Source: Rhizobium sp. FKY42
GTDB taxonomy: Bacteria; Pseudomonadota; Alphaproteobacteria; Rhizobiales; Rhizobiaceae
Assembly: GCF_005222835.1 (NCBI RefSeq)
Contig: NZ_STGA01000029.1
Span: forward strand, 1-64,000
Direction of reading: 5' to 3'
DNA length: 64,000 nt
Shown here piece after piece: positions 1 through 64,000 of this stretch. The position numbers and the translations under genes were made by a program. Below the pieces are notes generated by a model. It saw nothing but the letters and a program-made list of their open reading frames with translations, searched no databases and was not told the origin of the DNA. Each line of letters begins with the position of its first letter. Positions within the stretch are counted from its first letter, which is position 1.

Positions 1-69
1 ATGGTCAACGTGGCCAATCGTGCCGATGTTCACATGCGGCTTGGTACGCTCAAACTTGCTCTTTGCCAT
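1..69 (-). CDS. tuf: Elongation factor Tu, N-terminal fragment
   Basis: Only the first 23 codons lie in the window; the gene continues beyond base 1. The reverse complement starts with ATG and reads MAKSKFERTKPHVNIGTIGH, the invariant start of EF-Tu up to the beginning of the first GTP-binding loop region. EF-Tu is the GTPase that delivers aminoacyl-tRNA to the ribosome. tRNA-Tyr and tRNA-Gly genes lie directly upstream on the same strand, the tRNA-tuf arrangement common in alphaproteobacteria, so all three may share a transcript. Whether this is the only tuf copy cannot be seen here. Confidence 0.93.
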   Translation of the reverse strand, partial: MAKSKFERTKPHVNIGTIGHVDH

Positions 70-234
70 TGATGCTTCCTGTGATCAAAAAGAATGGTTC
101 ATCCGCGCGTGCGGATTTGGTGACGCCGTTTAAGGCTTTCCAGTTCAATGCGCAAGATAATTATTGCAAAGGCCCCGGAGGTATCCACGCGCAACAGCCA
201 GACGCCATCAACTGAATGTTTCCTGGTAGAATTT

Positions 235-308
235 TGGAGCGGGTAGCGGGAATCGAACCCGCGTATTCAGCTTGGAAGGCTGCTGCTCTACCATTGAGCT
301 ATACCCGC
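235..308 (-). tRNA. tRNA-Gly (anticodon UCC)
   Basis: The reverse complement folds as a complete cloverleaf. The acceptor stem starts GCGGGTA and its 3' strand is TACCCGC, followed by an encoded CCA end. The T-loop is GTTCGAATC, and the anticodon loop CTTCCAA contains TCC, which reads glycine GGA/GGG codons. Length is 74 nt. It lies 27 nt downstream of tRNA-Tyr and upstream of tuf on the same strand. Confidence 0.95.
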
Positions 309-335
309 GGGCTTGTGTTCGGTCGAAGATCAGAA

Positions 336-420
336 TGGTGGAGGGAGTTGGATTTGAACCAACGTAGGCTGAGCCAACGGATTTACAGTCCGTCCCCTTT
401 AACCACTCGGGCATCCCTCC
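336..420 (-). tRNA. tRNA-Tyr (anticodon GUA)
   Basis: The reverse complement is an 85-nt class II tRNA with acceptor GGAGGGA/TCCCTCC, an encoded CCA and a T-loop GTTCAAATC. The anticodon loop ACTGTAAATC contains GTA, and the long variable arm is typical of bacterial tRNA-Tyr. It is the first gene of the tRNA-Tyr / tRNA-Gly / tuf group on the minus strand and sits about 60 nt behind a strong sigma-70-type promoter. Confidence 0.95.
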
Positions 421-484
421 AGTATTCTGTCTGGACCGAAGACCAAGCTTGTGAACCGCGTCGTTTGCTGCAGTCACGGCGGCG

Positions 485-513
485 TATATGACTGCCAGTT
501 CGCCTGCTGTCAA
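485..513 (-). promoter_or_regulatory. Promoter of the tRNA-Tyr/tRNA-Gly(/tuf) unit
   Basis: On the minus strand there is a perfect -35 TTGACA (513-508), a 17-nt spacer and a -10 CATATA (490-485). It is followed by a GC-rich discriminator, CGCCGCC, as found at stringently controlled stable-RNA promoters. The predicted start is near 478, about 58 nt before tRNA-Tyr. Confidence 0.65.
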
Positions 514-613
514 CACGACATCAAATGAAAATTTCGAGAAATTTCAAAACTTCTCTTCGACCTGTGGATGACGGTGGACTTTCCCCTTGGATGCACAGTC
601 GCTATAAGGCGGC

Positions 614-1492
614 ATGACCAAGAACGAAAACAAAGATAAATCCGCCCGAGACAGCCACTACGCCAATCTGCGTCGGCAAGTTCGCGATTCCAAGAGAGAG
701 CGTGGCGAAATTCCGACGCCGGCGCCTGCCAAACGGCGTAAGTCAGGCGGAGATTGGTCTCCGCCTCAGCTCGAAGCGGAACAGGTCTACCTATATGGGC
801 TTCATACCGTTCGCGCAGCCATTGAAAATCCGGCCCGCAAACTGCTGCGCCTCTTTGTGACGCAAAATGCGTTCATCCGGCTCGATATCGGCCCTGCGGA
901 AGCGCTGCCGTTTCCGGTGGAATTCGTCGTTCCGTCGGACATTGAGCGAATCCTAGGCCCTGAAGCAATCCATCAGGGCGCCATGCTTGAGACCAGAGCG
1001 CTGCCCATTCGAAGGCTCGAAGCGCTGAAGGACAGCCCTCTCCTTCTGGTTCTCGATCAGGTAACTGATCCGCATAATGTCGGTGCGATCATGCGTTCAG
1101 CCGTCGCATTCGACGCGGGTGCGGTGATCACGACCCAGCGTCACAGCCCGACCGAGTCGGGTGTCCTCGCAAAGTCGGCGTCTGGAGCACTGGAACTCAT
1201 TCCCTACATTCAAATCACCAATCTAGCTGATGCACTTGGTGAGCTCCATCGGCTCGGTTTCCAGTCCATAGGTCTAGACTCCGAGGGGCCCGCACCAATC
1301 GAGGGGACGTTCACTGGAGACAAGATTGCCCTCGTGCTTGGTTCCGAAGGGAAAGGGTTGCGCCAGAAAACCCGGGAAACCGTGACCTCCCTCGCCCGTC
1401 TCGATATGCCTGGCGCCATCAAGTCACTCAATGTATCGAACGCCGCCGCTATCGCACTTTATGCAACAGGACAGTTCCTCAAGCGCAAGTAA
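614..1492 (+). CDS. rlmB: 23S rRNA (guanosine-2'-O)-methyltransferase, RlmB type
   Basis: A SpoU/TrmH-family methyltransferase of 292 residues that transfers a methyl group from S-adenosylmethionine to a ribose 2'-OH in 23S rRNA. Residues 1-50 form a basic, disordered extension. Residues about 57-130 are the SpoU substrate-binding domain and 143-290 the knotted SPOUT domain. Its three motifs are present: LDQVTDPHNVGAIMRSA (148-163), VLGSEGKGL (241-249) and SLNVSNAAAIALY (271-283). Start codon ATG follows AAGGCGG. It stands alone, divergent from the tRNA genes and convergent with the receiver gene 12 nt downstream. G2251 (RlmB) is the usual target for this length and motif set, but the exact nucleotide is inferred. 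Confidence 0.88.
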   Translation: MTKNENKDKSARDSHYANLRRQVRDSKRERGEIPTPAPAKRRKSGGDWSPPQLEAEQVYLYGLHTVRAAIENPARKLLRLFVTQNAFIRLDIGPAEALPFPVEFVVPSDIERILGPEAIHQGAMLETRALPIRRLEALKDSPLLLVLDQVTDPHNVGAIMRSAVAFDAGAVITTQRHSPTESGVLAKSASGALELIPYIQITNLADALGELHRLGFQSIGLDSEGPAPIEGTFTGDKIALVLGSEGKGLRQKTRETVTSLARLDMPGAIKSLNVSNAAAIALYATGQFLKRK

Positions 1493-1504
1493 GCCTCAGT
1501 AATA

Positions 1505-1903
1505 TCAGTTCTCGAAACGCTTGAAGCGTTCTGGCGCGAGCGCGTCGCCTCCCGACCTGAGATCCGCTGCGAATTGGATGGCACCGACCAGCTCCAGATC
1601 GAAGATCGGCTTTGAAATGACGCCTAGTGTTCCCGGCACGCCCTCGCCCAGCAGGTCCGGATTAGCCGTCATGAAGAGTACTGTCGCGCCAGATTGCGCA
1701 AGTGCGGCACCGATAGTCGGGCCGGTTATTCCGTCCTGCAACTGCACATCAACGAGCGCGATTTCGCAATCCTGAGCGTACTTCATCGCGTCCTGCGAAT
1801 TCGCTGCTATGCCCACCACATCGTGGCCGAGCGCGATCACCGCATCCTCGATATGGAGTGCGATCAACAACTGATCTTCGACAATCAAAATTTTATAGGT
1901 CAT
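1505..1903 (-). CDS. Single-domain response regulator (receiver only)
   Basis: A 132-residue CheY-like receiver with no output domain. Visible receiver residues are E9/D10, the phospho-acceptor Asp52 in ALVDVQLQDG, a Thr in LFMTAN near 79, and the conserved Lys in ISKPI near 98. Such proteins pass phosphate on or act by binding a partner. No cognate kinase is directly adjacent: the hybrid kinase lies 1.3 kb upstream on the same strand behind the HD-GYP gene. Its start has no obvious Shine-Dalgarno, and a GGAAC-N16-GGTT element lies about 30 nt upstream, suggesting control by the general-stress sigma factor EcfG. The partner is unknown. Confidence 0.85.
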   Translation of the reverse strand: MTYKILIVEDQLLIALHIEDAVIALGHDVVGIAANSQDAMKYAQDCEIALVDVQLQDGITGPTIGAALAQSGATVLFMTANPDLLGEGVPGTLGVISKPIFDLELVGAIQFAADLRSGGDALAPERFKRFEN

Positions 1904-1932
1904 TTAATTCGGCCCGCAATCCGAACATTGAT

Positions 1933-1957
1933 AACCCACAAGCACTGGAAAGGTTCC
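1933..1957 (-). promoter_or_regulatory. EcfG/RpoE2-like promoter of the receiver gene
   Basis: Minus strand GGAAC (1957-1953), 16 nt, then GGTT (1936-1933). The consensus for the alphaproteobacterial general-stress sigma factor is GGAAC-N16/17-CGTT, so the -35 is perfect and the -10 differs at one base. The predicted transcript starts roughly 20 nt before the receiver ATG. Match by eye only. Confidence 0.45.
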
Positions 1958-2117
1958 CTTACTTTTTGTGCTATCGTGACGGCCACGATCACTGACGACG
2001 ATCGGGATGTTTCTGCTCAATCATTCGGCGCGCGACCGTCTCCAGGGATCAACCACGCGCCTTGCAACGCAGACACCAGTTTTCAGTTTTATCCCTCTGA
2101 CTGAGACAACCAGATGT

Positions 2118-3176
2118 TCAGGCGGCAGCTCCCGGCTCTTCGGTTCTTTCATGCGGAGCGTTCATGATTCTCCTGATATCTGGCAATGCGCTAATGAACG
2201 CCTGAACACATTGCGGATCAAACTGACTGCCGGCTCTATCGCGAATGTGCTGGATCGTCTTATCCATGGTCCATGCTTCCTTATATGGGCGAGCCGTCGT
2301 GAGGGCGTCAAAGCTATCGGCGATTGCAACGATTCGGCCTGCCAGAGGGATCTCGGCTCCGGAAAGCCGATGCGGATAGCCTTGACCGTCCCACCTCTCG
2401 TGATGAGCACCGGCAATCTCTGCAGCGAGTTGAAGCAGGCTGGAACGAGAATGACCGAGAATTCGCGAACCAATCGATGTATGACACTGCATCTGTTCCC
2501 GCTCGACATCGGTATAAATCCCGCGTTTCAGAAGTACAGCGTCCGGAATACCCACCTTACCTATGTCGTGCATCGGGGCAGCCATGCGAATATCTGCGCA
2601 GATTTCATCTGGTAGACCATAGGCCTTGGCGATTGCTTCCGAATACGCCCCCACACGCAGAGTATGCATGGCCGTTTCCGGATCTTTATAGCTAGCAGCC
2701 AAGGTCAGTCGGTAAATTATTTCCTGCTCACGCTCGCGCAGTTCGTTGACGACTTTTTCAACTTCAGTGCGCAGCCATTCCGCTCGCTCCGCCAATTGAT
2801 TTCGGGCTGTGGTCAATGCCGCGAGGTTGCGGATGCGCGCCTGAAATTCGAGGGGGTTGATCGGCTTCGTCATAAAATCAATTGCGCCGGCATTCAACGC
2901 CGTCATTCGGGTAGCGGTATCGCCATCGGCTGTCACCACCACGAATGGCTTATCGCGATATTTATCGAAACGGCGAATCTCGACGAGGAGATCGACGCCA
3001 TTATAGACAGGCATCTGGAAATCGATCACACCGATATCGAAATCCAGATCCGGCATTGCATGCAGCGCTTCTTCGGGACTGGAGAAGCCAATTGCCTTGC
3101 ATCCATCCACGGTCGCAACAAGTTTCTTCAGCAGAACCAGATTGGTCTTGTTGTCGTCGACCACCAGAATGTTCAT
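2118..3176 (-). CDS. Response regulator with HD-GYP c-di-GMP phosphodiesterase domain (RpfG-like)
   Basis: 352 residues. An N-terminal receiver (1-118; acidic pair D7/D8, phospho-acceptor Asp52 in GVIDFQMP, Lys104 in FMTKP) is joined by a short coiled linker (about 120-155) to an HD-GYP domain. The HD dyad is His203-Asp204 in PMHDIGKVGIPD, and HHERWDGQGYP at 258-268 carries the GYP signature, so the domain looks catalytically intact and should hydrolyse c-di-GMP. An upstream in-frame extension exists, but ATG 3176 is preceded by GAGGAGAAAGAC and begins the receiver exactly, so it is preferred. It starts 10 nt after the hybrid kinase stop codon, forming a three-gene signalling operon; the kinase is the likely phosphodonor. 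Confidence 0.9.
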   Translation of the reverse strand: MNILVVDDNKTNLVLLKKLVATVDGCKAIGFSSPEEALHAMPDLDFDIGVIDFQMPVYNGVDLLVEIRRFDKYRDKPFVVVTADGDTATRMTALNAGAIDFMTKPINPLEFQARIRNLAALTTARNQLAERAEWLRTEVEKVVNELREREQEIIYRLTLAASYKDPETAMHTLRVGAYSEAIAKAYGLPDEICADIRMAAPMHDIGKVGIPDAVLLKRGIYTDVEREQMQCHTSIGSRILGHSRSSLLQLAAEIAGAHHERWDGQGYPHRLSGAEIPLAGRIVAIADSFDALTTARPYKEAWTMDKTIQHIRDRAGSQFDPQCVQAFISALPDIRRIMNAPHERTEEPGAAA

Positions 3177-3186
3177 GTCTTTCTCC

Positions 3187-5412
3187 TCAGGCGGCCAGCG
3201 CAGTCTGCGCGGCACGAATTTGTTGCGAAAGCTCATCAATGTCGGCCAGTGTGAGTTCCCTCTTACGAAGAGTTTGCGCCTGCATGGCGATCTCCTCCAG
3301 ACCGATATTGGCTGCAGCTCCCTTTAGATTATGCAGAAGCGTGTCAAAATTTTCCTTACGTCCGTCCTGCATTGAGACATTCAGTGAATTCAGAAGATCG
3401 ACTGCGTCATCAAAAAATGCTGCCATGAGTTCCTCGAAGGCATCGGCTCCCAGGATCTCCTCAATCTCCTTGCGTCGGTCGGCCACAGCAGCGATACCGC
3501 TTCTCGGTTCCTGCGAATGGTCGACCGAAGTCGTATCGACGACAGGGCGTTCAGGCTCAATCGATGACATAGGAGTTACACCCTGCAACACGGCACTCAG
3601 AGCAGCGAGGCTAATGGGCTTTGCCTGGAAGCCAGTCATACCGGCATCACTGCATAGGCGACGATCTTCTTCCGAAGCATTCGCTGTCAGCGCTACAATG
3701 GGCACATTCCTGTTCCGGCTCTCGGGCTCACGAAGACGACGCGTCGCTTCAATCCCATCCATGATCGGCATTTGCATATCCATCAGAACAAGGTCGAAAT
3801 CCTGTCTGGATGCCAACTCCAGTGCGACTTGACCATTTTCGGCGACGGCTGCTGTCTGCCCGAGGTGACTGAGATAGCCGAGGATAACCTGCTGATTGAT
3901 TTTGTTGTCTTCAGCCAGAAGGATCCTCAGAGGTGCAATCCTGGTGAATCCCTTGGGCGTTTCGACATCCTGTTCTGTCGCCGGAGCCTCTGTTGCCTGC
4001 ACAGGGACCTCGAACCAGAAGGTGCTGCCGAAACCGGGGGCACTATCCACGCCGATCCGGCCACCGAAGCGGTCGATGATCTCCTTGCAGATGGTCAGCC
4101 CCAGGCCGGTACCGCCGTAGCGGCGGCTGATGCTGGCGTCGACCTGTGAGAAGGGTCGAAACAGTTTTTTGCGCCCTTCTTCGCCTATACCGATGCCTGT
4201 ATCCTGAACCTCAACACGTAACCAAACCGCATTCTGGCGAACCTGCTGCCGCATCCGCAAGGTTACGGTGCCTTCGCTGGTAAATTTCACTGCATTGCTC
4301 ATCAGGTTCAACATCACCTGACGCAGGCGTGTGGGATCCGCAAGCACGTGCCGCGCATGCCAACGATGGGGAAGGTCGACAGAAATCCGCGTTCCCGCTT
4401 CAGTCGCGCGTCCGCGCATCATTTCCGCCGAATTCTCCGCTAGTGTGACGAGATCCACCGGACGCTCTTCGAGTTCGAGCTTGCCGTGCTCGATTTTAGC
4501 GTAGTCCAGGATCTCGTTGATGATATCGAGCAGAGCCTCCCCAGAGCGACGAATTGTTTTGACACGGCTCAGCGCATCGTCAGGGAGCTTGTTGAGTTCC
4601 AGCAGTTCCACCATGCCCAATATGGCATTGAGAGGCGTACGAATCTCGTGGCCCATAGTCGCCATGAACTGTGATTTGGCGCGGTTCCCCGCCTCAGCTG
4701 CCTGATAGGACACCGTTAACTCATGCGCCATGGCCTCCAGGCTTGCACCTGCCGCCTGGACACCGCGCAACTGGCGTCTGAGGCCGACAATCAATAGAAG
4801 AACGGATAGAGACAGCAGGCCAACGATCAGGAAAGCCTTCTGCTGGAGGGCCTCCACTTCCAAACGGTTCTGAGCGCGCTCTTCGCTCGTGAGCGTGTTC
4901 GTATAGACGAGCAAAGCGCCCGTCGCTTCCGACAATGCACTTGCCTGCGCCAGGAGCTCGACCGCATTTACAGACCCGGGGTCAATCTGCATCAACTTAC
5001 TGAACACCAGATCTAGATGCATGATCATGCCCTGCACCTGCTCCAGTCTAGCCTTGACCTGGTTGTCTGCCGAAAAGCCCTGCTCGAACTTCGACTTTCG
5101 CAACACGTCCATGCGCGAATAGACGATATCGAAACGCAGGGCGAGCTTTTCGCGCGTCGCGGCTGCTGCCAAACCTTCGAAAGACAGTTCTTTGAGCGAA
5201 TGGAACAGTTCGTCGGCCTCGCGGTCCAGTTGGTAGACAGACCACATCGCGTTTTCACGGACGGCGTCTTTGAGACTACCCTGTCGGTTCGAAATGTCGA
5301 TGTATATGGAGACGAGAATCCCCAACAGGATCACCGCGAATATCTGCAGCGCCGCCGTCGTCCGGCTGGCGCGGCGAATGACCTCGCCACCAAACGGCAT
5401 TGCTGGTGTCAC
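3187..5412 (-). CDS. Hybrid sensor histidine kinase with receiver and HPt domains
   Basis: 741 residues from a GTG that overlaps the upstream stop (GTGA); an ATG four codons later is an alternative. Order: TM helix about 20-38, a periplasmic all-helical region about 40-190, TM helix about 193-211, and a coiled linker. The dimerisation/phosphoacceptor domain has His255 in ATMGHEIRTP. The ATPase domain has DTGIGIG and GGTGLGL boxes. A receiver about 500-620 has LAEDNKINQ and LVLMDMQMP, and the C-terminal HPt has HNLKGAAANIG. It is therefore a complete tripartite phosphorelay kinase. The gene before it encodes a secreted cofactor-less oxidoreductase-fold protein, and the gene after it the HD-GYP regulator. 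Overlap and 10-nt spacing imply translational coupling. The signal is unknown. Confidence 0.9.
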   Translation of the reverse strand: MTPAMPFGGEVIRRASRTTAALQIFAVILLGILVSIYIDISNRQGSLKDAVRENAMWSVYQLDREADELFHSLKELSFEGLAAAATREKLALRFDIVYSRMDVLRKSKFEQGFSADNQVKARLEQVQGMIMHLDLVFSKLMQIDPGSVNAVELLAQASALSEATGALLVYTNTLTSEERAQNRLEVEALQQKAFLIVGLLSLSVLLLIVGLRRQLRGVQAAGASLEAMAHELTVSYQAAEAGNRAKSQFMATMGHEIRTPLNAILGMVELLELNKLPDDALSRVKTIRRSGEALLDIINEILDYAKIEHGKLELEERPVDLVTLAENSAEMMRGRATEAGTRISVDLPHRWHARHVLADPTRLRQVMLNLMSNAVKFTSEGTVTLRMRQQVRQNAVWLRVEVQDTGIGIGEEGRKKLFRPFSQVDASISRRYGGTGLGLTICKEIIDRFGGRIGVDSAPGFGSTFWFEVPVQATEAPATEQDVETPKGFTRIAPLRILLAEDNKINQQVILGYLSHLGQTAAVAENGQVALELASRQDFDLVLMDMQMPIMDGIEATRRLREPESRNRNVPIVALTANASEEDRRLCSDAGMTGFQAKPISLAALSAVLQGVTPMSSIEPERPVVDTTSVDHSQEPRSGIAAVADRRKEIEEILGADAFEELMAAFFDDAVDLLNSLNVSMQDGRKENFDTLLHNLKGAAANIGLEEIAMQAQTLRKRELTLADIDELSQQIRAAQTALAA

Positions 5413-5903
5413 GGCTTTACCTCAATCTCCTTGATCTGCCAGACAGACCGAGAAAAGTATTTTTCGTTGTAAAGTGCAGGATCTTTATCGAAAGGATAGA
5501 TCAAAAAAAGTGGCCCCTTTTCCCGGACCGACATGACCTTGCCATTCTGTCGCGTCGCCAGAATCGTATCCAGCTTCTCCGCATCTTCAACGGGCACCTC
5601 CGCGAAATAGTCGTTCAATGCCTTCACTTGGAGTTTGCTGCCAGTCGCTCCCGCTTCTTTCAGAACTGCGCGCAAAAGCGGACCCGAGAAACTTGTCTCT
5701 CCTTCCGTCCAGGGTGTCTTCATCTTGCCCGTGCGGCCATCCAGTTTTTCCAGCATTTCAAGGTCGAACTGCGCCGTCGCACCGACATTGGCATGAGTAA
5801 GCGTGCCCTTGACCGTCAGGATCACAGGCCCCTTCGGCGCGTCCAACGCCAGGGCTGAGGAGGCAAACAGCAGGGAAGAAGCGATCAGAGTGAGAAATCG
5901 CAT
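5409..5903 (-). CDS. Secreted protein with molybdopterin-oxidoreductase fold, no metal-ligand cysteine
   Basis: 164 residues starting with a Sec signal peptide (about 1-19, cleavage after ALA). The mature part resembles the core of the sulfite-oxidase/YedY molybdopterin-binding fold (features such as FSGPLLRAVLKEAGA and LNDYFAEVPVED). The protein contains no cysteine at all, so the molybdenum-coordinating Cys of true enzymes is absent. It is probably a non-catalytic ligand- or partner-binding periplasmic protein. Its stop codon overlaps the hybrid kinase start, so it is most simply an accessory sensor for that kinase. The fold assignment is from sequence resemblance and not certain. Confidence 0.7.
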   Translation of the reverse strand: MRFLTLIASSLLFASSALALDAPKGPVILTVKGTLTHANVGATAQFDLEMLEKLDGRTGKMKTPWTEGETSFSGPLLRAVLKEAGATGSKLQVKALNDYFAEVPVEDAEKLDTILATRQNGKVMSVREKGPLFLIYPFDKDPALYNEKYFSRSVWQIKEIEVKP

Positions 5904-5948
5904 TTTTGAAGGCCCGTTTCGTTCTGCGGAGTGTAAAGAGGCAGCAAC

Positions 5949-6410
5949 TCAGGCCGCCTGAGGAATCTGGTCGTTCTCGAACAGACGTTCGATATTGAGG
6001 TAACAGATCATTCCGGAGTCGTGAGTGATGATCCCGTCGCAGTAACGGCTATCGAAACTGGTCAGGACGACGGGGACCGGCTGCAGCTGATTAGCTGACA
6101 CGGTCAACATGTCTGTCACGTGATCGACGACCAGGCCGACAATCGTTGGACCAGCCTCAGCCACGACGATGGCGCTGCGTTCCGTGCGTTCCGCTGGCGT
6201 CATGCCAAGTCGGCGCGCCAGATCAATGGTGGGAATCACATTACCGCGCAAATTGATGACACCAAGCACGAATTCAGGAGCGTTCGGGATAGGCATTGAC
6301 GGCCCCCAACCGCGGATCTCACGCACGCCGGTGGTGCGGATGCAAAAGTTCTGTTCGCCCAAACGAAAGGCGATGATTTCCAGAGCGTCGTTCTTGGTTG
6401 CGGCCGTCAT
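5949..6410 (-). CDS. cheW: CheW-like chemotaxis coupling protein
   Basis: 153 residues forming one CheW/SH3-like domain: EIIAFRLGEQNFCIRTTGVREI, then VLGVINLRGNVIPTIDLARRLG and IVGLVVDHVTDML, which are the standard CheW landmarks. CheW bridges methyl-accepting receptors and CheA kinase under the inner membrane. The preferred ATG (6410) follows GAGGATCGAACC; a longer upstream reading frame has no supporting ribosome site. No cheA, receptor or flagellar gene is visible nearby, so this is an orphan cheW. It lies 45 nt upstream of the oxidoreductase-fold/kinase/HD-GYP operon on the same strand and could be cotranscribed with it. Confidence 0.87.
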   Translation of the reverse strand: MTAATKNDALEIIAFRLGEQNFCIRTTGVREIRGWGPSMPIPNAPEFVLGVINLRGNVIPTIDLARRLGMTPAERTERSAIVVAEAGPTIVGLVVDHVTDMLTVSANQLQPVPVVLTSFDSRYCDGIITHDSGMICYLNIERLFENDQIPQAA

Positions 6411-6733
6411 GGTTCGATCCTCATCTGGCAGTTTCGGGCAATGGTTCCGAACCGACGAGGGATGCCGTTCACGCAAGCACAATAGCCTGCATGGCTGACA
6501 GCTGAGAATCGTGAGGATGTCCGCGCTGAAGATGGCTTAACTGCGTCTCAGCATCGATTCGGTCGGGTCCGCATTCATTTCGGTGGTGATGCGACCGCAT
6601 CGCCCGACGCTCTCAACCTAGTAGAAAGAGTCTAATCGACGCTGAAATAATTGCTTCAATTTGATTGAATTCTCGCTTTTTCAAGCAACGGCAGCCTGTA
6701 AGCTGCGACTGAATGACGACCATGAGGAGAGAA
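6411..6733 (-). other. Gene-free stretch upstream of cheW and downstream of tRNA-Thr
   Basis: 323 nt without a credible coding region. The part nearest tRNA-Thr is AT-rich (about 6640-6690) with a short GCAGC/GCTGC hairpin near 6690-6704 that could end the tRNA transcript. The rest presumably carries the cheW promoter and leader, but no -35/-10 pair stands out. Confidence 0.4.
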
Positions 6734-6809
<76 letters not shown>

Positions 6810-6973
6810 ACTTGCGGGTGTCCAACTAGCATATCTGGCCGCTGTGTAAACCCCAAAATGCATTTTTCGAGAAGAAGAGGAGATAAAAGAGAGGGAGAAC
6901 CATCAACCCTCAGCACGGCCTTGTACCTGGAGACCGATATCGGCTACCAAAGTGCCAGGAACGAGGAGAGCCA

Positions 6974-7747
6974 ATGTCTTCTACCAGCTACAAAATTTGC
7001 TTTCTGGCCTCTCCAGCACCAGAGGCGCAGGCGGCCTTTGCCGAGTTGACATCGTTATACGGGAATCACGATATCTCCGACGCCGATGTCGTTGTTGCAC
7101 TGGGAGGCGATGGGTTCATGCTTCAGACCCTTCACCAGACCATCAATAGCGGCAAACGAATCTACGGCATGAATTGCGGTTCCGTCGGCTTCCTGATGAA
7201 CGATTACCGTATTGATGGCCTCAACGCGCGAATCAATGCTTCAGTTGAAAACGACCTTCATCCTTTGCAGATGAAAACCCTCAATGCAGATGGGTCCAAA
7301 TCCGTCGCACTTGCCATCAATGAGGTCTACATCTTCCGTCAATCTTACCAGGCGACAAAAGTGCGCGTGACCATCGATGGGCATACACGCCTCGAGGAGC
7401 TGATTTGTGACGGGCTGATGATTGCAACGCCAGCAGGTTCAACTGCCTATAATCTGTCTGCTCACGGACCCATTCTGCCACTGGAAGCCCCTTTGCTGGC
7501 CATGACACCGGTAAGCGCATTCCGTCCTCGTCGCTGGCGTGGCGCGCTTTTGCCGAACAAGGTCTGCGTTGAGCTCGATATTCTGGAAGCAGACAAACGT
7601 CCGGTGAATGCTGTCGCAGATAACACTGAGGTCAAGAGCGTACTCAAAGTTATCATTTCACAGTCCAGCGATCGGACTGCGAGGATCCTGTCCGATCCCG
7701 ATCATTCATGGTCTGAGCGAATCCTGGCGGAGCAGTTCTCAGACTGA
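6974..7747 (+). CDS. nadK: NAD kinase
   Basis: 257 residues, the length of the compact proteobacterial NAD kinases, which phosphorylate NAD to NADP with ATP or polyphosphate in the cytoplasm. The signature GGDGFML is at 44-50 (Asp46 catalytic). The second conserved block GMNCGSVGFLMN, the NEV motif in AINEVYIF, and the glycine-rich TPAGSTAYNLSAHGPIL block are all present. ATG follows GAGGAGAGCCA. It is a monocistronic gene convergent with prfB. Confidence 0.93.
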   Translation: MSSTSYKICFLASPAPEAQAAFAELTSLYGNHDISDADVVVALGGDGFMLQTLHQTINSGKRIYGMNCGSVGFLMNDYRIDGLNARINASVENDLHPLQMKTLNADGSKSVALAINEVYIFRQSYQATKVRVTIDGHTRLEELICDGLMIATPAGSTAYNLSAHGPILPLEAPLLAMTPVSAFRPRRWRGALLPNKVCVELDILEADKRPVNAVADNTEVKSVLKVIISQSSDRTARILSDPDHSWSERILAEQFSD

Positions 7748-7764
7748 TTATTCCTGCAAGATAC

Positions 7765-7797
7765 AAAAAGGGCCGCGCAACATGCACGCAGCCCTTT
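7765..7797 (-). terminator. Rho-independent terminator of prfB (possibly shared with nadK)
   Basis: Inverted repeat AAAGGGC (67-73 of the 7700s) and GCCCTTT (7791-7797), extended by a GCG/CGC block with one mismatch. Read on the minus strand it is followed by a run of five T. It lies between the convergent stop codons of nadK and prfB. Confidence 0.65.
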
Positions 7798-7824
7798 GTA
7801 ATCACGGCTGAAAGATCGAGCAGC

Positions 7825-8956
7825 TCAATCGATGTCGGCCACGTCTGCCCCGGCACCACCATTGATCCGGTGTGCGAGGGCCGCCTCCATGAACTCATTC
7901 AGTTCACCATCCAGAACATCGCCCGGTGCCGTGCTTTCCACGCCAGTACGAAGATCCTTCACCAACTGATAGGGCTGCAGAACATAAGAGCGGATCTGAT
8001 GCCCCCATCCGATATCGGTCTTGGATGCGGCTTCGGCGTTTGCCGCCTCTTCCCGCTTCTTCAATTCAACCTCATAGAGACGTGCGCGCAACATGTCCCA
8101 CGCCTTGGCGCGGTTCTTGTGTTGCGAACGCTCCTGCTGGCAAGCGACCACGATACCACTTGGAATATGTGTGATTCGAACAGCGGAATCCGTCGTGTTG
8201 ACGTGCTGTCCACCCGCACCGGATGAGCGATAGGTATCGATCCGGCAATCGCTTTCGTTCACCTCGATCTGGATCGAATCGTCAACCACAGGATAGACCC
8301 AAATCGATGAGAATGACGTGTGGCGACGTGCGTTGCTGTCATAGGGCGAAATACGCACTAGCCGGTGAACGCCCGATTCGGTCTTAAGCCAGCCATAGGC
8401 GTTATGGCCCTTGACCAGGATCGTGGCAGACTTAATTCCCGCTTCTTCTCCGTCGTGGACTTCCAGCAGTTCCACCTTGAAGCCCGAGCGTTCCGCCCAA
8501 CGGGTATACATGCGCAAGAGCATGTTGGCCCAATCCTGCGATTCGGTACCACCAGCGCCGGAGTGAACTTCAACATAGGTATCGTTGCCGTCCGCCTCGC
8601 CCGAGAGCATGGCTTCGACCTGCCGGCGGGTTGCTTCAGCCCGAAGAGCCTTCAACGCATTTTCCGCGTCGCGGACGACGGTTTCGTCGCCTTCTTCTTC
8701 GCCAAGCTGGATAAACTCGATATTGTCCCGAAGCTGCTGCTCCAGAGACTTCACGCCGCTGATGCTGTCGTCCAGCTGCTGGCGTTCGCGCATGAGCTTC
8801 TGCGCTTCACTTGCGTCGTTCCAGAGTGTTGGATCTTCCGCCTTGTTGTTCAACCAGTCCAGTCGTCTTACCGCCTGATCCCAGTCAAAGATGCCTCCTC
8901 AGCAGGCTTATGGCCTGCTTGATTTCGTCGATAACATTCAAAGTCTCGTTGCGCAT
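7825..8956 (-). CDS. prfB: Peptide chain release factor 2, made by programmed +1 frameshift
   Basis: RF2 recognises UGA and UAA stop codons and triggers peptide release. The gene has two overlapping frames. ATG 8956 encodes 23 residues ([20 protein letters not shown], then RHL) and meets an in-frame TGA at 8887-8885. A +1 slip there continues with [12 protein letters not shown] into the long frame, giving 376 residues. The catalytic GGQ is present in [17 protein letters not shown]. The anticodon-like tripeptide reads SPY ([15 protein letters not shown]) where E. coli RF2 has SPF. Annotation from the first start in the long frame (8853, TTG) would miss the true N-terminus. It is upstream of, and on the same strand as, no close partner; the terminator follows the stop. 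Confidence 0.95.
8881..8899 (-). promoter_or_regulatory. prfB autoregulatory +1 frameshift signal
   Basis: Minus strand AGGAGG (8899-8894), three bases CAT, then CTT TGA C (8890-8884). This is the classic RF2 site: an internal Shine-Dalgarno three bases before a slippery CTT followed by the UGA stop that RF2 itself reads. When RF2 is scarce the ribosome shifts +1 and makes more RF2. After the shift the frame runs open to 7825. Confidence 0.95.
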
Positions 8957-9073
8957 TCTCTGCCTTCTCGTCCTTTCGGGATTTGACGGTTGAATAGTTC
9001 GACCGACGAGATCTGTAAAGCATCACAATGAGCTTGCCATCCTGTCGGCGCGGGATCTGAGCGTTCTGCTGGA

Positions 9074-11527
9074 TCAGAACAGGCCACCGGAACCGGAAGT
9101 CACAGCCTGCTGTGCCTGCGGCGATGTCTTGAGGATTTCCTCAGGCGGCAATTGCGCATTCGCGCCGATGATCGTCAACGTGTCTGCTGGTCCGGTTCCC
9201 GGCTTGAACGCTTCAACGATCGTATCCGGCTCACCCTCAAGCGCAAACATGCCCGTCTTTCTATTGACGGCAATGAACTGCATTCCAGCAGGAACCTGGA
9301 ATTTCGTCGCCGGGGTGACTTTGGCAGCCTGAGCGAGGAATTCACCGAAAATCGGTGCCGAGAGGCTGCCGCCAGTGCCGCCACGACCGAGCGGCGTCGG
9401 TGTATCGAAGCCGATGTAGAGGCCGGCGACGAGATTCGGCGTAAAGCCCACGAACCAGGCATCCTTTTCATCGTTGGTTGTGCCGGTTTTTCCAGCGACC
9501 GGACGATCCTTCACCGGGATCTTGCCTGCGGCGGTGCCACGCTGGACAACACCTTCCATCATCGATGTGATTTGATAAGCCGTCATCGGGTCAAGAACCT
9601 GCTCGCGGTTATCGATCAGCGTTGGCTCGGGCTGGTTTGCCCAACTATTGAAATTACATCCCTGACAGGTTCGCTCTTCATGGCGGAAAATGGTCTTGCC
9701 GTAACGATCCTGGATGCGGTCAACCAGGGTGGGCTTAATCTGCTTGCCACCGTTCGCGATGACCGAATAGGCAGAGACCATACGCAGAACGGTGGTTTCA
9801 CCGGAACCAAGCGACATGGACAGAAGCGGCGCCATCTTGTCGTAGATGCCGAAACGCTGCGCATATTCCGCAACAAGATCCATGCCCATGTCCTGCGCGA
9901 GACGCACAGTCATCTGGTTACGCGATTTCTCGATTCCGACTCGAAGCGTCGACGGGCCACCGGATTCGCCACCGTAGTTATCCGGACTCCAGACCTGCCC
10001 ACCAGACGTGACTTCAATCGGAGCGTCGAGAATAACGGAAGACGGAGTGTAACCATTGTCCAGCGCGGCAGCATAGACAAACGGCTTGAATGACGAACCG
10101 GGCTGGCGCATTGCCTGTGTCGCGCGGTTGAACTCAGACTGACCGTAAGAGAATCCGCCCACCATGGCCAATACGCGACCTGTATGCGGATCCATCACCA
10201 CCATACCGCCCTGAACTTTCGGCGGTTGTCTCAACGCGAAAATGCCAGGCTTATTTTCGATCGGCTCGACGTAAACGACATCGCCTGGTTCGACCACACC
10301 AACGGGAGACTTGGCCGTTTTCTTGACGCCCTTCGCATCGCGGAAGGCCCATTTCATCTGATCGGCAGGAATCGTTCCCTTTTTGCGTTCCTCGACAACT
10401 TTACCGGCTACCAGGTCAGGTTGAAGACCGATATCGACCTGCTTGTCCGACACCGCAGTGACGACGGCCAGCTTCCACTCCGGAACATCACGCAGAGCCG
10501 GAACCTTGGCAAGTTCAGGGCCCCAGTCGCCGGATACGCCGATCTTGGCAATTGCACCGCGATAACCCCGGCGCTCGTCGTAATCGACCAATCCTTTTTG
10601 CAGGGAAGCCCTGGCCATGATCTGCAACTGCGGATCCAGCGACGTACGAACAGAAAGGCCGCCTTCATAAAGAGCCTTGTCGCCGTATTTTTCGATAATC
10701 TGGCGACGTACTTCTTCCGAGAAGTATTCGGACGCAGCCAGCGTCGCGCCACCACGGTTCATGTTCACTCCGAGCGGCTGCTTCTTGGCCTGCTCGGCGT
10801 CACTGGCTGTTATGTAGCCGTCTTCCGCCATGCGGCTGATCACGTAGTTACGCCGGGTCACGGCCGCTTCTTCATGACGGAACGGATTATAGTTCGCCGG
10901 ACCTTTCGGCAGGCCGCCCAGATAGGCCGCCTCTGCGATCGTCAACTCTGTCACGGATTTATTGAAGTAGGTCAGTGCCGCGCCTGCGATGCCGTAGGAA
11001 TTGAAGCCGAAGAAAATCTCGTTGAGATAGAGCTCGAGAATCTTGTCCTTCGAGTAGGTCTGCTCAATGCGGAAGGAGAGGATGGCTTCCTTGACCTTGC
11101 GATCAATCGTTTGATCCGCTGAGAGCAAAAAGTTTTTGGCAACCTGCTGGGTGATCGTCGATGCGCCTTCGGGTCGCCGACCGGATCCGATATTCTGAAT
11201 ATTGTTCACGACAGCACGTGCGAGACCCCATGGGTCAACACCGGGATGCTTGTAGAAGTTCTGGTCTTCTGCGGCGATAAATGCTGCCTTGACACGATCC
11301 GGGATGGCCTGAATCGGCAGAAAGAGGCGCTTCTCTCGCGCATACTCGGCCATCAGCGCTCCATTGCCTGCGTGAACGCGCGTTGCGACCGGTGGCTCGT
11401 AGGAGGCTAGTACCTCGTAATTCGGAAGGTCCTTGGATACGCCCATCAGGTAGACGGCGGCGACAGCAGCAAACGCAAAGAACGCGATGCACGCCAGGCC
11501 GAAAAAATATCCAAGTAATCTGATCAT
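9074..11527 (-). CDS. mrcA: Penicillin-binding protein 1A (bifunctional peptidoglycan synthase)
   Basis: 817 residues, the normal size for PBP1A of this group. TM anchor at about 7-28. The glycosyltransferase-51 domain at about 55-230 has the catalytic Glu in AAEDQNFYKHPGVDP (86-99) and STITQQVAKN. An OB-like insert is followed by the transpeptidase domain, with the SXXK serine in RQPGSSFKPF (478-481), a KSRNQ motif, and the KTGTT box near 690. It polymerises lipid II into glycan chains and cross-links them at the inner-membrane outer face. It lies downstream of amiC on the same strand with a 256-nt gap, so it likely has its own promoter there. Confidence 0.95.
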   Translation of the reverse strand: MIRLLGYFFGLACIAFFAFAAVAAVYLMGVSKDLPNYEVLASYEPPVATRVHAGNGALMAEYAREKRLFLPIQAIPDRVKAAFIAAEDQNFYKHPGVDPWGLARAVVNNIQNIGSGRRPEGASTITQQVAKNFLLSADQTIDRKVKEAILSFRIEQTYSKDKILELYLNEIFFGFNSYGIAGAALTYFNKSVTELTIAEAAYLGGLPKGPANYNPFRHEEAAVTRRNYVISRMAEDGYITASDAEQAKKQPLGVNMNRGGATLAASEYFSEEVRRQIIEKYGDKALYEGGLSVRTSLDPQLQIMARASLQKGLVDYDERRGYRGAIAKIGVSGDWGPELAKVPALRDVPEWKLAVVTAVSDKQVDIGLQPDLVAGKVVEERKKGTIPADQMKWAFRDAKGVKKTAKSPVGVVEPGDVVYVEPIENKPGIFALRQPPKVQGGMVVMDPHTGRVLAMVGGFSYGQSEFNRATQAMRQPGSSFKPFVYAAALDNGYTPSSVILDAPIEVTSGGQVWSPDNYGGESGGPSTLRVGIEKSRNQMTVRLAQDMGMDLVAEYAQRFGIYDKMAPLLSMSLGSGETTVLRMVSAYSVIANGGKQIKPTLVDRIQDRYGKTIFRHEERTCQGCNFNSWANQPEPTLIDNREQVLDPMTAYQITSMMEGVVQRGTAAGKIPVKDRPVAGKTGTTNDEKDAWFVGFTPNLVAGLYIGFDTPTPLGRGGTGGSLSAPIFGEFLAQAAKVTPATKFQVPAGMQFIAVNRKTGMFALEGEPDTIVEAFKPGTGPADTLTIIGANAQLPPEEILKTSPQAQQAVTSGSGGLF

Positions 11528-11783
11528 TCGCTAGCTACCGCTTCGGTCGTTCGGCACAGTCCAGGCCGACTCTCATGTTTCCACGCGTTTCGCACAAGGC
11601 CTGCACCGACTGCAAGCGTCGGCAGTCAAAAACCATGTTTGGTCACCCATTCCAAGCATCACTCTGTAACGCCGGGAATGTGAGTAAAATAGGGCTCTTG
11701 CGGAGACCTGCCCGTCTTCACCGCGATACTTTGACCGAAACGGCAACCCAATGAGAGCATGTTGCACTCAGGCAACAATGCAA

Positions 11784-13034
11784 TCAGCCGCCGCCTGCAA
11801 CAGTCTCGCCCCGGTATTTGAGGACCGCATCAACAAGAAGGCTGGTCACTTTATCCCGCCACTCTTCACTCAACAGCAGTTTTTCATCTCCCTCGTTGGA
11901 CAAAAAGCCAAGCTCAAGCAGGATCGATGGAATGTCTGGTGCCCGCAGCACCTGAAAACCTGCAAAGCGGTGAGGATTATTGATCAGACCGATCTGACCC
12001 TCGAAGGATTTTACCACCCTGTTTGCCAGGGAAATGGAAAACGCCTGCGTTTCCCGGCGGGTCAAATCCAGTAAAATGTCGGCGATTTCAGGCTGTGGTA
12101 CCTCAATCGAGTAACCGGCGAGTTGATCCGAAAGATTTTCACGCGCGGCAAGCGCTGCAGCCATCTTGTCCGATGCCGTATCGGACAGCGTGTAAACGGT
12201 CGAGCCGCGAATGTTCTTCTGGCCCAGCGTATCGGCATGAAGGGAGATGAAGAGATCTGCCTTGCCCTGCCTCGCAAGAACTACCCGCTCTGAAAGCGAC
12301 AGAAAACTATCATTGCTACGGGTCAGAAATGCTTGAATGCCGGATTGCGTATTCAGCTTTTCGACCAAGATCTTTGCAAAGGCGAGCGTTATGTCCTTCT
12401 CCGGCGTTTTCGTCACGGCGCCGGAAGCTCCTGCGTCGATGCCGCCATGACCGGCGTCTATGGCGATGGTGAAGACACCATCCTTCGCAGTCGTACCATC
12501 CGGCAGTCCCCCAATAGTTGCCGACTGCTTTACTTCGGCATTCTTCCAGTTCTGGGTCCTGACCAATTCTGCGAATTTCTCCCTGGTTGTGATCTCAGCG
12601 TCGAGCACCAGCCTGAAACCGCGATCCTCGTTTTTTTGCACCTCGGCGGCAACCAGTTTTACAGGTCGTTGTGCGGTCAAGACGATACGCGCGCTGCCCT
12701 CGCCCATGGTTCCGTAACGGATGTCCTTGAACAGTCCGCGCGCGGAAAGATCTTCAGCAGGAAACCCGAATGCGGTCGCAGGCAAGTCAATGACGATACG
12801 TTCTGGCGAGGCAACATAATGAACTGAGAATTCCGGCTTGTCGTCGAAATCGACAACTACCCGAGATCGCGCATCATCGCCGACAATGCGCGCCGAGAAT
12901 GCCAGCAGCGGTTCATCGGCTTTTTCGGTTGCTGGGACCGAAACGGGGCAGAGCAGAAACAGCGCGAAAAGCAAACGCGATAAAAGAGTGAAGACGCTCC
13001 CGGCACCGACTGCCCGTCGGCACATTGATTTCAC
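11784..13034 (-). CDS. amiC: N-acetylmuramoyl-L-alanine amidase with AMIN domain
   Basis: A periplasmic zinc amidase that cuts the amide between muramic acid and the stem peptide during septum splitting. A signal peptide (hydrophobic run LLSRLLFALFLLCPV) is followed by an AMIN localisation domain and an amidase_3 domain. The amidase domain carries AIDAGHGGIDAGASG (His ligand), LFISLHAD (His ligand) and a C-terminal ILLELGFLSN with the catalytic Glu. GTG 13034 is preferred as it sits 6 nt after GGAGA. ATG 13025 and an upstream TTG 13058 are alternatives. It is divergent from rne and upstream of mrcA, so two wall genes are adjacent. Confidence 0.9.
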   Translation of the reverse strand: MKSMCRRAVGAGSVFTLLSRLLFALFLLCPVSVPATEKADEPLLAFSARIVGDDARSRVVVDFDDKPEFSVHYVASPERIVIDLPATAFGFPAEDLSARGLFKDIRYGTMGEGSARIVLTAQRPVKLVAAEVQKNEDRGFRLVLDAEITTREKFAELVRTQNWKNAEVKQSATIGGLPDGTTAKDGVFTIAIDAGHGGIDAGASGAVTKTPEKDITLAFAKILVEKLNTQSGIQAFLTRSNDSFLSLSERVVLARQGKADLFISLHADTLGQKNIRGSTVYTLSDTASDKMAAALAARENLSDQLAGYSIEVPQPEIADILLDLTRRETQAFSISLANRVVKSFEGQIGLINNPHRFAGFQVLRAPDIPSILLELGFLSNEGDEKLLLSEEWRDKVTSLLVDAVLKYRGETVAGGG

Positions 13035-13609
13035 GGAGCTTCTCCAAACCGGCCTCAATGCGCTTTCCCTCCCTGTATCTGATTCTTAATGTACAACACG
13101 CAATCACCGCTGTTCAATTTCCCCGGCAAAGGCGCTCAATGCCAAAGCGAAACGGCGCCACTGCGCTTTAGTCCGTCAATTTGATCCATAATAAGGCAGG
13201 ATCGGCTTTGCCCTTGCTATTGTGACAGATAAAACATACAAGGCTTGTGAGGGTTTAAGTGTCGACGGGATAGTCTGTTGCAGGCAGCCAGCTGTCATGT
13301 TCTGGCGCCGTGGAGCAAAGACATCCGCCGTCTCTACACTTAGCCTGAAACACCATCAACTCCGGCATGGCCGGACGAATACCGGATGGCTCGCCATCCT
13401 GCTCATCGGGAGCAAATTCATCGGGTTCCGAAAGGAATCTTGTATAACGTCATTCTCGACTGGTCTTTAATGTTGCGGCACGATTTGCATACTCCAGGCA
13501 GGCTGAAAAGAACGAAGGTTCTGACGCTTGTCGTGGCGATGCCGCTCGAAAGCGTATCAGCGGGAAATCATTATCCGGCGCAAAACTCGCGATGCAGGGA
13601 GGTACTGAC
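13035..13609 (+). other. Long leader region between amiC and rne
   Basis: About 575 nt between divergent genes with no conserved coding region recognised. It should hold the amiC promoter and the promoter and 5' untranslated region of rne. TTGCCC-N16-TAAAAC (about 13208-13235, plus strand) is a possible rne promoter, which would give a leader over 400 nt long. rne leaders in other bacteria mediate feedback control of RNase E, so this region is a candidate for the same role. No known element was identified. Confidence 0.45.
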
Positions 13610-13717
13610 ATGAGGGCAGGCCTCTTCAAGCACGCGCGGCTGCGCCGAGGAGCACATGTTCAATGGCAGACAAAATGCTTATCGACGCCTCCCATGCGGA
13701 GGAGACACGCGTCGTAG
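13610..13717 (+). CDS. Possible 35-codon leader ORF overlapping the rne start
   Basis: ATG 13610 is preceded by AGGGAGGT at an ideal 7-nt spacing, a stronger ribosome site than that of rne itself. The frame runs 35 codons to TAG at 13715, overlapping the first 55 nt of rne in another frame. The product would be basic (MRAGLFKHARLRRGAH at the start, then PPMRRRHAS near the end). No family is recognised. If translated, it would place ribosomes across the rne start, so a role in coupling or repressing rne translation is conceivable. It may equally be a chance ORF. Confidence 0.35.
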   Translation: MRAGLFKHARLRRGAHVQWQTKCLSTPPMRRRHAS

Positions 13718-16593
13718 TCGTCCGGGGAAACCGGATTGAAGAGTTCGATTTCGAGTCGCAGCACAAGAAGCAGATACGCGGCAACATTTATCTAGCGAAG
13801 GTTACTCGCGTTGAGCCTTCCCTCCAGGCCGCATTCATTGACTATGGTGGCAATCGCCATGGCTTCCTTGCTTTCGCGGAAATCCACCCGGACTATTATC
13901 AAATTCCGCTTGCTGACCGCCAGGCACTGCTTCAGGCGGAAATGGAAGATAATCCCCGCCATCACGATCATGACATGGAGTCCGGTATTGATCTTGCGAA
14001 GGCGGATCAACCTGATGTGGGAATTATCAATCAGGTAGAAGCCGCTCTTGGCGCTGATGACAGCGTAAGCGAGCCGCTCGCTGCGACAGAAGCTTCTACC
14101 AATGCTGACAGCTCTGCTGAAGAGGTAGCTGCTGGGACGATTGCGGAAGAGAAGCCAAAAGCCAAGCCGCGCCGTAGCCGTGCCCGCAAAAAGCCGGTTG
14201 AGGCCGCAGCAGGTGAGACGGCCGTAGCTTCAGAAACGCCGGACGCAAACGACGACAGCACGCCCGACGAGATGGCGGCGATGGTCGATACCGACTCCGT
14301 GTCTGAAGATGTCGTCGATCGCCGTTCCAATGACGACGATGATGACGATGACGACGATCAGGAAAAGGAAGTCATCGAGTCCGTTGGCGCGGAAGATGCC
14401 ATGGAAGAGGTGCCGGATCGCGTATACCGCAAGCCGCGCAAGCAATACCGCATCCAGGAAGTCATCAAGCGCCGCCAGATCCTGCTGGTTCAGGTTGCGA
14501 AGGAGGAGCGTGGCAACAAGGGCGCTGCTCTGACGACCTATCTTTCTCTTGCAGGTCGGTATTCGGTTCTTATGCCGAACACCGCACGCGGTGGCGGTAT
14601 TTCGCGCAAGATCACAAATCCGACCGACCGCAAGCGCCTCAAGGAGATTGCGCGCGAGCTGGACGTGCCGCAGGGCATGGGCGTGATTCTGCGTACAGCC
14701 GGTGCGAACCGGACCCGTGTCGAGATCAAGCGTGACTTCGAATACCTGATGCGTCTGTGGGAGAATGTCAGAACGCTGACATTGAACTCGATCGCTCCCT
14801 GTCTGGTTTACGAGGAAGGATCGCTGATCAAGCGCTCCATCCGCGATCTTTACAACAAGGACATATCCGAGGTCATCGTTGCAGGTGAGGAAGGCTATCG
14901 CGAAGCGAAAGACTTCATGAAGATGCTGATGCCGAGCCATGCCAAGGTGGTTCAGCCCTATCGAGATCTGCATCCGATTTTCTCGCGCTCCGGTATCGAG
15001 GCACAGCTCGACCGTATGCTGCAGCCGCAGGTTACGCTGAAGTCCGGCGGCTATCTTATCATCAACCAGACGGAAGCGCTGGTCGCTATTGACGTCAACT
15101 CCGGGCGTTCGACGCGCGAGCATTCGATCGAAGAGACGGCACTGCAAACCAATCTGGAAGCAGCAGAAGAAGTTGCTCGCCAGTTGAGGCTCCGCGACCT
15201 CGCAGGCCTGATCGTTATCGATTTCATCGATATGGAAGAGAAGCGGAACAACCGCTCGGTCGAGAAGAAACTGAAGGATTGCCTGAAGAATGATCGGGCG
15301 CGCATCCAGGTAGGTCGAATCTCGCATTTCGGCCTTCTCGAAATGTCGCGTCAGCGTATTCGTGCCAGCGTGCTCGAATCCACAACGCAGGTCTGCTCGC
15401 ACTGTGGCGGAACAGGTCACGTTCGTTCGCAGTCTTCGATCGCCCTGCATGTGCTGCGCGGTGTTGAAGAATACCTGCTCAAGAATACCACGCACGATAT
15501 TACGGTGCGAACGACGCCCGAGATTGCGCTTTATCTGCTCAATCACAAGCGCGGCAACGTGGTTGATTATGAAAACCGCTTCGGCGTCTCTATCTTCATT
15601 GAAGCAGATGGCGCGGTCGGCGCAAGCCACTTCGCAATCGACCGCGGTGAGCCCGTTGCCAACCCTGTGAAGATCGAAAGCCTCGTTCAGTTTGCGGCCC
15701 TCCCCACTGAGGACGACGAAGACGATGTCATCATCGAAGCCGATGACGAGGACGAAGATGAGGCGCCAGCAGCTGCGGCAATCTCTGCGCAGGCTGTACG
15801 TTCTGAAGATGAGCAGGGCAATCGCAAGCGCAAGCGTCGCCGCCGCCGTCGCAATCGCAATGGCGAGCGCAACGATCCATCTCAGCAAGCTTCGGGTGAC
15901 GCATCCGGTGCCGACGAAGACGGTGATGATGATGAAGACGATGATTCTGCGGAAAGCCAGATGGATCAGGCCCAGTCGGAAACCGATGAAGGCAATAAGC
16001 GCAAGCGTCGTCGTCGCGGCAAGCGTGGCGGTCGCCGCAATCGTCAGGGCGAAGAGGATGGCGCGCAGCCAAACTCCGGCGAGGATGATGCGGACGCCAA
16101 TAGCCTTACCGACGAGAGCACAGACGACAATGATCTGAGCCCTGTATCCGGCTTCTCTGACGGCGGCTCGACGCAGGAACTGCAGGTCGATGCTGAAGAG
16201 GCAGTAGCAGCAGAAGCAAACGAAGCCGCAAAAACGGAAGAAGCTCCGGTCAAGCCGCGTCGCACGCGTCGATCCAAGGCATCCAGCAAATCGGAGATCG
16301 AAGCGCTTGCCGATACTGCCGCAGTGACGGAACAGCCCGCAACGAGCTCAATCCAGGCTGAAGTGGTGGAACCAGAAGCAGCGAAGACGGAACCAGCGGT
16401 CGAAGTCGCTGTAGACGCGGCTTCGTCATCGGAAGAAAGTGCGGCCGAAAAAGCAATTCGGGCAAACCGTGCTTCCAACATCGCTTCGTCGGAACCGGTT
16501 GTGACATCCAGCGCTCCATCCGACAGTGAGCCAGATGGCGAGCCGACGAAGCCGAAGCGTGCTGGCTGGTGGCAGAAGCGCGGCTTCCTTTGA
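13663..16593 (+). CDS. rne: Ribonuclease E
   Basis: 976 residues; the endonuclease that starts mRNA decay and processes rRNA and tRNA, and the degradosome scaffold. The S1 domain (about 35-75 and 255-285) is interrupted by an acidic insertion of about 170 residues typical of rhizobial RNase E. The catalytic core has magnesium ligands Asp477 (VAIDVNSG) and Asp520 (IVIDFIDM), and the zinc-link CSHCGG at 578-583. From about 680 the tail is disordered with acidic blocks alternating with Arg-rich RNA-binding segments ([32 protein letters not shown]). It ends in AGWWQKRGFL; the GWW is the PNPase-docking motif described in Caulobacter RNase E. The start ATG follows GAGGAG at 10 nt. Confidence 0.96.
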   Translation: MADKMLIDASHAEETRVVVVRGNRIEEFDFESQHKKQIRGNIYLAKVTRVEPSLQAAFIDYGGNRHGFLAFAEIHPDYYQIPLADRQALLQAEMEDNPRHHDHDMESGIDLAKADQPDVGIINQVEAALGADDSVSEPLAATEASTNADSSAEEVAAGTIAEEKPKAKPRRSRARKKPVEAAAGETAVASETPDANDDSTPDEMAAMVDTDSVSEDVVDRRSNDDDDDDDDDQEKEVIESVGAEDAMEEVPDRVYRKPRKQYRIQEVIKRRQILLVQVAKEERGNKGAALTTYLSLAGRYSVLMPNTARGGGISRKITNPTDRKRLKEIARELDVPQGMGVILRTAGANRTRVEIKRDFEYLMRLWENVRTLTLNSIAPCLVYEEGSLIKRSIRDLYNKDISEVIVAGEEGYREAKDFMKMLMPSHAKVVQPYRDLHPIFSRSGIEAQLDRMLQPQVTLKSGGYLIINQTEALVAIDVNSGRSTREHSIEETALQTNLEAAEEVARQLRLRDLAGLIVIDFIDMEEKRNNRSVEKKLKDCLKNDRARIQVGRISHFGLLEMSRQRIRASVLESTTQVCSHCGGTGHVRSQSSIALHVLRGVEEYLLKNTTHDITVRTTPEIALYLLNHKRGNVVDYENRFGVSIFIEADGAVGASHFAIDRGEPVANPVKIESLVQFAALPTEDDEDDVIIEADDEDEDEAPAAAAISAQAVRSEDEQGNRKRKRRRRRRNRNGERNDPSQQASGDASGADEDGDDDEDDDSAESQMDQAQSETDEGNKRKRRRRGKRGGRRNRQGEEDGAQPNSGEDDADANSLTDESTDDNDLSPVSGFSDGGSTQELQVDAEEAVAAEANEAAKTEEAPVKPRRTRRSKASSKSEIEALADTAAVTEQPATSSIQAEVVEPEAAKTEPAVEVAVDAASSSEESAAEKAIRANRASNIASSEPVVTSSAPSDSEPDGEPTKPKRAGWWQKRGFL
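14332..14358 (+). repeat. GAY-codon run inside rne
   Basis: Nine consecutive GAC/GAT codons encode Asp224-232 in the S1-domain insertion of RNase E. Such a run is prone to in-frame length changes between strains. Confidence 0.8.
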
Positions 16594-16611
16594 TATCCAT
16601 ATGAGACTTGT

Positions 16612-16646
16612 AAAGCGGTCGCACATGTTGCGGCCGTTTTGCTTTT
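16612..16646 (+). terminator. Rho-independent terminator of rne
   Basis: An 11-bp stem AAAGCGGTCGC (16612-16622) / GCGGCCGTTTT (16630-16640), with two G-T pairs and a 7-nt loop, followed by GCTTTT. It starts 19 nt after the rne stop codon. Confidence 0.75.
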
Positions 16647-16888
16647 CGTCGGTGAGATTATGAAACGTGCGCGAAGTGCTGCGGCACTTTTGTGGTCAAA
16701 GGTGATTGATCTCAATGTGTTGCGGTGGCAATCATGAATTGATCAGTCTCTGCCAAAATTGTGATCGTTTGATCCAGTAGACCCCGAGACCGCCGAAGCG
16801 CTACAGGATCGGGAATGATTCACCCAGATGTCAATCGATAGGGTTGAGTCGCGATCAGTTTCATCGATGCGCGATATAGAGGATGAAC

Positions 16889-17653
16889 ATGAAATCTTTT
16901 CTGAAGTTGCTTACCGCCGGGCTACTGGCATCCGCTACCGTTATCGCGCCGGGAACTGCTGCAAACGCTCTTGATGAACAGCAGAAGAAAGAATTCGGGG
17001 CATTCATCCGGGAATATCTGATCGCTAACCCTGAGATCATGCTCGAAGTGCAGGATGCGCTGGAAAAGAAGCAGCAGGATACCCGCACCTCTCAAGCGTC
17101 GGAAGGTATCGCAGCAAACAGCAAGGCAATCTTTTCAACAGCCAGCGACATCACCTTGGGTAATCCGAACGGCGATGTGACAATCGTTGAGTTTTTCGAT
17201 TACAACTGCACGTATTGCAAGCGCGCCCTGACCGACATGGAAACAATCCTCTCATCAGACAAGAAGGTGCGTTTCATCCTCAAAGAATTCCCGATTCTCG
17301 GCCCGGATTCCATGGCCGCCCACCGCGTTGCCAGCGCCTTCAAAGCTATAGCGCCGGAGAAGTATCCACAGTTCCATAAGCAGCTTCTCGGCGGGCCGCA
17401 GCGGGCAACGGAACAGACTGCGATTGCTGTCGCAACAACTCTGGGCGTCAGCGAGGCCGCAATCCGGAAGTCGATGAAAGACAATCCAAACGACCAGCAG
17501 ATCCGCGCGACCTATGAACTTGCAAACAATCTCGGCGTCACCGGCACACCGTTCTATGTTGTCGGAAACGAGGCTGTTTTTGGTGCTGTCGGACATGAAG
17601 AACTGTCCAGCAAGATCAGCAACATCCGCTCCTGCGGCAAAGCCACCTGCTGA
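16889..17653 (+). CDS. Secreted DsbA-family thiol:disulfide oxidoreductase
   Basis: 254 residues: a signal peptide (about 1-25), an N-terminal helical extension (29-70) of the kind seen in Com1/BdbD-like proteins, and a DsbA-like thioredoxin fold. The active site is CTYC (Cys107/Cys110) in EFFDYNCTYCKRAL, the helical insertion is intact, and cis-Pro lies in GVTGTPFYVVG. C-terminal Cys residues in SCGKATC could form a structural disulfide. It probably oxidises or isomerises disulfides in the periplasm. ATG 16889 sits 6 nt behind GAGG, whereas ATG 16883 would abut it, so 16889 is preferred. Monocistronic between the rne terminator and aroQ. Confidence 0.87.
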   Translation: MKSFLKLLTAGLLASATVIAPGTAANALDEQQKKEFGAFIREYLIANPEIMLEVQDALEKKQQDTRTSQASEGIAANSKAIFSTASDITLGNPNGDVTIVEFFDYNCTYCKRALTDMETILSSDKKVRFILKEFPILGPDSMAAHRVASAFKAIAPEKYPQFHKQLLGGPQRATEQTAIAVATTLGVSEAAIRKSMKDNPNDQQIRATYELANNLGVTGTPFYVVGNEAVFGAVGHEELSSKISNIRSCGKATC

Positions 17654-17719
17654 CCATTGCTTGCAACCCCTTCACCGGTCGCTTACCCCGCAGTGAGATC
17701 AGTATATTCAGTCATTAAA

Positions 17720-17755
17720 CCCCGGTTATTAACGGCTTTTGTGGCCGGGGGCTTT
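17720..17755 (+). terminator. Possible terminator between dsbA-like gene and aroQ
   Basis: Inverted repeat CCCCGG (17720-17725) and CCGGGG (17745-17750) separated by 19 nt, followed by GGCTTTCCC. The U-tract is short, so termination is uncertain. Confidence 0.35.
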
Positions 17756-17808
17756 CCCTTGCCAGCCTGCCGGTCTATAGGTTTCGCTGGTTTTATGGTG
17801 GGAATTCC

Positions 17809-18246
17809 ATGAGCAAGACAATCTTTGTCCTCAACGGGCCGAACCTGAATATGCTGGGGAAGCGAGAACCCGGCATTTATGGCGGCAAGACTCTCAAAGA
17901 TATCGAGAGCGCGTGCGTAACCGCCGGTCGGGAGCTTGGCTTCGAGATCGAGTGCTTTCAGAGCAATCATGAGGGCGCCCTCGTCGATCGGCTTCACGAA
18001 GCCGACGATCGGGCAGCGGGCGTTGTGATAAATCCTGGCGCTTACGGCCACACCTCCATCGCGCTTCACGATGCCATCCGGGCCATATCGGTCCCCGTGA
18101 TCGAAGTACATATTTCGAACATCCATGCTCGCGAGGAATTTCGACATAAATCGATGATCGCACCAGCGGCCAAAGGCATGATCTGCGGCCTCGGCCCGGG
18201 CGGTTATCTTCTGGCATTGCGCGCGCTGCGCGACATCACCAATTAA
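17809..18246 (+). CDS. aroQ: 3-dehydroquinate dehydratase, type II
   Basis: 145 residues, the standard length of the small dodecameric type II enzyme that dehydrates 3-dehydroquinate to 3-dehydroshikimate in aromatic amino-acid synthesis. Key blocks: [18 protein letters not shown] with the catalytic Tyr near 24, [20 protein letters not shown], and [14 protein letters not shown] with the catalytic His. ATG follows GGTGGGAATTCC. It is the first gene of aroQ-accB-accC-aat; accB begins 25 nt after its stop, the arrangement usual in alphaproteobacteria. Confidence 0.95.
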
Positions 18247-18271
18247 GAACAACAGAGCACATAGGTTGACC

Positions 18272-18748
18272 ATGTCTGAGAAGAAGAACGGTTTCGACAA
18301 GGGGTTGATCCGCGATCTGGCGAACATCCTCAACGATACCGATTTGACAGAGATCGAAATCGAGCAGGACGATCTGCGCATTCGCGTATCTCGTACCATT
18401 CAGGCGCCCCAGTACATCCAGGCTGCTGCACCGGCGCCGCAACTTTACGCAGCGCCTGCCGCAGCACCGGCAGCGCCCGTCACCGGCGCTGCCGTTGAAC
18501 CTGCGAAAGATCGTTCAAAGGCTGTCACTGCACCAATGGTCGGCACAGTCTATCTATCCCCTGCCCCTGGCGCACGGTCCTTCATTGAAGTTGGTGCGAC
18601 CGTAAAGGAGGGGCAGACGCTTCTTATCATCGAAGCCATGAAGACCATGAACCAGATCCCTGCACCGCGCTCGGGCAAGGTAACGGAAATCATCGTCAAT
18701 GACGCGCAGCCTGTCGAATACGGCGAGCCGCTCGTTGTGATCGAATAA
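18272..18748 (+). CDS. accB: Biotin carboxyl carrier protein of acetyl-CoA carboxylase
   Basis: 158 residues. The N-terminal dimerisation segment is joined by an Ala/Pro-rich linker (about 48-80) to the biotinyl domain. Lys124 in EAMKTMNQI is the biotin-attachment site. It carries carboxybiotin between biotin carboxylase and the carboxyltransferase in the first step of fatty-acid synthesis. ATG 18272 is preferred over a TTG two codons earlier. It lies between aroQ and accC (9-nt gap), clearly one operon. BirA, which loads the biotin, is encoded at 58338-59108. Confidence 0.96.
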
Positions 18749-18757
18749 GGCGGTCTC

Positions 18758-20107
18758 ATGATTTCGAAGATCCTCATTGCCAACCGTGGCGAGATTGCCC
18801 TTCGTGTCCTGCGGGCATGCAAGGAACTCGGCATCTCGACCGTCGCCGTTCATTCTACGGCTGACGCTGACGCAATGCATGTGCGTCTGGCAGACGAAAG
18901 CGTATGTATCGGCCCACCGCCATCACGTGACAGCTACCTCAACATCCACCAGATTGTTGCGGCTTGCGAGATCACCGGTGCGGATGCGGTGCATCCTGGC
19001 TACGGCTTCCTGTCGGAAAATGCCAAGTTCGCGGATATACTCGAAGCGCATGGCATTACCTTCATCGGACCCACCGCTGAGCATATTCGCCTGATGGGTG
19101 ACAAGATCACGGCCAAGAAGACGGCTGTCGAGCTTGGTATTCCGGTCGTTCCGGGTTCCGATGGCGAAGTGACGCCTGACAACGCTCTGGAAATTGCGCG
19201 GCAGATCGGCTTCCCGGTACTTATCAAGGCTACTGCTGGCGGCGGCGGCCGTGGCATGAAAGTCGCCAAGACTGAAGCAGACCTTGAGGAAGCCTTTAAT
19301 ACGGCCCGTTCCGAAGCGGCTGCAGCATTTGGCAATGATGCCGTCTACATGGAGAAGTATCTCGGCAAACCTCGGCATATCGAGATCCAGGTCGTGGGTG
19401 ACGGGGCTGGCAATGCTATCCACCTCGGAGAACGCGATTGCTCGCTGCAGCGCCGTCACCAGAAGGTTTGGGAAGAGGCAAACTCCCCTGCCCTGAATGT
19501 CGATCAGCGCATGAAGATCGGTCAGATCTGCGCTGACGCCATGAAGAAGATGAAGTACCGCGGTGCCGGTACAATCGAGTTCCTGTACGAGAACGGCGAA
19601 TTCTATTTCATCGAAATGAATACGCGTCTTCAGGTCGAGCATCCGATCACAGAAGCTATCACCGGCATCGATCTCGTTCATGAGCAGATCCGCGTTGCCT
19701 CTGGTGCCGGGCTTTCCGTAACCCAGGACGAGATCAGTTTTTCCGGTCACGCGATCGAGTGCCGCATCAACGCTGAAGACCCGCGTACATTCGTCCCATC
19801 TCCGGGAACCATCACGCACTTCCACGCGCCGGGTGGCTTGGGTGTTCGTGTCGATTCGGGCGCCTATGCGGGTTACAAGATCCCCCCCTATTATGACAGC
19901 CTGATCGGCAAGCTCATCGTCCACGGTCGGACTCGCGTCGAATGCATGATGCGTCTGCGCCGTGTGCTCGACGAATTCGTCGTTGACGGGATCAAGACGA
20001 CACTGCCGCTTTTCCAGGATCTCGTTTCCAACCAGGATATCGCCAACGGCGACTACGATATCCACTGGCTGGAAAAGTATCTTGCTGGCGACAAGCCCAG
20101 CGCTTGA
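18758..20107 (+). CDS. accC: Acetyl-CoA carboxylase, biotin carboxylase subunit
   Basis: 449 residues, matching E. coli AccC in length. It has an ATP-grasp fold: the N-terminal [17 protein letters not shown] and [15 protein letters not shown] blocks, the glycine-rich ATP loop [12 protein letters not shown], the catalytic region with [14 protein letters not shown], and the C-terminal cap with [12 protein letters not shown]. It carboxylates the biotin of AccB with bicarbonate and ATP. Its TGA overlaps the start region of aat by a few bases, extending the operon. Confidence 0.97.
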
Positions 20108-20109
20108 TC

Positions 20110-20727
20110 ATGGCAGGTCGGCGCGGCAGATATTATCCCGCCATCACGCCGGAAATTCTGTTGCGTGCCTATTCCATCGGTCTGTTTCCGATGGCTGAAT
20201 CGGCGGACGACCCGGAAGTCTTCTGGGTCGAACCGGAACTGCGGGGCATCATTCCGCTGGACGCTTTTCATATATCGAAGAGCCTTCACAAAGCCGTTCG
20301 GCAGCAAGCTTTCTCTATTCGTCGCAATACGGCATTCGAAGCCGTGATGGCGGGCTGCGCCGAATCAGCGCCTGACAGGCCGACGACCTGGATCAATTCC
20401 ACAATCCGATCGCTCTACAAACAGCTCCATGCCATGGGTCATGCCCACAGTGTTGAAGCCTGGGAAGGCGATCAACTGGTCGGCGGGCTTTACGGCGTGT
20501 CCCTGGGGGCTGCATTCTTTGGAGAAAGCATGTTCTCCCGGCGCACAAATGCGTCGAAAATCTGCCTTGTGCATCTCGTGAATCATCTGCGTGCTAACGA
20601 TTTTCACCTGCTGGACACGCAATTTACGACTGATCATCTGAAAACATTCGGCGCGATCGACATCCCGAAACAGGATTATCTCGAACTGCTGAAAGCAGCT
20701 GTCGAACTGCCTGACCGCCCTTTCTGA
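20110..20727 (+). CDS. aat: Leucyl/phenylalanyl-tRNA-protein transferase
   Basis: 205 residues; transfers Leu or Phe from tRNA to N-terminal Arg/Lys of proteins, marking them for ClpS/ClpAP (N-end rule). Conserved features: [15 protein letters not shown] with the following [45 protein letters not shown], and [20 protein letters not shown] 20110 is taken rather than TTG 20104 inside the accC stop. Last gene of the plus-strand aroQ-accBC-aat operon, convergent with the DUF2155 gene. Confidence 0.94.
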
Positions 20728-20802
20728 TCAGTGACGGCCGAACATCACAGGCATCGACCACCAGCGAATTTGGTAGAGGACGCGGCCAGACGTGATGCGA
20801 TT

Positions 20803-21240
20803 TTATGGCTTGGCAGCGGCAGCTGGCTTTGCCGGGCTTGCTGGAGGCGGAACATCTGACTTCTGCTTACAGCCTGTCAGCCAGACGTCATAGATCGGAT
20901 GTTCAACTGCATTCAGACCAGGGCTGTCTGCAAACATCCATCCTGTGAAGATCCGCCTTATCTTGCGATCAAGCGTGATTTCATCGACCTCAATGAAGCC
21001 GTCTACCTTTTGTGCTTCTGTGTCATCGCGTGAGAAACAGGCTTTCGGCGTTACCTGCAAGGCACCGTACTGGACAGTCTCATTCACATAGACATCGAAG
21101 CGGGTAATACGCCCCGTGATCTTGTCGATCCCTGAGAATTCAGCAACCGGATTTTCGATACGGGCCGCGGAAGCAGGTGCAACCATCGCCAGACAGAGCG
21201 TCATTCCCAGAAGCAGCGAACGAACGGATCTATGGGACAT
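20803..21240 (-). CDS. Secreted DUF2155 family protein
   Basis: 145 residues with a signal peptide (about 1-25, cleavage near ASAA) and a conserved globular part: ITGRITRFDVYVNETVQYGALQV, two conserved Cys (ACFSRDD; WLTGC), and FTGWMFADSPGLNAVEHPIYDVW, which is characteristic of DUF2155. The tail is Pro/Ala/Lys-rich. Function is unknown; the two cysteines may form a disulfide in the periplasm. It sits between aat and the complex I accessory gene, an order conserved in many alphaproteobacteria. Confidence 0.88.
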   Translation of the reverse strand: MSHRSVRSLLLGMTLCLAMVAPASAARIENPVAEFSGIDKITGRITRFDVYVNETVQYGALQVTPKACFSRDDTEAQKVDGFIEVDEITLDRKIRRIFTGWMFADSPGLNAVEHPIYDVWLTGCKQKSDVPPPASPAKPAAAAKP

Positions 21241-21324
21241 GGGAGCGAAATCACCTTCAGAAATTACTAAAGCGTATCGCGATCTTTCAGATTCGCTCCT
21301 GACGCTTTATCTCTTTACTTTAAC

Positions 21325-21369
21325 GCATGTCGTTGTCGCAAAACCGCTGAACACTTTTGCGCGACATGC
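21325..21369. repeat. Dispersed rhizobial palindromic repeat (one copy)
   Basis: Imperfect palindrome: GCATGTCG (21325-21332), four unpaired bases, CGCAAAA (21337-21343), an 11-nt loop, TTTTGCG (21355-21361), CGACATGC (21362-21369). The upstream flank 21270-21320 (AAAGCG..., GACGCTTTATCTCTTTACTTTAACG) and the loop CCGCTGAACAC resemble the intergenic palindromic repeats found in many copies in Rhizobiaceae and Brucellaceae genomes. Only one copy was noticed in this window. Confidence 0.65.
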
Positions 21370-21371
21370 TG

Positions 21372-21397
21372 TAGGTCCCGATCAATGCCGGGACCTA
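21372..21397 (-). terminator. Hairpin downstream of the NDUFA12 gene
   Basis: A perfect 9-bp stem TAGGTCCCG / CGGGACCTA with an 8-nt loop, 44 nt past the NDUFA12 stop on the minus strand. No T-run follows, so it may be an mRNA 3' end stabiliser or part of the adjacent repeat rather than an intrinsic terminator. Confidence 0.4.
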
Positions 21398-21440
21398 ATG
21401 GAGATAGTTTAAAAATGTGGCGTGAGATAGAGCAAGACGC

Positions 21441-21839
21441 TCAGGAGCCCGGTGTCCATGCATCATAGTCACCGGTCACACGTGGACGCTGACCTGTCGC
21501 ATCCATGGAGCCCGTTGGCTTGTACGCGAATGGCGTCCCTGTAAGGTTCTCATGATGGGGCTTCTGCCACTCACGGGCTGCATAATTTTCCTTTGAAGGA
21601 GGCGTATCGGTCCGGTAATGCATCCAGCCGTGCCAACCCGGCGGAATAGCCGAGGCTTCGGCGTAACCCTTGTAGATGACCCAGCGACGAGGCAGACCAA
21701 AGGATGTCATGCCGCCTTCGTAATAAACATTGCCCAGTTCATCCTCGCCTACGCGCTTGCCGTTGCGCCACGTAAAGAAGCGTGTGCCAAGCGTCTGGCC
21801 ATTCCACCAGGTGAAGATTTGAAGGAGAAGATTCTTCAT
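21441..21839 (-). CDS. NADH:ubiquinone oxidoreductase accessory subunit, NDUFA12 (B17.2) family
   Basis: 132 residues. The family core is clear: FTWWNGQTLGTRFFTWRNGKRVGEDELGN, YYEGG, RRWVIYKGYAEASAIPPGWHGWMHYRTDTPPS and AREWQKPHHENLTGT. The mitochondrial homologue is a peripheral subunit of complex I, and alphaproteobacterial complex I is known to carry it. The main nuo genes at 59-64 kb are distant, as is usual for this subunit. It lies 200 nt upstream of the DUF2155 gene on the same strand. Confidence 0.92.
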   Translation of the reverse strand: MKNLLLQIFTWWNGQTLGTRFFTWRNGKRVGEDELGNVYYEGGMTSFGLPRRWVIYKGYAEASAIPPGWHGWMHYRTDTPPSKENYAAREWQKPHHENLTGTPFAYKPTGSMDATGQRPRVTGDYDAWTPGS

Positions 21840-21937
21840 AGTTTTCCAGCGTCCTCGCGAGAGACAAGGAATGTTTCCTTGCCTCGCTTATGCAATCTCG
21901 ATCGGCGAATGTCCAGCCTTTAGGGGGTGGATAGGCG

Positions 21938-22405
21938 CTATTTGAAGTGCATTCTGAAGCCTGTGTAGTCTGGCGAAAAACCGGCCTTCTCGTAGAAGGC
22001 CCGGGTTCCGTCACGGTCGCTTCGGTGCCTGATTTGCACCAGTCGGCAACCGCGTCGTTTTGCCTCGCTTACGGCAAACTCCAGAAGCTTTGAACCGATC
22101 CCCTGCCCGCGTTTGTCTGAGCGCGTATGCAAGGCCTCGATCACGCCCGTCAAGCCACCCCGACCGCGCAGCGTTCTTAGAAATGCGAGCTGAAAGCTGG
22201 CAACGACTTCGCCCCCCTGCTTGGCGACGTAAAGCTGCTCGTTCAGCGACTGATCTATGACGTGAAAGGCGCGGACATAATCATCAAAGGCTTGCTCGTC
22301 ACTGGTATCACCATGGCCGCCATGCTCATCCTCCTCAAAAAGCCGGATCAATTCGGAAAGATCACTTTCCCTGGCTCTTCTGATATGCAAGTCGCTGTCA
22401 GTCAT
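21938..22405 (-). CDS. GNAT-family N-acetyltransferase
   Basis: 155 residues with the GNAT fold: the N-terminal IRRARESDLSELIRLF, the acetyl-CoA pyrophosphate-binding motif in RSDKRGQGIGSKLLEFAVSE, and the C-terminal ARAFYEKAGF-like block (RAFYEKAGFSPDY). It acetylates an unknown amine. It is 12 nt downstream of a second GNAT gene on the same strand, and the pair precedes no obvious substrate pathway. Confidence 0.85.
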   Translation of the reverse strand: MTDSDLHIRRARESDLSELIRLFEEDEHGGHGDTSDEQAFDDYVRAFHVIDQSLNEQLYVAKQGGEVVASFQLAFLRTLRGRGGLTGVIEALHTRSDKRGQGIGSKLLEFAVSEAKRRGCRLVQIRHRSDRDGTRAFYEKAGFSPDYTGFRMHFK

Positions 22406-22417
22406 GGCACTCCTCCC

Positions 22418-22918
22418 TTAGTGCGCGAGCGGCTTCTCCATGATGATCGCTTCAATACCACTATTGTCCTGACCGCAGTTCTTGGTGCGGTCAACTTCTG
22501 TGAAGCCTAGTCGCGTGTAGAAGGAAATTGCGCGTTCGTTCGCAACGTCAACTTCCAGGCGAAGAATTTCCGCATCCGGGAAACAGGTTTCCAACTCGGC
22601 AAAGAGATCCCGGCCGATTCCTTCGTTCTGGCAAGTCGGATGCACGTAGAGCTGATGCAGGACTGCGGTCTTTGTCATCGTAGGCGACATGGCGGCAAAT
22701 CCCATGCCACCAATCCGCTTTCCGTTATCGGCAACCAGAAACTCGCCGTCTTTCAGGTTGATCCTCTTCAGGATCGCCTCTGCGCTATGCAAGCTAGTGA
22801 CGAGTGATCCCACCTTCAGCGGACCATGGATGGGATCATAGGTCGCGTGCCATGTCTCCGCCAATAGCTTGCGCACCGGCTCTACATCTTTTGGGCCCGC
22901 TGTACGAATGAAAAACAT
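22418..22918 (-). CDS. GNAT-family N-acetyltransferase
   Basis: 166 residues. The start FFIRTAGPKDVEPVRKLLAETW, the YVHPTCQNEGIGRDLFAELE acetyl-CoA loop (a Q-x-x-G-I-G variant) and the ISFYTRLGFTEVD end are standard GNAT landmarks. Substrate unknown. It lies 36 nt downstream of gatB and 12 nt upstream of another GNAT gene, probably one transcript gatB-GNAT-GNAT. Confidence 0.85.
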   Translation of the reverse strand: MFFIRTAGPKDVEPVRKLLAETWHATYDPIHGPLKVGSLVTSLHSAEAILKRINLKDGEFLVADNGKRIGGMGFAAMSPTMTKTAVLHQLYVHPTCQNEGIGRDLFAELETCFPDAEILRLEVDVANERAISFYTRLGFTEVDRTKNCGQDNSGIEAIIMEKPLAH

Positions 22919-22954
22919 GGAACAGCCCTCTCTCGGAGAAGCAAGGCCGAAGCC

Positions 22955-24457
22955 TTACTCCTCGATGCCCAGCTTTGCCTTTACCAGCGCCTGCACGGCC
23001 TGCGGGTTGGCCTTGCCACCGGTCGATTTCATAACCTGGCCCACGAACCAGCCGGCCAGCGTCGGCTTTGCCTTGACCTTGGCGACCTGATCGGGGTTTG
23101 CGGCGATGATATCATCAACGGCCTTTTCGATGGCGCCGGTATCGGTCACCTGCTTCATGCCGCGGCTTTCCACGATTTCCGCAGGATCGCCGCCTTCGTT
23201 GAAAACGATTTCGAACAGGTCCTTGGCGATCTTGCCGGAGATGGTCTCATCCTTGATGAGATCGATGATGCCACCAAGCTGGGCAGGAGAAACCGGAGTC
23301 TCTTCAATGCCTTTGCCAGCTTTGTTCAAGGCGCCCAGCAAGTCGTTGATAACCCAGTTCGCCGCCGTCTTGCCATCACGACCTTCAGCAACCGATTCAA
23401 AGTAATCGGCGATGGCCTTCTCGGAAACCAGCACGGAAGCGTCGTAAACCGACAAACCAAGTTCGCGCACAAAACGGGCCTTCTTGTCATCGGGCAATTC
23501 CGGTAGGTCGCTCTTCAGCGCCTCAACGAAAGCATCGTCAAACTCCAACGGCAACAGATCCGGATCCGGGAAGTAGCGGTAATCATGGGCATCTTCCTTG
23601 GAGCGCATGGACCGCGTTTCGCCCTTGCCCGGATCGAACAGGCGAGTTTCCTGGTCGATCGAGCCGCCGTCTTCCAGAATTGCAATCTGGCGGCGCGCTT
23701 CGTATTCAATCGCCTGGCCAATGAAACGGATAGAGTTGACGTTCTTGATTTCGCAACGTGTGCCAAAGGCTTCGCCTGGACGGCGTACGGAAACGTTCAC
23801 GTCGGCGCGCATGGAGCCCTCGTCCATGTTGCCATCACAGGTGCCGAGATAGCGCACGATGGAGCGCAGTTTCGTCATGTAGGCCTTCGCCTCATCCGAA
23901 GAGCGCATGTCCGGCTTGGATACGATCTCCATCAGGGCAACGCCTGAACGATTCAGATCCACATAGGACATGGTCGGATGCTGGTCGTGCATGGATTTGC
24001 CGGCGTCCTGCTCAAGGTGCAGGCGCTCGATACCGATCTCGATGTCTTCGAAGTTGCCCTGACGATCCGGACCGAGCGAAATGATAATCTTGCCTTCGCC
24101 GACGATCGGATCCTTGAACTGAGAAATCTGGTAGCCCTGCGGCAGGTCCGGATAGAAATAGTTCTTGCGATCGAAAATCGAGCGGTTGTTGATCTGCGCC
24201 TTGAGGCCGAGACCTGTCCGCACGGCCTGCTTCACGCATTCCTCGTTGATGACCGGCAGCATGCCGGGCATCGCCGCATCGACCAGCGAGACGTTGGAAT
24301 TCGGCGCCTTGCCGAACTCGGTGGAAGCGCCAGAGAACAGTTTGGACTGTGAAAGAACCTGCGCGTGAACTTCCATGCCGATGATGATCTCCCAATCACC
24401 CGTGGCACCGGGAATCAGACGTTTCGGATCAGGTGTGCGCGTATCGACAAGGGTCAT
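22955..24457 (-). CDS. gatB: Aspartyl/glutamyl-tRNA amidotransferase subunit B
   Basis: 500 residues. GatB is the tRNA-binding kinase subunit that phosphorylates misacylated Glu-tRNA(Gln)/Asp-tRNA(Asn) so that ammonia from GatA can amidate it. Conserved blocks: [70 protein letters not shown], and [15 protein letters not shown]. The YqeY-like tail carries [11 protein letters not shown]-type sequence ([15 protein letters not shown]). gatA and gatC lie 0.8-2.6 kb upstream on the same strand, separated from gatB by a GNAT gene and a terminator. Confidence 0.96.
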
Positions 24458-24553
24458 CTCAAAGGCTCTTCATGCGGTCAAATGGGTGAATGTCAGGTAG
24501 AACAATTGGTGGAGCGGTGCAAGCTTTGAGGCCATGTACCTGGTCATTAGAGA

Positions 24554-25063
24554 CTAAAACTCAACGCCGTAGCCCGCTGGTGCCACAGCAACCAGTTGCT
24601 TGGACATCCCAACGGATTGCACATCCTGATCAAGCTTCGGCGCATATGCAATCGACAGCCAGTTAACCCGATAGCCGTTCATTTCAAAGAAACTGACCGC
24701 ATCCGTATTATGTGCATGCGTTTCCAGCTTGATTTCATGGAAACCATGCTGGCGGACTTCCTCCTCGACGGCTTGAAGGAGCTCTGAACCGAGACCTCGC
24801 CGCTGATGGTCTGGGTCGATCCAGAAATCGGTGATCTTTTCGTCGAGCGCTTCGCGGGATGCCCATCCTGCAGCGACACCGCCCTCCTCGATCACCGTAA
24901 TCTTCACCCAGGAGGAACGAACGAAGTCTCCGAACGCACGTAATGCGTTTTCCAGCATTGCCTCGGTGCCGCCAATGGGCCCCATGGCCTGGGCCCAGGC
25001 TCTCAGACCTATGCCTGTCAGCGCGTCGATCTCGTTCTCACGGGCATTGCGAACATGGTGCAT
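24554..25063 (-). CDS. GNAT-family N-acetyltransferase
   Basis: 169 residues with the GNAT signature DFWIDPDHQRRGLGSELL (Q-R-R-G-L-G acetyl-CoA loop) and VSFFEMNGYRVNW near the end. Substrate unknown. It lies between gatA's terminator and gatB, about 96 nt upstream of the gatB start on the same strand. It is the third GNAT gene within 3 kb, but its sequence is not close to the other two, so no recent duplication is evident. Confidence 0.85.
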   Translation of the reverse strand: MHHVRNARENEIDALTGIGLRAWAQAMGPIGGTEAMLENALRAFGDFVRSSWVKITVIEEGGVAAGWASREALDEKITDFWIDPDHQRRGLGSELLQAVEEEVRQHGFHEIKLETHAHNTDAVSFFEMNGYRVNWLSIAYAPKLDQDVQSVGMSKQLVAVAPAGYGVEF

Positions 25064-25171
25064 GAAAATCCCCGGAACGTCGCCACGATTAGATCATTGC
25101 CGGAAGGTGTTTCCAAGCCCGTCGAGGGGATTAGCCTGCGATATGGAGATCTTTGTTGAAAACTGGTCAAC

Positions 25172-25206
25172 AAAAAAGGACCGGCACAATGGATGCGCCG
25201 GTCCTT
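25172..25206 (-). terminator. Rho-independent terminator of gatCA
   Basis: A perfect 10-bp stem AAGGACCGGC (25176-25185) / GCCGGTCCTT (25197-25206), followed on the minus strand by six T. It lies 30 nt beyond the gatA stop codon, separating gatCA from the GNAT gene and gatB. Confidence 0.85.
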
Positions 25207-25235
25207 CTGCAGTCAGATAGTGGGTGTGGAGAGTG

Positions 25236-26717
25236 TTACCACCACTTTGCTGGCGTGAACTTTCCGGCGGCCTGTTCGATCACATGCGCCGTCTTGAACA
25301 GGGTTTCTTCTTCAAACGGCTTGCCGATGATCTGGAGACCCAGCGGCAAACCCTTGTGATCGAGACCGGCTGGAACCGAGATACCAGGAAGGCCGGCCAT
25401 GTTGAGCGTGACCGTGAAGACGTCCTGCAGATACATCTTGACCGGATCTGCAGCGAGTTCCTTGTCACCGATGGCAAAGGCGGAAGACGGCGTGATAGGC
25501 GCCAGGATAGCATCGACGCCCGCATGAAACGCCTCTTCGAAGTCACGCTTGATGAGAGTGCGGACCTTCTGAGCCTTCAGGTAGTAGGCATCGTAGTAGC
25601 CAGCAGACAGAACATAGGTTCCGATCATGATGCGGCGCTGAACTTCCTTGCCGAAGCCCGCAGCGCGGCTCTTCTCGTACATATCGGCAATGTCCTTGCC
25701 GTCAACGCGCAGGCCGTAGCGAACACCGTCATAGCGTGCCAAGTTGGACGACGCTTCCGCGGGCGCCACGATGTAGTAGGCCGGAAGCGCATATTTAGTG
25801 TGTGGCAGCGAAATTTCGACGACTTCAGCGCCAGCATCCTTCAGCCATTCCACACCCTGCTGCCACAGCTTTTCAATTTCCTCCGGCATGCCCTCGATAC
25901 GATATTCCTTCGGAATGCCGATCTTCATACCCTTGACCGACTGACCAAGTGAAGCTTCGTAATCCGGAACCGGCAAATCGACAGAGGTCGTGTCCTTGGT
26001 ATCGACGCTCGCCATGCTCTTCAGCAGGATTGCTGCGTCGCGCACATCGCGCGCAATCGGACCAGCCTGATCCAGCGACGAGGCATAGGCAACGATACCC
26101 CAGCGGGAGCAACGGCCATAGGTAGGCTTGATGCCGACCGTGCCAGTAAAGGCCGCAGGCTGCCGGATGGAGCCGCCTGTGTCGGTGGCAGTGGCACCGG
26201 CGCAGAGATGCGCCGCAACAGCAGCAGCGGAGCCGCCTGAAGAGCCGCCCGGCACCAGCTTTTCATCCGAACCCTTGGCCTTCCACGGGTTTACCGCCGG
26301 TCCGTAATAGGAGCTTTCGTTGGATGAACCCATCGCGAATTCATCCATGTTCAGCTTACCGAGCATCACGGCACCATCATTCCAGAGGTTCTGGGTGACG
26401 GTCGATTCGTACTTCGGCTTGAACCCATCGAGAATGTGGCTGCAGGCCTGCGTGTGGATATCACGCGTTGCGAACAGGTCCTTCACGCCAAGTGGGATAC
26501 CCTCAAGAGCGCCGCCCTTTCCATCTGCCAGACGCGCATCCGACGCTTTCGCCATCTCGCGCGCCTTTTCGGGCGTTACGGTCACGTAGGCGTTCAGGGC
26601 ACCGTTGGCAGCGTCGATGGCCGACAGGTAAGCGTCCGTCAATTCGACCGCTGTGATATCGCGGCCCTTCAGTTTAGCGCGTGCTTCGGAAATGGTAAGG
26701 TTGGTAAGTTCGGTCAT
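25236..26717 (-). CDS. gatA: Aspartyl/glutamyl-tRNA amidotransferase subunit A
   Basis: 493 residues of the amidase-signature family; hydrolyses glutamine and channels ammonia to GatB. The Ser-cisSer-Lys triad region is intact: Lys79 in PLGVKDLF, the glycine/serine loop [14 protein letters not shown] (about 156-168), and [13 protein letters not shown] (about 179-190). A C-terminal [19 protein letters not shown] block is also conserved. It follows gatC by 60 nt in a gatC-gatA operon ending at the terminator at 25172-25206. Confidence 0.96.
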
Positions 26718-26777
26718 CGTGATCTCGAATTTGGCTTAAGGCTGCGTTGAAGGTCGGTGCTGCGGAATGATCCGCGC

Positions 26778-27065
26778 TTACTCGACGACCTTCGGCACGA
26801 GGAAAAAGTTCTGATCTGAATTGGGGGCATTGGCCACGATATCGGCGGCCTTGTCACCATCCGTCACGGCATCGGCGCGTTTGCGCATAGTGATTGGAGT
26901 AACGGAGGTCATCGGATCGACCCCACTGACATCAACCTCGGAAAGCAGTTCAACAAATCCGAGGATACCATTCAATTCACCCGTCATCCGTTCCAGATCA
27001 TCTTCGGAAACGGCAATGCGGGAAAGGCGCGCAACGCGCTTGACGGTAGCGATATCGACGGACAT
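26778..27065 (-). CDS. gatC: Aspartyl/glutamyl-tRNA amidotransferase subunit C
   Basis: 95 residues, the usual GatC size; wraps around GatA and stabilises the complex with GatB. Family features: [20 protein letters not shown] at the N-terminus, [26 protein letters not shown], and the conserved end [13 protein letters not shown] 27065 follows GGAGAAGTTCC; the longer upstream frame lacks a ribosome site. First gene of gatCA. Confidence 0.94.
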
Positions 27066-27155
27066 GGAACTTCTCCGGATGAATTTTCCTCCCGCTATAA
27101 TGGCCATATCCGGCATTCGCAACGGTTTTGGCCTCAACTGGGACAGAGATCTGAG

Positions 27156-27195
27156 GGAAATCAGCGCGGTTCTCCTCCGAACCGCGCTGATTTCC
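27156..27195. terminator. Perfect 16-bp inverted repeat between gatC and the UPF0173 gene
   Basis: GGAAATCAGCGCGGTT (27156-27171), an 8-nt loop, AACCGCGCTGATTTCC (27180-27195). It starts 6 nt past the UPF0173 stop on the minus strand and is probably its terminator or 3' stabilising hairpin, though no long T-run follows. On the minus strand the loop region reads CGGAGGAG, resembling a ribosome-binding site. Confidence 0.6.
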
Positions 27196-27201
27196 GTAAC
27201 G

Positions 27202-27906
27202 TCAGATGCTTAGCGTTACGCCAACCTTGGGCGTCTCTACTCTGGTCTTCAGGCCTTCCATGCCTTTCACGAACTTTTCCGGCGTCTGGTCAATGATGGG
27301 GAAAGACCCGTAGTGGCACGGAATGGCATGCTTGAAGTCAAAGAAGCGCTGGCAGGCGAGCGCTGCCACGGCACCGCCCATGGTGAACCGGTCGCCGATC
27401 GGCACGAGACCGATATCAGGCTGATGCAATTCGTTGATCAGACCCATATCGGTGAAGATATCCGTGTCGCCCATGTGCAGCAGCGAGGCCTCATCTTCGA
27501 AATGCAGCATCAGGCCATTGGCATTGCCGAGCGCATGAGAGACCCCGTCTTCCGTAATCTGGGCGGAGGAATGGAGGGCCTGCGTCAAGGTCGCGCTGAA
27601 GCTGCCGAAGCTGACGGTGCCGCCGGTATTGCCCATTTCGAGACGCTGGACACCCTTGGAACCCAGCCATGCGGCGAGATCGGCATTTGCCAGCACAACG
27701 GCGCCGGTTTCCTGTGCCAGAGCCACGGTATCCCCTACGTGATCTCCATGACCATGCGTCAGCAAAATGTGCGTGATGCCCGCAGCCGCTTCCTTCCGAT
27801 CCTGGTCTGCAAAGGATGGGTTACCGCTGAAGAATGGATCGATCAAAATCTTCGCATGGGCGGTTTCGAGCCTGAAGGCCGAATGGCCAAGCCAGGTGAT
27901 CTTCAT
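27202..27906 (-). CDS. Metal-dependent hydrolase, UPF0173 family (metallo-beta-lactamase fold)
   Basis: 234 residues. The start [20 protein letters not shown] and the zinc-ligand motif [12 protein letters not shown] are diagnostic of UPF0173. Further ligands are in [13 protein letters not shown] and [11 protein letters not shown]. Such proteins are single-domain metallo-beta-lactamase-fold hydrolases of unknown physiological substrate. ATG 27906 follows GGAGATTTATC; the 30-codon longer frame is not supported. Probably monocistronic, upstream of gatCA with a strong hairpin between. Confidence 0.9.
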
Positions 27907-28092
27907 GATAAATCTCCATTTTGCAGTTGGGATCAAAGGGTCCGGGTGTGGACCGCCAGTTAGGCGCAGGTTATTCAACGCCATGATACGCATCAACCGG
28001 ACAGACGGATTTTATTTCCCTTGCCAACCCCATAGTAGACCTAGAGCATCCGCAATCAATTCAAGAGCATAAGCCGAGAGAAGGAAACCGCC

Positions 28093-28584
28093 GTGGCAAC
28101 AATGACGATCGAAGAACTGGCTGCCAGCCTACTGCCGGGGCAACCGGTGGCCGGTCTTGATCTCGGCACGAAGACCATTGGCCTTGCGGTCTCGGATTTG
28201 GGTAGGCGATTCTCGTCACCTCGACCCGTGTTAAAGCGCTTGAAGTTTACAAAAGACGCGGAACTCTTGCTAGCCTGGGCGGACAAGGAAAAGGTGGCAG
28301 CCTTCATCATCGGACTGCCAATCAATATGGATGGCTCATCGGGCCCGCGTGTTCAGGCGACCAGAGCTTTCGTTCGCAGCATGAGTGACAAGACGGAAAT
28401 ACCGTTCGTTTTCTGGGACGAACGTTTATCCACCGTGGCCGCAGAGCGAGCGCTTCTGGAAATGGATGTGTCCAGGGCAAAGCGCGCTGAACGGATCGAT
28501 TCGGCGGCCGCGAGCTTTATTCTTCAAGGCGCCTTGGATAGGCTTGCATCCTTGGCAAGGGCTGCATCGGGAGATGACGCATAG
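28093..28584 (+). CDS. ruvX: Putative Holliday junction resolvase / pre-16S rRNA nuclease, YqgF family
   Basis: 163 residues with the RNase H-like YqgF fold: the first Asp in [45 protein letters not shown], and the C-terminal Asp/Ser region [16 protein letters not shown]. The family trims the 5' end of 16S rRNA in E. coli; resolvase activity was inferred first and is less certain. GTG 28093 follows AGAAGGAAACCGCC; ATG four codons later is possible. Its last 61 nt overlap the convergent membrane-protein gene. Confidence 0.9.
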
Positions 28585-28853
28585 CGCCTGATCCACCAGG
28601 CGTGAATCTGTTTGCGACGACGGAATGCCAGAATTGCGATAACGATCAGGCTGTCCACTGCAACGGCACGGACAACCAGCATGGGAAGAAGCGCCGGATC
28701 AATTCCCAAAATCTGTCCATAGATCTGAAAGACGAGATCGTGGGTGTCGCGGGTCAGCATGAAGAACCCGAAACTGATGTTGTAGTAGGATAGCCAGTAC
28801 CAGGCCCCCAGGAATGCGACCGGGCCAGCCCAGAGGATGAGAAACCACTTCAT
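28524..28853 (-). CDS. Small membrane protein, DUF6105-like
   Basis: 109 residues starting [20 protein letters not shown]. There are two predicted TM helices (about 3-22 and 60-80) with the segment [20 protein letters not shown] between and a basic [13 protein letters not shown] after the second. It resembles rhizobial proteins grouped as DUF6105; function unknown. Its ATG overlaps the stop of the upstream small ORF (ATGA), so the two are translationally coupled. The tail overlaps ruvX by 61 nt on the opposite strand. Confidence 0.78.
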
Positions 28854-29038
28854 GCGGCGTTTCCTTCCACAATTAGCCAGCGCGTTGAACCCGGCCAAGG
28901 TGCCGACAGAACCGCCCAGCGCAGAAACGCCATGACGCTCAGCACGATGGCAGGAAACGTCAGATCAACCGCCCAACTCGCAAAGAAGCAAAGAGCCAGA
29001 CACAGTAATCCGTATTGATAGCATTGGTTGCCAGACAC
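28850..29038 (-). CDS. Small hydrophobic protein coupled to the DUF6105-like gene
   Basis: 62 codons from GTG 29038. Two hydrophobic stretches (about 10-24 and 28-45; LLCLALCFFASWAVDL, PAIVLSVMAFLRWAV) suggest a two-pass membrane protein. The stop overlaps the next start by ATGA, which supports it being real. The start is uncertain: the AAGG before GTG 29038 is only 2 nt away, and a CtrA-like site lies 22 nt upstream. No family recognised. Confidence 0.55.
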   Translation of the reverse strand: MSGNQCYQYGLLCLALCFFASWAVDLTFPAIVLSVMAFLRWAVLSAPWPGSTRWLIVEGNAA

Positions 29039-29059
29039 AGCCTTACCACGCAGCGATGG

Positions 29060-29074
29060 TTAACAAATCGTTAA
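29060..29074 (-). promoter_or_regulatory. CtrA-type binding site
   Basis: TTAA-N7-TTAA, the consensus for the cell-cycle regulator CtrA, inside a perfect 7-bp inverted repeat GGTTAAC/GTTAACC (29058-29076). It lies just upstream of the two small membrane-protein genes. Its closeness to the annotated GTG means the transcript would be nearly leaderless, or CtrA represses here. Confidence 0.5.
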
Positions 29075-29166
29075 CCTCAACCTAGTGCGCGGGGTCCAAA
29101 GCGCAACGAGAACCACTCAATATGGTTAACGTCGGGCGCCGACCTGTGGATGACTGCCCTGGAAAC

Positions 29167-30819
29167 TCAGCTGGCGGCGGGATACAGAAGGTCGACGATG
29201 TAGGAGGCATCGAAGCGGGAATCGAGCATTCCATAGGTAGCTCGCCACCCTCCGGCCAGACGGGTTTCCACGAAGGCGTCTGCGATCTTGCCGGCACCCA
29301 GCCGAAACAGCTCCGCAGCCGCCGCTGCCAACGCAAGTTGCTCGACCAGAAGTCTTGCCGCGCCCTCGTCCCGTTCCGCCAGGGCCATGGCGGCGCGCAG
29401 CACGTCCGTCGTCTTTCGTCCACTTGGACCCAGATCCCGCTCGATGCCCGACAGAACCGAATCGAACAGATCACGGCCTCTGCTCAACACGCGCAGCACA
29501 TCCAGCGCCATGACATTGCCTGAGCCTTCCCAGATCGCATTGACCGGAGCCTCGCGATAGTGACGGGCAAGCGGACGCTCCTCCACGTAGCCATTGCCAC
29601 CAAGGCATTCCATCGCTTCGTAGATCAGCGGAGGCGCGATCTTGCAGCACCAGTATTTGATGACGGGCGTCATGACGCGGGCAAAGGCTGCATCGGCGGG
29701 ATTGCTACCGGCCTTGTCGAAGGCTTCTGCCAGACGATAGGCAAGCGCCGTCGCGGCTGCGACGTCCAGCGCCATATCCGCAAGAACCCGCGTCATCAGG
29801 GGCTGATCAATCAGGTTTTTGCCAAAGGCGCTGCGACCGCGGCAATGATGTACCGCCTCTGCCAACGAGGCCCGCATGATGCCAGCTGACGCAAGAGCAC
29901 AATCCAACCGCGTGAGCGTTACCATGTCGAGGATGGTTCGTACTCCACCGCCCGCTTCGCCCAGCAGGTAGCCGAACGCATCCTGAAACTCGACCTCGGA
30001 AGAGGCATTGGAGCGGTTACCCAGCTTATCCTTCAGCCTCTGGAATTGAAGCCCGTTTGCCGTACCATCTTCCAGGAGGCGCGGAACCAGAAAACAGCCG
30101 ATCCCCTCATTGGTCTTGGCAAGCATCACGAAGGCGTCGCTCATAGGCGCGGACATGAACCACTTGTGACCGGACAGGCGGTAGACACCCTCACCCACGC
30201 GTTCGGCCACCGAACGGTTGGCGCGCACATCCGTACCCCCCTGCTTCTCCGTCATGCCCATACCAACGGTGATGGCCGTCTTCTGCTGTGCCGGACGATT
30301 GGACGAATCATATTTCCGCGACAGGATGCGCGGCGCCCATTCCTTCTGGACACGAGGCGAAGCCATCATCGCCGCAACGGAAGCGCTGGTCATCGTCAGC
30401 GGACACAAATGGCCGCATTCCAGCTGGGAGGTCAGATAGAACCGGGCAGCACGGGCGCGGTGCTGGTTGTTGCGCGATTCGGCGATGTTCTCCCACAAGG
30501 AGGAATGCAGACCGCTGCCCATCGAGCGTCGCATCATGGCATGCCAGGCAGGATGGAACTCCACCGTATCCAGCCGTTCGCCTCGCGGACCGTGGGTCTT
30601 CAGCTTTGGCGGATTTTCATTCGCCATCCGCGCAAGTTCCTGCGCTTCGGGAGACGTTACATAGCGGCCCAGCGCATCGAACTCCTCGCGGATTGCGCGG
30701 TGCAATCCCGCCGTCAGATCCACGATCAACGGGTCTGTGCGATAGGCATTGATACCGGACCAGAGGCTTGGCTGGTTCAGGTCGGTGAGATTGTCTTCGG
30801 TCCGGTTCATCTGATTCAT
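29167..30819 (-). CDS. aidB: Acyl-CoA dehydrogenase-like flavoprotein, AidB type
   Basis: 550 residues, matching AidB (about 540) and longer than ordinary acyl-CoA dehydrogenases. The start NLTDLNQPSLWSGINAYRTDPL is AidB-like. The flavin region MGMTEKQGGTDVRANRS and the dehydrogenase C-terminal blocks MECLGGNGYVEERPLARHYRE and NAIWEGSGNVMALDVLR are intact. In E. coli AidB belongs to the adaptive response to alkylating agents, binds DNA and keeps weak isovaleryl-CoA dehydrogenase activity. No Ada regulator is near here, so the role is inferred from the family. Divergent from pyrB. Confidence 0.88.
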   Translation of the reverse strand: MNQMNRTEDNLTDLNQPSLWSGINAYRTDPLIVDLTAGLHRAIREEFDALGRYVTSPEAQELARMANENPPKLKTHGPRGERLDTVEFHPAWHAMMRRSMGSGLHSSLWENIAESRNNQHRARAARFYLTSQLECGHLCPLTMTSASVAAMMASPRVQKEWAPRILSRKYDSSNRPAQQKTAITVGMGMTEKQGGTDVRANRSVAERVGEGVYRLSGHKWFMSAPMSDAFVMLAKTNEGIGCFLVPRLLEDGTANGLQFQRLKDKLGNRSNASSEVEFQDAFGYLLGEAGGGVRTILDMVTLTRLDCALASAGIMRASLAEAVHHCRGRSAFGKNLIDQPLMTRVLADMALDVAAATALAYRLAEAFDKAGSNPADAAFARVMTPVIKYWCCKIAPPLIYEAMECLGGNGYVEERPLARHYREAPVNAIWEGSGNVMALDVLRVLSRGRDLFDSVLSGIERDLGPSGRKTTDVLRAAMALAERDEGAARLLVEQLALAAAAAELFRLGAGKIADAFVETRLAGGWRATYGMLDSRFDASYIVDLLYPAAS

Positions 30820-30941
30820 GAGCTGCTCTTAAACGAAAGCTGGGCAAATTGCATGGGGATCAAGAAAACTCGATGCAGCACACGCTTGCCCGCTCGCCTC
30901 GCTGTCTCTATAGACCGCGTAAACAAGCGGAGGACGTAATC

Positions 30942-31898
30942 GTGGTCTTCTTTCCCCACCGCCATCTCCTCGGGATCAAGGGCCTGACCGAGCAGGACAT
31001 TACATTCCTTCTCGACAAAGCCGACGAGGCGGTCAAGATCAGCCGTCAAAGAGAGAAGAAAACTTCGACTCTTCGCGGGCTCACCCAGATCAATCTTTTC
31101 TTCGAGGCTTCGACACGCACGCAAAGCTCCTTCGAGCTGGCCGGAAAGCGTCTGGGCGCAGATGTCATGAACATGTCCGTCGGCAACTCTTCGGTCAAGA
31201 AGGGCGAAACGCTGATCGATACGGCCATGACGCTGAACGCCATGCGGCCTGATGTCTTGGTGGTTCGGCATTCGTCCGCGGGTGCCGCTGCCCTTCTGGC
31301 GCAGAAAGTGGCGTGCTCGGTCGTCAACGCCGGTGACGGTCAACACGAGCACCCGACGCAGGCACTTTTGGATGCGCTGACAATCCGTCGCGCCAAGGGC
31401 AAGCTGTCCCGCATCATCGTCGCGATCTGCGGCGATGTTCTGCACTCGCGCGTTGCCCGCTCCAACATTCTTTTGCTGAATGCCATGGGCGCACGGGTTC
31501 GCGTGGTCGCGCCGTCCACTCTGCTACCATCGGGCATTTCGCAAATGGGCGTGGAAGTCTTTCATTCCATGGAAGAAGGCCTGAAGGATGCAGATGTCGT
31601 GATGATGCTGCGTCTTCAGCGCGAGCGCATGTCCGGTTCGTTCGTCCCGTCTGTCCGCGAATATTTCCATTTCTACGGTCTGGACGCCGAGAAACTGAAA
31701 GCGGCCAAGGAGGATGCGCTCGTCATGCATCCGGGGCCGATGAATCGCGGTGTGGAAATTGCGTCGGAAGTCGCCGATGGTCCGCAGAGTGTGATTGAAA
31801 GCCAGGTCGAAATGGGCGTTGCCGTCCGTATGGCTGTGATGGAGACCTTGCTGATTTCCCAGAACCAGGGGCCGAGAAGCGAAGGAGTAGGCGCATGA
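30942..31898 (+). CDS. pyrB: Aspartate carbamoyltransferase, catalytic subunit
   Basis: 318 residues from GTG 30942, which follows GCGGAGGACGTAATC; the upstream in-frame extension is rejected. The carbamoyl-phosphate loop is [13 protein letters not shown] (Ser57-Thr60). Other family blocks are [43 protein letters not shown] and [13 protein letters not shown]. It condenses carbamoyl phosphate with aspartate, the committed step of pyrimidine synthesis. Its stop overlaps the start of the dihydroorotase-like gene (ATGA), consistent with the two proteins forming a complex. No regulatory pyrI gene is present. Confidence 0.96.
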
Positions 31899-33184
31899 AG
31901 CCGCTTGTTCTGAAGAACGTGCGTATCATCGATCCTTCCCGGCATCTGGACGAGGTCGGCACGATCATCATCGGTGACGACGGTCGTATTCTTGCATCTG
32001 GCGCAGACGCGCTCAATCAGGGATATCCCGAAGGTGCCGAGATACGCGATGCCAAGGGTCTCGTTGCGGCGCCGGGCCTCGTTGACGCACGGGTCTTTGT
32101 TGGCGAACCGGGTGCGGAACATCGGGAGACTATCTTCTCCGCCAGCCGTGCCGCCGCTGCAGGCGGTGTAACGAGCTTCATCATGATGCCGGATACGGAC
32201 CCGGTCCTTGACGATATCGCTCTTATCGAATTCGTTCTCAAGACAGCTCGCGACAAAGCTCTCGTCAACATTCACCCAGCTGCAGCTTTGACGCGCGGGT
32301 TAAAGGGCGAGGAGATGACCGAGATCGGCCTGTTGAAGCAGGCGGGCGCCGTCAGTTTTACCCAGGGCCGTCATGGATTGGCTGATACGCAGGTTTTGCG
32401 ACGCGCGATGACCTATGCGCGCGAGTTCGGGGCCGTGATTTCGCTCGAAGCCCGCGATCCCTACCTCGCCGTCAACGGGGTCATGAACGAAGGGCTTTTC
32501 GCCAGCTGGCTCGGTCTTGCAGGCGCCCCGCGCGAGGCAGAACTCATTCCGCTCGAGCGTGACCTGCGGATCGCCGCCCTCACCAAGGCCGCCTATCATG
32601 CAGCTAAGATCTCGGTGCCGGAATCGGTTGAAGCGATCCGTGTTGCACGCAATCGAGGTGCGAACGCAACCTGCGCCGTGTCGATCAATCACCTGTCGCT
32701 GAATGAAAACGACATCGGAGAATACCGGACCTTCTTCAAGCTTTCGCCGCCACTGCGCACGGAAGACGACCGTCAGGCCATGGTCGATGATCTGGCGAAT
32801 GGAACGATTGATATCATCGTCTCTTCGCATGATCCGCAGGACGTCGACACGAAACGTCTTCCCTTCGGTGACGCAGCGGATGGTGCCATCGGGCTTGAAA
32901 CCATGCTGGCGGCCGCCTTGCGGCTCCACCACTCCGGTCAGGTTTCGCTGATGCGCCTCATCGACGCCATGTCGACAAGGCCAGCGCAGATCTTTGGGCT
33001 CGACGCTGGAACGCTTAAACCGGGCGCAAAGGCAGATATTGCCTTGATCGACATTGATGAACCATGGATTGTGACGAAGGATACCATCCAGTCCCGCTCC
33101 AAGAACACGCCCTTCGAGGATGCGCGTTTTAGCGGACGGGCTGTCTCGACTTATGTCGCTGGCCGTCTGGTACACTCGCTGTAA
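31895..33184 (+). CDS. pyrC: Dihydroorotase homologue, apparently catalytically degenerate (PyrX-like)
   Basis: 429 residues with the cyclic amidohydrolase fold ([13 protein letters not shown]..., [34 protein letters not shown]). Zinc ligands of active dihydroorotases are missing: the D-x-H-x-H motif reads DARVF (Arg66, Phe68). The later His positions are lost ([16 protein letters not shown]) and DHAPH has become SHDPQD. Several bacteria with such pseudo-dihydroorotases (PyrX of Pseudomonas) use them as structural partners of aspartate carbamoyltransferase, with an active enzyme elsewhere. The overlapping start with pyrB fits that role. Usually annotated pyrC; enzymatic activity is doubtful. 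Confidence 0.85.
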
Positions 33185-33195
33185 GGAAATTGAGC

Positions 33196-33813
33196 ATGGC
33201 AGAGCTGTTTAACTGGCAAATCACGCTTCCCATCGCGCTGGCCGCACTTGCCTTTGGCTATCTGCTGGGCTCGATCCCTTTTGGCCTCCTCCTGACCAAG
33301 GCGGCAGGTCTCGGCGACATCCGCTCCATCGGTTCAGGCAATATCGGCGCTACAAACGTCTTGCGCACCGGCAACAGGAAGCTGGCTGCCGCCACGCTTT
33401 TGCTTGATGCATTGAAGGCTACTGTCGCTGCCATTCTGGCTGCAGCGCTCTGGGGTCAGGAAGCCGGACTGCTGGGTGGCTTTGCGGCTTTCCTCGGCCA
33501 TCTGTTTCCAGTCTGGCTTGGCTTCAAGGGTGGAAAAGGTGTTGCAACCTATATTGGCACGCTGTTGGGTATTGCACCGGCTATGGTTCTGGTATTTGCA
33601 TTCCTGTGGCTGACGGTTGCAAAACTCAGCAAATATTCATCTCTATCGGCGCTTGTCGCCACACTTCTTATTCCCGTCGTGCTCTGGCTCATCGGGGAAC
33701 CAAAAATTGCATTGGTCATGGCAATCATGACCCTGATTACATATTGGAAGCATAAGGCCAACATCGAGCGTCTGATCAACGGAACAGAAAGCAAGATCGG
33801 CCAGAAGGGATAA
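33196..33813 (+). CDS. plsY: Glycerol-3-phosphate acyltransferase (acyl-phosphate dependent)
   Basis: 205 residues, five or more TM helices. The PlsY signatures are present: [37 protein letters not shown] (motif 1), [20 protein letters not shown] (motif 2), and the C-terminal [17 protein letters not shown] (motif 3). It transfers an acyl group from acyl-phosphate to glycerol-3-phosphate in phospholipid synthesis at the inner membrane. ATG 33196 lies 8 nt behind AAGGAAA; a TTG two codons earlier is rejected. It follows pyrB-pyrC by 11 nt and precedes dprA by 8 nt, so it is within a pyrBC-plsY-dprA operon. Confidence 0.96.
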
Positions 33814-33821
33814 GTTCCTCT

Positions 33822-34973
33822 GTGTCCTCCGGCAAAGAAAATCGGAGGGGGGTTGCACTCACAGACGCCCAGCGGATCGCCTGGCTCAGGCTGATTCGCA
33901 GCGACAACGTGGGTCCTGCAACCTTCCGTGACCTCATCAATCACTTCGGCTCCGCCGACGCGGCTCTGGCCGCGATACCTGAAATGTCGCGCCGGGGTGG
34001 CGCGGCGCGTGCCATCCGCGTGGCAACCGTTCAGCAGGCGGAGCAGGAACTGGAGATTGCTGCTCGTTTCAATGCCAGACTGGTCGGCATTGGAGAGCCG
34101 GACTACCCATTTGCGCTTCGTCAGATTGACGCCGCCCCGCCCCTTTTGGCTATGAAGGGTGACTTTGCCGCAGCCAACCGACCGTCGGTCGGCATTGTCG
34201 GATCACGCAACGCCTCGATCAGCGGAGCCAAAATCGCCGCCATGATCGCACGCGACTGCGGTCGTGCCGGCTACACGATCACCTCGGGTCTCGCGCGCGG
34301 CATCGATACGGCGGCCCATCGGGCAAGCCTGGATACGGGAACCATTGCTGTGCTGGCGGGCGGCCTTGATCAACCCTACCCGCCCGAAAACATTCCACTG
34401 CTGGCGGACATCACGGATGGCGTTGGACTCTGCGTCAGCGAGATGCCGTTTGGATGGGAGCCACGCGCCCGCGATTTTCCGCGCCGCAACCGGCTCATCG
34501 CAGGGATATCTCTTGGGGTGGTCGTCGTGGAAGCAGCCCAGCGTTCCGGGTCTCTGATCACAGCGCGGCTGGCGGGCGACTTCGGACGTCTGGTCTTTGC
34601 GGTGCCCGGCTCTCCGCTCGATCCGAGATGCCATGGCACCAACGATCTTCTGAAGAATGGCGGCATTGTCACCACCTCATCGCAGGACGTGCTGGAGGCG
34701 CTGGCCCCCATCTCGCAACTGGACCTTTTCACCGGTTCTACCATTGCGGAACCAGGCGAAGATGGAGCGTCGCCGTTGATGCAACCTCTTGATGATAGTG
34801 ATCGCATGCGGATCACCAATGCTCTTGGCCCCACACCTGTCGAAATCGACGACATCATACGCCATACAGACATCCCAGCAGCAACGGTTTACCTCGTGCT
34901 GCTGGAACTTGATCTAGCTGGACGGCTTCACCGGCATCCGGGCGGTCTAGTTTCTCTCCTGATGCAGAACTGA
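33822..34973 (+). CDS. dprA: DNA-processing protein A
   Basis: 383 residues. An N-terminal helix-hairpin (DAQRIAWLRLIRSDNVGPATF) is followed by the Rossmann-like DprA core, with VGIVGSRNASISG, TSGLARGIDTAAHRASL, TIAVLAGGLDQPYPPEN, FPRRNRLIAGIS and the EAAQRSGSLITARLAGDFGR block. A C-terminal winged-helix domain (EIDDIIRHTDIPAATVYLVLLELDLAGRLH) completes it. DprA loads RecA on incoming single-stranded DNA in transformation; many non-competent bacteria also keep it. GTG 33822 is the best start. It overlaps the small convergent gene by 27 nt. Confidence 0.94.
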   Translation: MSSGKENRRGVALTDAQRIAWLRLIRSDNVGPATFRDLINHFGSADAALAAIPEMSRRGGAARAIRVATVQQAEQELEIAARFNARLVGIGEPDYPFALRQIDAAPPLLAMKGDFAAANRPSVGIVGSRNASISGAKIAAMIARDCGRAGYTITSGLARGIDTAAHRASLDTGTIAVLAGGLDQPYPPENIPLLADITDGVGLCVSEMPFGWEPRARDFPRRNRLIAGISLGVVVVEAAQRSGSLITARLAGDFGRLVFAVPGSPLDPRCHGTNDLLKNGGIVTTSSQDVLEALAPISQLDLFTGSTIAEPGEDGASPLMQPLDDSDRMRITNALGPTPVEIDDIIRHTDIPAATVYLVLLELDLAGRLHRHPGGLVSLLMQN

Positions 34974-35156
34974 CCGCGGGCGTCGACCTGACAACATATC
35001 GCCGGACTCGACATACGCCATTTCAAGGAGATAGCAGAGCATATCTGCATTCTCCTTATGGGCTACCTGCCGCAATTGACCCAGCATGTGCCGAACATAG
35101 GCGATGTTGGATCGCCACTCCTCATTATTGATTTGCTTTGAAGATGGTTCAACCAT
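34947..35156 (-). CDS. Conserved small hypothetical protein
   Basis: 69 residues starting MVEPSSKQINNEEWRSNI, with helices YVRHMLGQLRQVAHKENADM and LCYLLEMAYVESGD and a basic end. ATG 35156 follows GCGAGGACAAG, a good ribosome site; the 25-codon longer frame is not needed. I recall similar short cytosolic proteins in other rhizobia, but no function. It overlaps the 3' end of dprA by 27 nt on the opposite strand and is divergent from topA. Confidence 0.7.
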   Translation of the reverse strand: MVEPSSKQINNEEWRSNIAYVRHMLGQLRQVAHKENADMLCYLLEMAYVESGDMLSGRRPRSVLHQERN

Positions 35157-35244
35157 CTTGTCCTCGCTAAAATAACTTAAAATAATGCACGCGCAGGGTG
35201 TGCACTCCCGGGTGCGCTCGCAATGTGACATTTCTCATCTAAGA

Positions 35245-35273
35245 TTGCAATAAATCATTAATCTCCTTATAGT
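35245..35273 (+). promoter_or_regulatory. Promoter of topA
   Basis: -35 TTGCAA (35245-35250), a 17-nt spacer, -10 TATAGT (35268-35273). The predicted start is near 35280, giving a leader of about 120 nt before topA ATG. The surrounding DNA (35157-35280) is AT-rich and also holds the promoter of the divergent small gene. Confidence 0.6.
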
Positions 35274-35402
35274 TGTACTTACGCGAAAGGCAAAAATGCA
35301 TCCTCCCTCTTGACCGCAGACAAAACGCCCTCCATGTCGGGAGGTCAGTTTCAAGCCGAAGCGCCATTTTTTCGCTTTGTCGCACCTCTCAGAGAAAAAA
35401 TT

Positions 35403-38063
35403 ATGAATGTCGTCGTCGTAGAATCCCCCGCCAAGGCCAAGACAATCAACAAATATCTTGGATCCGGCTTCAAGGTTCTCGCTTCCTTTGGTCACGTCCG
35501 AGACTTGCCAGCGAAAGACGGCTCTGTCCTGCCCGATCAGGATTTTGAGATGTCTTGGGAAGTCGACAGTGCATCTGCCAAGCGCATGAAAGATATTGCG
35601 GACGCCGTCAAAGGCTCCGACGGACTTTTTCTTGCGACCGACCCGGATCGCGAAGGTGAGGCCATTTCCTGGCATGTCCTTGATCTTCTCAAGAAGAAGA
35701 AGGTCATTGGCGACAAGCCAGTCAAGCGTGTGGTTTTCAATGCCATCACGAAAAAGGCCGTACTTGATGCAATGGCAAACCCACGCGATATCGACATATC
35801 GCTGGTGGATGCCTACCTGGCTCGTCGTGCGCTGGACTATCTGGTTGGTTTCAATCTCTCCCCGGTTCTGTGGCGCAAGCTTCCGGGTGCTCGCTCGGCC
35901 GGCCGTGTGCAATCAGTTGCATTGCGCCTTGTTTGCGATCGCGAAAATGAAATCGAGCGTTTTATCCCGGAAGAATACTGGAACATTTCCGCGCTTCTGA
36001 AGACGCCGCGGGGCGATGAATTCGAAGCCAAGCTTGTTTCTGCTGATGGAAAGCGGATTCAGAGCAAGGGCGTCAAGAACGGCGAGGATGCTGGCCGTCT
36101 GAAGGCGCTCCTGGAAGGCGCTGCCTATTCGGTCGAATCGGTCGAGGCAAAGCCGGTCAAGCGTAATCCAGGTCCGCCATTCACCACATCCACTCTCCAG
36201 CAGGCCGCCTCCTCGAATCTCGGTTTTTCGGCTTCACGCACCATGCAGGTCGCACAGAAGCTCTACGAAGGTGTGGACATTGGCGGCGAAACAGTCGGCC
36301 TGATCACATATATGCGTACAGACGGCGTGCAGATGGCGCCGGAGGCGATAGATGCGGCCCGTCGTGCAATCGGTGATCAGTTCGGTGAGCGTTACCTGCC
36401 CGAAAAGGCGCGCTTCTATTCCACGAAGGCAAAAAATGCGCAGGAAGCGCACGAAGCCATTCGTCCAACCGATTTCAATCGCTCTCCGGATAAGGTCCGT
36501 AAGTTCCTCGATGGCGACCAGCTTCGTCTCTACGAACTCGTCTGGAAGCGCGGGATAGCCAGCCAGATGGCTTCCGCCGAAATGGAGCGTACGACGGTCG
36601 AAATCACCGCAGCAAACGGCTCCGATCGTGCAGGGTTGCGCGCTGTCGGCTCTGTCGTTCGCTTCGACGGATTTCTTGCTGCTTATATGGATCATCGTGA
36701 AGACGGCGATACCGGAGAGGACGACGAAGATGGTCGCCTGCCCGAAATCAATGCGCGCGAGAAACTGGACAAATCCAAAGTCAATTCAAGCCAGCACTTT
36801 ACGGAGCCACCGCCACGCTACTCGGAAGCTTCTCTGATCAAGAAGATGGAAGAGTTGGGCATCGGGCGTCCTTCGACCTATGCCGCAACGCTGAAGACGC
36901 TGAGTGACCGCGAATATATTGTCATCGAGAAACGCAAGTTGATCCCTCATTCCAAGGGTCGGCTCGTCACCGCCTTCCTTGAGAACTTCTTCACGAAGTA
37001 TGTGGAATACGATTTTACAGCCGATCTGGAAGAGAAACTCGACAAGATTTCAGCTGGCGAACTGAACTGGAAGCAGGTGCTCCGGGAGTTCTGGGAGGCC
37101 TTCTTCGCCCAGATCGAGGACACCAAGGAGCTTCGCGTTACCAATGTTCTGGATGCGCTGAACGAAGCTCTCGCTCCGCTCGTTTTCCCGAAGCGGGAAG
37201 ACGGCAGCGATCCGCGCATCTGCCAGGTCTGTGGGACGGGCAACCTGTCCCTTAAGCTCGGGAAATACGGGGCATTCGTCGGATGCTCCAACTATCCCGA
37301 ATGCAACTACACCCGTCAGCTGTCCTCCGACGGGGCTGAAACGGAAGCTGCGGCCCTCAACGAGCCGAAGGCGCTTGGCCAGGATCCGATGACCGGCGAG
37401 GAACTGACACTACGGTCCGGTCGTTTCGGACCTTATATTCAGCGCGGAGACGGCAAAGACGCGAAGCGGTCTTCGCTGCCACGTGGTTGGAAGCCGGAAG
37501 ACATCGATCACGAGAAGGCTCTGGCCCTTATCAATCTTCCGCGGGATGTGGGCCAGCACCCAGAGAGCGGCAAGATGATTTCTGCGGGTCTCGGACGCTA
37601 CGGACCTTTCCTGCTGCATGATGGCACCTATGCCAACCTTGAAAGCATTGAGGATGTGTTCAGCATAGGTCTGAACCGCGCCGTCACTGTCCTCGCAGAA
37701 AAGCAGAGCAAGGGCGCCGGGCGTGCTCGGACTGCCGTCGCCGCCCTCAAAGAGCTTGGCGATCATCCGAGCGGCGGAGCCATGACGGTTCGGGAGGGAC
37801 GCTACGGTCCATATGTCAATTGGGGCAAGGTCAATGCCACACTGCCGAAGGGCAAGGATCCGCAAAGTGTGACCGTTGAAGAGGCGCTCGCGCTTCTGAC
37901 CGAAAAGGCTGGCAAGGCACCGGCCGCAAAGGGCAAGGCTGCAAAATCTACCAAAGCAACCAAAGCAGAAGCCGCTGACGCCAAGCCGAAAAAGACGGCA
38001 ACCAAGGCAAAATCTGCCGCCAAGCCGAAGGCGGCCACGAAAACAAAGAAGACGGACACGTGA
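35403..38063 (+). CDS. topA: DNA topoisomerase I
   Basis: 886 residues. The Toprim domain begins at the start (VVVVESPAKAKTINKYLG; acidic ATDPDREGEAISWH at 78-91). The catalytic Tyr303 is in LITYMRTDGVQ. One zinc-ribbon (CQVCGTGNL...CSNYPEC) is followed by three Gly-Arg-Tyr/Phe-Gly-Pro-Tyr repeat modules (SGRFGPYIQ, LGRYGPFLL, EGRYGPYVN) and a Lys/Ala-rich tail. It relaxes negative supercoils. ATG 35403 begins the family core exactly; the longer frame to 35310 is rejected, although its ribosome site is weak (AGAGAAAAAA). Stop overlaps rnr start (GTGA). Confidence 0.96.
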   Translation: MNVVVVESPAKAKTINKYLGSGFKVLASFGHVRDLPAKDGSVLPDQDFEMSWEVDSASAKRMKDIADAVKGSDGLFLATDPDREGEAISWHVLDLLKKKKVIGDKPVKRVVFNAITKKAVLDAMANPRDIDISLVDAYLARRALDYLVGFNLSPVLWRKLPGARSAGRVQSVALRLVCDRENEIERFIPEEYWNISALLKTPRGDEFEAKLVSADGKRIQSKGVKNGEDAGRLKALLEGAAYSVESVEAKPVKRNPGPPFTTSTLQQAASSNLGFSASRTMQVAQKLYEGVDIGGETVGLITYMRTDGVQMAPEAIDAARRAIGDQFGERYLPEKARFYSTKAKNAQEAHEAIRPTDFNRSPDKVRKFLDGDQLRLYELVWKRGIASQMASAEMERTTVEITAANGSDRAGLRAVGSVVRFDGFLAAYMDHREDGDTGEDDEDGRLPEINAREKLDKSKVNSSQHFTEPPPRYSEASLIKKMEELGIGRPSTYAATLKTLSDREYIVIEKRKLIPHSKGRLVTAFLENFFTKYVEYDFTADLEEKLDKISAGELNWKQVLREFWEAFFAQIEDTKELRVTNVLDALNEALAPLVFPKREDGSDPRICQVCGTGNLSLKLGKYGAFVGCSNYPECNYTRQLSSDGAETEAAALNEPKALGQDPMTGEELTLRSGRFGPYIQRGDGKDAKRSSLPRGWKPEDIDHEKALALINLPRDVGQHPESGKMISAGLGRYGPFLLHDGTYANLESIEDVFSIGLNRAVTVLAEKQSKGAGRARTAVAALKELGDHPSGGAMTVREGRYGPYVNWGKVNATLPKGKDPQSVTVEEALALLTEKAGKAPAAKGKAAKSTKATKAEAADAKPKKTATKAKSAAKPKAATKTKKTDT

Positions 38064-40417
38064 GCAAGAGACCGCGCGAAGACAAAAAACCCGTTCCGGT
38101 TGGCCGCAAAGCTGCCCTTCGCGCGGAAAAGGCCGCTCTGGGCGATCCAAATGTGATCATCCATGGCGTTGTTCCGCCCCGCGATATTCTGTTGCAGTTC
38201 ATTTCCGATAACCCGGACCGCGCCTCAAAGCGTGAGATTGCCAAGGCCTTCGGTCTGAAAGGCGATACCCGTATCGAGCTCAAGGATGTGCTGCGTGACC
38301 TCGAGGAAGAAGGCCTTCTCCAGAAAAGCCGCAAGGCGCTGATGCGTCCTGGTGGCCTGCCGCCCATGACAGTGCTGGACATCACGACCCGCAGCAAGGA
38401 CGGCGAACTGATTGCCCGGCCTGCCGAATGGCCGGATGATGGCGGCGTTGCGCCCGCGGTCTTGATCCGGCAATCCTCCGATAACCGCAGCAAGAGCAAG
38501 ACGCCCGCTGCCGGACTTGGCGACCGCGTTCTTGCGAAGATATTCCCAAACAAGGATCGGTCCGGTCCCGCCTATACGGCGCGCGTCGTCAAGATCATCG
38601 ACAAACATCGCAATGCCTCCCTTGGCGTCATTCGCATGATGCCGGAAGGTGGTGCGCGGTTGATGCCGATCGATCGCCGCGGCGAGGAAATGCAGATTTC
38701 GGCCAGTGACCTTGGCGACGCCAAGGACGGCGATCTGATCGAGGCTGATGTCCTGCGTGGGAACCGCTTCGGGCTAACCCGCGCCAAAGTGCTGTCGGTA
38801 GTTGGTTCGGTTGCGTCCGAGAAGGCAATCTCGATGATTGCCATCTATTCGCATGGCATTCCGCACATCTTCCCGAAACAGGTTCTGGATGAGGCGGAAG
38901 AGGCAAAACCAGCCAGCATGACGAAGCGAGAGGACTGGCGGCATGTGCCCCTGGTCACCATCGACCCGGCGGATGCCAAGGACCATGACGACGCCGTCTA
39001 TGCCGAACCAGACCCGTCGCCGGACAATCCGGATGGCGTCATCGTGACAGTCGCTATTGCAGATGTGTCCTATTATGTCCGGACGGGATCATCGCTTGAC
39101 CGTGAAGCCCTTAAGCGGGGCAATTCGGTCTACTTCCCGGATCGCGTCGTGCCGATGTTGCCGGAGCGGATTTCCAATAACCTTTGTTCGCTGCGTGAGG
39201 GCGAAGATCGGCCGGCACTTGCGGTCCGCATGGTCTTCTCCAAGGACGGCAAGAAGGCAGGCCATACGTTCCATCGCATCATGATGAAGAGTGCCGCCAA
39301 GCTCTCCTATCAACAGGCGCAGGCGGCGATCGACGGCAAACCGGATGACAAGTCCGGGCCGCTTCTGGATCCCATCCTGAAACCGCTATGGCATGCCTAT
39401 GCGATGATGAAGCGTGGTCGCGACCGGCGCCAGCCGCTGGAGCTGGATATGCCGGAACGCAAGATCCTGCTGAAGCCGGACGGTACCGTCGACAAGGTCG
39501 TCATTCCGGAGCGTCTGGACGCGCACAAGCTCATCGAAGAGATGATGATCCAGGCCAACGTTGCTGCCGCCGAAACGCTGGAGAAGCAGCGTCAGCCGCT
39601 GATCTATCGCGTGCATGATGCGCCGTCGCTTGCGAAACAGGAGGTCCTGCGGGAGTTTCTGGCCACGCTCGGCATCCCGATGGCCAAGGGCGGACAGGTG
39701 CGGGCAAACTCCTTCAACGGTATTCTCGCAAAGGCAGAAGACACGCCGCATCAGGTGATGGTCAACGAAATGGTTCTGCGAAGCCAGAGCCAGGCTGTGT
39801 ACAGCCCTGACAATCTTGGCCACTTTGGCCTGAACCTGATGAAGTATGCGCACTTCACCTCGCCCATCCGCCGCTATGCGGACCTTATCGTTCACCGCGC
39901 CCTCGTGCGCGCTTTGGGCCTTGGCGAAGGCGGACTTTCGCCTGAGGAGGAAACGCAGCTCGACGACATTGCCGCAGAGATCTCCACTTTCGAACGACGG
40001 GCCATGGCGGCCGAGCGCGACACCATCAACCGTCTGATTGCCCACCATCTGGCGGAGCGGGTCGGCCAAGAGTTCGAAGGCCGCGTCTCTGGCGTGACGA
40101 AAGCGGGACTATTTGTCACGCTTCCAACCTATGGTGCGGATGGCTTCGTACCGGTATCCACGCTGGGGTCTGACTATTTTGTCTATGATGAAGCCAGACA
40201 GGCACTCATCGGCGAACGGCACGGCCTAGGCTATCAGTTGGGCGATTCCGTCGACGTGCGTCTGGCAGAGGCAATACCCCTTGCGGGCGCACTGCGCTTC
40301 GAGATGTTGAGCGAGGGCCAGAAGATGGGAATCGCGACACGGTCCTTCCACAAATCGGGACGACGCGGCCGCTCTGCGCCGAAACGACCAGGGACGAGGC
40401 CACCGCGCCGCGGCTAA
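38060..40417 (+). CDS. rnr: Ribonuclease R
   Basis: 785 residues. An N-terminal winged helix (about 35-90) and cold-shock OB segments are followed by the RNB nuclease domain, with metal-binding Asp residues in VTIDPADAKDHDDAVYAEPD. FTSPIRRYADLIVHR and LNLMKYAHFTSP lie in the same domain. A C-terminal S1 domain (EGRVSGVTKAGLFVTLPTYGADGFV) and a basic tail complete it. It is a 3'-5' exonuclease able to degrade structured RNA. GTG 38060 overlaps the topA stop, so the two are translationally coupled. With RNase E and RNase J in the same window, three major RNases are encoded here. Confidence 0.95.
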   Translation: MSKRPREDKKPVPVGRKAALRAEKAALGDPNVIIHGVVPPRDILLQFISDNPDRASKREIAKAFGLKGDTRIELKDVLRDLEEEGLLQKSRKALMRPGGLPPMTVLDITTRSKDGELIARPAEWPDDGGVAPAVLIRQSSDNRSKSKTPAAGLGDRVLAKIFPNKDRSGPAYTARVVKIIDKHRNASLGVIRMMPEGGARLMPIDRRGEEMQISASDLGDAKDGDLIEADVLRGNRFGLTRAKVLSVVGSVASEKAISMIAIYSHGIPHIFPKQVLDEAEEAKPASMTKREDWRHVPLVTIDPADAKDHDDAVYAEPDPSPDNPDGVIVTVAIADVSYYVRTGSSLDREALKRGNSVYFPDRVVPMLPERISNNLCSLREGEDRPALAVRMVFSKDGKKAGHTFHRIMMKSAAKLSYQQAQAAIDGKPDDKSGPLLDPILKPLWHAYAMMKRGRDRRQPLELDMPERKILLKPDGTVDKVVIPERLDAHKLIEEMMIQANVAAAETLEKQRQPLIYRVHDAPSLAKQEVLREFLATLGIPMAKGGQVRANSFNGILAKAEDTPHQVMVNEMVLRSQSQAVYSPDNLGHFGLNLMKYAHFTSPIRRYADLIVHRALVRALGLGEGGLSPEEETQLDDIAAEISTFERRAMAAERDTINRLIAHHLAERVGQEFEGRVSGVTKAGLFVTLPTYGADGFVPVSTLGSDYFVYDEARQALIGERHGLGYQLGDSVDVRLAEAIPLAGALRFEMLSEGQKMGIATRSFHKSGRRGRSAPKRPGTRPPRRG

Positions 40418-40482
40418 CGTTGGGCGGCTGCACCGCCTGCATCGGATCTGGTTCGTAGTCTATGCGTGTATAGGAGAAGGCG

Positions 40483-40947
40483 ATGGCCGAACACCAAGCA
40501 TTATCAACTCCTGTGAAGCCGGTTCACTTTGGAGGTGCACAGGAGCCTGAGCGCCAACTCGGTCAGTCCATCATGCGTGGACTGCGTTGCACCTGTCCAA
40601 GATGCGGCACTGGTCGTCTGTTCAAAGCGTTTCTGAAACCGGTGGAGCAATGCTCTGCCTGTGGTGAAGATCTGCACCACCAGCGGGCCGATGACCTGCC
40701 CCCTTATCTCGTCATCTTCATTGTGGGTCACGTGACCGTCGGTGGCTTCATGATGACGGATATGGTCTGGCAATTGTCCGTCTGGACGCATCTTGCGATA
40801 TGGACGCCAATCACCATCCTGATGGCGCTGCTGATGATGCAACCGGTCAAGGGAGGCGTGATCGGCCTACAGTGGGCGCTGAAAATGCACGGTTTCGGCA
40901 AAGAAGATGAGAGTATCGATCCTGGTCGAGGCGGTCCAATTGATTGA
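40483..40947 (+). CDS. DUF983 family membrane protein
   Basis: 154 residues. The DUF983 core is clear: GLRCTCPRCGTGRLFKAFLKP and EQCSACGEDLHHQRADD (two CxxC pairs, likely a zinc ribbon), followed by two TM helices (LPPYLVIFIVGHVTVGGFMM and HLAIWTPITILMALLMMQP). Function unknown; the family often sits near RNA-processing or cytochrome oxidase genes. ATG follows AGGAGAAGGCG, 65 nt after rnr, so it is probably in the topA-rnr transcript. Confidence 0.9.
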   Translation: MAEHQALSTPVKPVHFGGAQEPERQLGQSIMRGLRCTCPRCGTGRLFKAFLKPVEQCSACGEDLHHQRADDLPPYLVIFIVGHVTVGGFMMTDMVWQLSVWTHLAIWTPITILMALLMMQPVKGGVIGLQWALKMHGFGKEDESIDPGRGGPID

Positions 40948-41193
40948 CCGGTAAGACGTCGCCAAGGCATGAACATCCTGATGCCCCAATCTCTAACAAT
41001 TAATGCACCGTAAAAACTTGCGGTCACCTGACATCCAGCTGTCATGCAAGCACGTTATGAGGCAACATGATCGCTCAGGACGGAAGCCTTCTTGATTGAA
41101 GATTTTGCCGGTACCGCTTCACCACGTGTCGATTGCAGATTATATCGACTTCGGCCGCGCCCAATTTGCGCGCAAAACCTAAGCGACGGGCAG

Positions 41194-42405
41194 ATGGATT
41201 CATATTCGAAGGACAAGCATAATCCCAGCCAGGGAGACGGCGATAGCTGCCACCCGGAGGAGATCCACTGGCCTTCGCTGTTTGCTGCGATCTCGGCGAT
41301 CAGCGCCGTCGGCATCGCGATCGGACTGGGGCTGCCCCTGCTCAGCATCATCCTGGAGAAGCGGGGCATATCGTCGACATTGATCGGCCTGAATTCAGCC
41401 ATGGCTGGCGTGGCCGCAATGGCCGCTGCGCCGATAACGACCAAGTTGGCCCATGATTTCGGCGTCGCCAGAACAATGCTTTGGGCCGTCGTGCTGGCCG
41501 CTGTCAGCGCTTTGGGCTTCTACTACGCAACTGATTTCTGGATGTGGTTTCCGCTGCGCGTGGGCTTCCACGGCGCAACGACAACACTCTTCATCCTTTC
41601 GGAGTTCTGGATCAACGCCGCCGCCCCGCCCCGCAAGAGAGGACTGGTTCTCGGCATATATGCGACCGTACTTGCCGTTGGCTTTGCCATCGGGCCGTTA
41701 ATCTTCTCGAAGATAGGGAGCGAAGGTGTACTTCCCTTCGCTGTTGGCGCTGCGGCGATCATGTTGGCCTTCATCCCGATCTACATCGCGCGCGGCGAAA
41801 ATCCGGTTCTGGATGAGAAACCACAGCAACATTTCCTACGCTATGTCTTTCTTGTTCCCATGGCTACAGCAGCAGTCTTTGTCTTCGGGGCCGTTGAAGT
41901 GGGCGGACTGTCACTCTTTCCGGTCTATGCAAACCGTGTCGGCCTGCCGGAAGCAAGCGCCGCACAGCTGCTAACCATTATGGGAATTGGCAACATGGTC
42001 TTCCAGATCCCGTTTGGCATGATTTCCGACCGTCTGAAAGACCGTCGGCCGATGCTCTTCCTGATGGCTCTGGCGGGCCTTCTAGGCGCACTGGCACTTC
42101 CTTACCTTATCCACCACTGGTGGCTCATGGCAGGCCTGCTGCTGGTCTGGGGTGGTTGCGTATCCGGCCTCTATACAGTTGGGCTTGCGCATCTCGGATC
42201 GCGACTCACAGGATCTGATCTCGCTGCCGCCAATGCTGCATTTGTTTTCAGCTATGCGGTCGGGACAGTCGCCGGACCTCAGGCTGTTGGGATTTCGATC
42301 GATTTGGTCGGTAACAACGGATTTGCATGGGCACTTGCCGGTTTCTTTGCCCTATATGTGGTGATATTCATCGTTCGGACGGTTTTCAGCCGTCAACGGA
42401 CTTGA
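41194..42405 (+). CDS. Major facilitator superfamily transporter
   Basis: 403 residues with about 12 hydrophobic segments. The N-terminal half carries the loop APPRKRGLVLGIYATVLAVGFAIGPL, with motifs of the MFS sugar/drug branch, and the second half GMISDRLKDRRPMLFLMAL is the repeated D-R-x-x-R-R loop. The first 25 residues are polar and cytosolic (QGDGDSCHPEEIHWPSL). Substrate is unknown. ATG 41194 follows GACGGGCAG; the longer upstream frame begins at TTG and lacks support. It lies 246 nt after the DUF983 gene. Confidence 0.87.
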   Translation: MDSYSKDKHNPSQGDGDSCHPEEIHWPSLFAAISAISAVGIAIGLGLPLLSIILEKRGISSTLIGLNSAMAGVAAMAAAPITTKLAHDFGVARTMLWAVVLAAVSALGFYYATDFWMWFPLRVGFHGATTTLFILSEFWINAAAPPRKRGLVLGIYATVLAVGFAIGPLIFSKIGSEGVLPFAVGAAAIMLAFIPIYIARGENPVLDEKPQQHFLRYVFLVPMATAAVFVFGAVEVGGLSLFPVYANRVGLPEASAAQLLTIMGIGNMVFQIPFGMISDRLKDRRPMLFLMALAGLLGALALPYLIHHWWLMAGLLLVWGGCVSGLYTVGLAHLGSRLTGSDLAAANAAFVFSYAVGTVAGPQAVGISIDLVGNNGFAWALAGFFALYVVIFIVRTVFSRQRT

Positions 42406-42429
42406 CTTTTCGGGCGCGATTTGTAGTTT
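42402..42429 (+). promoter_or_regulatory. Promoter of rpmG
   Basis: TTGACT (42402-42407), 16 nt, TAGTTT (42424-42429), overlapping the last codon of the MFS gene. The predicted start is near 42436, giving a 60-nt leader. Confidence 0.5.
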
Positions 42430-42499
42430 CGCGCCAGATTTCGCCGTGGACCGTGTAAAGGCGTCCGCGGCTTGATTTTTTATTAGAGGCAGGAAGACC

Positions 42500-42667
42500 A
42501 TGGCGAAAGCTACGACCATCAAGATCAAGCTGCTGTCGACGGCCGATACAGGTTTCTTCTACGTTACGACGAAGAACAGCCGTACGTTCACGGACAAGAT
42601 GACGAAGACGAAGTACGATCCTATCGCTCGCAAGCATGTTGAGTTCAAGGAAACCAAGATCAAGTAA
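42500..42667 (+). CDS. rpmG: 50S ribosomal protein L33
   Basis: 55 residues: [20 protein letters not shown] at the start and [18 protein letters not shown] at the end, the standard L33 of the cysteine-free type. The zinc-binding Cys pairs of other L33 forms are absent, so it is the zinc-independent version. ATG follows AGAGGCAGGAAGACC. It is a monocistronic unit with its own promoter and a strong terminator. It is too short to be caught by usual ORF cut-offs. Confidence 0.96.
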
Positions 42668-42686
42668 CTTGATCCGAATTCCGTTT

Positions 42687-42721
42687 AAAAAGCGCGGCAC
42701 CTCGGTGTCGCGCTTTTTTTG
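42687..42721 (+). terminator. Rho-independent terminator of rpmG
   Basis: AAAAGCGCGGCACC, loop TCGG, then TGTCGCGCTTTTTTT: a stem of about 11-13 bp followed by seven T, 20 nt past the rpmG stop. Confidence 0.9.
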
Positions 42722-43472
42722 TTATGGGCACCTGTCGGCAACCACCTGCAACCGCTCCCCCGATATCACAATGTGTGTTGGACGCTCTTCAAGACGGCTA
42801 GGCGCTTAAACGCGCGAAAGCGGCTTCCTGCAAGATTTCTGTTGATGCTTGAGCGGGGAGCGCGCGGGATGTGCAGATGCTGCCTGGGCCTCTGCAAAAG
42901 GTTATTCGACCTTAGGGGGCCGATCGGCATGCAAAGCGGCACGAGGAACCGCATAACTGCACGCCGATCGACCGACCCCACGACCCAGGAGATGCGGCGG
43001 ACCTGAGCATCATGGGGTATCTCTGTGTTCCTTCAGGAACTTATTCCGCTGACAACAAATTCGCGTAAAACCGGGACGAAATCAACCCATTCTTAACTAG
43101 CGCGTCAATTGATGCGTGACATGGTTAAAACAGCAAGATCGAAAGCCAGGATCAGCCTCGTGAGTTAAGATATAATCAAGATTAGTTTGGAATACTAATA
43201 AAGCTAAATCTAAATTGATGACATATAAAGATGATTACTTGTCGCTTTATTAGGAATAATTGATCTCAGTGCGTTTTAATGTGAAACATGCTCGCATTTT
43301 TTGCAATTGGTGACTGCAAGTCCCGACCTCTACTTTGGAGTGCAATCCGAAATCTGTTCGGCATCCGTCTGCTGTTACTCACACAAGCCCAGCGTCGTCC
43401 AATGTTGCCGAATCATATCGCCGTTATCGCACTATCGGGCCACAGCAACCGCCTGGCTAAACGCCTAGGTCA
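42722..43472. other. Unassigned 751-nt intergenic region
   Basis: Between rpmG's terminator and the pleD stop I see no credible gene. 42722-43010 is GC-rich; reading frames exist on both strands but match nothing and lack ribosome sites. 43020-43045 has a small hairpin GTTCC-TTCA-GGAAC. 43120-43330 is clearly AT-rich with several TATAAT-like words. The last 140 nt hold the pleD 3' end. It may contain an unrecognised small RNA or remnants of a lost gene. Confidence 0.4.
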
Positions 43473-44837
43473 CTATGCCGCAGCCGCAACGACCCGATTT
43501 CGTCCGCTGTTCTTTGCCTCGTATAGGGCTCGATCAGCATTTTTCAGGAGTTGTTCGGGTGTCTCCACGCCTGCAGTATAGCTCGCGATTCCTAAGGACG
43601 CAGTGATTTGCAGCGAACCGCCCGAAGGAAGAGCAAACGGAGCGGCCTCGATGATTCCACGAAGGCGCTCTGCGATAGAGGCGGCTGAATGCGCGTCCGT
43701 ATCCGGCATCACGACCACAAACTCCTCGCCTCCGTAACGACAGGCAAGATCTGCACCGCGTACCGTGGAGCGAATGCGCCGGGCAAATTCACGCAGGATC
43801 TCATCCCCTGCATCGTGTCCATAGGTGTCATTCACGCTTTTGAACCGGTCGATATCGGTGATGCATACAGACAAAGGGCGCGATCTGGCGGCAGCACGAT
43901 TGAACAGCGTCTTCAGATGATTGTCGAGATAGCGGCGATTATGCAAGCCTGTGAGGCCATCGGTGACCGCCAGTTCGATCGTCTGACGAACGCTCGATCG
44001 CAGTTTATCATTGAACCGCTTGCGTCGAATCTGTGTCAGGGTTCGCGCCACCAGTTCGTTTGGATCGAGGGGACGCGTCAGATAGTCGTTCACCCCAAGG
44101 TCAAGAGCCCTAACAATAAGGTCATCCCTTCCACTTTCGGTGATGAGCAAGAGTGGCAGGAAGCGCGTTCGTTCCAGGAGGCGAAGCTGAGAGCATAGTC
44201 TGAGGGGATCGTAATCTTCTATATTATCGTTGATGATTACGAGATCGACCGGAGACTCGGCTGCCTCGAAGATCGCAGCCTGCGGATCCGACATTGCTGT
44301 TACCTCAGCAACTGGCTTCAACGCCCTGATTATTCGCTCCTGGGAGCTTCCACGGCCGTCCACAAGAAGAACCTGCCCGCTCATATCGAAGCCATCGAAC
44401 CGGGTCAGATCCTCGAAACCGATCGTTCGCGCGGTATCGGCGCGAATGCGAAGTTCGTCGCTGAGCGTCTTGAGACGCACGAGACTCTTGACGCGCGCAA
44501 CGAGTTGCAGATCGTTGACGGGCTTGGTGAGAAAATCGTCGGCACCGGCCTTCAGGCCACGCACGCGATCTGCTGGCTGGTCGAGCGCCGTTACCATGAC
44601 CACTGGAATATGCATGGTCTTCGGATTGGCCTTTAGCCGCTCACACACTTCAAAACCGTCCATTCCCGGCATCATGATGTCGAGCAGGATAACGTCGACA
44701 GGTGTGTTTGCGACGATTTCCAGCGCCTTGAAGCCGTTCTCAGCCGTCAAAACATCGAAGTATTCAGCAAGCAAACGTGCCTCCAGCAGCTTCACATTCG
44801 CCGGAATGTCATCAACCACCAGAATACGCGCTGTCAT
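43473..44837 (-). CDS. pleD: Response regulator / diguanylate cyclase PleD
   Basis: 454 residues in the PleD order receiver-receiver-GGDEF. First receiver: acidic D9/D10 and phospho-acceptor Asp53 in LLDIMMPGMDG, with Lys in FLTKP. A second adaptor receiver covers about 155-285. The cyclase active site is GGEEF (369-373), with a product-inhibition site RGAD (360-363) just before it. It makes c-di-GMP and in Caulobacter controls polar differentiation. ATG follows GGGGAGGCGGAC. It lies 15 nt downstream of divK in the conserved divK-pleD operon. Confidence 0.96.
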   Translation of the reverse strand: MTARILVVDDIPANVKLLEARLLAEYFDVLTAENGFKALEIVANTPVDVILLDIMMPGMDGFEVCERLKANPKTMHIPVVMVTALDQPADRVRGLKAGADDFLTKPVNDLQLVARVKSLVRLKTLSDELRIRADTARTIGFEDLTRFDGFDMSGQVLLVDGRGSSQERIIRALKPVAEVTAMSDPQAAIFEAAESPVDLVIINDNIEDYDPLRLCSQLRLLERTRFLPLLLITESGRDDLIVRALDLGVNDYLTRPLDPNELVARTLTQIRRKRFNDKLRSSVRQTIELAVTDGLTGLHNRRYLDNHLKTLFNRAAARSRPLSVCITDIDRFKSVNDTYGHDAGDEILREFARRIRSTVRGADLACRYGGEEFVVVMPDTDAHSAASIAERLRGIIEAAPFALPSGGSLQITASLGIASYTAGVETPEQLLKNADRALYEAKNSGRNRVVAAAA

Positions 44838-44852
44838 GTCCGCCTCCCCGCC

Positions 44853-45224
44853 TCAGGCGTCCCCAAGATAGGTCTTGATCGTTTCGAGAAACTTCGGCAC
44901 CGAAATAGGCTTGGAGACGTAAGCTTCGCATCCACCCTGGCGGATGCGCTCCTCGTCGCCCTTCATCGCGAAGGCAGTGACCGCAACGACTGGAATGACA
45001 TGAAGTTCATCGTCTTCCTTCAGCCATTTGGTTACTTCAAGGCCTGACACTTCCGGGAGTTGGATATCCATGAGGATCAGATCGGGACGGTGCTTTCGCG
45101 CCAGATCCAGCGCCTCCATCCCATTACGGGTCTGGATCGTCGTGTACCCGGAAGCCTCGATCAGATCGCGGAAGAGCTTCATATTCAGCTCATTGTCTTC
45201 AACAATCATCACCCGCTTGGGCAT
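44853..45224 (-). CDS. divK: Cell-cycle response regulator DivK
   Basis: 123 residues, a receiver domain alone: [20 protein letters not shown] at the start, phospho-acceptor Asp53 in [13 protein letters not shown], and Lys in [11 protein letters not shown]. DivK is phosphorylated by DivJ and PleC-type kinases and, through DivL/CckA, lowers CtrA activity. It is essential or near-essential in several rhizobia. ATG follows GAAGGATAGAAAGT. First gene of divK-pleD; the 127-nt gap to the divergent DUF3572 gene should hold both promoters. Confidence 0.96.
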
Positions 45225-45351
45225 ACTTTCTATCCTTCATTTCGGGCGATCGCGCCTATATTGAGATATAAGGCTCCAAACGCTCGATTCCATGCTCCGG
45301 CTTTCGGAACAGTAAGCGGATTTGGTTGAAGAAAAGGTAACTGGATCGTTG

Positions 45352-45660
45352 ATGCGTTCAGAATTTGTAAACAGGCCGAAGCCTCCCCTGCCAAACGAAA
45401 CAGCGGCCGCCGTTTTGCAGTGGCTGGCCAATGAGCCGGATATGCTGGGTCGTTTTCTAGCGCTTTCTGGTGTCCAGCCGATGCAATTGCGCAGTGCGCT
45501 GAGCGATCCCGGCTTCCTGGCAGGTCTCCTCGACTTCGTCATGTCGCATGAACCCACGCTTCTCGAATTCTGTAGGGTTTCGGAATGGAAGCCGGAGGAT
45601 GTCGTTGCTGCTTGGCGTCATTACTCGGGCCCAGGTCTTGATTCAGGACACTACGAATGA
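45352..45660 (+). CDS. DUF3572 family protein
   Basis: 102 residues, mostly helical: ETAAAVLQWLANEPDMLGRFLALSG, then LSDPGFLAGLLDFVMSHEPTLLEFC and WKPEDVVAAWRHYSGPGLDSG, characteristic of DUF3572. Function unknown. ATG 45352 is preferred; a TTG ten codons earlier is possible. It is divergent from divK-pleD and overlaps the HAD-like gene by ATGA, so the pair is coupled. Confidence 0.85.
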   Translation: MRSEFVNRPKPPLPNETAAAVLQWLANEPDMLGRFLALSGVQPMQLRSALSDPGFLAGLLDFVMSHEPTLLEFCRVSEWKPEDVVAAWRHYSGPGLDSGHYE

Positions 45661-46301
45661 GCGAAATCGTTGACATCGGCCATCTGCGTCTCAGCGACCG
45701 TCCACTTGTCGTTTGCGATGTCGACGATGTTGTCCTCGAATTCCTGTCTCCTTTCGAAGGCTTCCTTGGCAGCCTGGGCCACCGTTTGGTGCCCCGCTCC
45801 TACCAGCTGCATGGCAATATTCTCTCCACGCTGGACGAGCGTCCTCTGGCAGACGATGATGTGACGCAGTTGATCCAGGATTTCTTCGCGGCGCAGGAAG
45901 CCTGGCAACGGCCCTTTGGCGATGCGGTACAGGCCTTGAGGCGGCTAGCCGCGGAGGCCGACGTGGTGTTTCTCACAGCCATGCCGCCGCGCTATACGCA
46001 TATGCGCAGGCGCCTGCTGGATAGCCTCGACCTCACCTATCCTTTGCTCGCAACCGAGAGCCCGAAAGGCCCTGTCCTTCGCCAGATACACGGCAGCCGA
46101 GATCTACCTGTCGCGTTTATCGATGACATGGCTCACAATCATCATTCCGTTGCCGCAGCGGTTCCCGAATGTCTGCTGGTTCATCTTATGCCGCAATCAG
46201 AAATGCATAACCACGCGCCGAAGCCAGCCCCCACGGTCCTTTCTGCGCAGAACTGGTCGGATGTCGAGCGCTTCCTCCTGTCACACTTTGCTCAGCGCTG
46301 A
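45657..46301 (+). CDS. HAD-like hydrolase
   Basis: 214 residues. Motif I is DVDDVVLEF (nucleophile Asp near 20, second Asp two residues on), motif II is VVFLTAMPP (Thr near 103), and a Lys precedes motif III AFIDDMAHN (two Asp). This is a full set of HAD catalytic residues, so a phosphatase or phosphotransferase is likely. Substrate unknown. It overlaps the DUF3572 stop and is probably cotranscribed with it. Confidence 0.8.
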   Translation: MSEIVDIGHLRLSDRPLVVCDVDDVVLEFLSPFEGFLGSLGHRLVPRSYQLHGNILSTLDERPLADDDVTQLIQDFFAAQEAWQRPFGDAVQALRRLAAEADVVFLTAMPPRYTHMRRRLLDSLDLTYPLLATESPKGPVLRQIHGSRDLPVAFIDDMAHNHHSVAAAVPECLLVHLMPQSEMHNHAPKPAPTVLSAQNWSDVERFLLSHFAQR

Positions 46302-46436
46302 GACGAGTTCCTCAGTATCTTGATCGCTAGGAAACATGACAGGGCGCCGGAATCTGCCATCGGCTCGCATATACTCAAACCTTCATTAAGCTCCGTGGCG
46401 TAATGTTTCGTTTTGGTATTGGGTATGAGGTATGTC

Positions 46437-47660
46437 ATGTTTGGACGCGCGGCGCTGGCGCTCGCCATACTTCCGAGCCTTGCGGGTTTCAGCTTCGCGG
46501 CAGAGGATGGACGAACGGTTCAGATCATTGTGTCCAGGGCAAAACAGAGCCTGACCGTTTATGATGATGGCAAGATAATCGCCACCTCAAAGGTCTCTAC
46601 AGGTAAGCCCGGTCACGATACGCCAACGGGTATTTTCTCGATCCTGGAGAAACGAAAATACCACGAGTCCAATATCTACTCCAATGCGCCCATGCCCTGG
46701 ATGCAGCGCCTGACATGGTCAGGTATCGCTCTTCATGAAGGCAAGGTGCCGAACTACCCTGCATCGCATGGCTGCGTACGGCTGCCTTCCGGCTTCGCCG
46801 AAACCCTGTTCTCGATGACCAAGCGGGGGGCACATGTCATCATTGCCGATGAGGATGTGGCGCCAGTCGTTGTAAGGCACCCGTTTCTATTCCAACTAAC
46901 AACCGACGTGCAGATCCTTTCGGATGTCCCTTTGCGTCCTTCCAGCAAGACAACCGGCCCGGTCGAACTGGCAATGAACAATCCTGACCGGTCGCTTCTG
47001 CTGCCCAAACCAGAACCCATGGTCCGGACTCCGGAGGAGTCCCAGCCGCTTCGAATATTGATTACGCGTCGAGGCGACCGCGAACTCGTTGCAGACGTTC
47101 AGGCGATGCTGACAGAACTCGGCTTTGACGCAGGCGCGCCGGATGGATTTGCGGGAGAAATGACGCGCAGTGCCATAGCCGGCTTCAAGCGGTGGAAGAA
47201 CCTGCCCTCCAAAGGCACACTGATATCAAAAGAGATGTTGGCGGCCCTTTATGCATCGGCTGGTCGCGACCCGGCTCCGCAAGGCCAACTCTATATTCGC
47301 CAAGGCTTCAAAGAAATACTCTCGACACCGGTCGCTATCCGGGATCCAGAGCGGGAACTCGGAACTCACCTCTACACCATAGCCGATATTGATCCGAAGA
47401 ATGGCCAAGCGGTGTGGCAAGCGATCGCACTCAAAAATGAGCTCAGCGACGGCACGCGCAAAAGGCTGGGCATTGCGCCGGAAGGCTCGGTGGTTGAAGC
47501 AGCGGGGCAGAGCGTTTTGGATCGTATCGAGATACCAACGCAGATTCGTACCAAGATCAATGGAATGCTCACAGAAGGCACGTCGATCACCATTACAGAC
47601 AATGGTGTCAGCTCCGAGACTGCGCCACAGGGAACAGATTTCATTACCTTGACGCGCTGA
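46437..47660 (+). CDS. Periplasmic L,D-transpeptidase (YkuD domain) with peptidoglycan-binding domain
   Basis: 407 residues from ATG 46437, which follows GAGGT; earlier in-frame starts have weaker sites. A signal peptide (FGRAALALAILPSLAGFSFA) is followed by a YkuD domain at about 25-150. Its catalytic HGCVRLP includes the active Cys and its second His lies in GIALHEG. A peptidoglycan-binding domain follows at about 210-270 (ADVQAMLTELGFDAGAPDG). L,D-transpeptidases make 3-3 cross-links or attach outer-membrane proteins to peptidoglycan, and rhizobia rely on several. The C-terminal third is not recognised. Convergent with dnaE. Confidence 0.88.
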   Translation: MFGRAALALAILPSLAGFSFAAEDGRTVQIIVSRAKQSLTVYDDGKIIATSKVSTGKPGHDTPTGIFSILEKRKYHESNIYSNAPMPWMQRLTWSGIALHEGKVPNYPASHGCVRLPSGFAETLFSMTKRGAHVIIADEDVAPVVVRHPFLFQLTTDVQILSDVPLRPSSKTTGPVELAMNNPDRSLLLPKPEPMVRTPEESQPLRILITRRGDRELVADVQAMLTELGFDAGAPDGFAGEMTRSAIAGFKRWKNLPSKGTLISKEMLAALYASAGRDPAPQGQLYIRQGFKEILSTPVAIRDPERELGTHLYTIADIDPKNGQAVWQAIALKNELSDGTRKRLGIAPEGSVVEAAGQSVLDRIEIPTQIRTKINGMLTEGTSITITDNGVSSETAPQGTDFITLTR

Positions 47661-47750
47661 GATGATCTTGAAGCCACCGGAGCAAGGCATCACTTACCCG
47701 GAGACACTTCCACAGCGAGCAGATCTTGCCGCCGTTTCCCGGCTCTAGGG

Positions 47751-50700
47751 CTACACGACGAGTTCGACGTCCAGGACCCCAGGTGCGGTTTTCAGCGCCG
47801 CGGCAATTTCCGGGGAGATGCGGTACTTCTCCATCAGTTCAACCTCGATTTCCCGCTTGCCATCATCCTTCACGACCACGAACGATACAAGGCCGTCTCC
47901 TCTTGCATTCAGGTGCTTCACGATCGATCTCAAAGGGCTTGAATCCTTGACGTAAACGCGAAGCGCCTTCTGCATCTGGATCGACATCTCCTCCAGGGAC
48001 TGAACCGTCTGGATACGGAGCCCAATTCCTTCCGGTCGCTCGTCCGCCTGCACCGTAATGACCAGCGATTTTCCCGGCTCCAGCAGATCGCGATACTGGT
48101 TTAAGGCTTCGGAAAACAACACGGCCTCGAACTGGCCGGTCGCGTCCGAAAACGTAACGATCCCCATCTTGTTCCCGGTGCGCGTCTTCCGCTCCTGCCG
48201 CGCGGTAACCGTACCCGCAAGCCTGCCAGCCCCTGCCCCGGCCTTCACGGCAGCGGAGAACTCCGCAAAATTCTGAACACGCATCTTTGCCAACACCTGC
48301 GCGTAGGTATCCAGCGGATGTGCAGATAGATAAAATCCGAGCACCTGATATTCGCGCAGCAGCTTTTCAGACGCCGTCCAAGGATCAAACGCAGGGAGAA
48401 TGAGCTTCTCTGGTCCCGCTGCAGAGGACGCGCCAAACATATCGTGCTGACCGCTGGTTTTGCCTTCAGCCGCCCGCTGCGCATAGCCAATGATCCGATC
48501 CAAGCCGCCAACCAGCTCTGCACGATCCTTGCCGAAACAATCGAAGGCCCCGGCGAAGATCAGGCTTTCGAGAACGCGCCGGTTAACCTGCTTCGGATCG
48601 ATACGCAGGCAGAAATCCTCCAGGCTGCTGAACGGCTTCTCACCACGCACAGCGACGATGTGTTCGACAGCGGCTTCGCCGACACCCTTTATTGCAGCCA
48701 GCGAGTAAAAGATGCAATTGTCACCTGTCTCGAACATGCGGAACGAGGTCTGAACGGACGGCGGAACAACCTTGATACCGAGGCGCTGAGCATCCTGCCG
48801 GAAATCATTCAGCTTCTCCGTATTGGCCATATCATAGGTCATTGATGCGGCGAGAAACTCCACCGGATAATGAGCCTTCATATATGCCGTTTGATAGGAG
48901 ACGATGGCATAGGCTGCGGCGTGCGACTTGTTGAAGCCGTAATTGGCGAACTTGGCCAGTAGATCGAAAATAAGATCTGCCTGCGGTTTGGAAACCTCGT
49001 TCTTGATGGCGCCCTGGACAAAGCGTTCGCGCTGCTTGTCCATTTCCTCCTTGATCTTCTTGCCCATTGCGCGGCGCAGCAGATCAGCCTCTCCAAGCGA
49101 GTAACCGGAAAGAACCTGAGCGATCTGCATGACCTGCTCCTGGTAAACGATAACGCCTTGCGTTTCCTTCAGCAGGAAATCGATCTTGGGGTGAATGGAT
49201 TCAATTTCTTCTTCGCCATGTTTGCGCGCATTGTAGACTGGAATGTTTTCCATCGGTCCCGGTCGGTAAAGCGCGACCAGAGCAATGATGTCTTCGATAC
49301 AGTCCGGTCGCATGCCCAGAAGGGCCTTGCGCATGCCGACACTTTCCACCTGAAACACGCCGATGGTTTCGCCGCGCGACAGCATGTCGTAAGTCTTCTT
49401 GTCATCGAGCGGAATCGTGGCCAGATCGACATGGATGTTCCGTTTGGCGACGAAATCAACGGCCGTCTTCAGAACGGTCAGCGTTTTCAAGCCAAGGAAG
49501 TCGAACTTTACGAGTCCGGCCTGCTCCACCCATTTCATGTTGAACTGGGTGACCGGCATGTCCGAACGCGGATCTCGATACATCGGCACGAGTTTCGAAA
49601 GCGGCCTGTCGCCGATCACGATACCCGCGGCATGAGTCGACGCATGGCGATAGAGGCCTTCGATCTTCTGCGCAATATCCAGCAGCCGGCCAACGACTGG
49701 CTCCTTCTCAGCCTCTTCCCTCAGTCGGGGCTCTTCCTCAATGGCCTTGGAAAGCGGTGTCGGATTCGCTGGATTGTTGGGCACCAGCTTGCAGATCTTG
49801 TCGACCTGACCATAAGGCATCTCGAGAACACGCCCAACATCGCGCAATGCAGCACGCGCTTGAAGCGAGCCGAACGTGATGATCTGCGCCACCTGCTCGC
49901 GGCCATACTTCTGCTGGACGTAGCGAATGACCTCTTCACGTCGATCCTGACAGAAATCGATATCGAAGTCGGGCATGGAAACGCGTTCCGGATTCAGGAA
50001 GCGCTCAAAAAGCAGCGAGAACCGGAGTGGGTCCACGTCCGTGATGGTCAGCGCATAGGCCACCAGCGAACCTGCACCGGAGCCGCGGCCGGGGCCAACC
50101 GGGATGTCATGTTGCTTGGCCCACTTGATGAAGTCAGAAACGATCAGGAAGTAACCTGGGAACCTCATCCTCTCGATAACTGACAGTTCGAAATCGAGGC
50201 GTTCGCGATAATCCTGTTCGGTATAACCGGCGGCCATTCCGAGCGCCGCAATACGCGCTTCGAGTCCCTCCACGGACTGGCGACGCAGTTCCGCCGCCTC
50301 TGCGCGCTCCGCCTCCTCCGCATCGCTGGCACCTCCGGTAAAGCGGGGAAGAATGGGCTTTCTCGTTTTCAGAACGAAAGAGCAGCGGCGCGCAATCTCG
50401 ATCGTATTTTCAAGCGCTTCAGGGAGATCCGCAAACAAGGTCTGCATTTCAGCACGGCTTTTCAGGCAGTGATCCGGCGTCAGGCGGAAGCGCGTATCAT
50501 CCGACACAATAGCATTATGGGCAACCGCCATCAGGGCATCGTGAGCGTCGTATTCGGCCTTGGACGGAAAAAACGCCTCGTTTGTCGCGACCAGCGGAAG
50601 ATCATGGGCATAGGCAAGTTCCACCAGCTTTCGTTCATGCAGCCTGCTATAACCGGTGTGCCGCTGCAACTCGACATAGAGCCTATCGCCGAACACCGCC

Positions 50701-51248
50701 TTCAATCGAAGCAATCGTTGCTCAGCCTGAGAGCTGTGCCCTTCTTTCAGCAGTGGATCGATGGGCCCCGAACTGAAACCGGTCAGCGCAATGATACCGT
50801 CCGCGCCTCCCTCCTCAAGCCACGACATCCGGATGTGAACCGCATGCCCCCCTTCACCACCGAGATAGGCGCGGCTGACGAGGTCGACCAGTCGTTCATA
50901 GCCAACCGCATTCGCCGCAAGCAGAACGATCGATGGAAGTTTGACGAATCCTCCGTTGCCACCCCGCTTTTCGTCGCCCTGATCCTCCATATCGATGGAC
51001 ATCTGACAGCCGATGATAGGTTGGATGCCGTCACCGGTAGCCTTCTCTGCAAACTCAAGCGCCACGAAGAGGTTGTTCGTGTCGGTAATCGCGATCGCGG
51101 GCTGATTGTCCGCGCTCGCTTTGGCCAGAATTTTCTTGAGCGGCAGGGCTCCCTCCAGCAGGGAGTAAGCCGAGTGCACACGCAGATGAACAAAACCTGG
51201 CGATACCGCCGTTTCTGCTGTCGCTGTGTCGTGAACCTGATCTGCCAT
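47751..51248 (-). CDS. dnaE: DNA polymerase III alpha subunit
   Basis: 1165 residues, the replicative polymerase. The PHP domain begins FVHLRVHSAYSLLEGALPL. The palm contains the metal-binding aspartates in PDFDIDFCQDRREEVI, with GPGRGSGAGSLVAYAL and the finger FNKSHAAAYAIVSYQTAYMK. The C-terminal part has an OB domain (VTARQERKTRTGNKMG) and tau-binding end. It is the DnaE1 form, since the length and PHP/OB layout differ from the shorter error-prone DnaE2. ATG 51248 has a modest AGG site. It lies 105 nt downstream of the LexA-boxed small gene with no terminator visible between. Confidence 0.97.
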   Translation of the reverse strand: MADQVHDTATAETAVSPGFVHLRVHSAYSLLEGALPLKKILAKASADNQPAIAITDTNNLFVALEFAEKATGDGIQPIIGCQMSIDMEDQGDEKRGGNGGFVKLPSIVLLAANAVGYERLVDLVSRAYLGGEGGHAVHIRMSWLEEGGADGIIALTGFSSGPIDPLLKEGHSSQAEQRLLRLKAVFGDRLYVELQRHTGYSRLHERKLVELAYAHDLPLVATNEAFFPSKAEYDAHDALMAVAHNAIVSDDTRFRLTPDHCLKSRAEMQTLFADLPEALENTIEIARRCSFVLKTRKPILPRFTGGASDAEEAERAEAAELRRQSVEGLEARIAALGMAAGYTEQDYRERLDFELSVIERMRFPGYFLIVSDFIKWAKQHDIPVGPGRGSGAGSLVAYALTITDVDPLRFSLLFERFLNPERVSMPDFDIDFCQDRREEVIRYVQQKYGREQVAQIITFGSLQARAALRDVGRVLEMPYGQVDKICKLVPNNPANPTPLSKAIEEEPRLREEAEKEPVVGRLLDIAQKIEGLYRHASTHAAGIVIGDRPLSKLVPMYRDPRSDMPVTQFNMKWVEQAGLVKFDFLGLKTLTVLKTAVDFVAKRNIHVDLATIPLDDKKTYDMLSRGETIGVFQVESVGMRKALLGMRPDCIEDIIALVALYRPGPMENIPVYNARKHGEEEIESIHPKIDFLLKETQGVIVYQEQVMQIAQVLSGYSLGEADLLRRAMGKKIKEEMDKQRERFVQGAIKNEVSKPQADLIFDLLAKFANYGFNKSHAAAYAIVSYQTAYMKAHYPVEFLAASMTYDMANTEKLNDFRQDAQRLGIKVVPPSVQTSFRMFETGDNCIFYSLAAIKGVGEAAVEHIVAVRGEKPFSSLEDFCLRIDPKQVNRRVLESLIFAGAFDCFGKDRAELVGGLDRIIGYAQRAAEGKTSGQHDMFGASSAAGPEKLILPAFDPWTASEKLLREYQVLGFYLSAHPLDTYAQVLAKMRVQNFAEFSAAVKAGAGAGRLAGTVTARQERKTRTGNKMGIVTFSDATGQFEAVLFSEALNQYRDLLEPGKSLVITVQADERPEGIGLRIQTVQSLEEMSIQMQKALRVYVKDSSPLRSIVKHLNARGDGLVSFVVVKDDGKREIEVELMEKYRISPEIAAALKTAPGVLDVELVV

Positions 51249-51353
51249 TTACCTGCCGTTCTGCCTCAAATAGTCTCCTCCCAATTGTCGGCCGAACGGT
51301 CCCCAAAGTCCAGCAATGGAGTGACCAATCAACTGGAAAACGGCGTTCATTCC

Positions 51354-51440
51354 TTACATGGACAAGACAATGACGCAGAGGCTGGCGAGGAAAGTCATCA
51401 TAGAGGCAAATGCAGCAACATCCCGGAGCAAGTCAGTCAT
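51354..51440 (-). CDS. 28-residue membrane peptide under LexA control (SidA-like candidate)
   Basis: ATG 51440 follows AAGGAGAG with 6-nt spacing; the frame ends at TAA 51356-51354. The peptide begins MTDLLRDVAAFASMM and continues TFLASLCVIVLSM: a charged N-terminus and one hydrophobic helix of about 21 residues (7-28). Two perfect LexA-type boxes lie 33 and 63 nt upstream, and a TTGACG/CAAATT promoter fits between and over them. Size, single helix and SOS boxes match SidA, the 29-residue Caulobacter division inhibitor. Sequence homology to SidA was not established. Coding status is inferred; dnaE follows on the same strand. Confidence 0.7.
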   Translation of the reverse strand: MTDLLRDVAAFASMMTFLASLCVIVLSM

Positions 51441-51467
51441 CACGCTCTCCTTTTCCGTTATGTTTTT

Positions 51468-51496
51468 AATTTGTTCTTTTTTTGTTCCTTCGTCAA
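51468..51496 (-). promoter_or_regulatory. Promoter of the small LexA-controlled gene
   Basis: Minus strand -35 TTGACG (51496-51491), a 17-nt spacer, -10 CAAATT (51473-51468). The proximal LexA box covers the spacer and touches the -10; the distal box sits just before the -35. Bound LexA would block polymerase at both ends. Confidence 0.6.
51473..51487 (-). promoter_or_regulatory. LexA box (proximal)
   Basis: GTTC-N7-GTTC on the plus strand (51473-51476 and 51484-51487; spacer of seven T), the direct-repeat SOS operator of alphaproteobacteria; GAAC-N7-GAAC on the gene's strand. 33 nt upstream of the small membrane-peptide start. Confidence 0.8.
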
Positions 51497-51502
51497 TAAG
51501 CA

Positions 51503-51517
51503 GAACATTCGCAGAAC
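51503..51517 (-). promoter_or_regulatory. LexA box (distal)
   Basis: GAAC-N7-GAAC on the plus strand (51503-51506 and 51514-51517), that is GTTC-TGCGAAT-GTTC on the minus strand. A second perfect alphaproteobacterial SOS operator, two helical turns or so beyond the first and immediately upstream of the -35. Confidence 0.8.
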
Positions 51518-51669
51518 GCTTTTATTGAATAAATTATGATGAGCGCGATGCCCTGCCCGCTTCATCATGATGTGGCGCTAGCAGCATGGATACAGCGCCT
51601 GTCAGCTCCGCCTAAGCGAGCAGGCAGATCGGCTAACGGCAAAATTATGGGGAGCGCTTGGCAGAACGA

Positions 51670-52353
51670 CTAAAACTCCCGGATCTTGCCGCCTTCAATG
51701 GTGACGCGCCGATCCATCCGGCCTGCGAGTTCGTGATTATGCGTTGCGATCAAGGCAGCAAGCCCGGACTGCCGCACGAGCGCTTCCAGAGCATCGAAGA
51801 CGTAGGAAGCCGTCTCCGGATCAAGATTTCCCGTTGGCTCATCCGCAAGAAGAATCAGTGGCGCATTGGCAACAGCACGCGCAATCGCCACACGCTGCTG
51901 CTCACCTCCGGACAACTCTGCGGGCCGATGATCTGCGCGGTGGCCGATTCGCATATAGTCCAGCAGTTGCGCGGCCCTTTCCTTGGCTTCCTTCCGCGAA
52001 AGCCCGGAAATCAACTGCGGCATCATGATATTTTCGAGCGCCGAAAATTCCGGCAGAAGATGGTGAAACTGGTAGACGAATCCTATGTCGCCGCGGCGAA
52101 TGGCCGTGCGCCTGTCGTCCGGCAATCCGCCACATGCTTCCCCATTAACGTATATCTCGCCTCCATCGGGATGCTCGAGAAGGCCCGCCAGATGCAGCAA
52201 TGTCGACTTACCGGTTCCTGACGGTGCGACAAGCGCCACGATCTCTCCAGCACGCAATTCGAAATCTGCTTCCTTGAGGATCGAGAGAACCTGCTCGCCC
52301 TGACCGTATTGACGGTCCACTGCAGCGAGCTTGAGAACGGTCTTTCGCGCCAT
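51670..52353 (-). CDS. lolD: Lipoprotein-releasing ABC transporter ATP-binding protein
   Basis: 227 residues of a MacB/LolD-type ATPase: Walker [12 protein letters not shown], signature [14 protein letters not shown], Walker [14 protein letters not shown], and the H-loop THNHELA. It powers LolC/E to release outer-membrane lipoproteins from the inner membrane to LolA. ATG 52353 lies 9 nt after lolC on the same strand, one operon. 316 nt separate its stop from the small LexA-controlled gene start region's end; the stretch 51518-51669 holds no recognised feature. Confidence 0.95.
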
Positions 52354-52362
52354 GTTCCGATC

Positions 52363-53670
52363 CTATTCGTAACGCAATGCCTGGACCGGATCGAGCCGTG
52401 AGGCGCGCCAGGCGGGGAATATGGTGGCAAGGAAAGACAGCACAAGTGCCATGATAACCACAGACAGGGTTTCACTGAAGCTCATTTCTGCTGGCAACTG
52501 GCTAAGGAAATAGAGCTGCGGATCGAACAGAACCGTTCCTGAGACCCAGGAGAAGAACTGCCGGATCGACTCGATATTCAGACAAACCACAACGCCCAGA
52601 ATGACGCCCGCGATCGTGCCAACGATACCGATAGCGGCACCCGTCATGAAGAAGATGCGCATCACGGCACCTGAACTGGCGCCCATCGTTCGCAGGATGG
52701 CAATGTCGCGACCTTTGTCCTTCACCAGCATGATCAGGCCCGAAATGATATTGAGCGCAGCGACCAGCACGATGAGTGTCAAGATCATGAACATGACATT
52801 CCGTTCCACCTGCAGCGCCGAAAAGAATGTCTGGTTGCGTTGGCGCCAGTCGGTCAGAAACACTTGCCGCCCTGCGGCTTCCTCGATCTTTGGCCGAAGC
52901 TCGTCAACCTTGTCCGGGTCCTGCAGGAAAAGCTCGATCGATTGCACGATACCGTCGGCATTGAAATAGGCCTGCGCTTCGGCCAAAGGCATGTAGATGA
53001 TGGAAGCGTCGTATTCAGACATGCCGATCTCGAAGACGCCGGAGACACGGTAGGATTTGACGCGCGGCATCATCCCCATAGGCGTTACGTCACCCTCGGG
53101 GGAGACGAGCGTGATTCGTTCTCCGGCAGAGATGCCCAAGGACGCTGCCAGTCTCGAGCCAACGAGAACTCCGTCTCCTGTTGCAAATCCTGTCAGATCG
53201 CCAGAGCGAATATTGGTGGCGACCTCTTTCAGCTTTTCGAGATCTTCCGTTCGAATACCGCGAACAAGCGCGCCCGAACCCGCGCCCTGCCGGCCCGAGG
53301 CCAAGGTCTGCCCCTCCACAAGTGGCAGGGCCATCGTGATGCCGGATACGCCCGCAAATCTCTGCGCCAGCTGCGCATAGTCGGTTAGAGGCTTGTCTAC
53401 CGGTTGAACAATAATGTGCCCGTTAATGCCCAGAATGCGAGAGATCAGCTCGGTGCGGAACCCGTTCATCACAGCCATGACGATGATGAGAGTCGCGACG
53501 CCGAGCATGATGCCGACGAAGGAAAAACCTGCAATGACTGATATGACAGTTTCCTTGCGCCGAGAACGCAGGTAGCGCCATGCAACCATGCGCTCGAAGG
53601 CGGAGAAAGGTCCAGCAGATGGAGTAGCATCTTGCTGTTGCACTACTTTGTTCGCCTCGGCCTTCGCCAT
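52363..53670 (-). CDS. lolC: Lipoprotein-releasing system transmembrane protein
   Basis: 435 residues: TM helix at about 45-70 after FERMVAWRYLRSRRKE, a large periplasmic domain (about 75-275), and three TM helices near the C-terminus (about 295-320, 345-370 and 395-415), the FtsX/MacB fold. The end FPAWRASRLDPVQALRYE is the LolC/E hallmark. Alphaproteobacteria commonly have a single LolC/E-like permease acting as homodimer (LolF type), which would explain only one gene here. It lies between proS and lolD on the same strand, the order usual in rhizobia. Confidence 0.94.
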   Translation of the reverse strand: MAKAEANKVVQQQDATPSAGPFSAFERMVAWRYLRSRRKETVISVIAGFSFVGIMLGVATLIIVMAVMNGFRTELISRILGINGHIIVQPVDKPLTDYAQLAQRFAGVSGITMALPLVEGQTLASGRQGAGSGALVRGIRTEDLEKLKEVATNIRSGDLTGFATGDGVLVGSRLAASLGISAGERITLVSPEGDVTPMGMMPRVKSYRVSGVFEIGMSEYDASIIYMPLAEAQAYFNADGIVQSIELFLQDPDKVDELRPKIEEAAGRQVFLTDWRQRNQTFFSALQVERNVMFMILTLIVLVAALNIISGLIMLVKDKGRDIAILRTMGASSGAVMRIFFMTGAAIGIVGTIAGVILGVVVCLNIESIRQFFSWVSGTVLFDPQLYFLSQLPAEMSFSETLSVVIMALVLSFLATIFPAWRASRLDPVQALRYE

Positions 53671-53711
53671 GGTTTCTCCTGCTCCTGGGACCGTCTGCCT
53701 GAAGTTGCGGT

Positions 53712-55034
53712 TCAGGCAGTCAGGCGATTCAGTGCCGCTTCGACTGTCATCGTTTCACGGGCACCCGTTTTCCGGTCCTTCACCTCGACCTCACCGGTCG
53801 CCGCGGAGCGCGGACCAACGATGAGCTGTACCGGAACGCCGATCAGATCTGCTGTCGCGAACTTGGTGCCGGCACGGTCGTCGGTGTCGTCATACAACAC
53901 GTCGAGACCGGCATTCGTCAGGCCGTCATACAGCTGTCCACACACCCGATCACAGGCTTCGTCACCCGCTTTCATGGTAATGACCATAGCGTCAAACGGC
54001 GAAACCGAGGCAGGCCAGATTATTCCGTTCTCGTCATGCGAAGCTTCTATGATGGCAGGAACAAGGCGCGTCGGCCCAATGCCATAGGAACCCATGTGGA
54101 CAAGATGCTCCTTGCCGTCCGGTCCCTGCACTTTCGCACCCATTGGTTCAGAATACTTGGTTCCGAAATAGAAAATGTGGCCAACCTCGATACCACGCGC
54201 AGACAGGCGTTCCCCTTCCGGAATGGCGTTGAATGCAGCTTCATCATGCATTTCCGAAGTGGCAGCATAGGCGGATGTCCACTTTTCGAAAATGGCCTGC
54301 AGTCCAGCGACATCATCGAAATCCGTATTCTCGCCTGGGATCTCGAACTCGATAAAGCTTTTATGCGAATAGACTTCCGATTCTCCGGTATCCGCAAGAA
54401 TAATGAATTCATGGCTATGATTGCCACCGATGGGGCCTGTATCCGCGCGCATAGGAATGGCCCGCACACCCAGGCGGGCAAACGTGCGAAGGTAAGCTAC
54501 GAACATCTTGTTGTAGGAGTGAAGCGCACCTTCCCGAGTGAGATCGAAGGAATATGCGTCCTTCATCAGGAATTCGCGTGAGCGCATCGTGCCGAACCGT
54601 GGCCGGATCTCGTCACGGAACTTCAGCTGAATATGATAAAGGTTCAGCGGCAGGTTCTTGTAGGATTTGACATAGGAACGGAAGATATCCGTGATCATCT
54701 CTTCATTCGTCGGACCATACAGCATGGGCCGATCCTGACGATCCTTGATCCGCAGCATTTCCTTGCCGTACGCATCGTAGCGCCCGCTTTCCTGCCACAA
54801 CTCGGCCGACTGCAATGTCGGCATCAACAACTCAACTGCGCCGGCACGATCCTGTTCCTGCCGCACAATGGCATTGACCTTGTCGAGCACACGCTTGCCG
54901 AGCGGTAGCCAGGAGTAAATGCCCTGGCTCTGCTGGCGGATCATCCCGGCACGGAGCATGAGACGATGCGAGACAATTTCAGCCTCCTTCGGATTTTCCT
55001 TGAGGATCGGCAAAAAGTAGCGGGAGAGACGCAT
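53712..55034 (-). CDS. proS: Prolyl-tRNA synthetase (short, alphaproteobacterial type)
   Basis: 440 residues. Class II core: motif 1 region [23 protein letters not shown], motif 2 [23 protein letters not shown], and motif 3 [13 protein letters not shown], with the anticodon-binding domain at the end. The editing insert of bacterial ProRS is missing, as is normal for the 440-residue alphaproteobacterial enzyme. ATG 55034 is preferred; the 20-codon longer frame has no ribosome site. First gene of proS-lolC-lolD (41-nt and 9-nt gaps). Confidence 0.96.
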
Positions 55035-55293
55035 AGCGTTTTCCGTAGTTGTAAGCTGATCCTGAACAACAGGAATCAGCAATTGAAATAGCAAGAGAGT
55101 TGAGGGCTACATAGCGGTTTAACGTGCCAATGGGAACCCGGCACGCTGGTCAAAGGCGCGTTCACACACAGCGGAGAAACAGTGATTTGCAGCTACTCGT
55201 GCCAGGAATTGCGCCAGTTCTGTGACGAAAAGTATGACATATGCGTCATTGGAAAAAAATTATGGGAGTGTGTCAAAACTGTCAAAAAGGCTA

Positions 55294-55321
55294 GTGACAA
55301 AGCTCAAACGTTAAGCTAGGT
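55294..55321 (+). promoter_or_regulatory. Promoter of the intergenic sRNA
   Basis: Plus strand GTGACA (55294-55299), 16 nt, CTAGGT (55316-55321), a sigma-70-like pair placed so that transcription would start near 55328 and run to the strong terminator at 55445-55473. The region 55035-55293 between it and proS is otherwise without recognised features and should contain the proS promoter. Confidence 0.5.
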
Positions 55322-55327
55322 TCGGCT

Positions 55328-55473
55328 CATAAAAGAGGCAGGGAGTTCAAATCTTTGCCAATCGCGGTCAAGTCTTGGGAGGATCAGATCTTAGGCGCGC
55401 TCGTACGCAGCCCCGGCAACGGTTGAAGATCACGCGAAACTTTGAACAAGGCGTTTTCGCCTTGTTTTTTTTT
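55328..55473 (+). ncRNA. Candidate trans-acting small RNA (alpha-r9-like)
   Basis: A stand-alone promoter and a perfect rho-independent terminator define a plus-strand transcript of about 146 nt in a region with no ORF on that strand and both neighbours (proS, DUF1467) on the other. Length and position next to proS match what I remember of the rhizobial alpha-r9 family (Smr9C, about 149 nt); I could not run a covariance-model search. The 5' end is estimated. Targets unknown. Confidence 0.6.
55445..55473 (+). terminator. Rho-independent terminator of the sRNA
   Basis: A perfect 9-bp stem AACAAGGCG (55445-55453) / CGCCTTGTT (55458-55466) with a TTTT loop, followed by a run that totals nine T (55465-55473). 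One of the strongest terminators in the window, and it ends a plus-strand transcript where no plus-strand gene exists. Confidence 0.92.
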
Positions 55474-55628
55474 GCTTATTCGAAGCGTCAGCGACTCGTT
55501 AAGCCACATTCCGCCATCGTTTCTGCCGCTCTTGCGGCCATCCGGTTGAGCGAAAGCTCAATGCGCCCCGGACGTCTCTGCTTCAAAATTTCGAATTGAA
55601 TCCGGGTTCCACCTGCAGGACGGTCGCG

Positions 55629-55907
55629 TCAGGTGCGCCCGAAATCCGGAACGATACGTGGCAGAGAATTCAAACTGAAGCCAAAATATGTCGACGCGAC
55701 ATACCATGCGCCGTAAATCGCTGCTGAAATTACACTGGTGAGCAGAACAACGCGCGCGCCACGAAATCGAGCCGGCGCGCTTTCAACAGTTCCAAGTACC
55801 ACTTCGTTTTCATCAGCCTGCGTTCTCAGACCGATTGGCAAAACCATGAACAGCACAGTCCACCAGATGATGAAATAGACTGCAAAGGCAGACATAATCT
55901 GAGTCAC
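55629..55907 (-). CDS. DUF1467 family membrane protein
   Basis: 92 residues, two TM helices (about 6-27: AFAVYFIIWWTVLFMVLPIG; about 58-78: VVLLTSVISAAIYGAWYVAS), with the conserved GLRTQADE between. DUF1467 is widespread in alphaproteobacteria near mce and proS; function unknown. GTG 55907 sits 7 nt after AGGAGG, the best site; ATG 55895 is alternative. It is downstream of mce on the same strand with a 248-nt gap. Confidence 0.88.
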   Translation of the reverse strand: MTQIMSAFAVYFIIWWTVLFMVLPIGLRTQADENEVVLGTVESAPARFRGARVVLLTSVISAAIYGAWYVASTYFGFSLNSLPRIVPDFGRT

Positions 55908-56155
55908 TGGGGTCCCTCCTGATCCCTGATACAATTGCGCACTCGGATTGCGGCACGCAGGCCAGTCTCCGCGCACCAATACTCAATTTTGTTTGATCGC
56001 ATAGGCGCAAACCAGTGAGCTTGATCGTATTGAAGCTGAGCTTTTATAGCCGTAGTTCCACAGACTTACCATTTCCCCGCTTAGTGTTCACTGCGTCACT
56101 CGGTCCATCTGCGGATAAGCCTGTAGCGCCCAGTCGTCGGCTGTCTTATCGTCGC

Positions 56156-56560
56156 CTAAACCTGTTCGAGCTCGATCAAGGTTCCCTGGAAGTCCTTCGG
56201 ATGCAGAAACAGTACAGGTTTGCCGTGTGCGCCGATCTTCGGCTCACCAGAGCCGAGCACCCGAGCGCCCGCTTGGCTCAATTGATCCCGTGCTGCTAGG
56301 ATATCCTGGACCTCGTAGCATATGTGGTGCATGCCACCAGATGGATTTTTTTCCAAGAACGAGCGAATTGGTGAATCGTCACCAAGAGGCTCCAGCAGTT
56401 CAACCTTCGTATTCTCCAGATCCACAAAAACGACCGTTACGCCATGCTCCCGAAGAGCCTGAGGCTGCGAGATTCGTGCGCCTAATGTATCACGGTAACT
56501 GGCAGCCGCGACGCCGAGGTCCGGAACGGCAATTGCGATATGGTTCACCCTACCAAGCAT
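56156..56560 (-). CDS. mce: Methylmalonyl-CoA epimerase
   Basis: 134 residues of the vicinal-oxygen-chelate fold. Metal ligands are visible: His in GRVNHIAIAVPDL, Glu in KVELLEPLGDDSPI, His in SGGMHHICYEV, and Glu in GTLIELEQV. It interconverts the epimers of methylmalonyl-CoA so that the mutase can make succinyl-CoA (propionate and odd-chain/branched amino-acid catabolism). It sits between rnj and DUF1467 on the same strand, its standard place in rhizobia; no mutase gene is in the window. Confidence 0.94.
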   Translation of the reverse strand: MLGRVNHIAIAVPDLGVAAASYRDTLGARISQPQALREHGVTVVFVDLENTKVELLEPLGDDSPIRSFLEKNPSGGMHHICYEVQDILAARDQLSQAGARVLGSGEPKIGAHGKPVLFLHPKDFQGTLIELEQV

Positions 56561-56659
56561 CCATTCCCTCCGTCCGCAAAATCAACTCCGCACACCTGCT
56601 TGATTTACCAAGTCTAGTTGGACCTCTTGGGTGTCTCCGTCGCCAATCGCTGGCGCTTC

Positions 56660-58330
56660 TCAGGCTATACGATTGACGAACACGGTGACGACGGGTTTCT
56701 TCCCCCAGGCATTATTCGCCGCTGAACGAACGGAGCGGCGCACCGCCTCTCTCAGCGTGTCCAGATCCTTTCGACGGCTGCGAGGAATGCTTTCGACAGC
56801 ACCCAGGACAGCGTCATAGAGCGTGTCCTCCATATCCTCGCCGTCGTCGTCATATTCCGGAAGGCCGAACGGTACGACATCGGGATCACCGATGAAATCA
56901 TATCGCGCATCCAGCAAAACACTGACCGCGACATGGCCAACATAAGCAAGCTTCTTTCGGTCCGATATGCCCATTTCGTCTATATCGCCGATGAGCTTGC
57001 CGTCTTTGAAAATCCGGCCATGAGGTGCGTCATCGATGACTTGAACCTCACCCGGCGCGAGGCGCAGAATATTCCCGTTTCGCACACGGGGCACGATCTC
57101 AATGCCGGCACCTCGTGCCAATTCTGCCTGGGCCGTCAGATGTGCCGCCTCGCCGTGCACCGGTACCAGCACTTGCGGGCGAATCCACTCGTACATCTTC
57201 AGCAGTTCGTTGCGGCGTGGATGACCGGAAACATGAACGAGAGCCTGAGCATCCGTCACAATCTTGATACCCTGGTCGATCAGGCCGTTCATGATCTCAA
57301 GAATAGCTTTCTCGTTACCCGGAATTGTTCTTGACGAAAACACCACAGTGTCGCCGGATGCCAGAGCGACATGACGCATCTCATCACGCGAAAGCTTGGC
57401 CAGTGCCGCACGCGCTTCGCCCTGACTGCCGGTCAGAATCACAACCACTTTATCGCGCGGAATGTAACCATATTCATCTTCAGCGATGAACGGTTTGATG
57501 CCTTCCATCAGACCTACGTCGCGGGCAACATTCACCACCCTCTTCAGCGACGAGCCAAGCAGGAGAACCTCACGACCCGCGGCCTCGGCAGCCTGGGCGA
57601 TTGATCGTATGCGGCCGACATTGGAGGAAAAGGTCGTGATCGCGACGCGGCCTTCTGCCTGTTCGATAACCTGACGCAGACCTTCAGACACAGCCTCTTC
57701 CGAGGGAGAGACACCGTCACGAACTGCATTGGTCGAATCGCACATCAGTGCGAGAACGCCTTCATCACCAATGGCGCGGAAACGACCCTCATCAGTAAGA
57801 GGCCCAAGCGATGGCTCCGCATCGATCTTCCAGTCGCCGGTATGAACAATATTGCCGAGTGGAGTGCGGATCACAAGCGACATCGGCTCGGGAATTGAGT
57901 GATTGACACCAACCGCTTCGATTTCAAACGGACCGATGTTAACGCGGTCACCTGCCTTGAAAATGGTGATCGGGATATCTGCCCGTGTTCCTTCATAATC
58001 CCGCTTCGCCTCAAGCATGCCAGCGGTGAACGGTGACGCGTAGACAGGCACATTCAAACCGGGCCAAAGATCATTCAGCGCGCCATAGTGGTCTTCATGT
58101 GCATGAGTGATAATGATTGCTTTCAACCGGTCGCGCTGCTTGGCGAGAAAGGAAATATCCGGCAGAACAAGGTCCACTCCGGGTAATTCCGGTCCCGCAA
58201 ACGTTACACCACAATCAACCATGATCCACTGGCGTTTCTCAGCCGGGCCAAAGCCATAAAGTGCGAGATTCATACCAATCTCACCCACGCCGCCCAGTGG
58301 CAGAAATACCAGTTCGTCCTGTTTCGCCAT
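56660..58330 (-). CDS. rnj: Ribonuclease J
   Basis: 556 residues: a metallo-beta-lactamase domain with the zinc motif THAHEDH (75-81), then the beta-CASP domain (TGSQGEARAALAKLSRD, SGHPRRNELLKMYEWIRP) and the C-terminal extension. RNase J has 5'-3' exonuclease and endonuclease activity and matures 16S rRNA in rhizobia. ATG 58330 is preferred over a start 15 codons earlier, which would overlap birA. It follows birA by 7 nt, in the nuo-birA-rnj order. Confidence 0.94.
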   Translation of the reverse strand: MAKQDELVFLPLGGVGEIGMNLALYGFGPAEKRQWIMVDCGVTFAGPELPGVDLVLPDISFLAKQRDRLKAIIITHAHEDHYGALNDLWPGLNVPVYASPFTAGMLEAKRDYEGTRADIPITIFKAGDRVNIGPFEIEAVGVNHSIPEPMSLVIRTPLGNIVHTGDWKIDAEPSLGPLTDEGRFRAIGDEGVLALMCDSTNAVRDGVSPSEEAVSEGLRQVIEQAEGRVAITTFSSNVGRIRSIAQAAEAAGREVLLLGSSLKRVVNVARDVGLMEGIKPFIAEDEYGYIPRDKVVVILTGSQGEARAALAKLSRDEMRHVALASGDTVVFSSRTIPGNEKAILEIMNGLIDQGIKIVTDAQALVHVSGHPRRNELLKMYEWIRPQVLVPVHGEAAHLTAQAELARGAGIEIVPRVRNGNILRLAPGEVQVIDDAPHGRIFKDGKLIGDIDEMGISDRKKLAYVGHVAVSVLLDARYDFIGDPDVVPFGLPEYDDDGEDMEDTLYDAVLGAVESIPRSRRKDLDTLREAVRRSVRSAANNAWGKKPVVTVFVNRIA

Positions 58331-58337
58331 TACCCGT

Positions 58338-59108
58338 TCATTCCGTTCCAAGAAGAAATACATCGCCCGCAGCAATATGGTGCAGGCGGTTCTCGGTCTC
58401 CAGTATCAGAAGTCCTTCATCATCGATACCGACAAACACACCATCGAGAGAACGGTCGGGCAAATTTACGCGTATCATGGTGCCTAACCCGCATGCAGCA
58501 GACCGCCAGAGACGAGTCACCTCAGCCACGCCGCGACCGTGATTCCAGATGTTCAAGATCTGAATCATCTCATCGAATAGATGCGTGAAAACCTCTCCGG
58601 CCGAACTCGTGGCACCCTGTTCTTGCAGAGAGGTCACGCCATAAGGTGCCGTTTCGGGACGATTACGAATATTGATTCCGATGCCACAGACCACGGCACG
58701 GCGGCCATCGGGAAGAATTTCGGCCTCGAGGAGAATGCCGCAGGACTTCTTGCGCCCGATCAAAACATCATTCGGCCACTTGATCTCAACAGCTTCTGCG
58801 GTCGCTGGTAAAACTCTCCGAAGCGTTCCGTGAACAGCCAGTGACACCGCAAGCGGAAGCGAGCTCAAGAGTTCAGGTGGTGAAGGATCGATCAGGAGTA
58901 GACTGGCATAAAGATTGCCGACTTCTGAAGTCCACGCCCGTCCGCGGCGTCCTCTGCCGGCGGTCTGGCGCTCGGCTGTAATCCAAAGTCCGGAAACTTC
59001 GCCTTGACGGGCGCGAGCCAAACATTCCGTATTGGTCGAAGACACCTCGCCAAGCGCGAGGTGCCTGAAGCATTCGAGGGAGTAGGATCCCCCTCGTTCG
59101 TTGCGCAT
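58338..59108 (-). CDS. birA: Biotin-[acetyl-CoA carboxylase] ligase
   Basis: 256 residues, the short form without the N-terminal DNA-binding repressor domain, so it only attaches biotin. The catalytic core has STNTECLARA, the biotinyl-AMP loop TAGRGRRGRAW, WPNDVLIGRKKSCGILLE, and VVCGIGINIRNRP. Its target AccB is encoded at 18272-18748. ATG overlaps the nuoN stop by ATGA, and rnj follows, linking it to the nuo operon. Confidence 0.95.
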   Translation of the reverse strand: MRNERGGSYSLECFRHLALGEVSSTNTECLARARQGEVSGLWITAERQTAGRGRRGRAWTSEVGNLYASLLLIDPSPPELLSSLPLAVSLAVHGTLRRVLPATAEAVEIKWPNDVLIGRKKSCGILLEAEILPDGRRAVVCGIGINIRNRPETAPYGVTSLQEQGATSSAGEVFTHLFDEMIQILNIWNHGRGVAEVTRLWRSAACGLGTMIRVNLPDRSLDGVFVGIDDEGLLILETENRLHHIAAGDVFLLGTE

Positions 59109-60550
59109 CAGAAGAACGCCTTCGCAGCAGCTTCTGCGGCAAGGCCAATCGGGCCGCCAAACAGCACGTAGGCCGTGACGAAGAGGCCTGAAATCCCAAA
59201 GACAAGCCTCAACTCACCGGCAGTACGAGCGAACTCGCCATTTGCTGCGTCGAACCACATGACCTTTACGATGCGAAGGTAGTAGTAGGCACCGACGACG
59301 GAGGAGAGAACACCAATAATGGCAAGCGCGTACAGCTTCGCCTCGATCGCTGCGACAAAGACAAAGTACTTTGCGAAAAAGCCTGCCAGGGGCGGAATAC
59401 CGGCCAGCGAGAACATGAGAGCAGTCAGAACCACCGCCATGAAGGGGTTCGTCGAGGAAAGGCCTGCCAGGTCATCGACGCTCTCGAGAGCAGCGCCTTC
59501 CTTCCGACGCATCGACATGATGCAAGCGAAAGTACCAAGCGTCATGACCATGTAAATCAGCATGTACAGGGCAACGCCGGAAACGCCGGTCTCCGAACCG
59601 GAGGCCAAGCCAACCAGCGCATAACCCATGTGTCCGATCGAAGAGTAGGCCATCAGACGCTTGATGTTTTTCTGGCCAATCGCCGCGAAGGAACCCAGAA
59701 GCATGGACGCAATCGAGATGAAGACCACGACCTGTTGCCAATCCGCGAAAACAGGCATGAATGCATCCGTCACGATCCGCACGAAGATCGCCATCGCAGC
59801 GACTTTCGGACCAGCTGCGAAAAACGCCGTGACTGGTGTTGGAGCGCCTTCATACACATCCGGCGTCCACATATGGAATGGAACCGCAGAAATCTTGAAT
59901 GCAAGTCCGGCCAGAATGAACACAAGTCCGAAAACGACTCCGAGCGATCGTGTTTCTGCCGTCAGAACAGCCGCGATGTTGTCGAAGCCCGTATTGCCAG
60001 TGAAGCCATAGACCAGCGACATACCGTAAAGCAGCATGCCCGAGGACAAGGCACCGAGAACGAAGTACTTCAAGCCAGCTTCCGTTGAACGGAGACTGTC
60101 ACGATTGATGGCGGCAACGACATATAGCGCAAGCGACATCAGCTCGAGGCCAAGGTAGAGAGCGATAAGGTCGTTAGCCGAGATGAGCAGCATCATTCCC
60201 AGCGTTGCGAGCGTCAGGAGCACCGGAAACTCGAAGCGATCCAACTGTTCCGACCGCGCGTTGCCGACCGTCATGATCATGGCCGTGATCGAACCGATCA
60301 GCGCGATGACTTTCATGAAGCGACTGAAGGAGTCGAGTACAAAAGCGCCTCCCCAGGCTTCGCCCTGCATTGGAGAAAAGACCAGCCACAACCCGGCTGC
60401 GATCATGATTGCAACGGCAAGTCCCGTCACAGTCGGAGCAGATTTGTCACCAGAGAAGACACCGATCATGAGCAACGCAAGTGCACCAACCGCAAGGATC
60501 AGTTCCGGCGTCGAGATCTGCAGGCTCGTAATGAGAAGTTCAGCAGTCAT
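59108..60550 (-). CDS. nuoN: NADH-quinone oxidoreductase subunit N
   Basis: 480 residues and about 14 TM helices; one of the three antiporter-like proton-pumping subunits of complex I. Conserved features: [43 protein letters not shown], and [21 protein letters not shown] 60550 begins the family start [20 protein letters not shown]. The earlier frame is rejected. It is 19 nt after nuoM, and its stop overlaps birA. Confidence 0.97.
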
Positions 60551-60569
60551 TTGAAATCGTGTCCCCTTG

Positions 60570-62081
60570 TCAATGCACGACAAGTGCAAGTTTCTGCGCG
60601 GCCTGCAGGGCAGCGGAGTAGTTATTGAGCAGCAAATCGACGGATGCGGCGGTCGCATCGAACACCGGTGCAGGATAGACGCCGAAGAAGATCGTCAGAA
60701 CAACGAGCGGATATAGTATGATCTTCTCACGTGTCGACAGATCGAGCAGCCCTTTCAGGCTTTCCTTTTCCAGCGCACCGAAGATCACCCGACGGTAGAG
60801 CCACAACGCATAGGATGCCGACAAGATCACACCCGTAGCAGCAAAAAGCGCAACCCATGTATTCGCGCGGAACACACCAATGATCGTCAGGAATTCACCA
60901 ACAAAACCGGATGTACCTGGAAGGCCGACATTGGCCATGGTGAAGACCATGAATGCAACCGCATATTTTGGCATGTTATTGACCAGACCGCCGTAGGCCG
61001 CAATTTCACGGGTATGGAGACGATCATAGACGACGCCGACACAGAGAAAGAGGGCGCCGGACACGATACCATGCGACAGCATCTGAAATATCGCCCCCTG
61101 AACACCCTGCGCATTCGCCGCAAAGATGCCCATGGTGACATATCCCATGTGAGCGACTGACGAATAGGCAATCAGCTTCTTGATGTCGTCCTGCATCATT
61201 GCCACGAGCGAGGTGTAGATGATGGCCAGGACAGACAGCGTGAACACGAAGGGAGCGAAGTAATCCGAGGCCAGCGGGAACATTGCCAAGGAGAAACGGA
61301 TGAACCCATAACCGCCGAGCTTTAGCATCACACCTGCCAGGATAACAGACCCGGCGGTCGGTGCCTGAACGTGCGCATCAGGGAGCCAGGTATGCACTGG
61401 CCACATCGGCATCTTCACAGCAAAGGCCGCAAAGCAGGCAAGCCAGAGCCAGGTCTGCATTCCAGCCGGGAAGCCAAACTTCAGAAGTTCGGTGATATCT
61501 GTCGTACCTGCCTGCCAGTACATCGCCATGATGGCCAGCATCATCAGAACTGAGCCGAGGAGCGTGTACAGGAAGAACTTATAGGACGCGTAGACGCGAT
61601 CCTTCCCGCCCCAAACGCCGATGATGACGAACATGGGGATCAGGGTTGCTTCGAAGAAGACATAGAACAAGACGATATCGAGCGAGACGAACACGCCAAT
61701 CATCACGACTTCCAGAAGCAGGAAGGCGATCATGTACTCTTTGATACGCTTCTCAACCGATTCCCAGCTTGCCAGCACGCAGAACGGCATGAGGAAGGTC
61801 GTGAGGATCACGAACAGCATCGAAATGCCGTCGACACCCAGATGGTAAGCAATCCCGGTGTTAAGCCATTGATGCTTTTCAACCATCTGGAAACCCGGGT
61901 TCGAGTTATCGAACCCAATCCAGATCAGCAGAGACACCAAAAAGGTAACAACAGTCGTCCAGAGGGAAACATTCAGGATATTCCGTCGGCCATGGGGACC
62001 GTCTTCTCGCGTCAAGAGCAGAAGAACGACACCAACGAGCGGCAGAAAGGTGACCGTTGAGAGAATCGGCCAATCGGTCAT
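60570..62081 (-). CDS. nuoM: NADH-quinone oxidoreductase subunit M
   Basis: 503 residues, about 14 TM helices. The antiporter signatures are present: [43 protein letters not shown], and [16 protein letters not shown]. The lysine in VKMPMWP is part of the proton channel. It starts with ATG overlapping the nuoL stop by one base (TAATG), so the two are translationally coupled. Confidence 0.97.
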
Positions 62082-64000
62082 TAGAGGGAACTCCCGAGCA
62101 TCATCCAGGTGACGAGCGCAGCAATGCCGATGAGCATCGCGAACGCATAATGATAAAGATAACCGGACTGAAGCCGGACAACACCGCGCGTCACATCCAT
62201 GACGCGTGCCGCGATGCCGTTAGGACCATAGGCATCGATGATACCTACATCGCCGCGCTTCCAGAGGAAACGACCAAGCGCCTTGGCAGAACGGACAAAG
62301 AGCAGATCATAGAGTTCGTCGAAGTACCACTTGTTCAGCAGGAACTGATAGAGAACCCTGTGCTGCTCGGCGAGACGCTTCGGTGTTTCCGGCGACTTGA
62401 TGTACATGAACCAAGCCGTAACGAAACCCGTCAGCATTGCAACGAATGGGCTCCACTTCACCCAAAGCGGCACATGGTGAAACTCTTCGAGAATCTCATT
62501 CGTCGGCAGTGTGAACAGCGCGCCCTTCCAGAACTCTTTGTACTCGTGCCCGAAGAAGTACCCTTCGAAGACGACACCCGCCAGGACCGCACCAACCGTC
62601 AAGAAGGCCAGGGGCAAAAGCATGACAAGCGGCGACTCATGGACATGGTGCATCACATCCGAGGAAGCGCGCGGCTTTCCAAAGAATGTGAGAAACGCCA
62701 GACGCCACGAATAAAAGCTCGTGAACAAAGCGGCAACGACAAGGAGTGTGAAAGCGAAGCCTGAAACTGCGGAATGCGAGGCAAAGGCCGATTCAATGAT
62801 GACATCCTTGGAGAAGAAACCGGCGAAACCGATCATCGTCCCCGGGATACCAACCCCCGTTAGAGCCAAGGTACCGATCGTCATGGCCCAGAATGTGTAC
62901 GGAATATGCTTCCTCAGCCCGCCCATGTAACGCATGTCCTGCTCGCCATCCACAGCGTGGATCACAGAACCGGCGCCCAAGAAAAGAAGGGCCTTGAAGA
63001 AGGCGTGTGTGAAGAGATGGAACACAGCAGCACCATAGGCACCGACACCCAGCGCAACGAACATGTAGCCAAGCTGCGAGCAGGTCGAATAGGCAATGAC
63101 ACGCTTGATGTCATTCTGAACGAGACCAACCGTTGCCGCGAAGAACGCCGTAATCGCGCCGATGATCGTGACAACCGTCAAAGCATCTGGCGAAAGTTCG
63201 AAAATCGGCGACATACGAGCAACGAGGAAAACGCCAGCGGTCACCATGGTAGCCGCATGGATCAGCGCCGAAACAGGTGTCGGCCCCTCCATGGCATCTG
63301 GAAGCCATGTGTGAAGTAGAAACTGCGCGGATTTACCCATCGCGCCCATGAAAAGAAGCAGGCAGACACCCGTCAGTGCATCCGCTTTGTCCAGATGCAT
63401 GCCGAACAGGTTGATGACTGCCTGGCTGGCATCTGCCGAGCCTGCAGCCGGAAGATAGGTCGGCGCCGTTGCGAAAATGGTCTCAAAGTTGATGGATTCG
63501 AACAGTACGAAAACACCGGAAATCCCGAGTACAAAACCGAAATCGCCGACGCGGTTGACGATGAACGCCTTCATGGCGGCTGCAGAAGCAGAAGGCTTTT
63601 TGAACCAGAATCCGATCAGCAAGTAGGAAGCCAGACCAACACCTTCCCAACCAAAGAACATCTGAGCCAAGTTGTCAGACGTCACCAGCATGAGCATCGC
63701 AAAGGTGAACAAGGAGAGGTAGGCGAAGAAACGCGGCCGATGCGGATCGTGGTGCATATATCCAATTGAATAGATATGCACGAGCGTCGAAACGGAATTC
63801 ACGACTACGAACATGACCACGGTCAGCGTATCAATCCGGAAGGCCCATTCGAAATCAAGACCTCCGGACTGAATCCAACGCAGCACAGTCACTTTGATCA
63901 TCTCATGGCCTTCGCCATGAGCAAGCCCGACCTTGAAGAATACGATCCAGGACAAAATCGCGGCGACGATCATCAAACCGCTTGTGACGTATTCAGAAGC
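62081..64000 (-). CDS. nuoL: NADH-quinone oxidoreductase subunit L, partial (N-terminus missing)
   Basis: 639 residues in the window; the frame is open to base 64000 (reads [12 protein letters not shown]... from the edge), so roughly 20-30 N-terminal residues lie outside. About 15 TM helices. The signatures are [41 protein letters not shown], and [13 protein letters not shown], plus the amphipathic lateral helix near the C-terminus unique to NuoL. It is the distal proton-pumping subunit of complex I. A start at 63976 would be artificial. Confidence 0.97.

Follow-up and report, generated by a model that had tools for sequence, protein, structure and literature searches.

A SidA-like peptide gene behind LexA boxes as a candidate SOS division checkpoint of rhizobia

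By what factor is division held back in rhizobia during DNA damage? Among the papers listed in a literature survey, no description of such a factor was found. The question is raised here by a short open reading frame between a LolD-like ABC ATPase gene and dnaE, in a stretch of 64,000 nucleotides from Rhizobium sp. FKY42 (contig NZ_STGA01000029.1; hereafter, the window). A sequence-only reading of the window, made without database searches, had proposed that this frame encodes a SidA-type membrane peptide under LexA control. We examined this proposal by comparing the locus with its counterparts in the same genus, family, order and class, in the Caulobacteraceae, and in phage and plasmid records.

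The locus and its promoter

The frame consists of 28 codons and encodes MTDLLRDVAAFASMMTFLASLCVIVLSM. It lies on the same strand as its two neighbours, and its stop codon is 105 nt from the ATG of dnaE, with no terminator-like site listed within 51200-51700, a range that includes this gap. The best NCBIfam match of the upstream neighbour is LolD (TIGR02211), with 256 bits, under the cut-off of 307.75. The peptide has a short, charged N-terminus (R6-D7), and residues 8-28 are uncharged, with a GRAVY of 2.2; that is, by hydropathy calculation it reads as one hydrophobic helix. The ribosome-binding motif, the hydrophobic frame, and the distance to dnaE without an evident terminator had all been described in the sequence-only reading, and are borne out. 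The gene was missed by annotation.

Two perfect GTTC-N7-GTTC LexA boxes, placed as that reading had them, stand in opposite orientations 47 and 77 nt upstream of the gene. They had been described as bracketing a TTGACG-N17-CAAATT promoter. The boxes do flank the -35 element, but the start-proximal one lies inside the -35/-10 spacer and has one base in common with the -10. The -10 agrees with TATAAT at three of six positions, and the promoter is absent from the output of a sigma-70 consensus scan; TTGAC is kept in 40/40 same-genus loci. The window holds five perfect boxes, versus a mean of 2.4 in shuffles, and the other three are located inside long ORFs, namely dnaE, the gene for NADH-quinone oxidoreductase subunit L, and a 415-codon ORF of a hypothetical-protein family. 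The match in the subunit L gene (62342-62356, minus strand) is most likely due to chance. Under a local Markov model, the probability of at least one box in 120 nt is 0.0019, and two boxes in one 120-nt stretch occurred in 0 of 20,000 simulated stretches. LexA is encoded in the same genome, and a perfect box stands some 60 nt ahead of the inferred start of lexA itself, which supports GTTC-N7-GTTC as the operator in this organism. The peptide gene thus carries at its promoter the GTTC-N7-GTTC operator that marks alphaproteobacterial SOS genes.

Table 1. Features of the window locus and positions of the phage relatives
Feature	Position	Strand	Remarks
SidA-like gene for a 28-residue peptide with one predicted helix	51354..51440 (including stop codon)	minus	ATG at 51440, stop 51356-51354; translation and conservation
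AAGGAG ribosome-binding site	51447..51452	minus	6 nt ahead of the ATG
Promoter TTGACG-N17-CAAATT	51468..51496	minus	TTGACG 51496-51491, CAAATT 51473-51468
Proximal LexA box GAAC-AAAAAAA-GAAC	51473..51487	minus	perfect; within -35/-10 spacer; position conserved
Distal LexA box GTTC-TGCGAAT-GTTC	51503..51517	minus	perfect; upstream of -35; genus promoter block
dnaE, DNA polymerase III alpha, downstream neighbour	47751..51248	minus	
LolD-like ABC ATPase gene, upstream neighbour common to Caulobacteraceae	51670..52353	minus	NCBIfam match and synteny
IMG/VR phage relative, L393	831-881	minus	
IMG/VR phage relative, L394	9582-9632	plus	
IMG/VR phage relative, L395	9706-9749	plus	
IMG/VR phage relative, L396	2460-2503	minus	

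Conservation of the peptide and its relationship to SidA

The peptide gene is present in all 40 same-genus genomes searched, the source genome included. Thirty-six unique sequences from these loci were compared, two 36-residue versions, a duplicate and a sequence containing an ambiguous base having been set aside. Read in frame, they give a pN/pS of 0.244, versus 1.69 and 4.51 for the other two frames. pN is smaller than pS in 630/630 pairs, although loci of one genus share descent and these counts are not independent. When column order was shuffled 60 times, pN/pS had a mean of 0.98 and a minimum of 0.575. The variable columns number 15, 6 and 27 of 27 at codon positions 1, 2 and 3. A chance ORF is rejected by the presence in 40/40 genomes and by pN/pS; with high confidence, the frame is a gene under purifying selection. 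The frame is kept in relatives with changes biased towards synonymous sites, as the sequence-only reading would have it for a real gene. In two same-genus genomes (L004 and L056), the peptide is extended to 36 residues by a GPGGVPTF tail.

In the family, a search with the peptide profile A1 gave matches in 114 of 121 genomes at E<=0.1, and in 111 once three genomes with matches only between E 0.05 and 0.1 were counted as absent. Among these 111 copies, 71 are upstream of dnaE (120 dnaE loci in all) and 40, in other genomes, are elsewhere. A contig-end duplicate (L354), an extra-copy duplicate (L381) and a locus without a real match (L387) were dropped from the counts, and for the one genome with two copies (G047) the box-bearing copy was taken as primary, though the other scored slightly better. 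Across the 28-residue family copies, residue 7 is Asp in 93/94 and residue 17 is Phe in 94/94. Ten of the 121 genomes lack the gene by this profile, seven of them being no larger than 2.0 Mb. LexA is over its model cut-off in seven of the ten and without a match in three. Thus, some genomes that bear LexA, most of them small, can do without the gene, and loss of LexA is rejected as the only cause of its absence. Of ten gene-bearing genomes checked, one has only a weak LexA match.

For the comparison with SidA, named Caulobacteraceae genomes were located; 31 of the 80 named loci kept were taken forward, and dnaE was located in 30 of them. Each of the 30 has a frame of 29-30 residues 75-122 nt before the inferred dnaE start, with a perfect LexA box in 15 and a box with one mismatch in the other 15. 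The peptide encoded there in Caulobacter vibrioides OR37 matches NCBIfam NF033228 (cell division inhibitor SidA) with 72.7 bits, the cut-off being 35. In agreement with this, sidA of Caulobacter is CCNA_02004 (PMC10769358) and the first dnaE is CC1926 (PMC1839093).

The rhizobial and Caulobacteraceae alignments match with an hhalign probability of 77.5, ungapped from residue 1, and with a score above that of 600/600 shuffled controls. The residues in register are M1, R6, D/E7, A10, S13, F17 and C22. Relatives from the order bridge both sets, with probabilities of 97.5 to the rhizobial set and 84.2 to SidA. The Rhizobiales profile ranks the SidA frame first in 30/30 Caulobacteraceae loci (567 candidate ORFs), and in these loci no other frame matches under E 0.05. 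The reverse search is weak: the SidA profile A3 puts the peptide frame first in 88 of 133 loci, a redundant set of 40 genus, 71 family and 22 order loci, with a best E of 0.011 and E<0.05 in five; no other frame in the 133 loci falls below E 0.05. Because A3 was built from ten of the Caulobacteraceae peptides, its own result of 30/30 is partly circular; the NCBIfam match and the Rhizobiales-profile matches to Caulobacteraceae SidA are not. NF033228, with its curated cut-off of 35 bits, gives no match to the window peptide at E<=10 and one weak match (E 0.038) among 48 relatives. It is over cut-off in 0/150 order genomes, with 21 sub-cut-off matches at E<=0.1; four controls give matches, Caulobacter vibrioides among them, and one of the four is over cut-off.

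Like SidA of Caulobacter, which has 29 residues, the 28-residue window peptide reads, by hydropathy, as one hydrophobic helix, and its gene has a LexA box and lies between a LolD-like gene and dnaE. The box, where perfect, is 31-64 nt upstream in Caulobacteraceae, compared with 47 and 77 nt in the window. Unlike SidA, the rhizobial peptide lacks the W19-M20 pair that is invariant in ten aligned Caulobacteraceae peptides, has another C-terminus and goes undetected by NF033228; the window also has two boxes, and some family copies have a triple half-site or lie away from dnaE, as detailed below. From the in-register alignment, the boxes and the place before dnaE shared with Caulobacteraceae SidA, we conclude, with high confidence as to homology, that the rhizobial peptide is a SidA lineage, related by common descent and too diverged for the NCBI model. 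The SidA-type peptide proposed in the sequence-only reading is upheld, and homology to SidA by register and by locus, with the LolD-like gene upstream and dnaE downstream, takes that proposal further.

TisB is the comparison for an SOS-induced membrane toxin and is similar in size. A peptide of that type would depolarise the membrane, and slow growth or make persisters, with no specific target in the divisome. The size, the predicted single uncharged helix and the LexA boxes are all compatible with such a toxin. The near-invariance of D7 and F17 and the homology to SidA argue against it, however, and we regard it as unlikely.

The LexA box and the peptide gene

A perfect box is found within 120 nt upstream of 102/111 family copies, where 0.005 would be expected for each such interval. 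These are 64/71 of the copies at dnaE and 38/40 of those elsewhere; with up to one mismatch allowed, the numbers rise to 108/111 (69/71 and 39/40). The commonest offset is -48. The remaining sequence of the same loci, 218,412 nt, has 11 perfect boxes. dnaE loci without the peptide gene have a perfect box in 0/49, in stretches of up to 900 nt (one covered only about 350 nt upstream), and extra copies of the gene in other contexts have one in 0/10. In the genus of the window, the box is perfect in 14/40 loci and has one mismatch in the other 26, and the aligned promoters have the boxes in place, many with one decayed half-site. Upstream of 18/111 family copies is a triple half-site, GAAC-N7-GAAC-N7-GAAC, i.e., two overlapping LexA boxes in one register. 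The sequence-only reading had looked to conservation of the boxes together with the ORF, and this is what the family copies display. These comparisons lead us to conclude, with high confidence as to the operator, that the LexA box belongs to the peptide gene and not to dnaE.

The LolD-like gene is upstream, on the same strand, of 44/71 family copies at dnaE, of 26/40 elsewhere, and in 18/30 Caulobacteraceae stretches, these counts being limited by stretch length. Since 26 of the 40 copies away from dnaE lie directly behind it, the peptide gene often stays with that neighbour.

Translation ahead of dnaE has been reported in another rhizobium. Hadjeras et al. (2023) describe sORF25, a novel translated sORF detected by Ribo-seq in the 5'-UTR of dnaE1 of S. 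meliloti 2011 (PMC10117765), and the main text of that paper mentions neither SidA nor LexA. In S. meliloti Ak57, a 28-residue frame, MADFVRDLAAFASMSLFIVSISVIALGL, is found at the same dnaE position, with perfect GAAC-N7-GAAC boxes; the PLSDB table, which is incomplete, lists no gene there. sORF25 is probably the rhizobial SidA-like gene. The match is one of position, and other short frames are also present in the Ak57 stretch, so that the identity is no more than probable. The earlier statement that no rhizobial gene of this kind had been described is therefore to be amended, in that sORF25, probably this gene, was reported as translated; its connection to SidA and LexA was not part of that account. 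No description of a SidA homologue in Rhizobiales appeared among the mostly open-access papers listed in the survey, a limited negative. One 3.7-Mb S. meliloti record labelled pSymB (CP090106.1, L391) has dnaE and proline--tRNA ligase, and its label looks swapped with that of the chromosome.

An ORF at this position might instead be a leader peptide or upstream ORF that regulates dnaE by translation, its amino-acid sequence mattering only thereby. Hadjeras et al. suggest a possible uORF role for sORFs located in 5'-UTRs (PMC10117765), and in the 71 family loci the peptide gene lies 67-647 nt ahead of dnaE (median 158, approximate). This explanation is very improbable, however, as the peptide itself is under purifying selection, and 40/111 family copies are not beside dnaE, of which 38 are still boxed. 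That the boxes serve dnaE as an SOS-induced replicative polymerase, with the ORF incidental, is favoured by the lack of a listed terminator-like site between the two, but is rejected by the ORF-less dnaE loci, 0/49 of which have a perfect box in the stretch covered (up to 900 nt), and by the box following the ORF elsewhere. The suggestion that SOS induction could raise dnaE transcription as well is possible for the window, but is not a conserved property, given the boxed copies away from dnaE.

Proposed function and relatives in phages

We assign a probability of roughly three in four to the reading that the rhizobial SidA lineage is a LexA-repressed, damage-induced membrane peptide that holds the septal synthase inactive. 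In undamaged cells, LexA on the two boxes flanking the -35 would keep the promoter shut. Upon DNA damage, RecA would trigger LexA self-cleavage, and transcription would begin about 20 nt before the gene, judging by promoter geometry. The 28-residue product, with its short charged N-terminus (R6-D7), would then enter the inner membrane as a single helix. There it would keep the FtsW/FtsI/FtsN septal synthase inactive for as long as repair is under way, in the manner of SidA in Caulobacter (PMC4211646, PMC12700426). Where the peptide gene precedes dnaE, transcription may also run on into dnaE as a side effect. In Caulobacter, filamentation of a lexA mutant is due to sidA (PMC12700426). The chain known for SidA, from damage through LexA cleavage and the peptide to inactive FtsW/I/N, is the most economical reading for the rhizobial peptide. 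The peptide probably arrests rhizobial division in the presence of DNA damage; our confidence in a divisome mechanism with FtsW/FtsN as the target is moderate.

SosA and SulA are proteins unrelated to SidA. Together with YneA, they are SOS-induced division inhibitors (PMC13396833, PMC6851548, PMC4211646), and yneA and sidA are likewise unrelated (PMC4211646). DidA of Caulobacter is a small membrane inhibitor of division that acts on FtsW/I/N, as we infer for the rhizobial peptide, but it is SOS-independent and driven by DriD (PMC4211646), whereas the rhizobial gene lies behind LexA boxes.

Beyond the family, the peptide is found in 22 of 28 order loci, with a perfect box in 19 of the 22; these loci are the 28 best-scoring new ones among 147 genomes in which dnaE matched, two being family members, and the counts are not frequencies. 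Of the 22 peptides, 12 have a length of 32 residues, and the second half of 16 contains W-x-[DEN]. In the class, matches under E 0.005 came from five of 29 further loci; all five have a perfect box upstream, and one is from the same order. Here too the 29 loci are the best-scoring ones among 278 matching genomes, some belong to the same order, and they do not give frequencies. The rhizobial profile detects only 3/289 class genomes, the source genome included. Pfam and PDB searches with the peptide returned nothing, and a PHROGs search returned one weak match (E 0.0081), to a phage membrane protein. Against plasmid records, the window peptide matched five chromosome-sized records (E 0.6, 54% identity over the full length), the best named matches being Sinorhizobium and Shinella.

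Four IMG/VR contigs encode 32-residue peptides of the MRDLL[EH]DI type (Table 1); in none of the four do the 200 nt upstream contain a perfect LexA box. An exonuclease VIII frame (phrog_412) lies 0.6-1.2 kb downstream of the peptide in 4/4, followed by a RecT-like gene (phrog_561) in both contigs tested. Two prophage-like regions (L348 and L374) also encode 32-residue relatives of this type without a perfect box upstream; L348 and the IMG/VR relative L395 lie in contigs of equal length and may be one sequence. Extra boxless copies, L161:701-790 (+) and L376:1035-1121 (-), lie beside an ArdA antirestriction gene (PF07275) and a DUF5131/phrog_2045 gene, neighbours that suggest mobile-element contexts. 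Searches by tblastn with a mobile copy, one for phage records and one for plasmid records, gave no match. These relatives suggest that phages exploit the same division brake. A broader scenario, which we hold to be evenly balanced, is that SidA would not be peculiar to Caulobacter. At least two alphaproteobacterial orders would have it as their ancestral SOS checkpoint of division, overlooked because the gene is too short and too diverged to annotate, and rhizobial temperate phages would have acquired it as a division blocker that has no box, is timed by the phage and stands immediately before their recombination genes.

The gene is thus known in kind and new in place: a conserved, unannotated candidate for an SOS checkpoint of rhizobia, which extends SidA to a second order. 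In the diverse alignment of the SidA lineage, residues R6-D7, A10, S13 and F17 stand out as being of interest in the complex with FtsW. The lineage probably explains an orphan sORF seen by Ribo-seq, and provides a candidate division brake for Rhizobium-like bacteria and S. meliloti.
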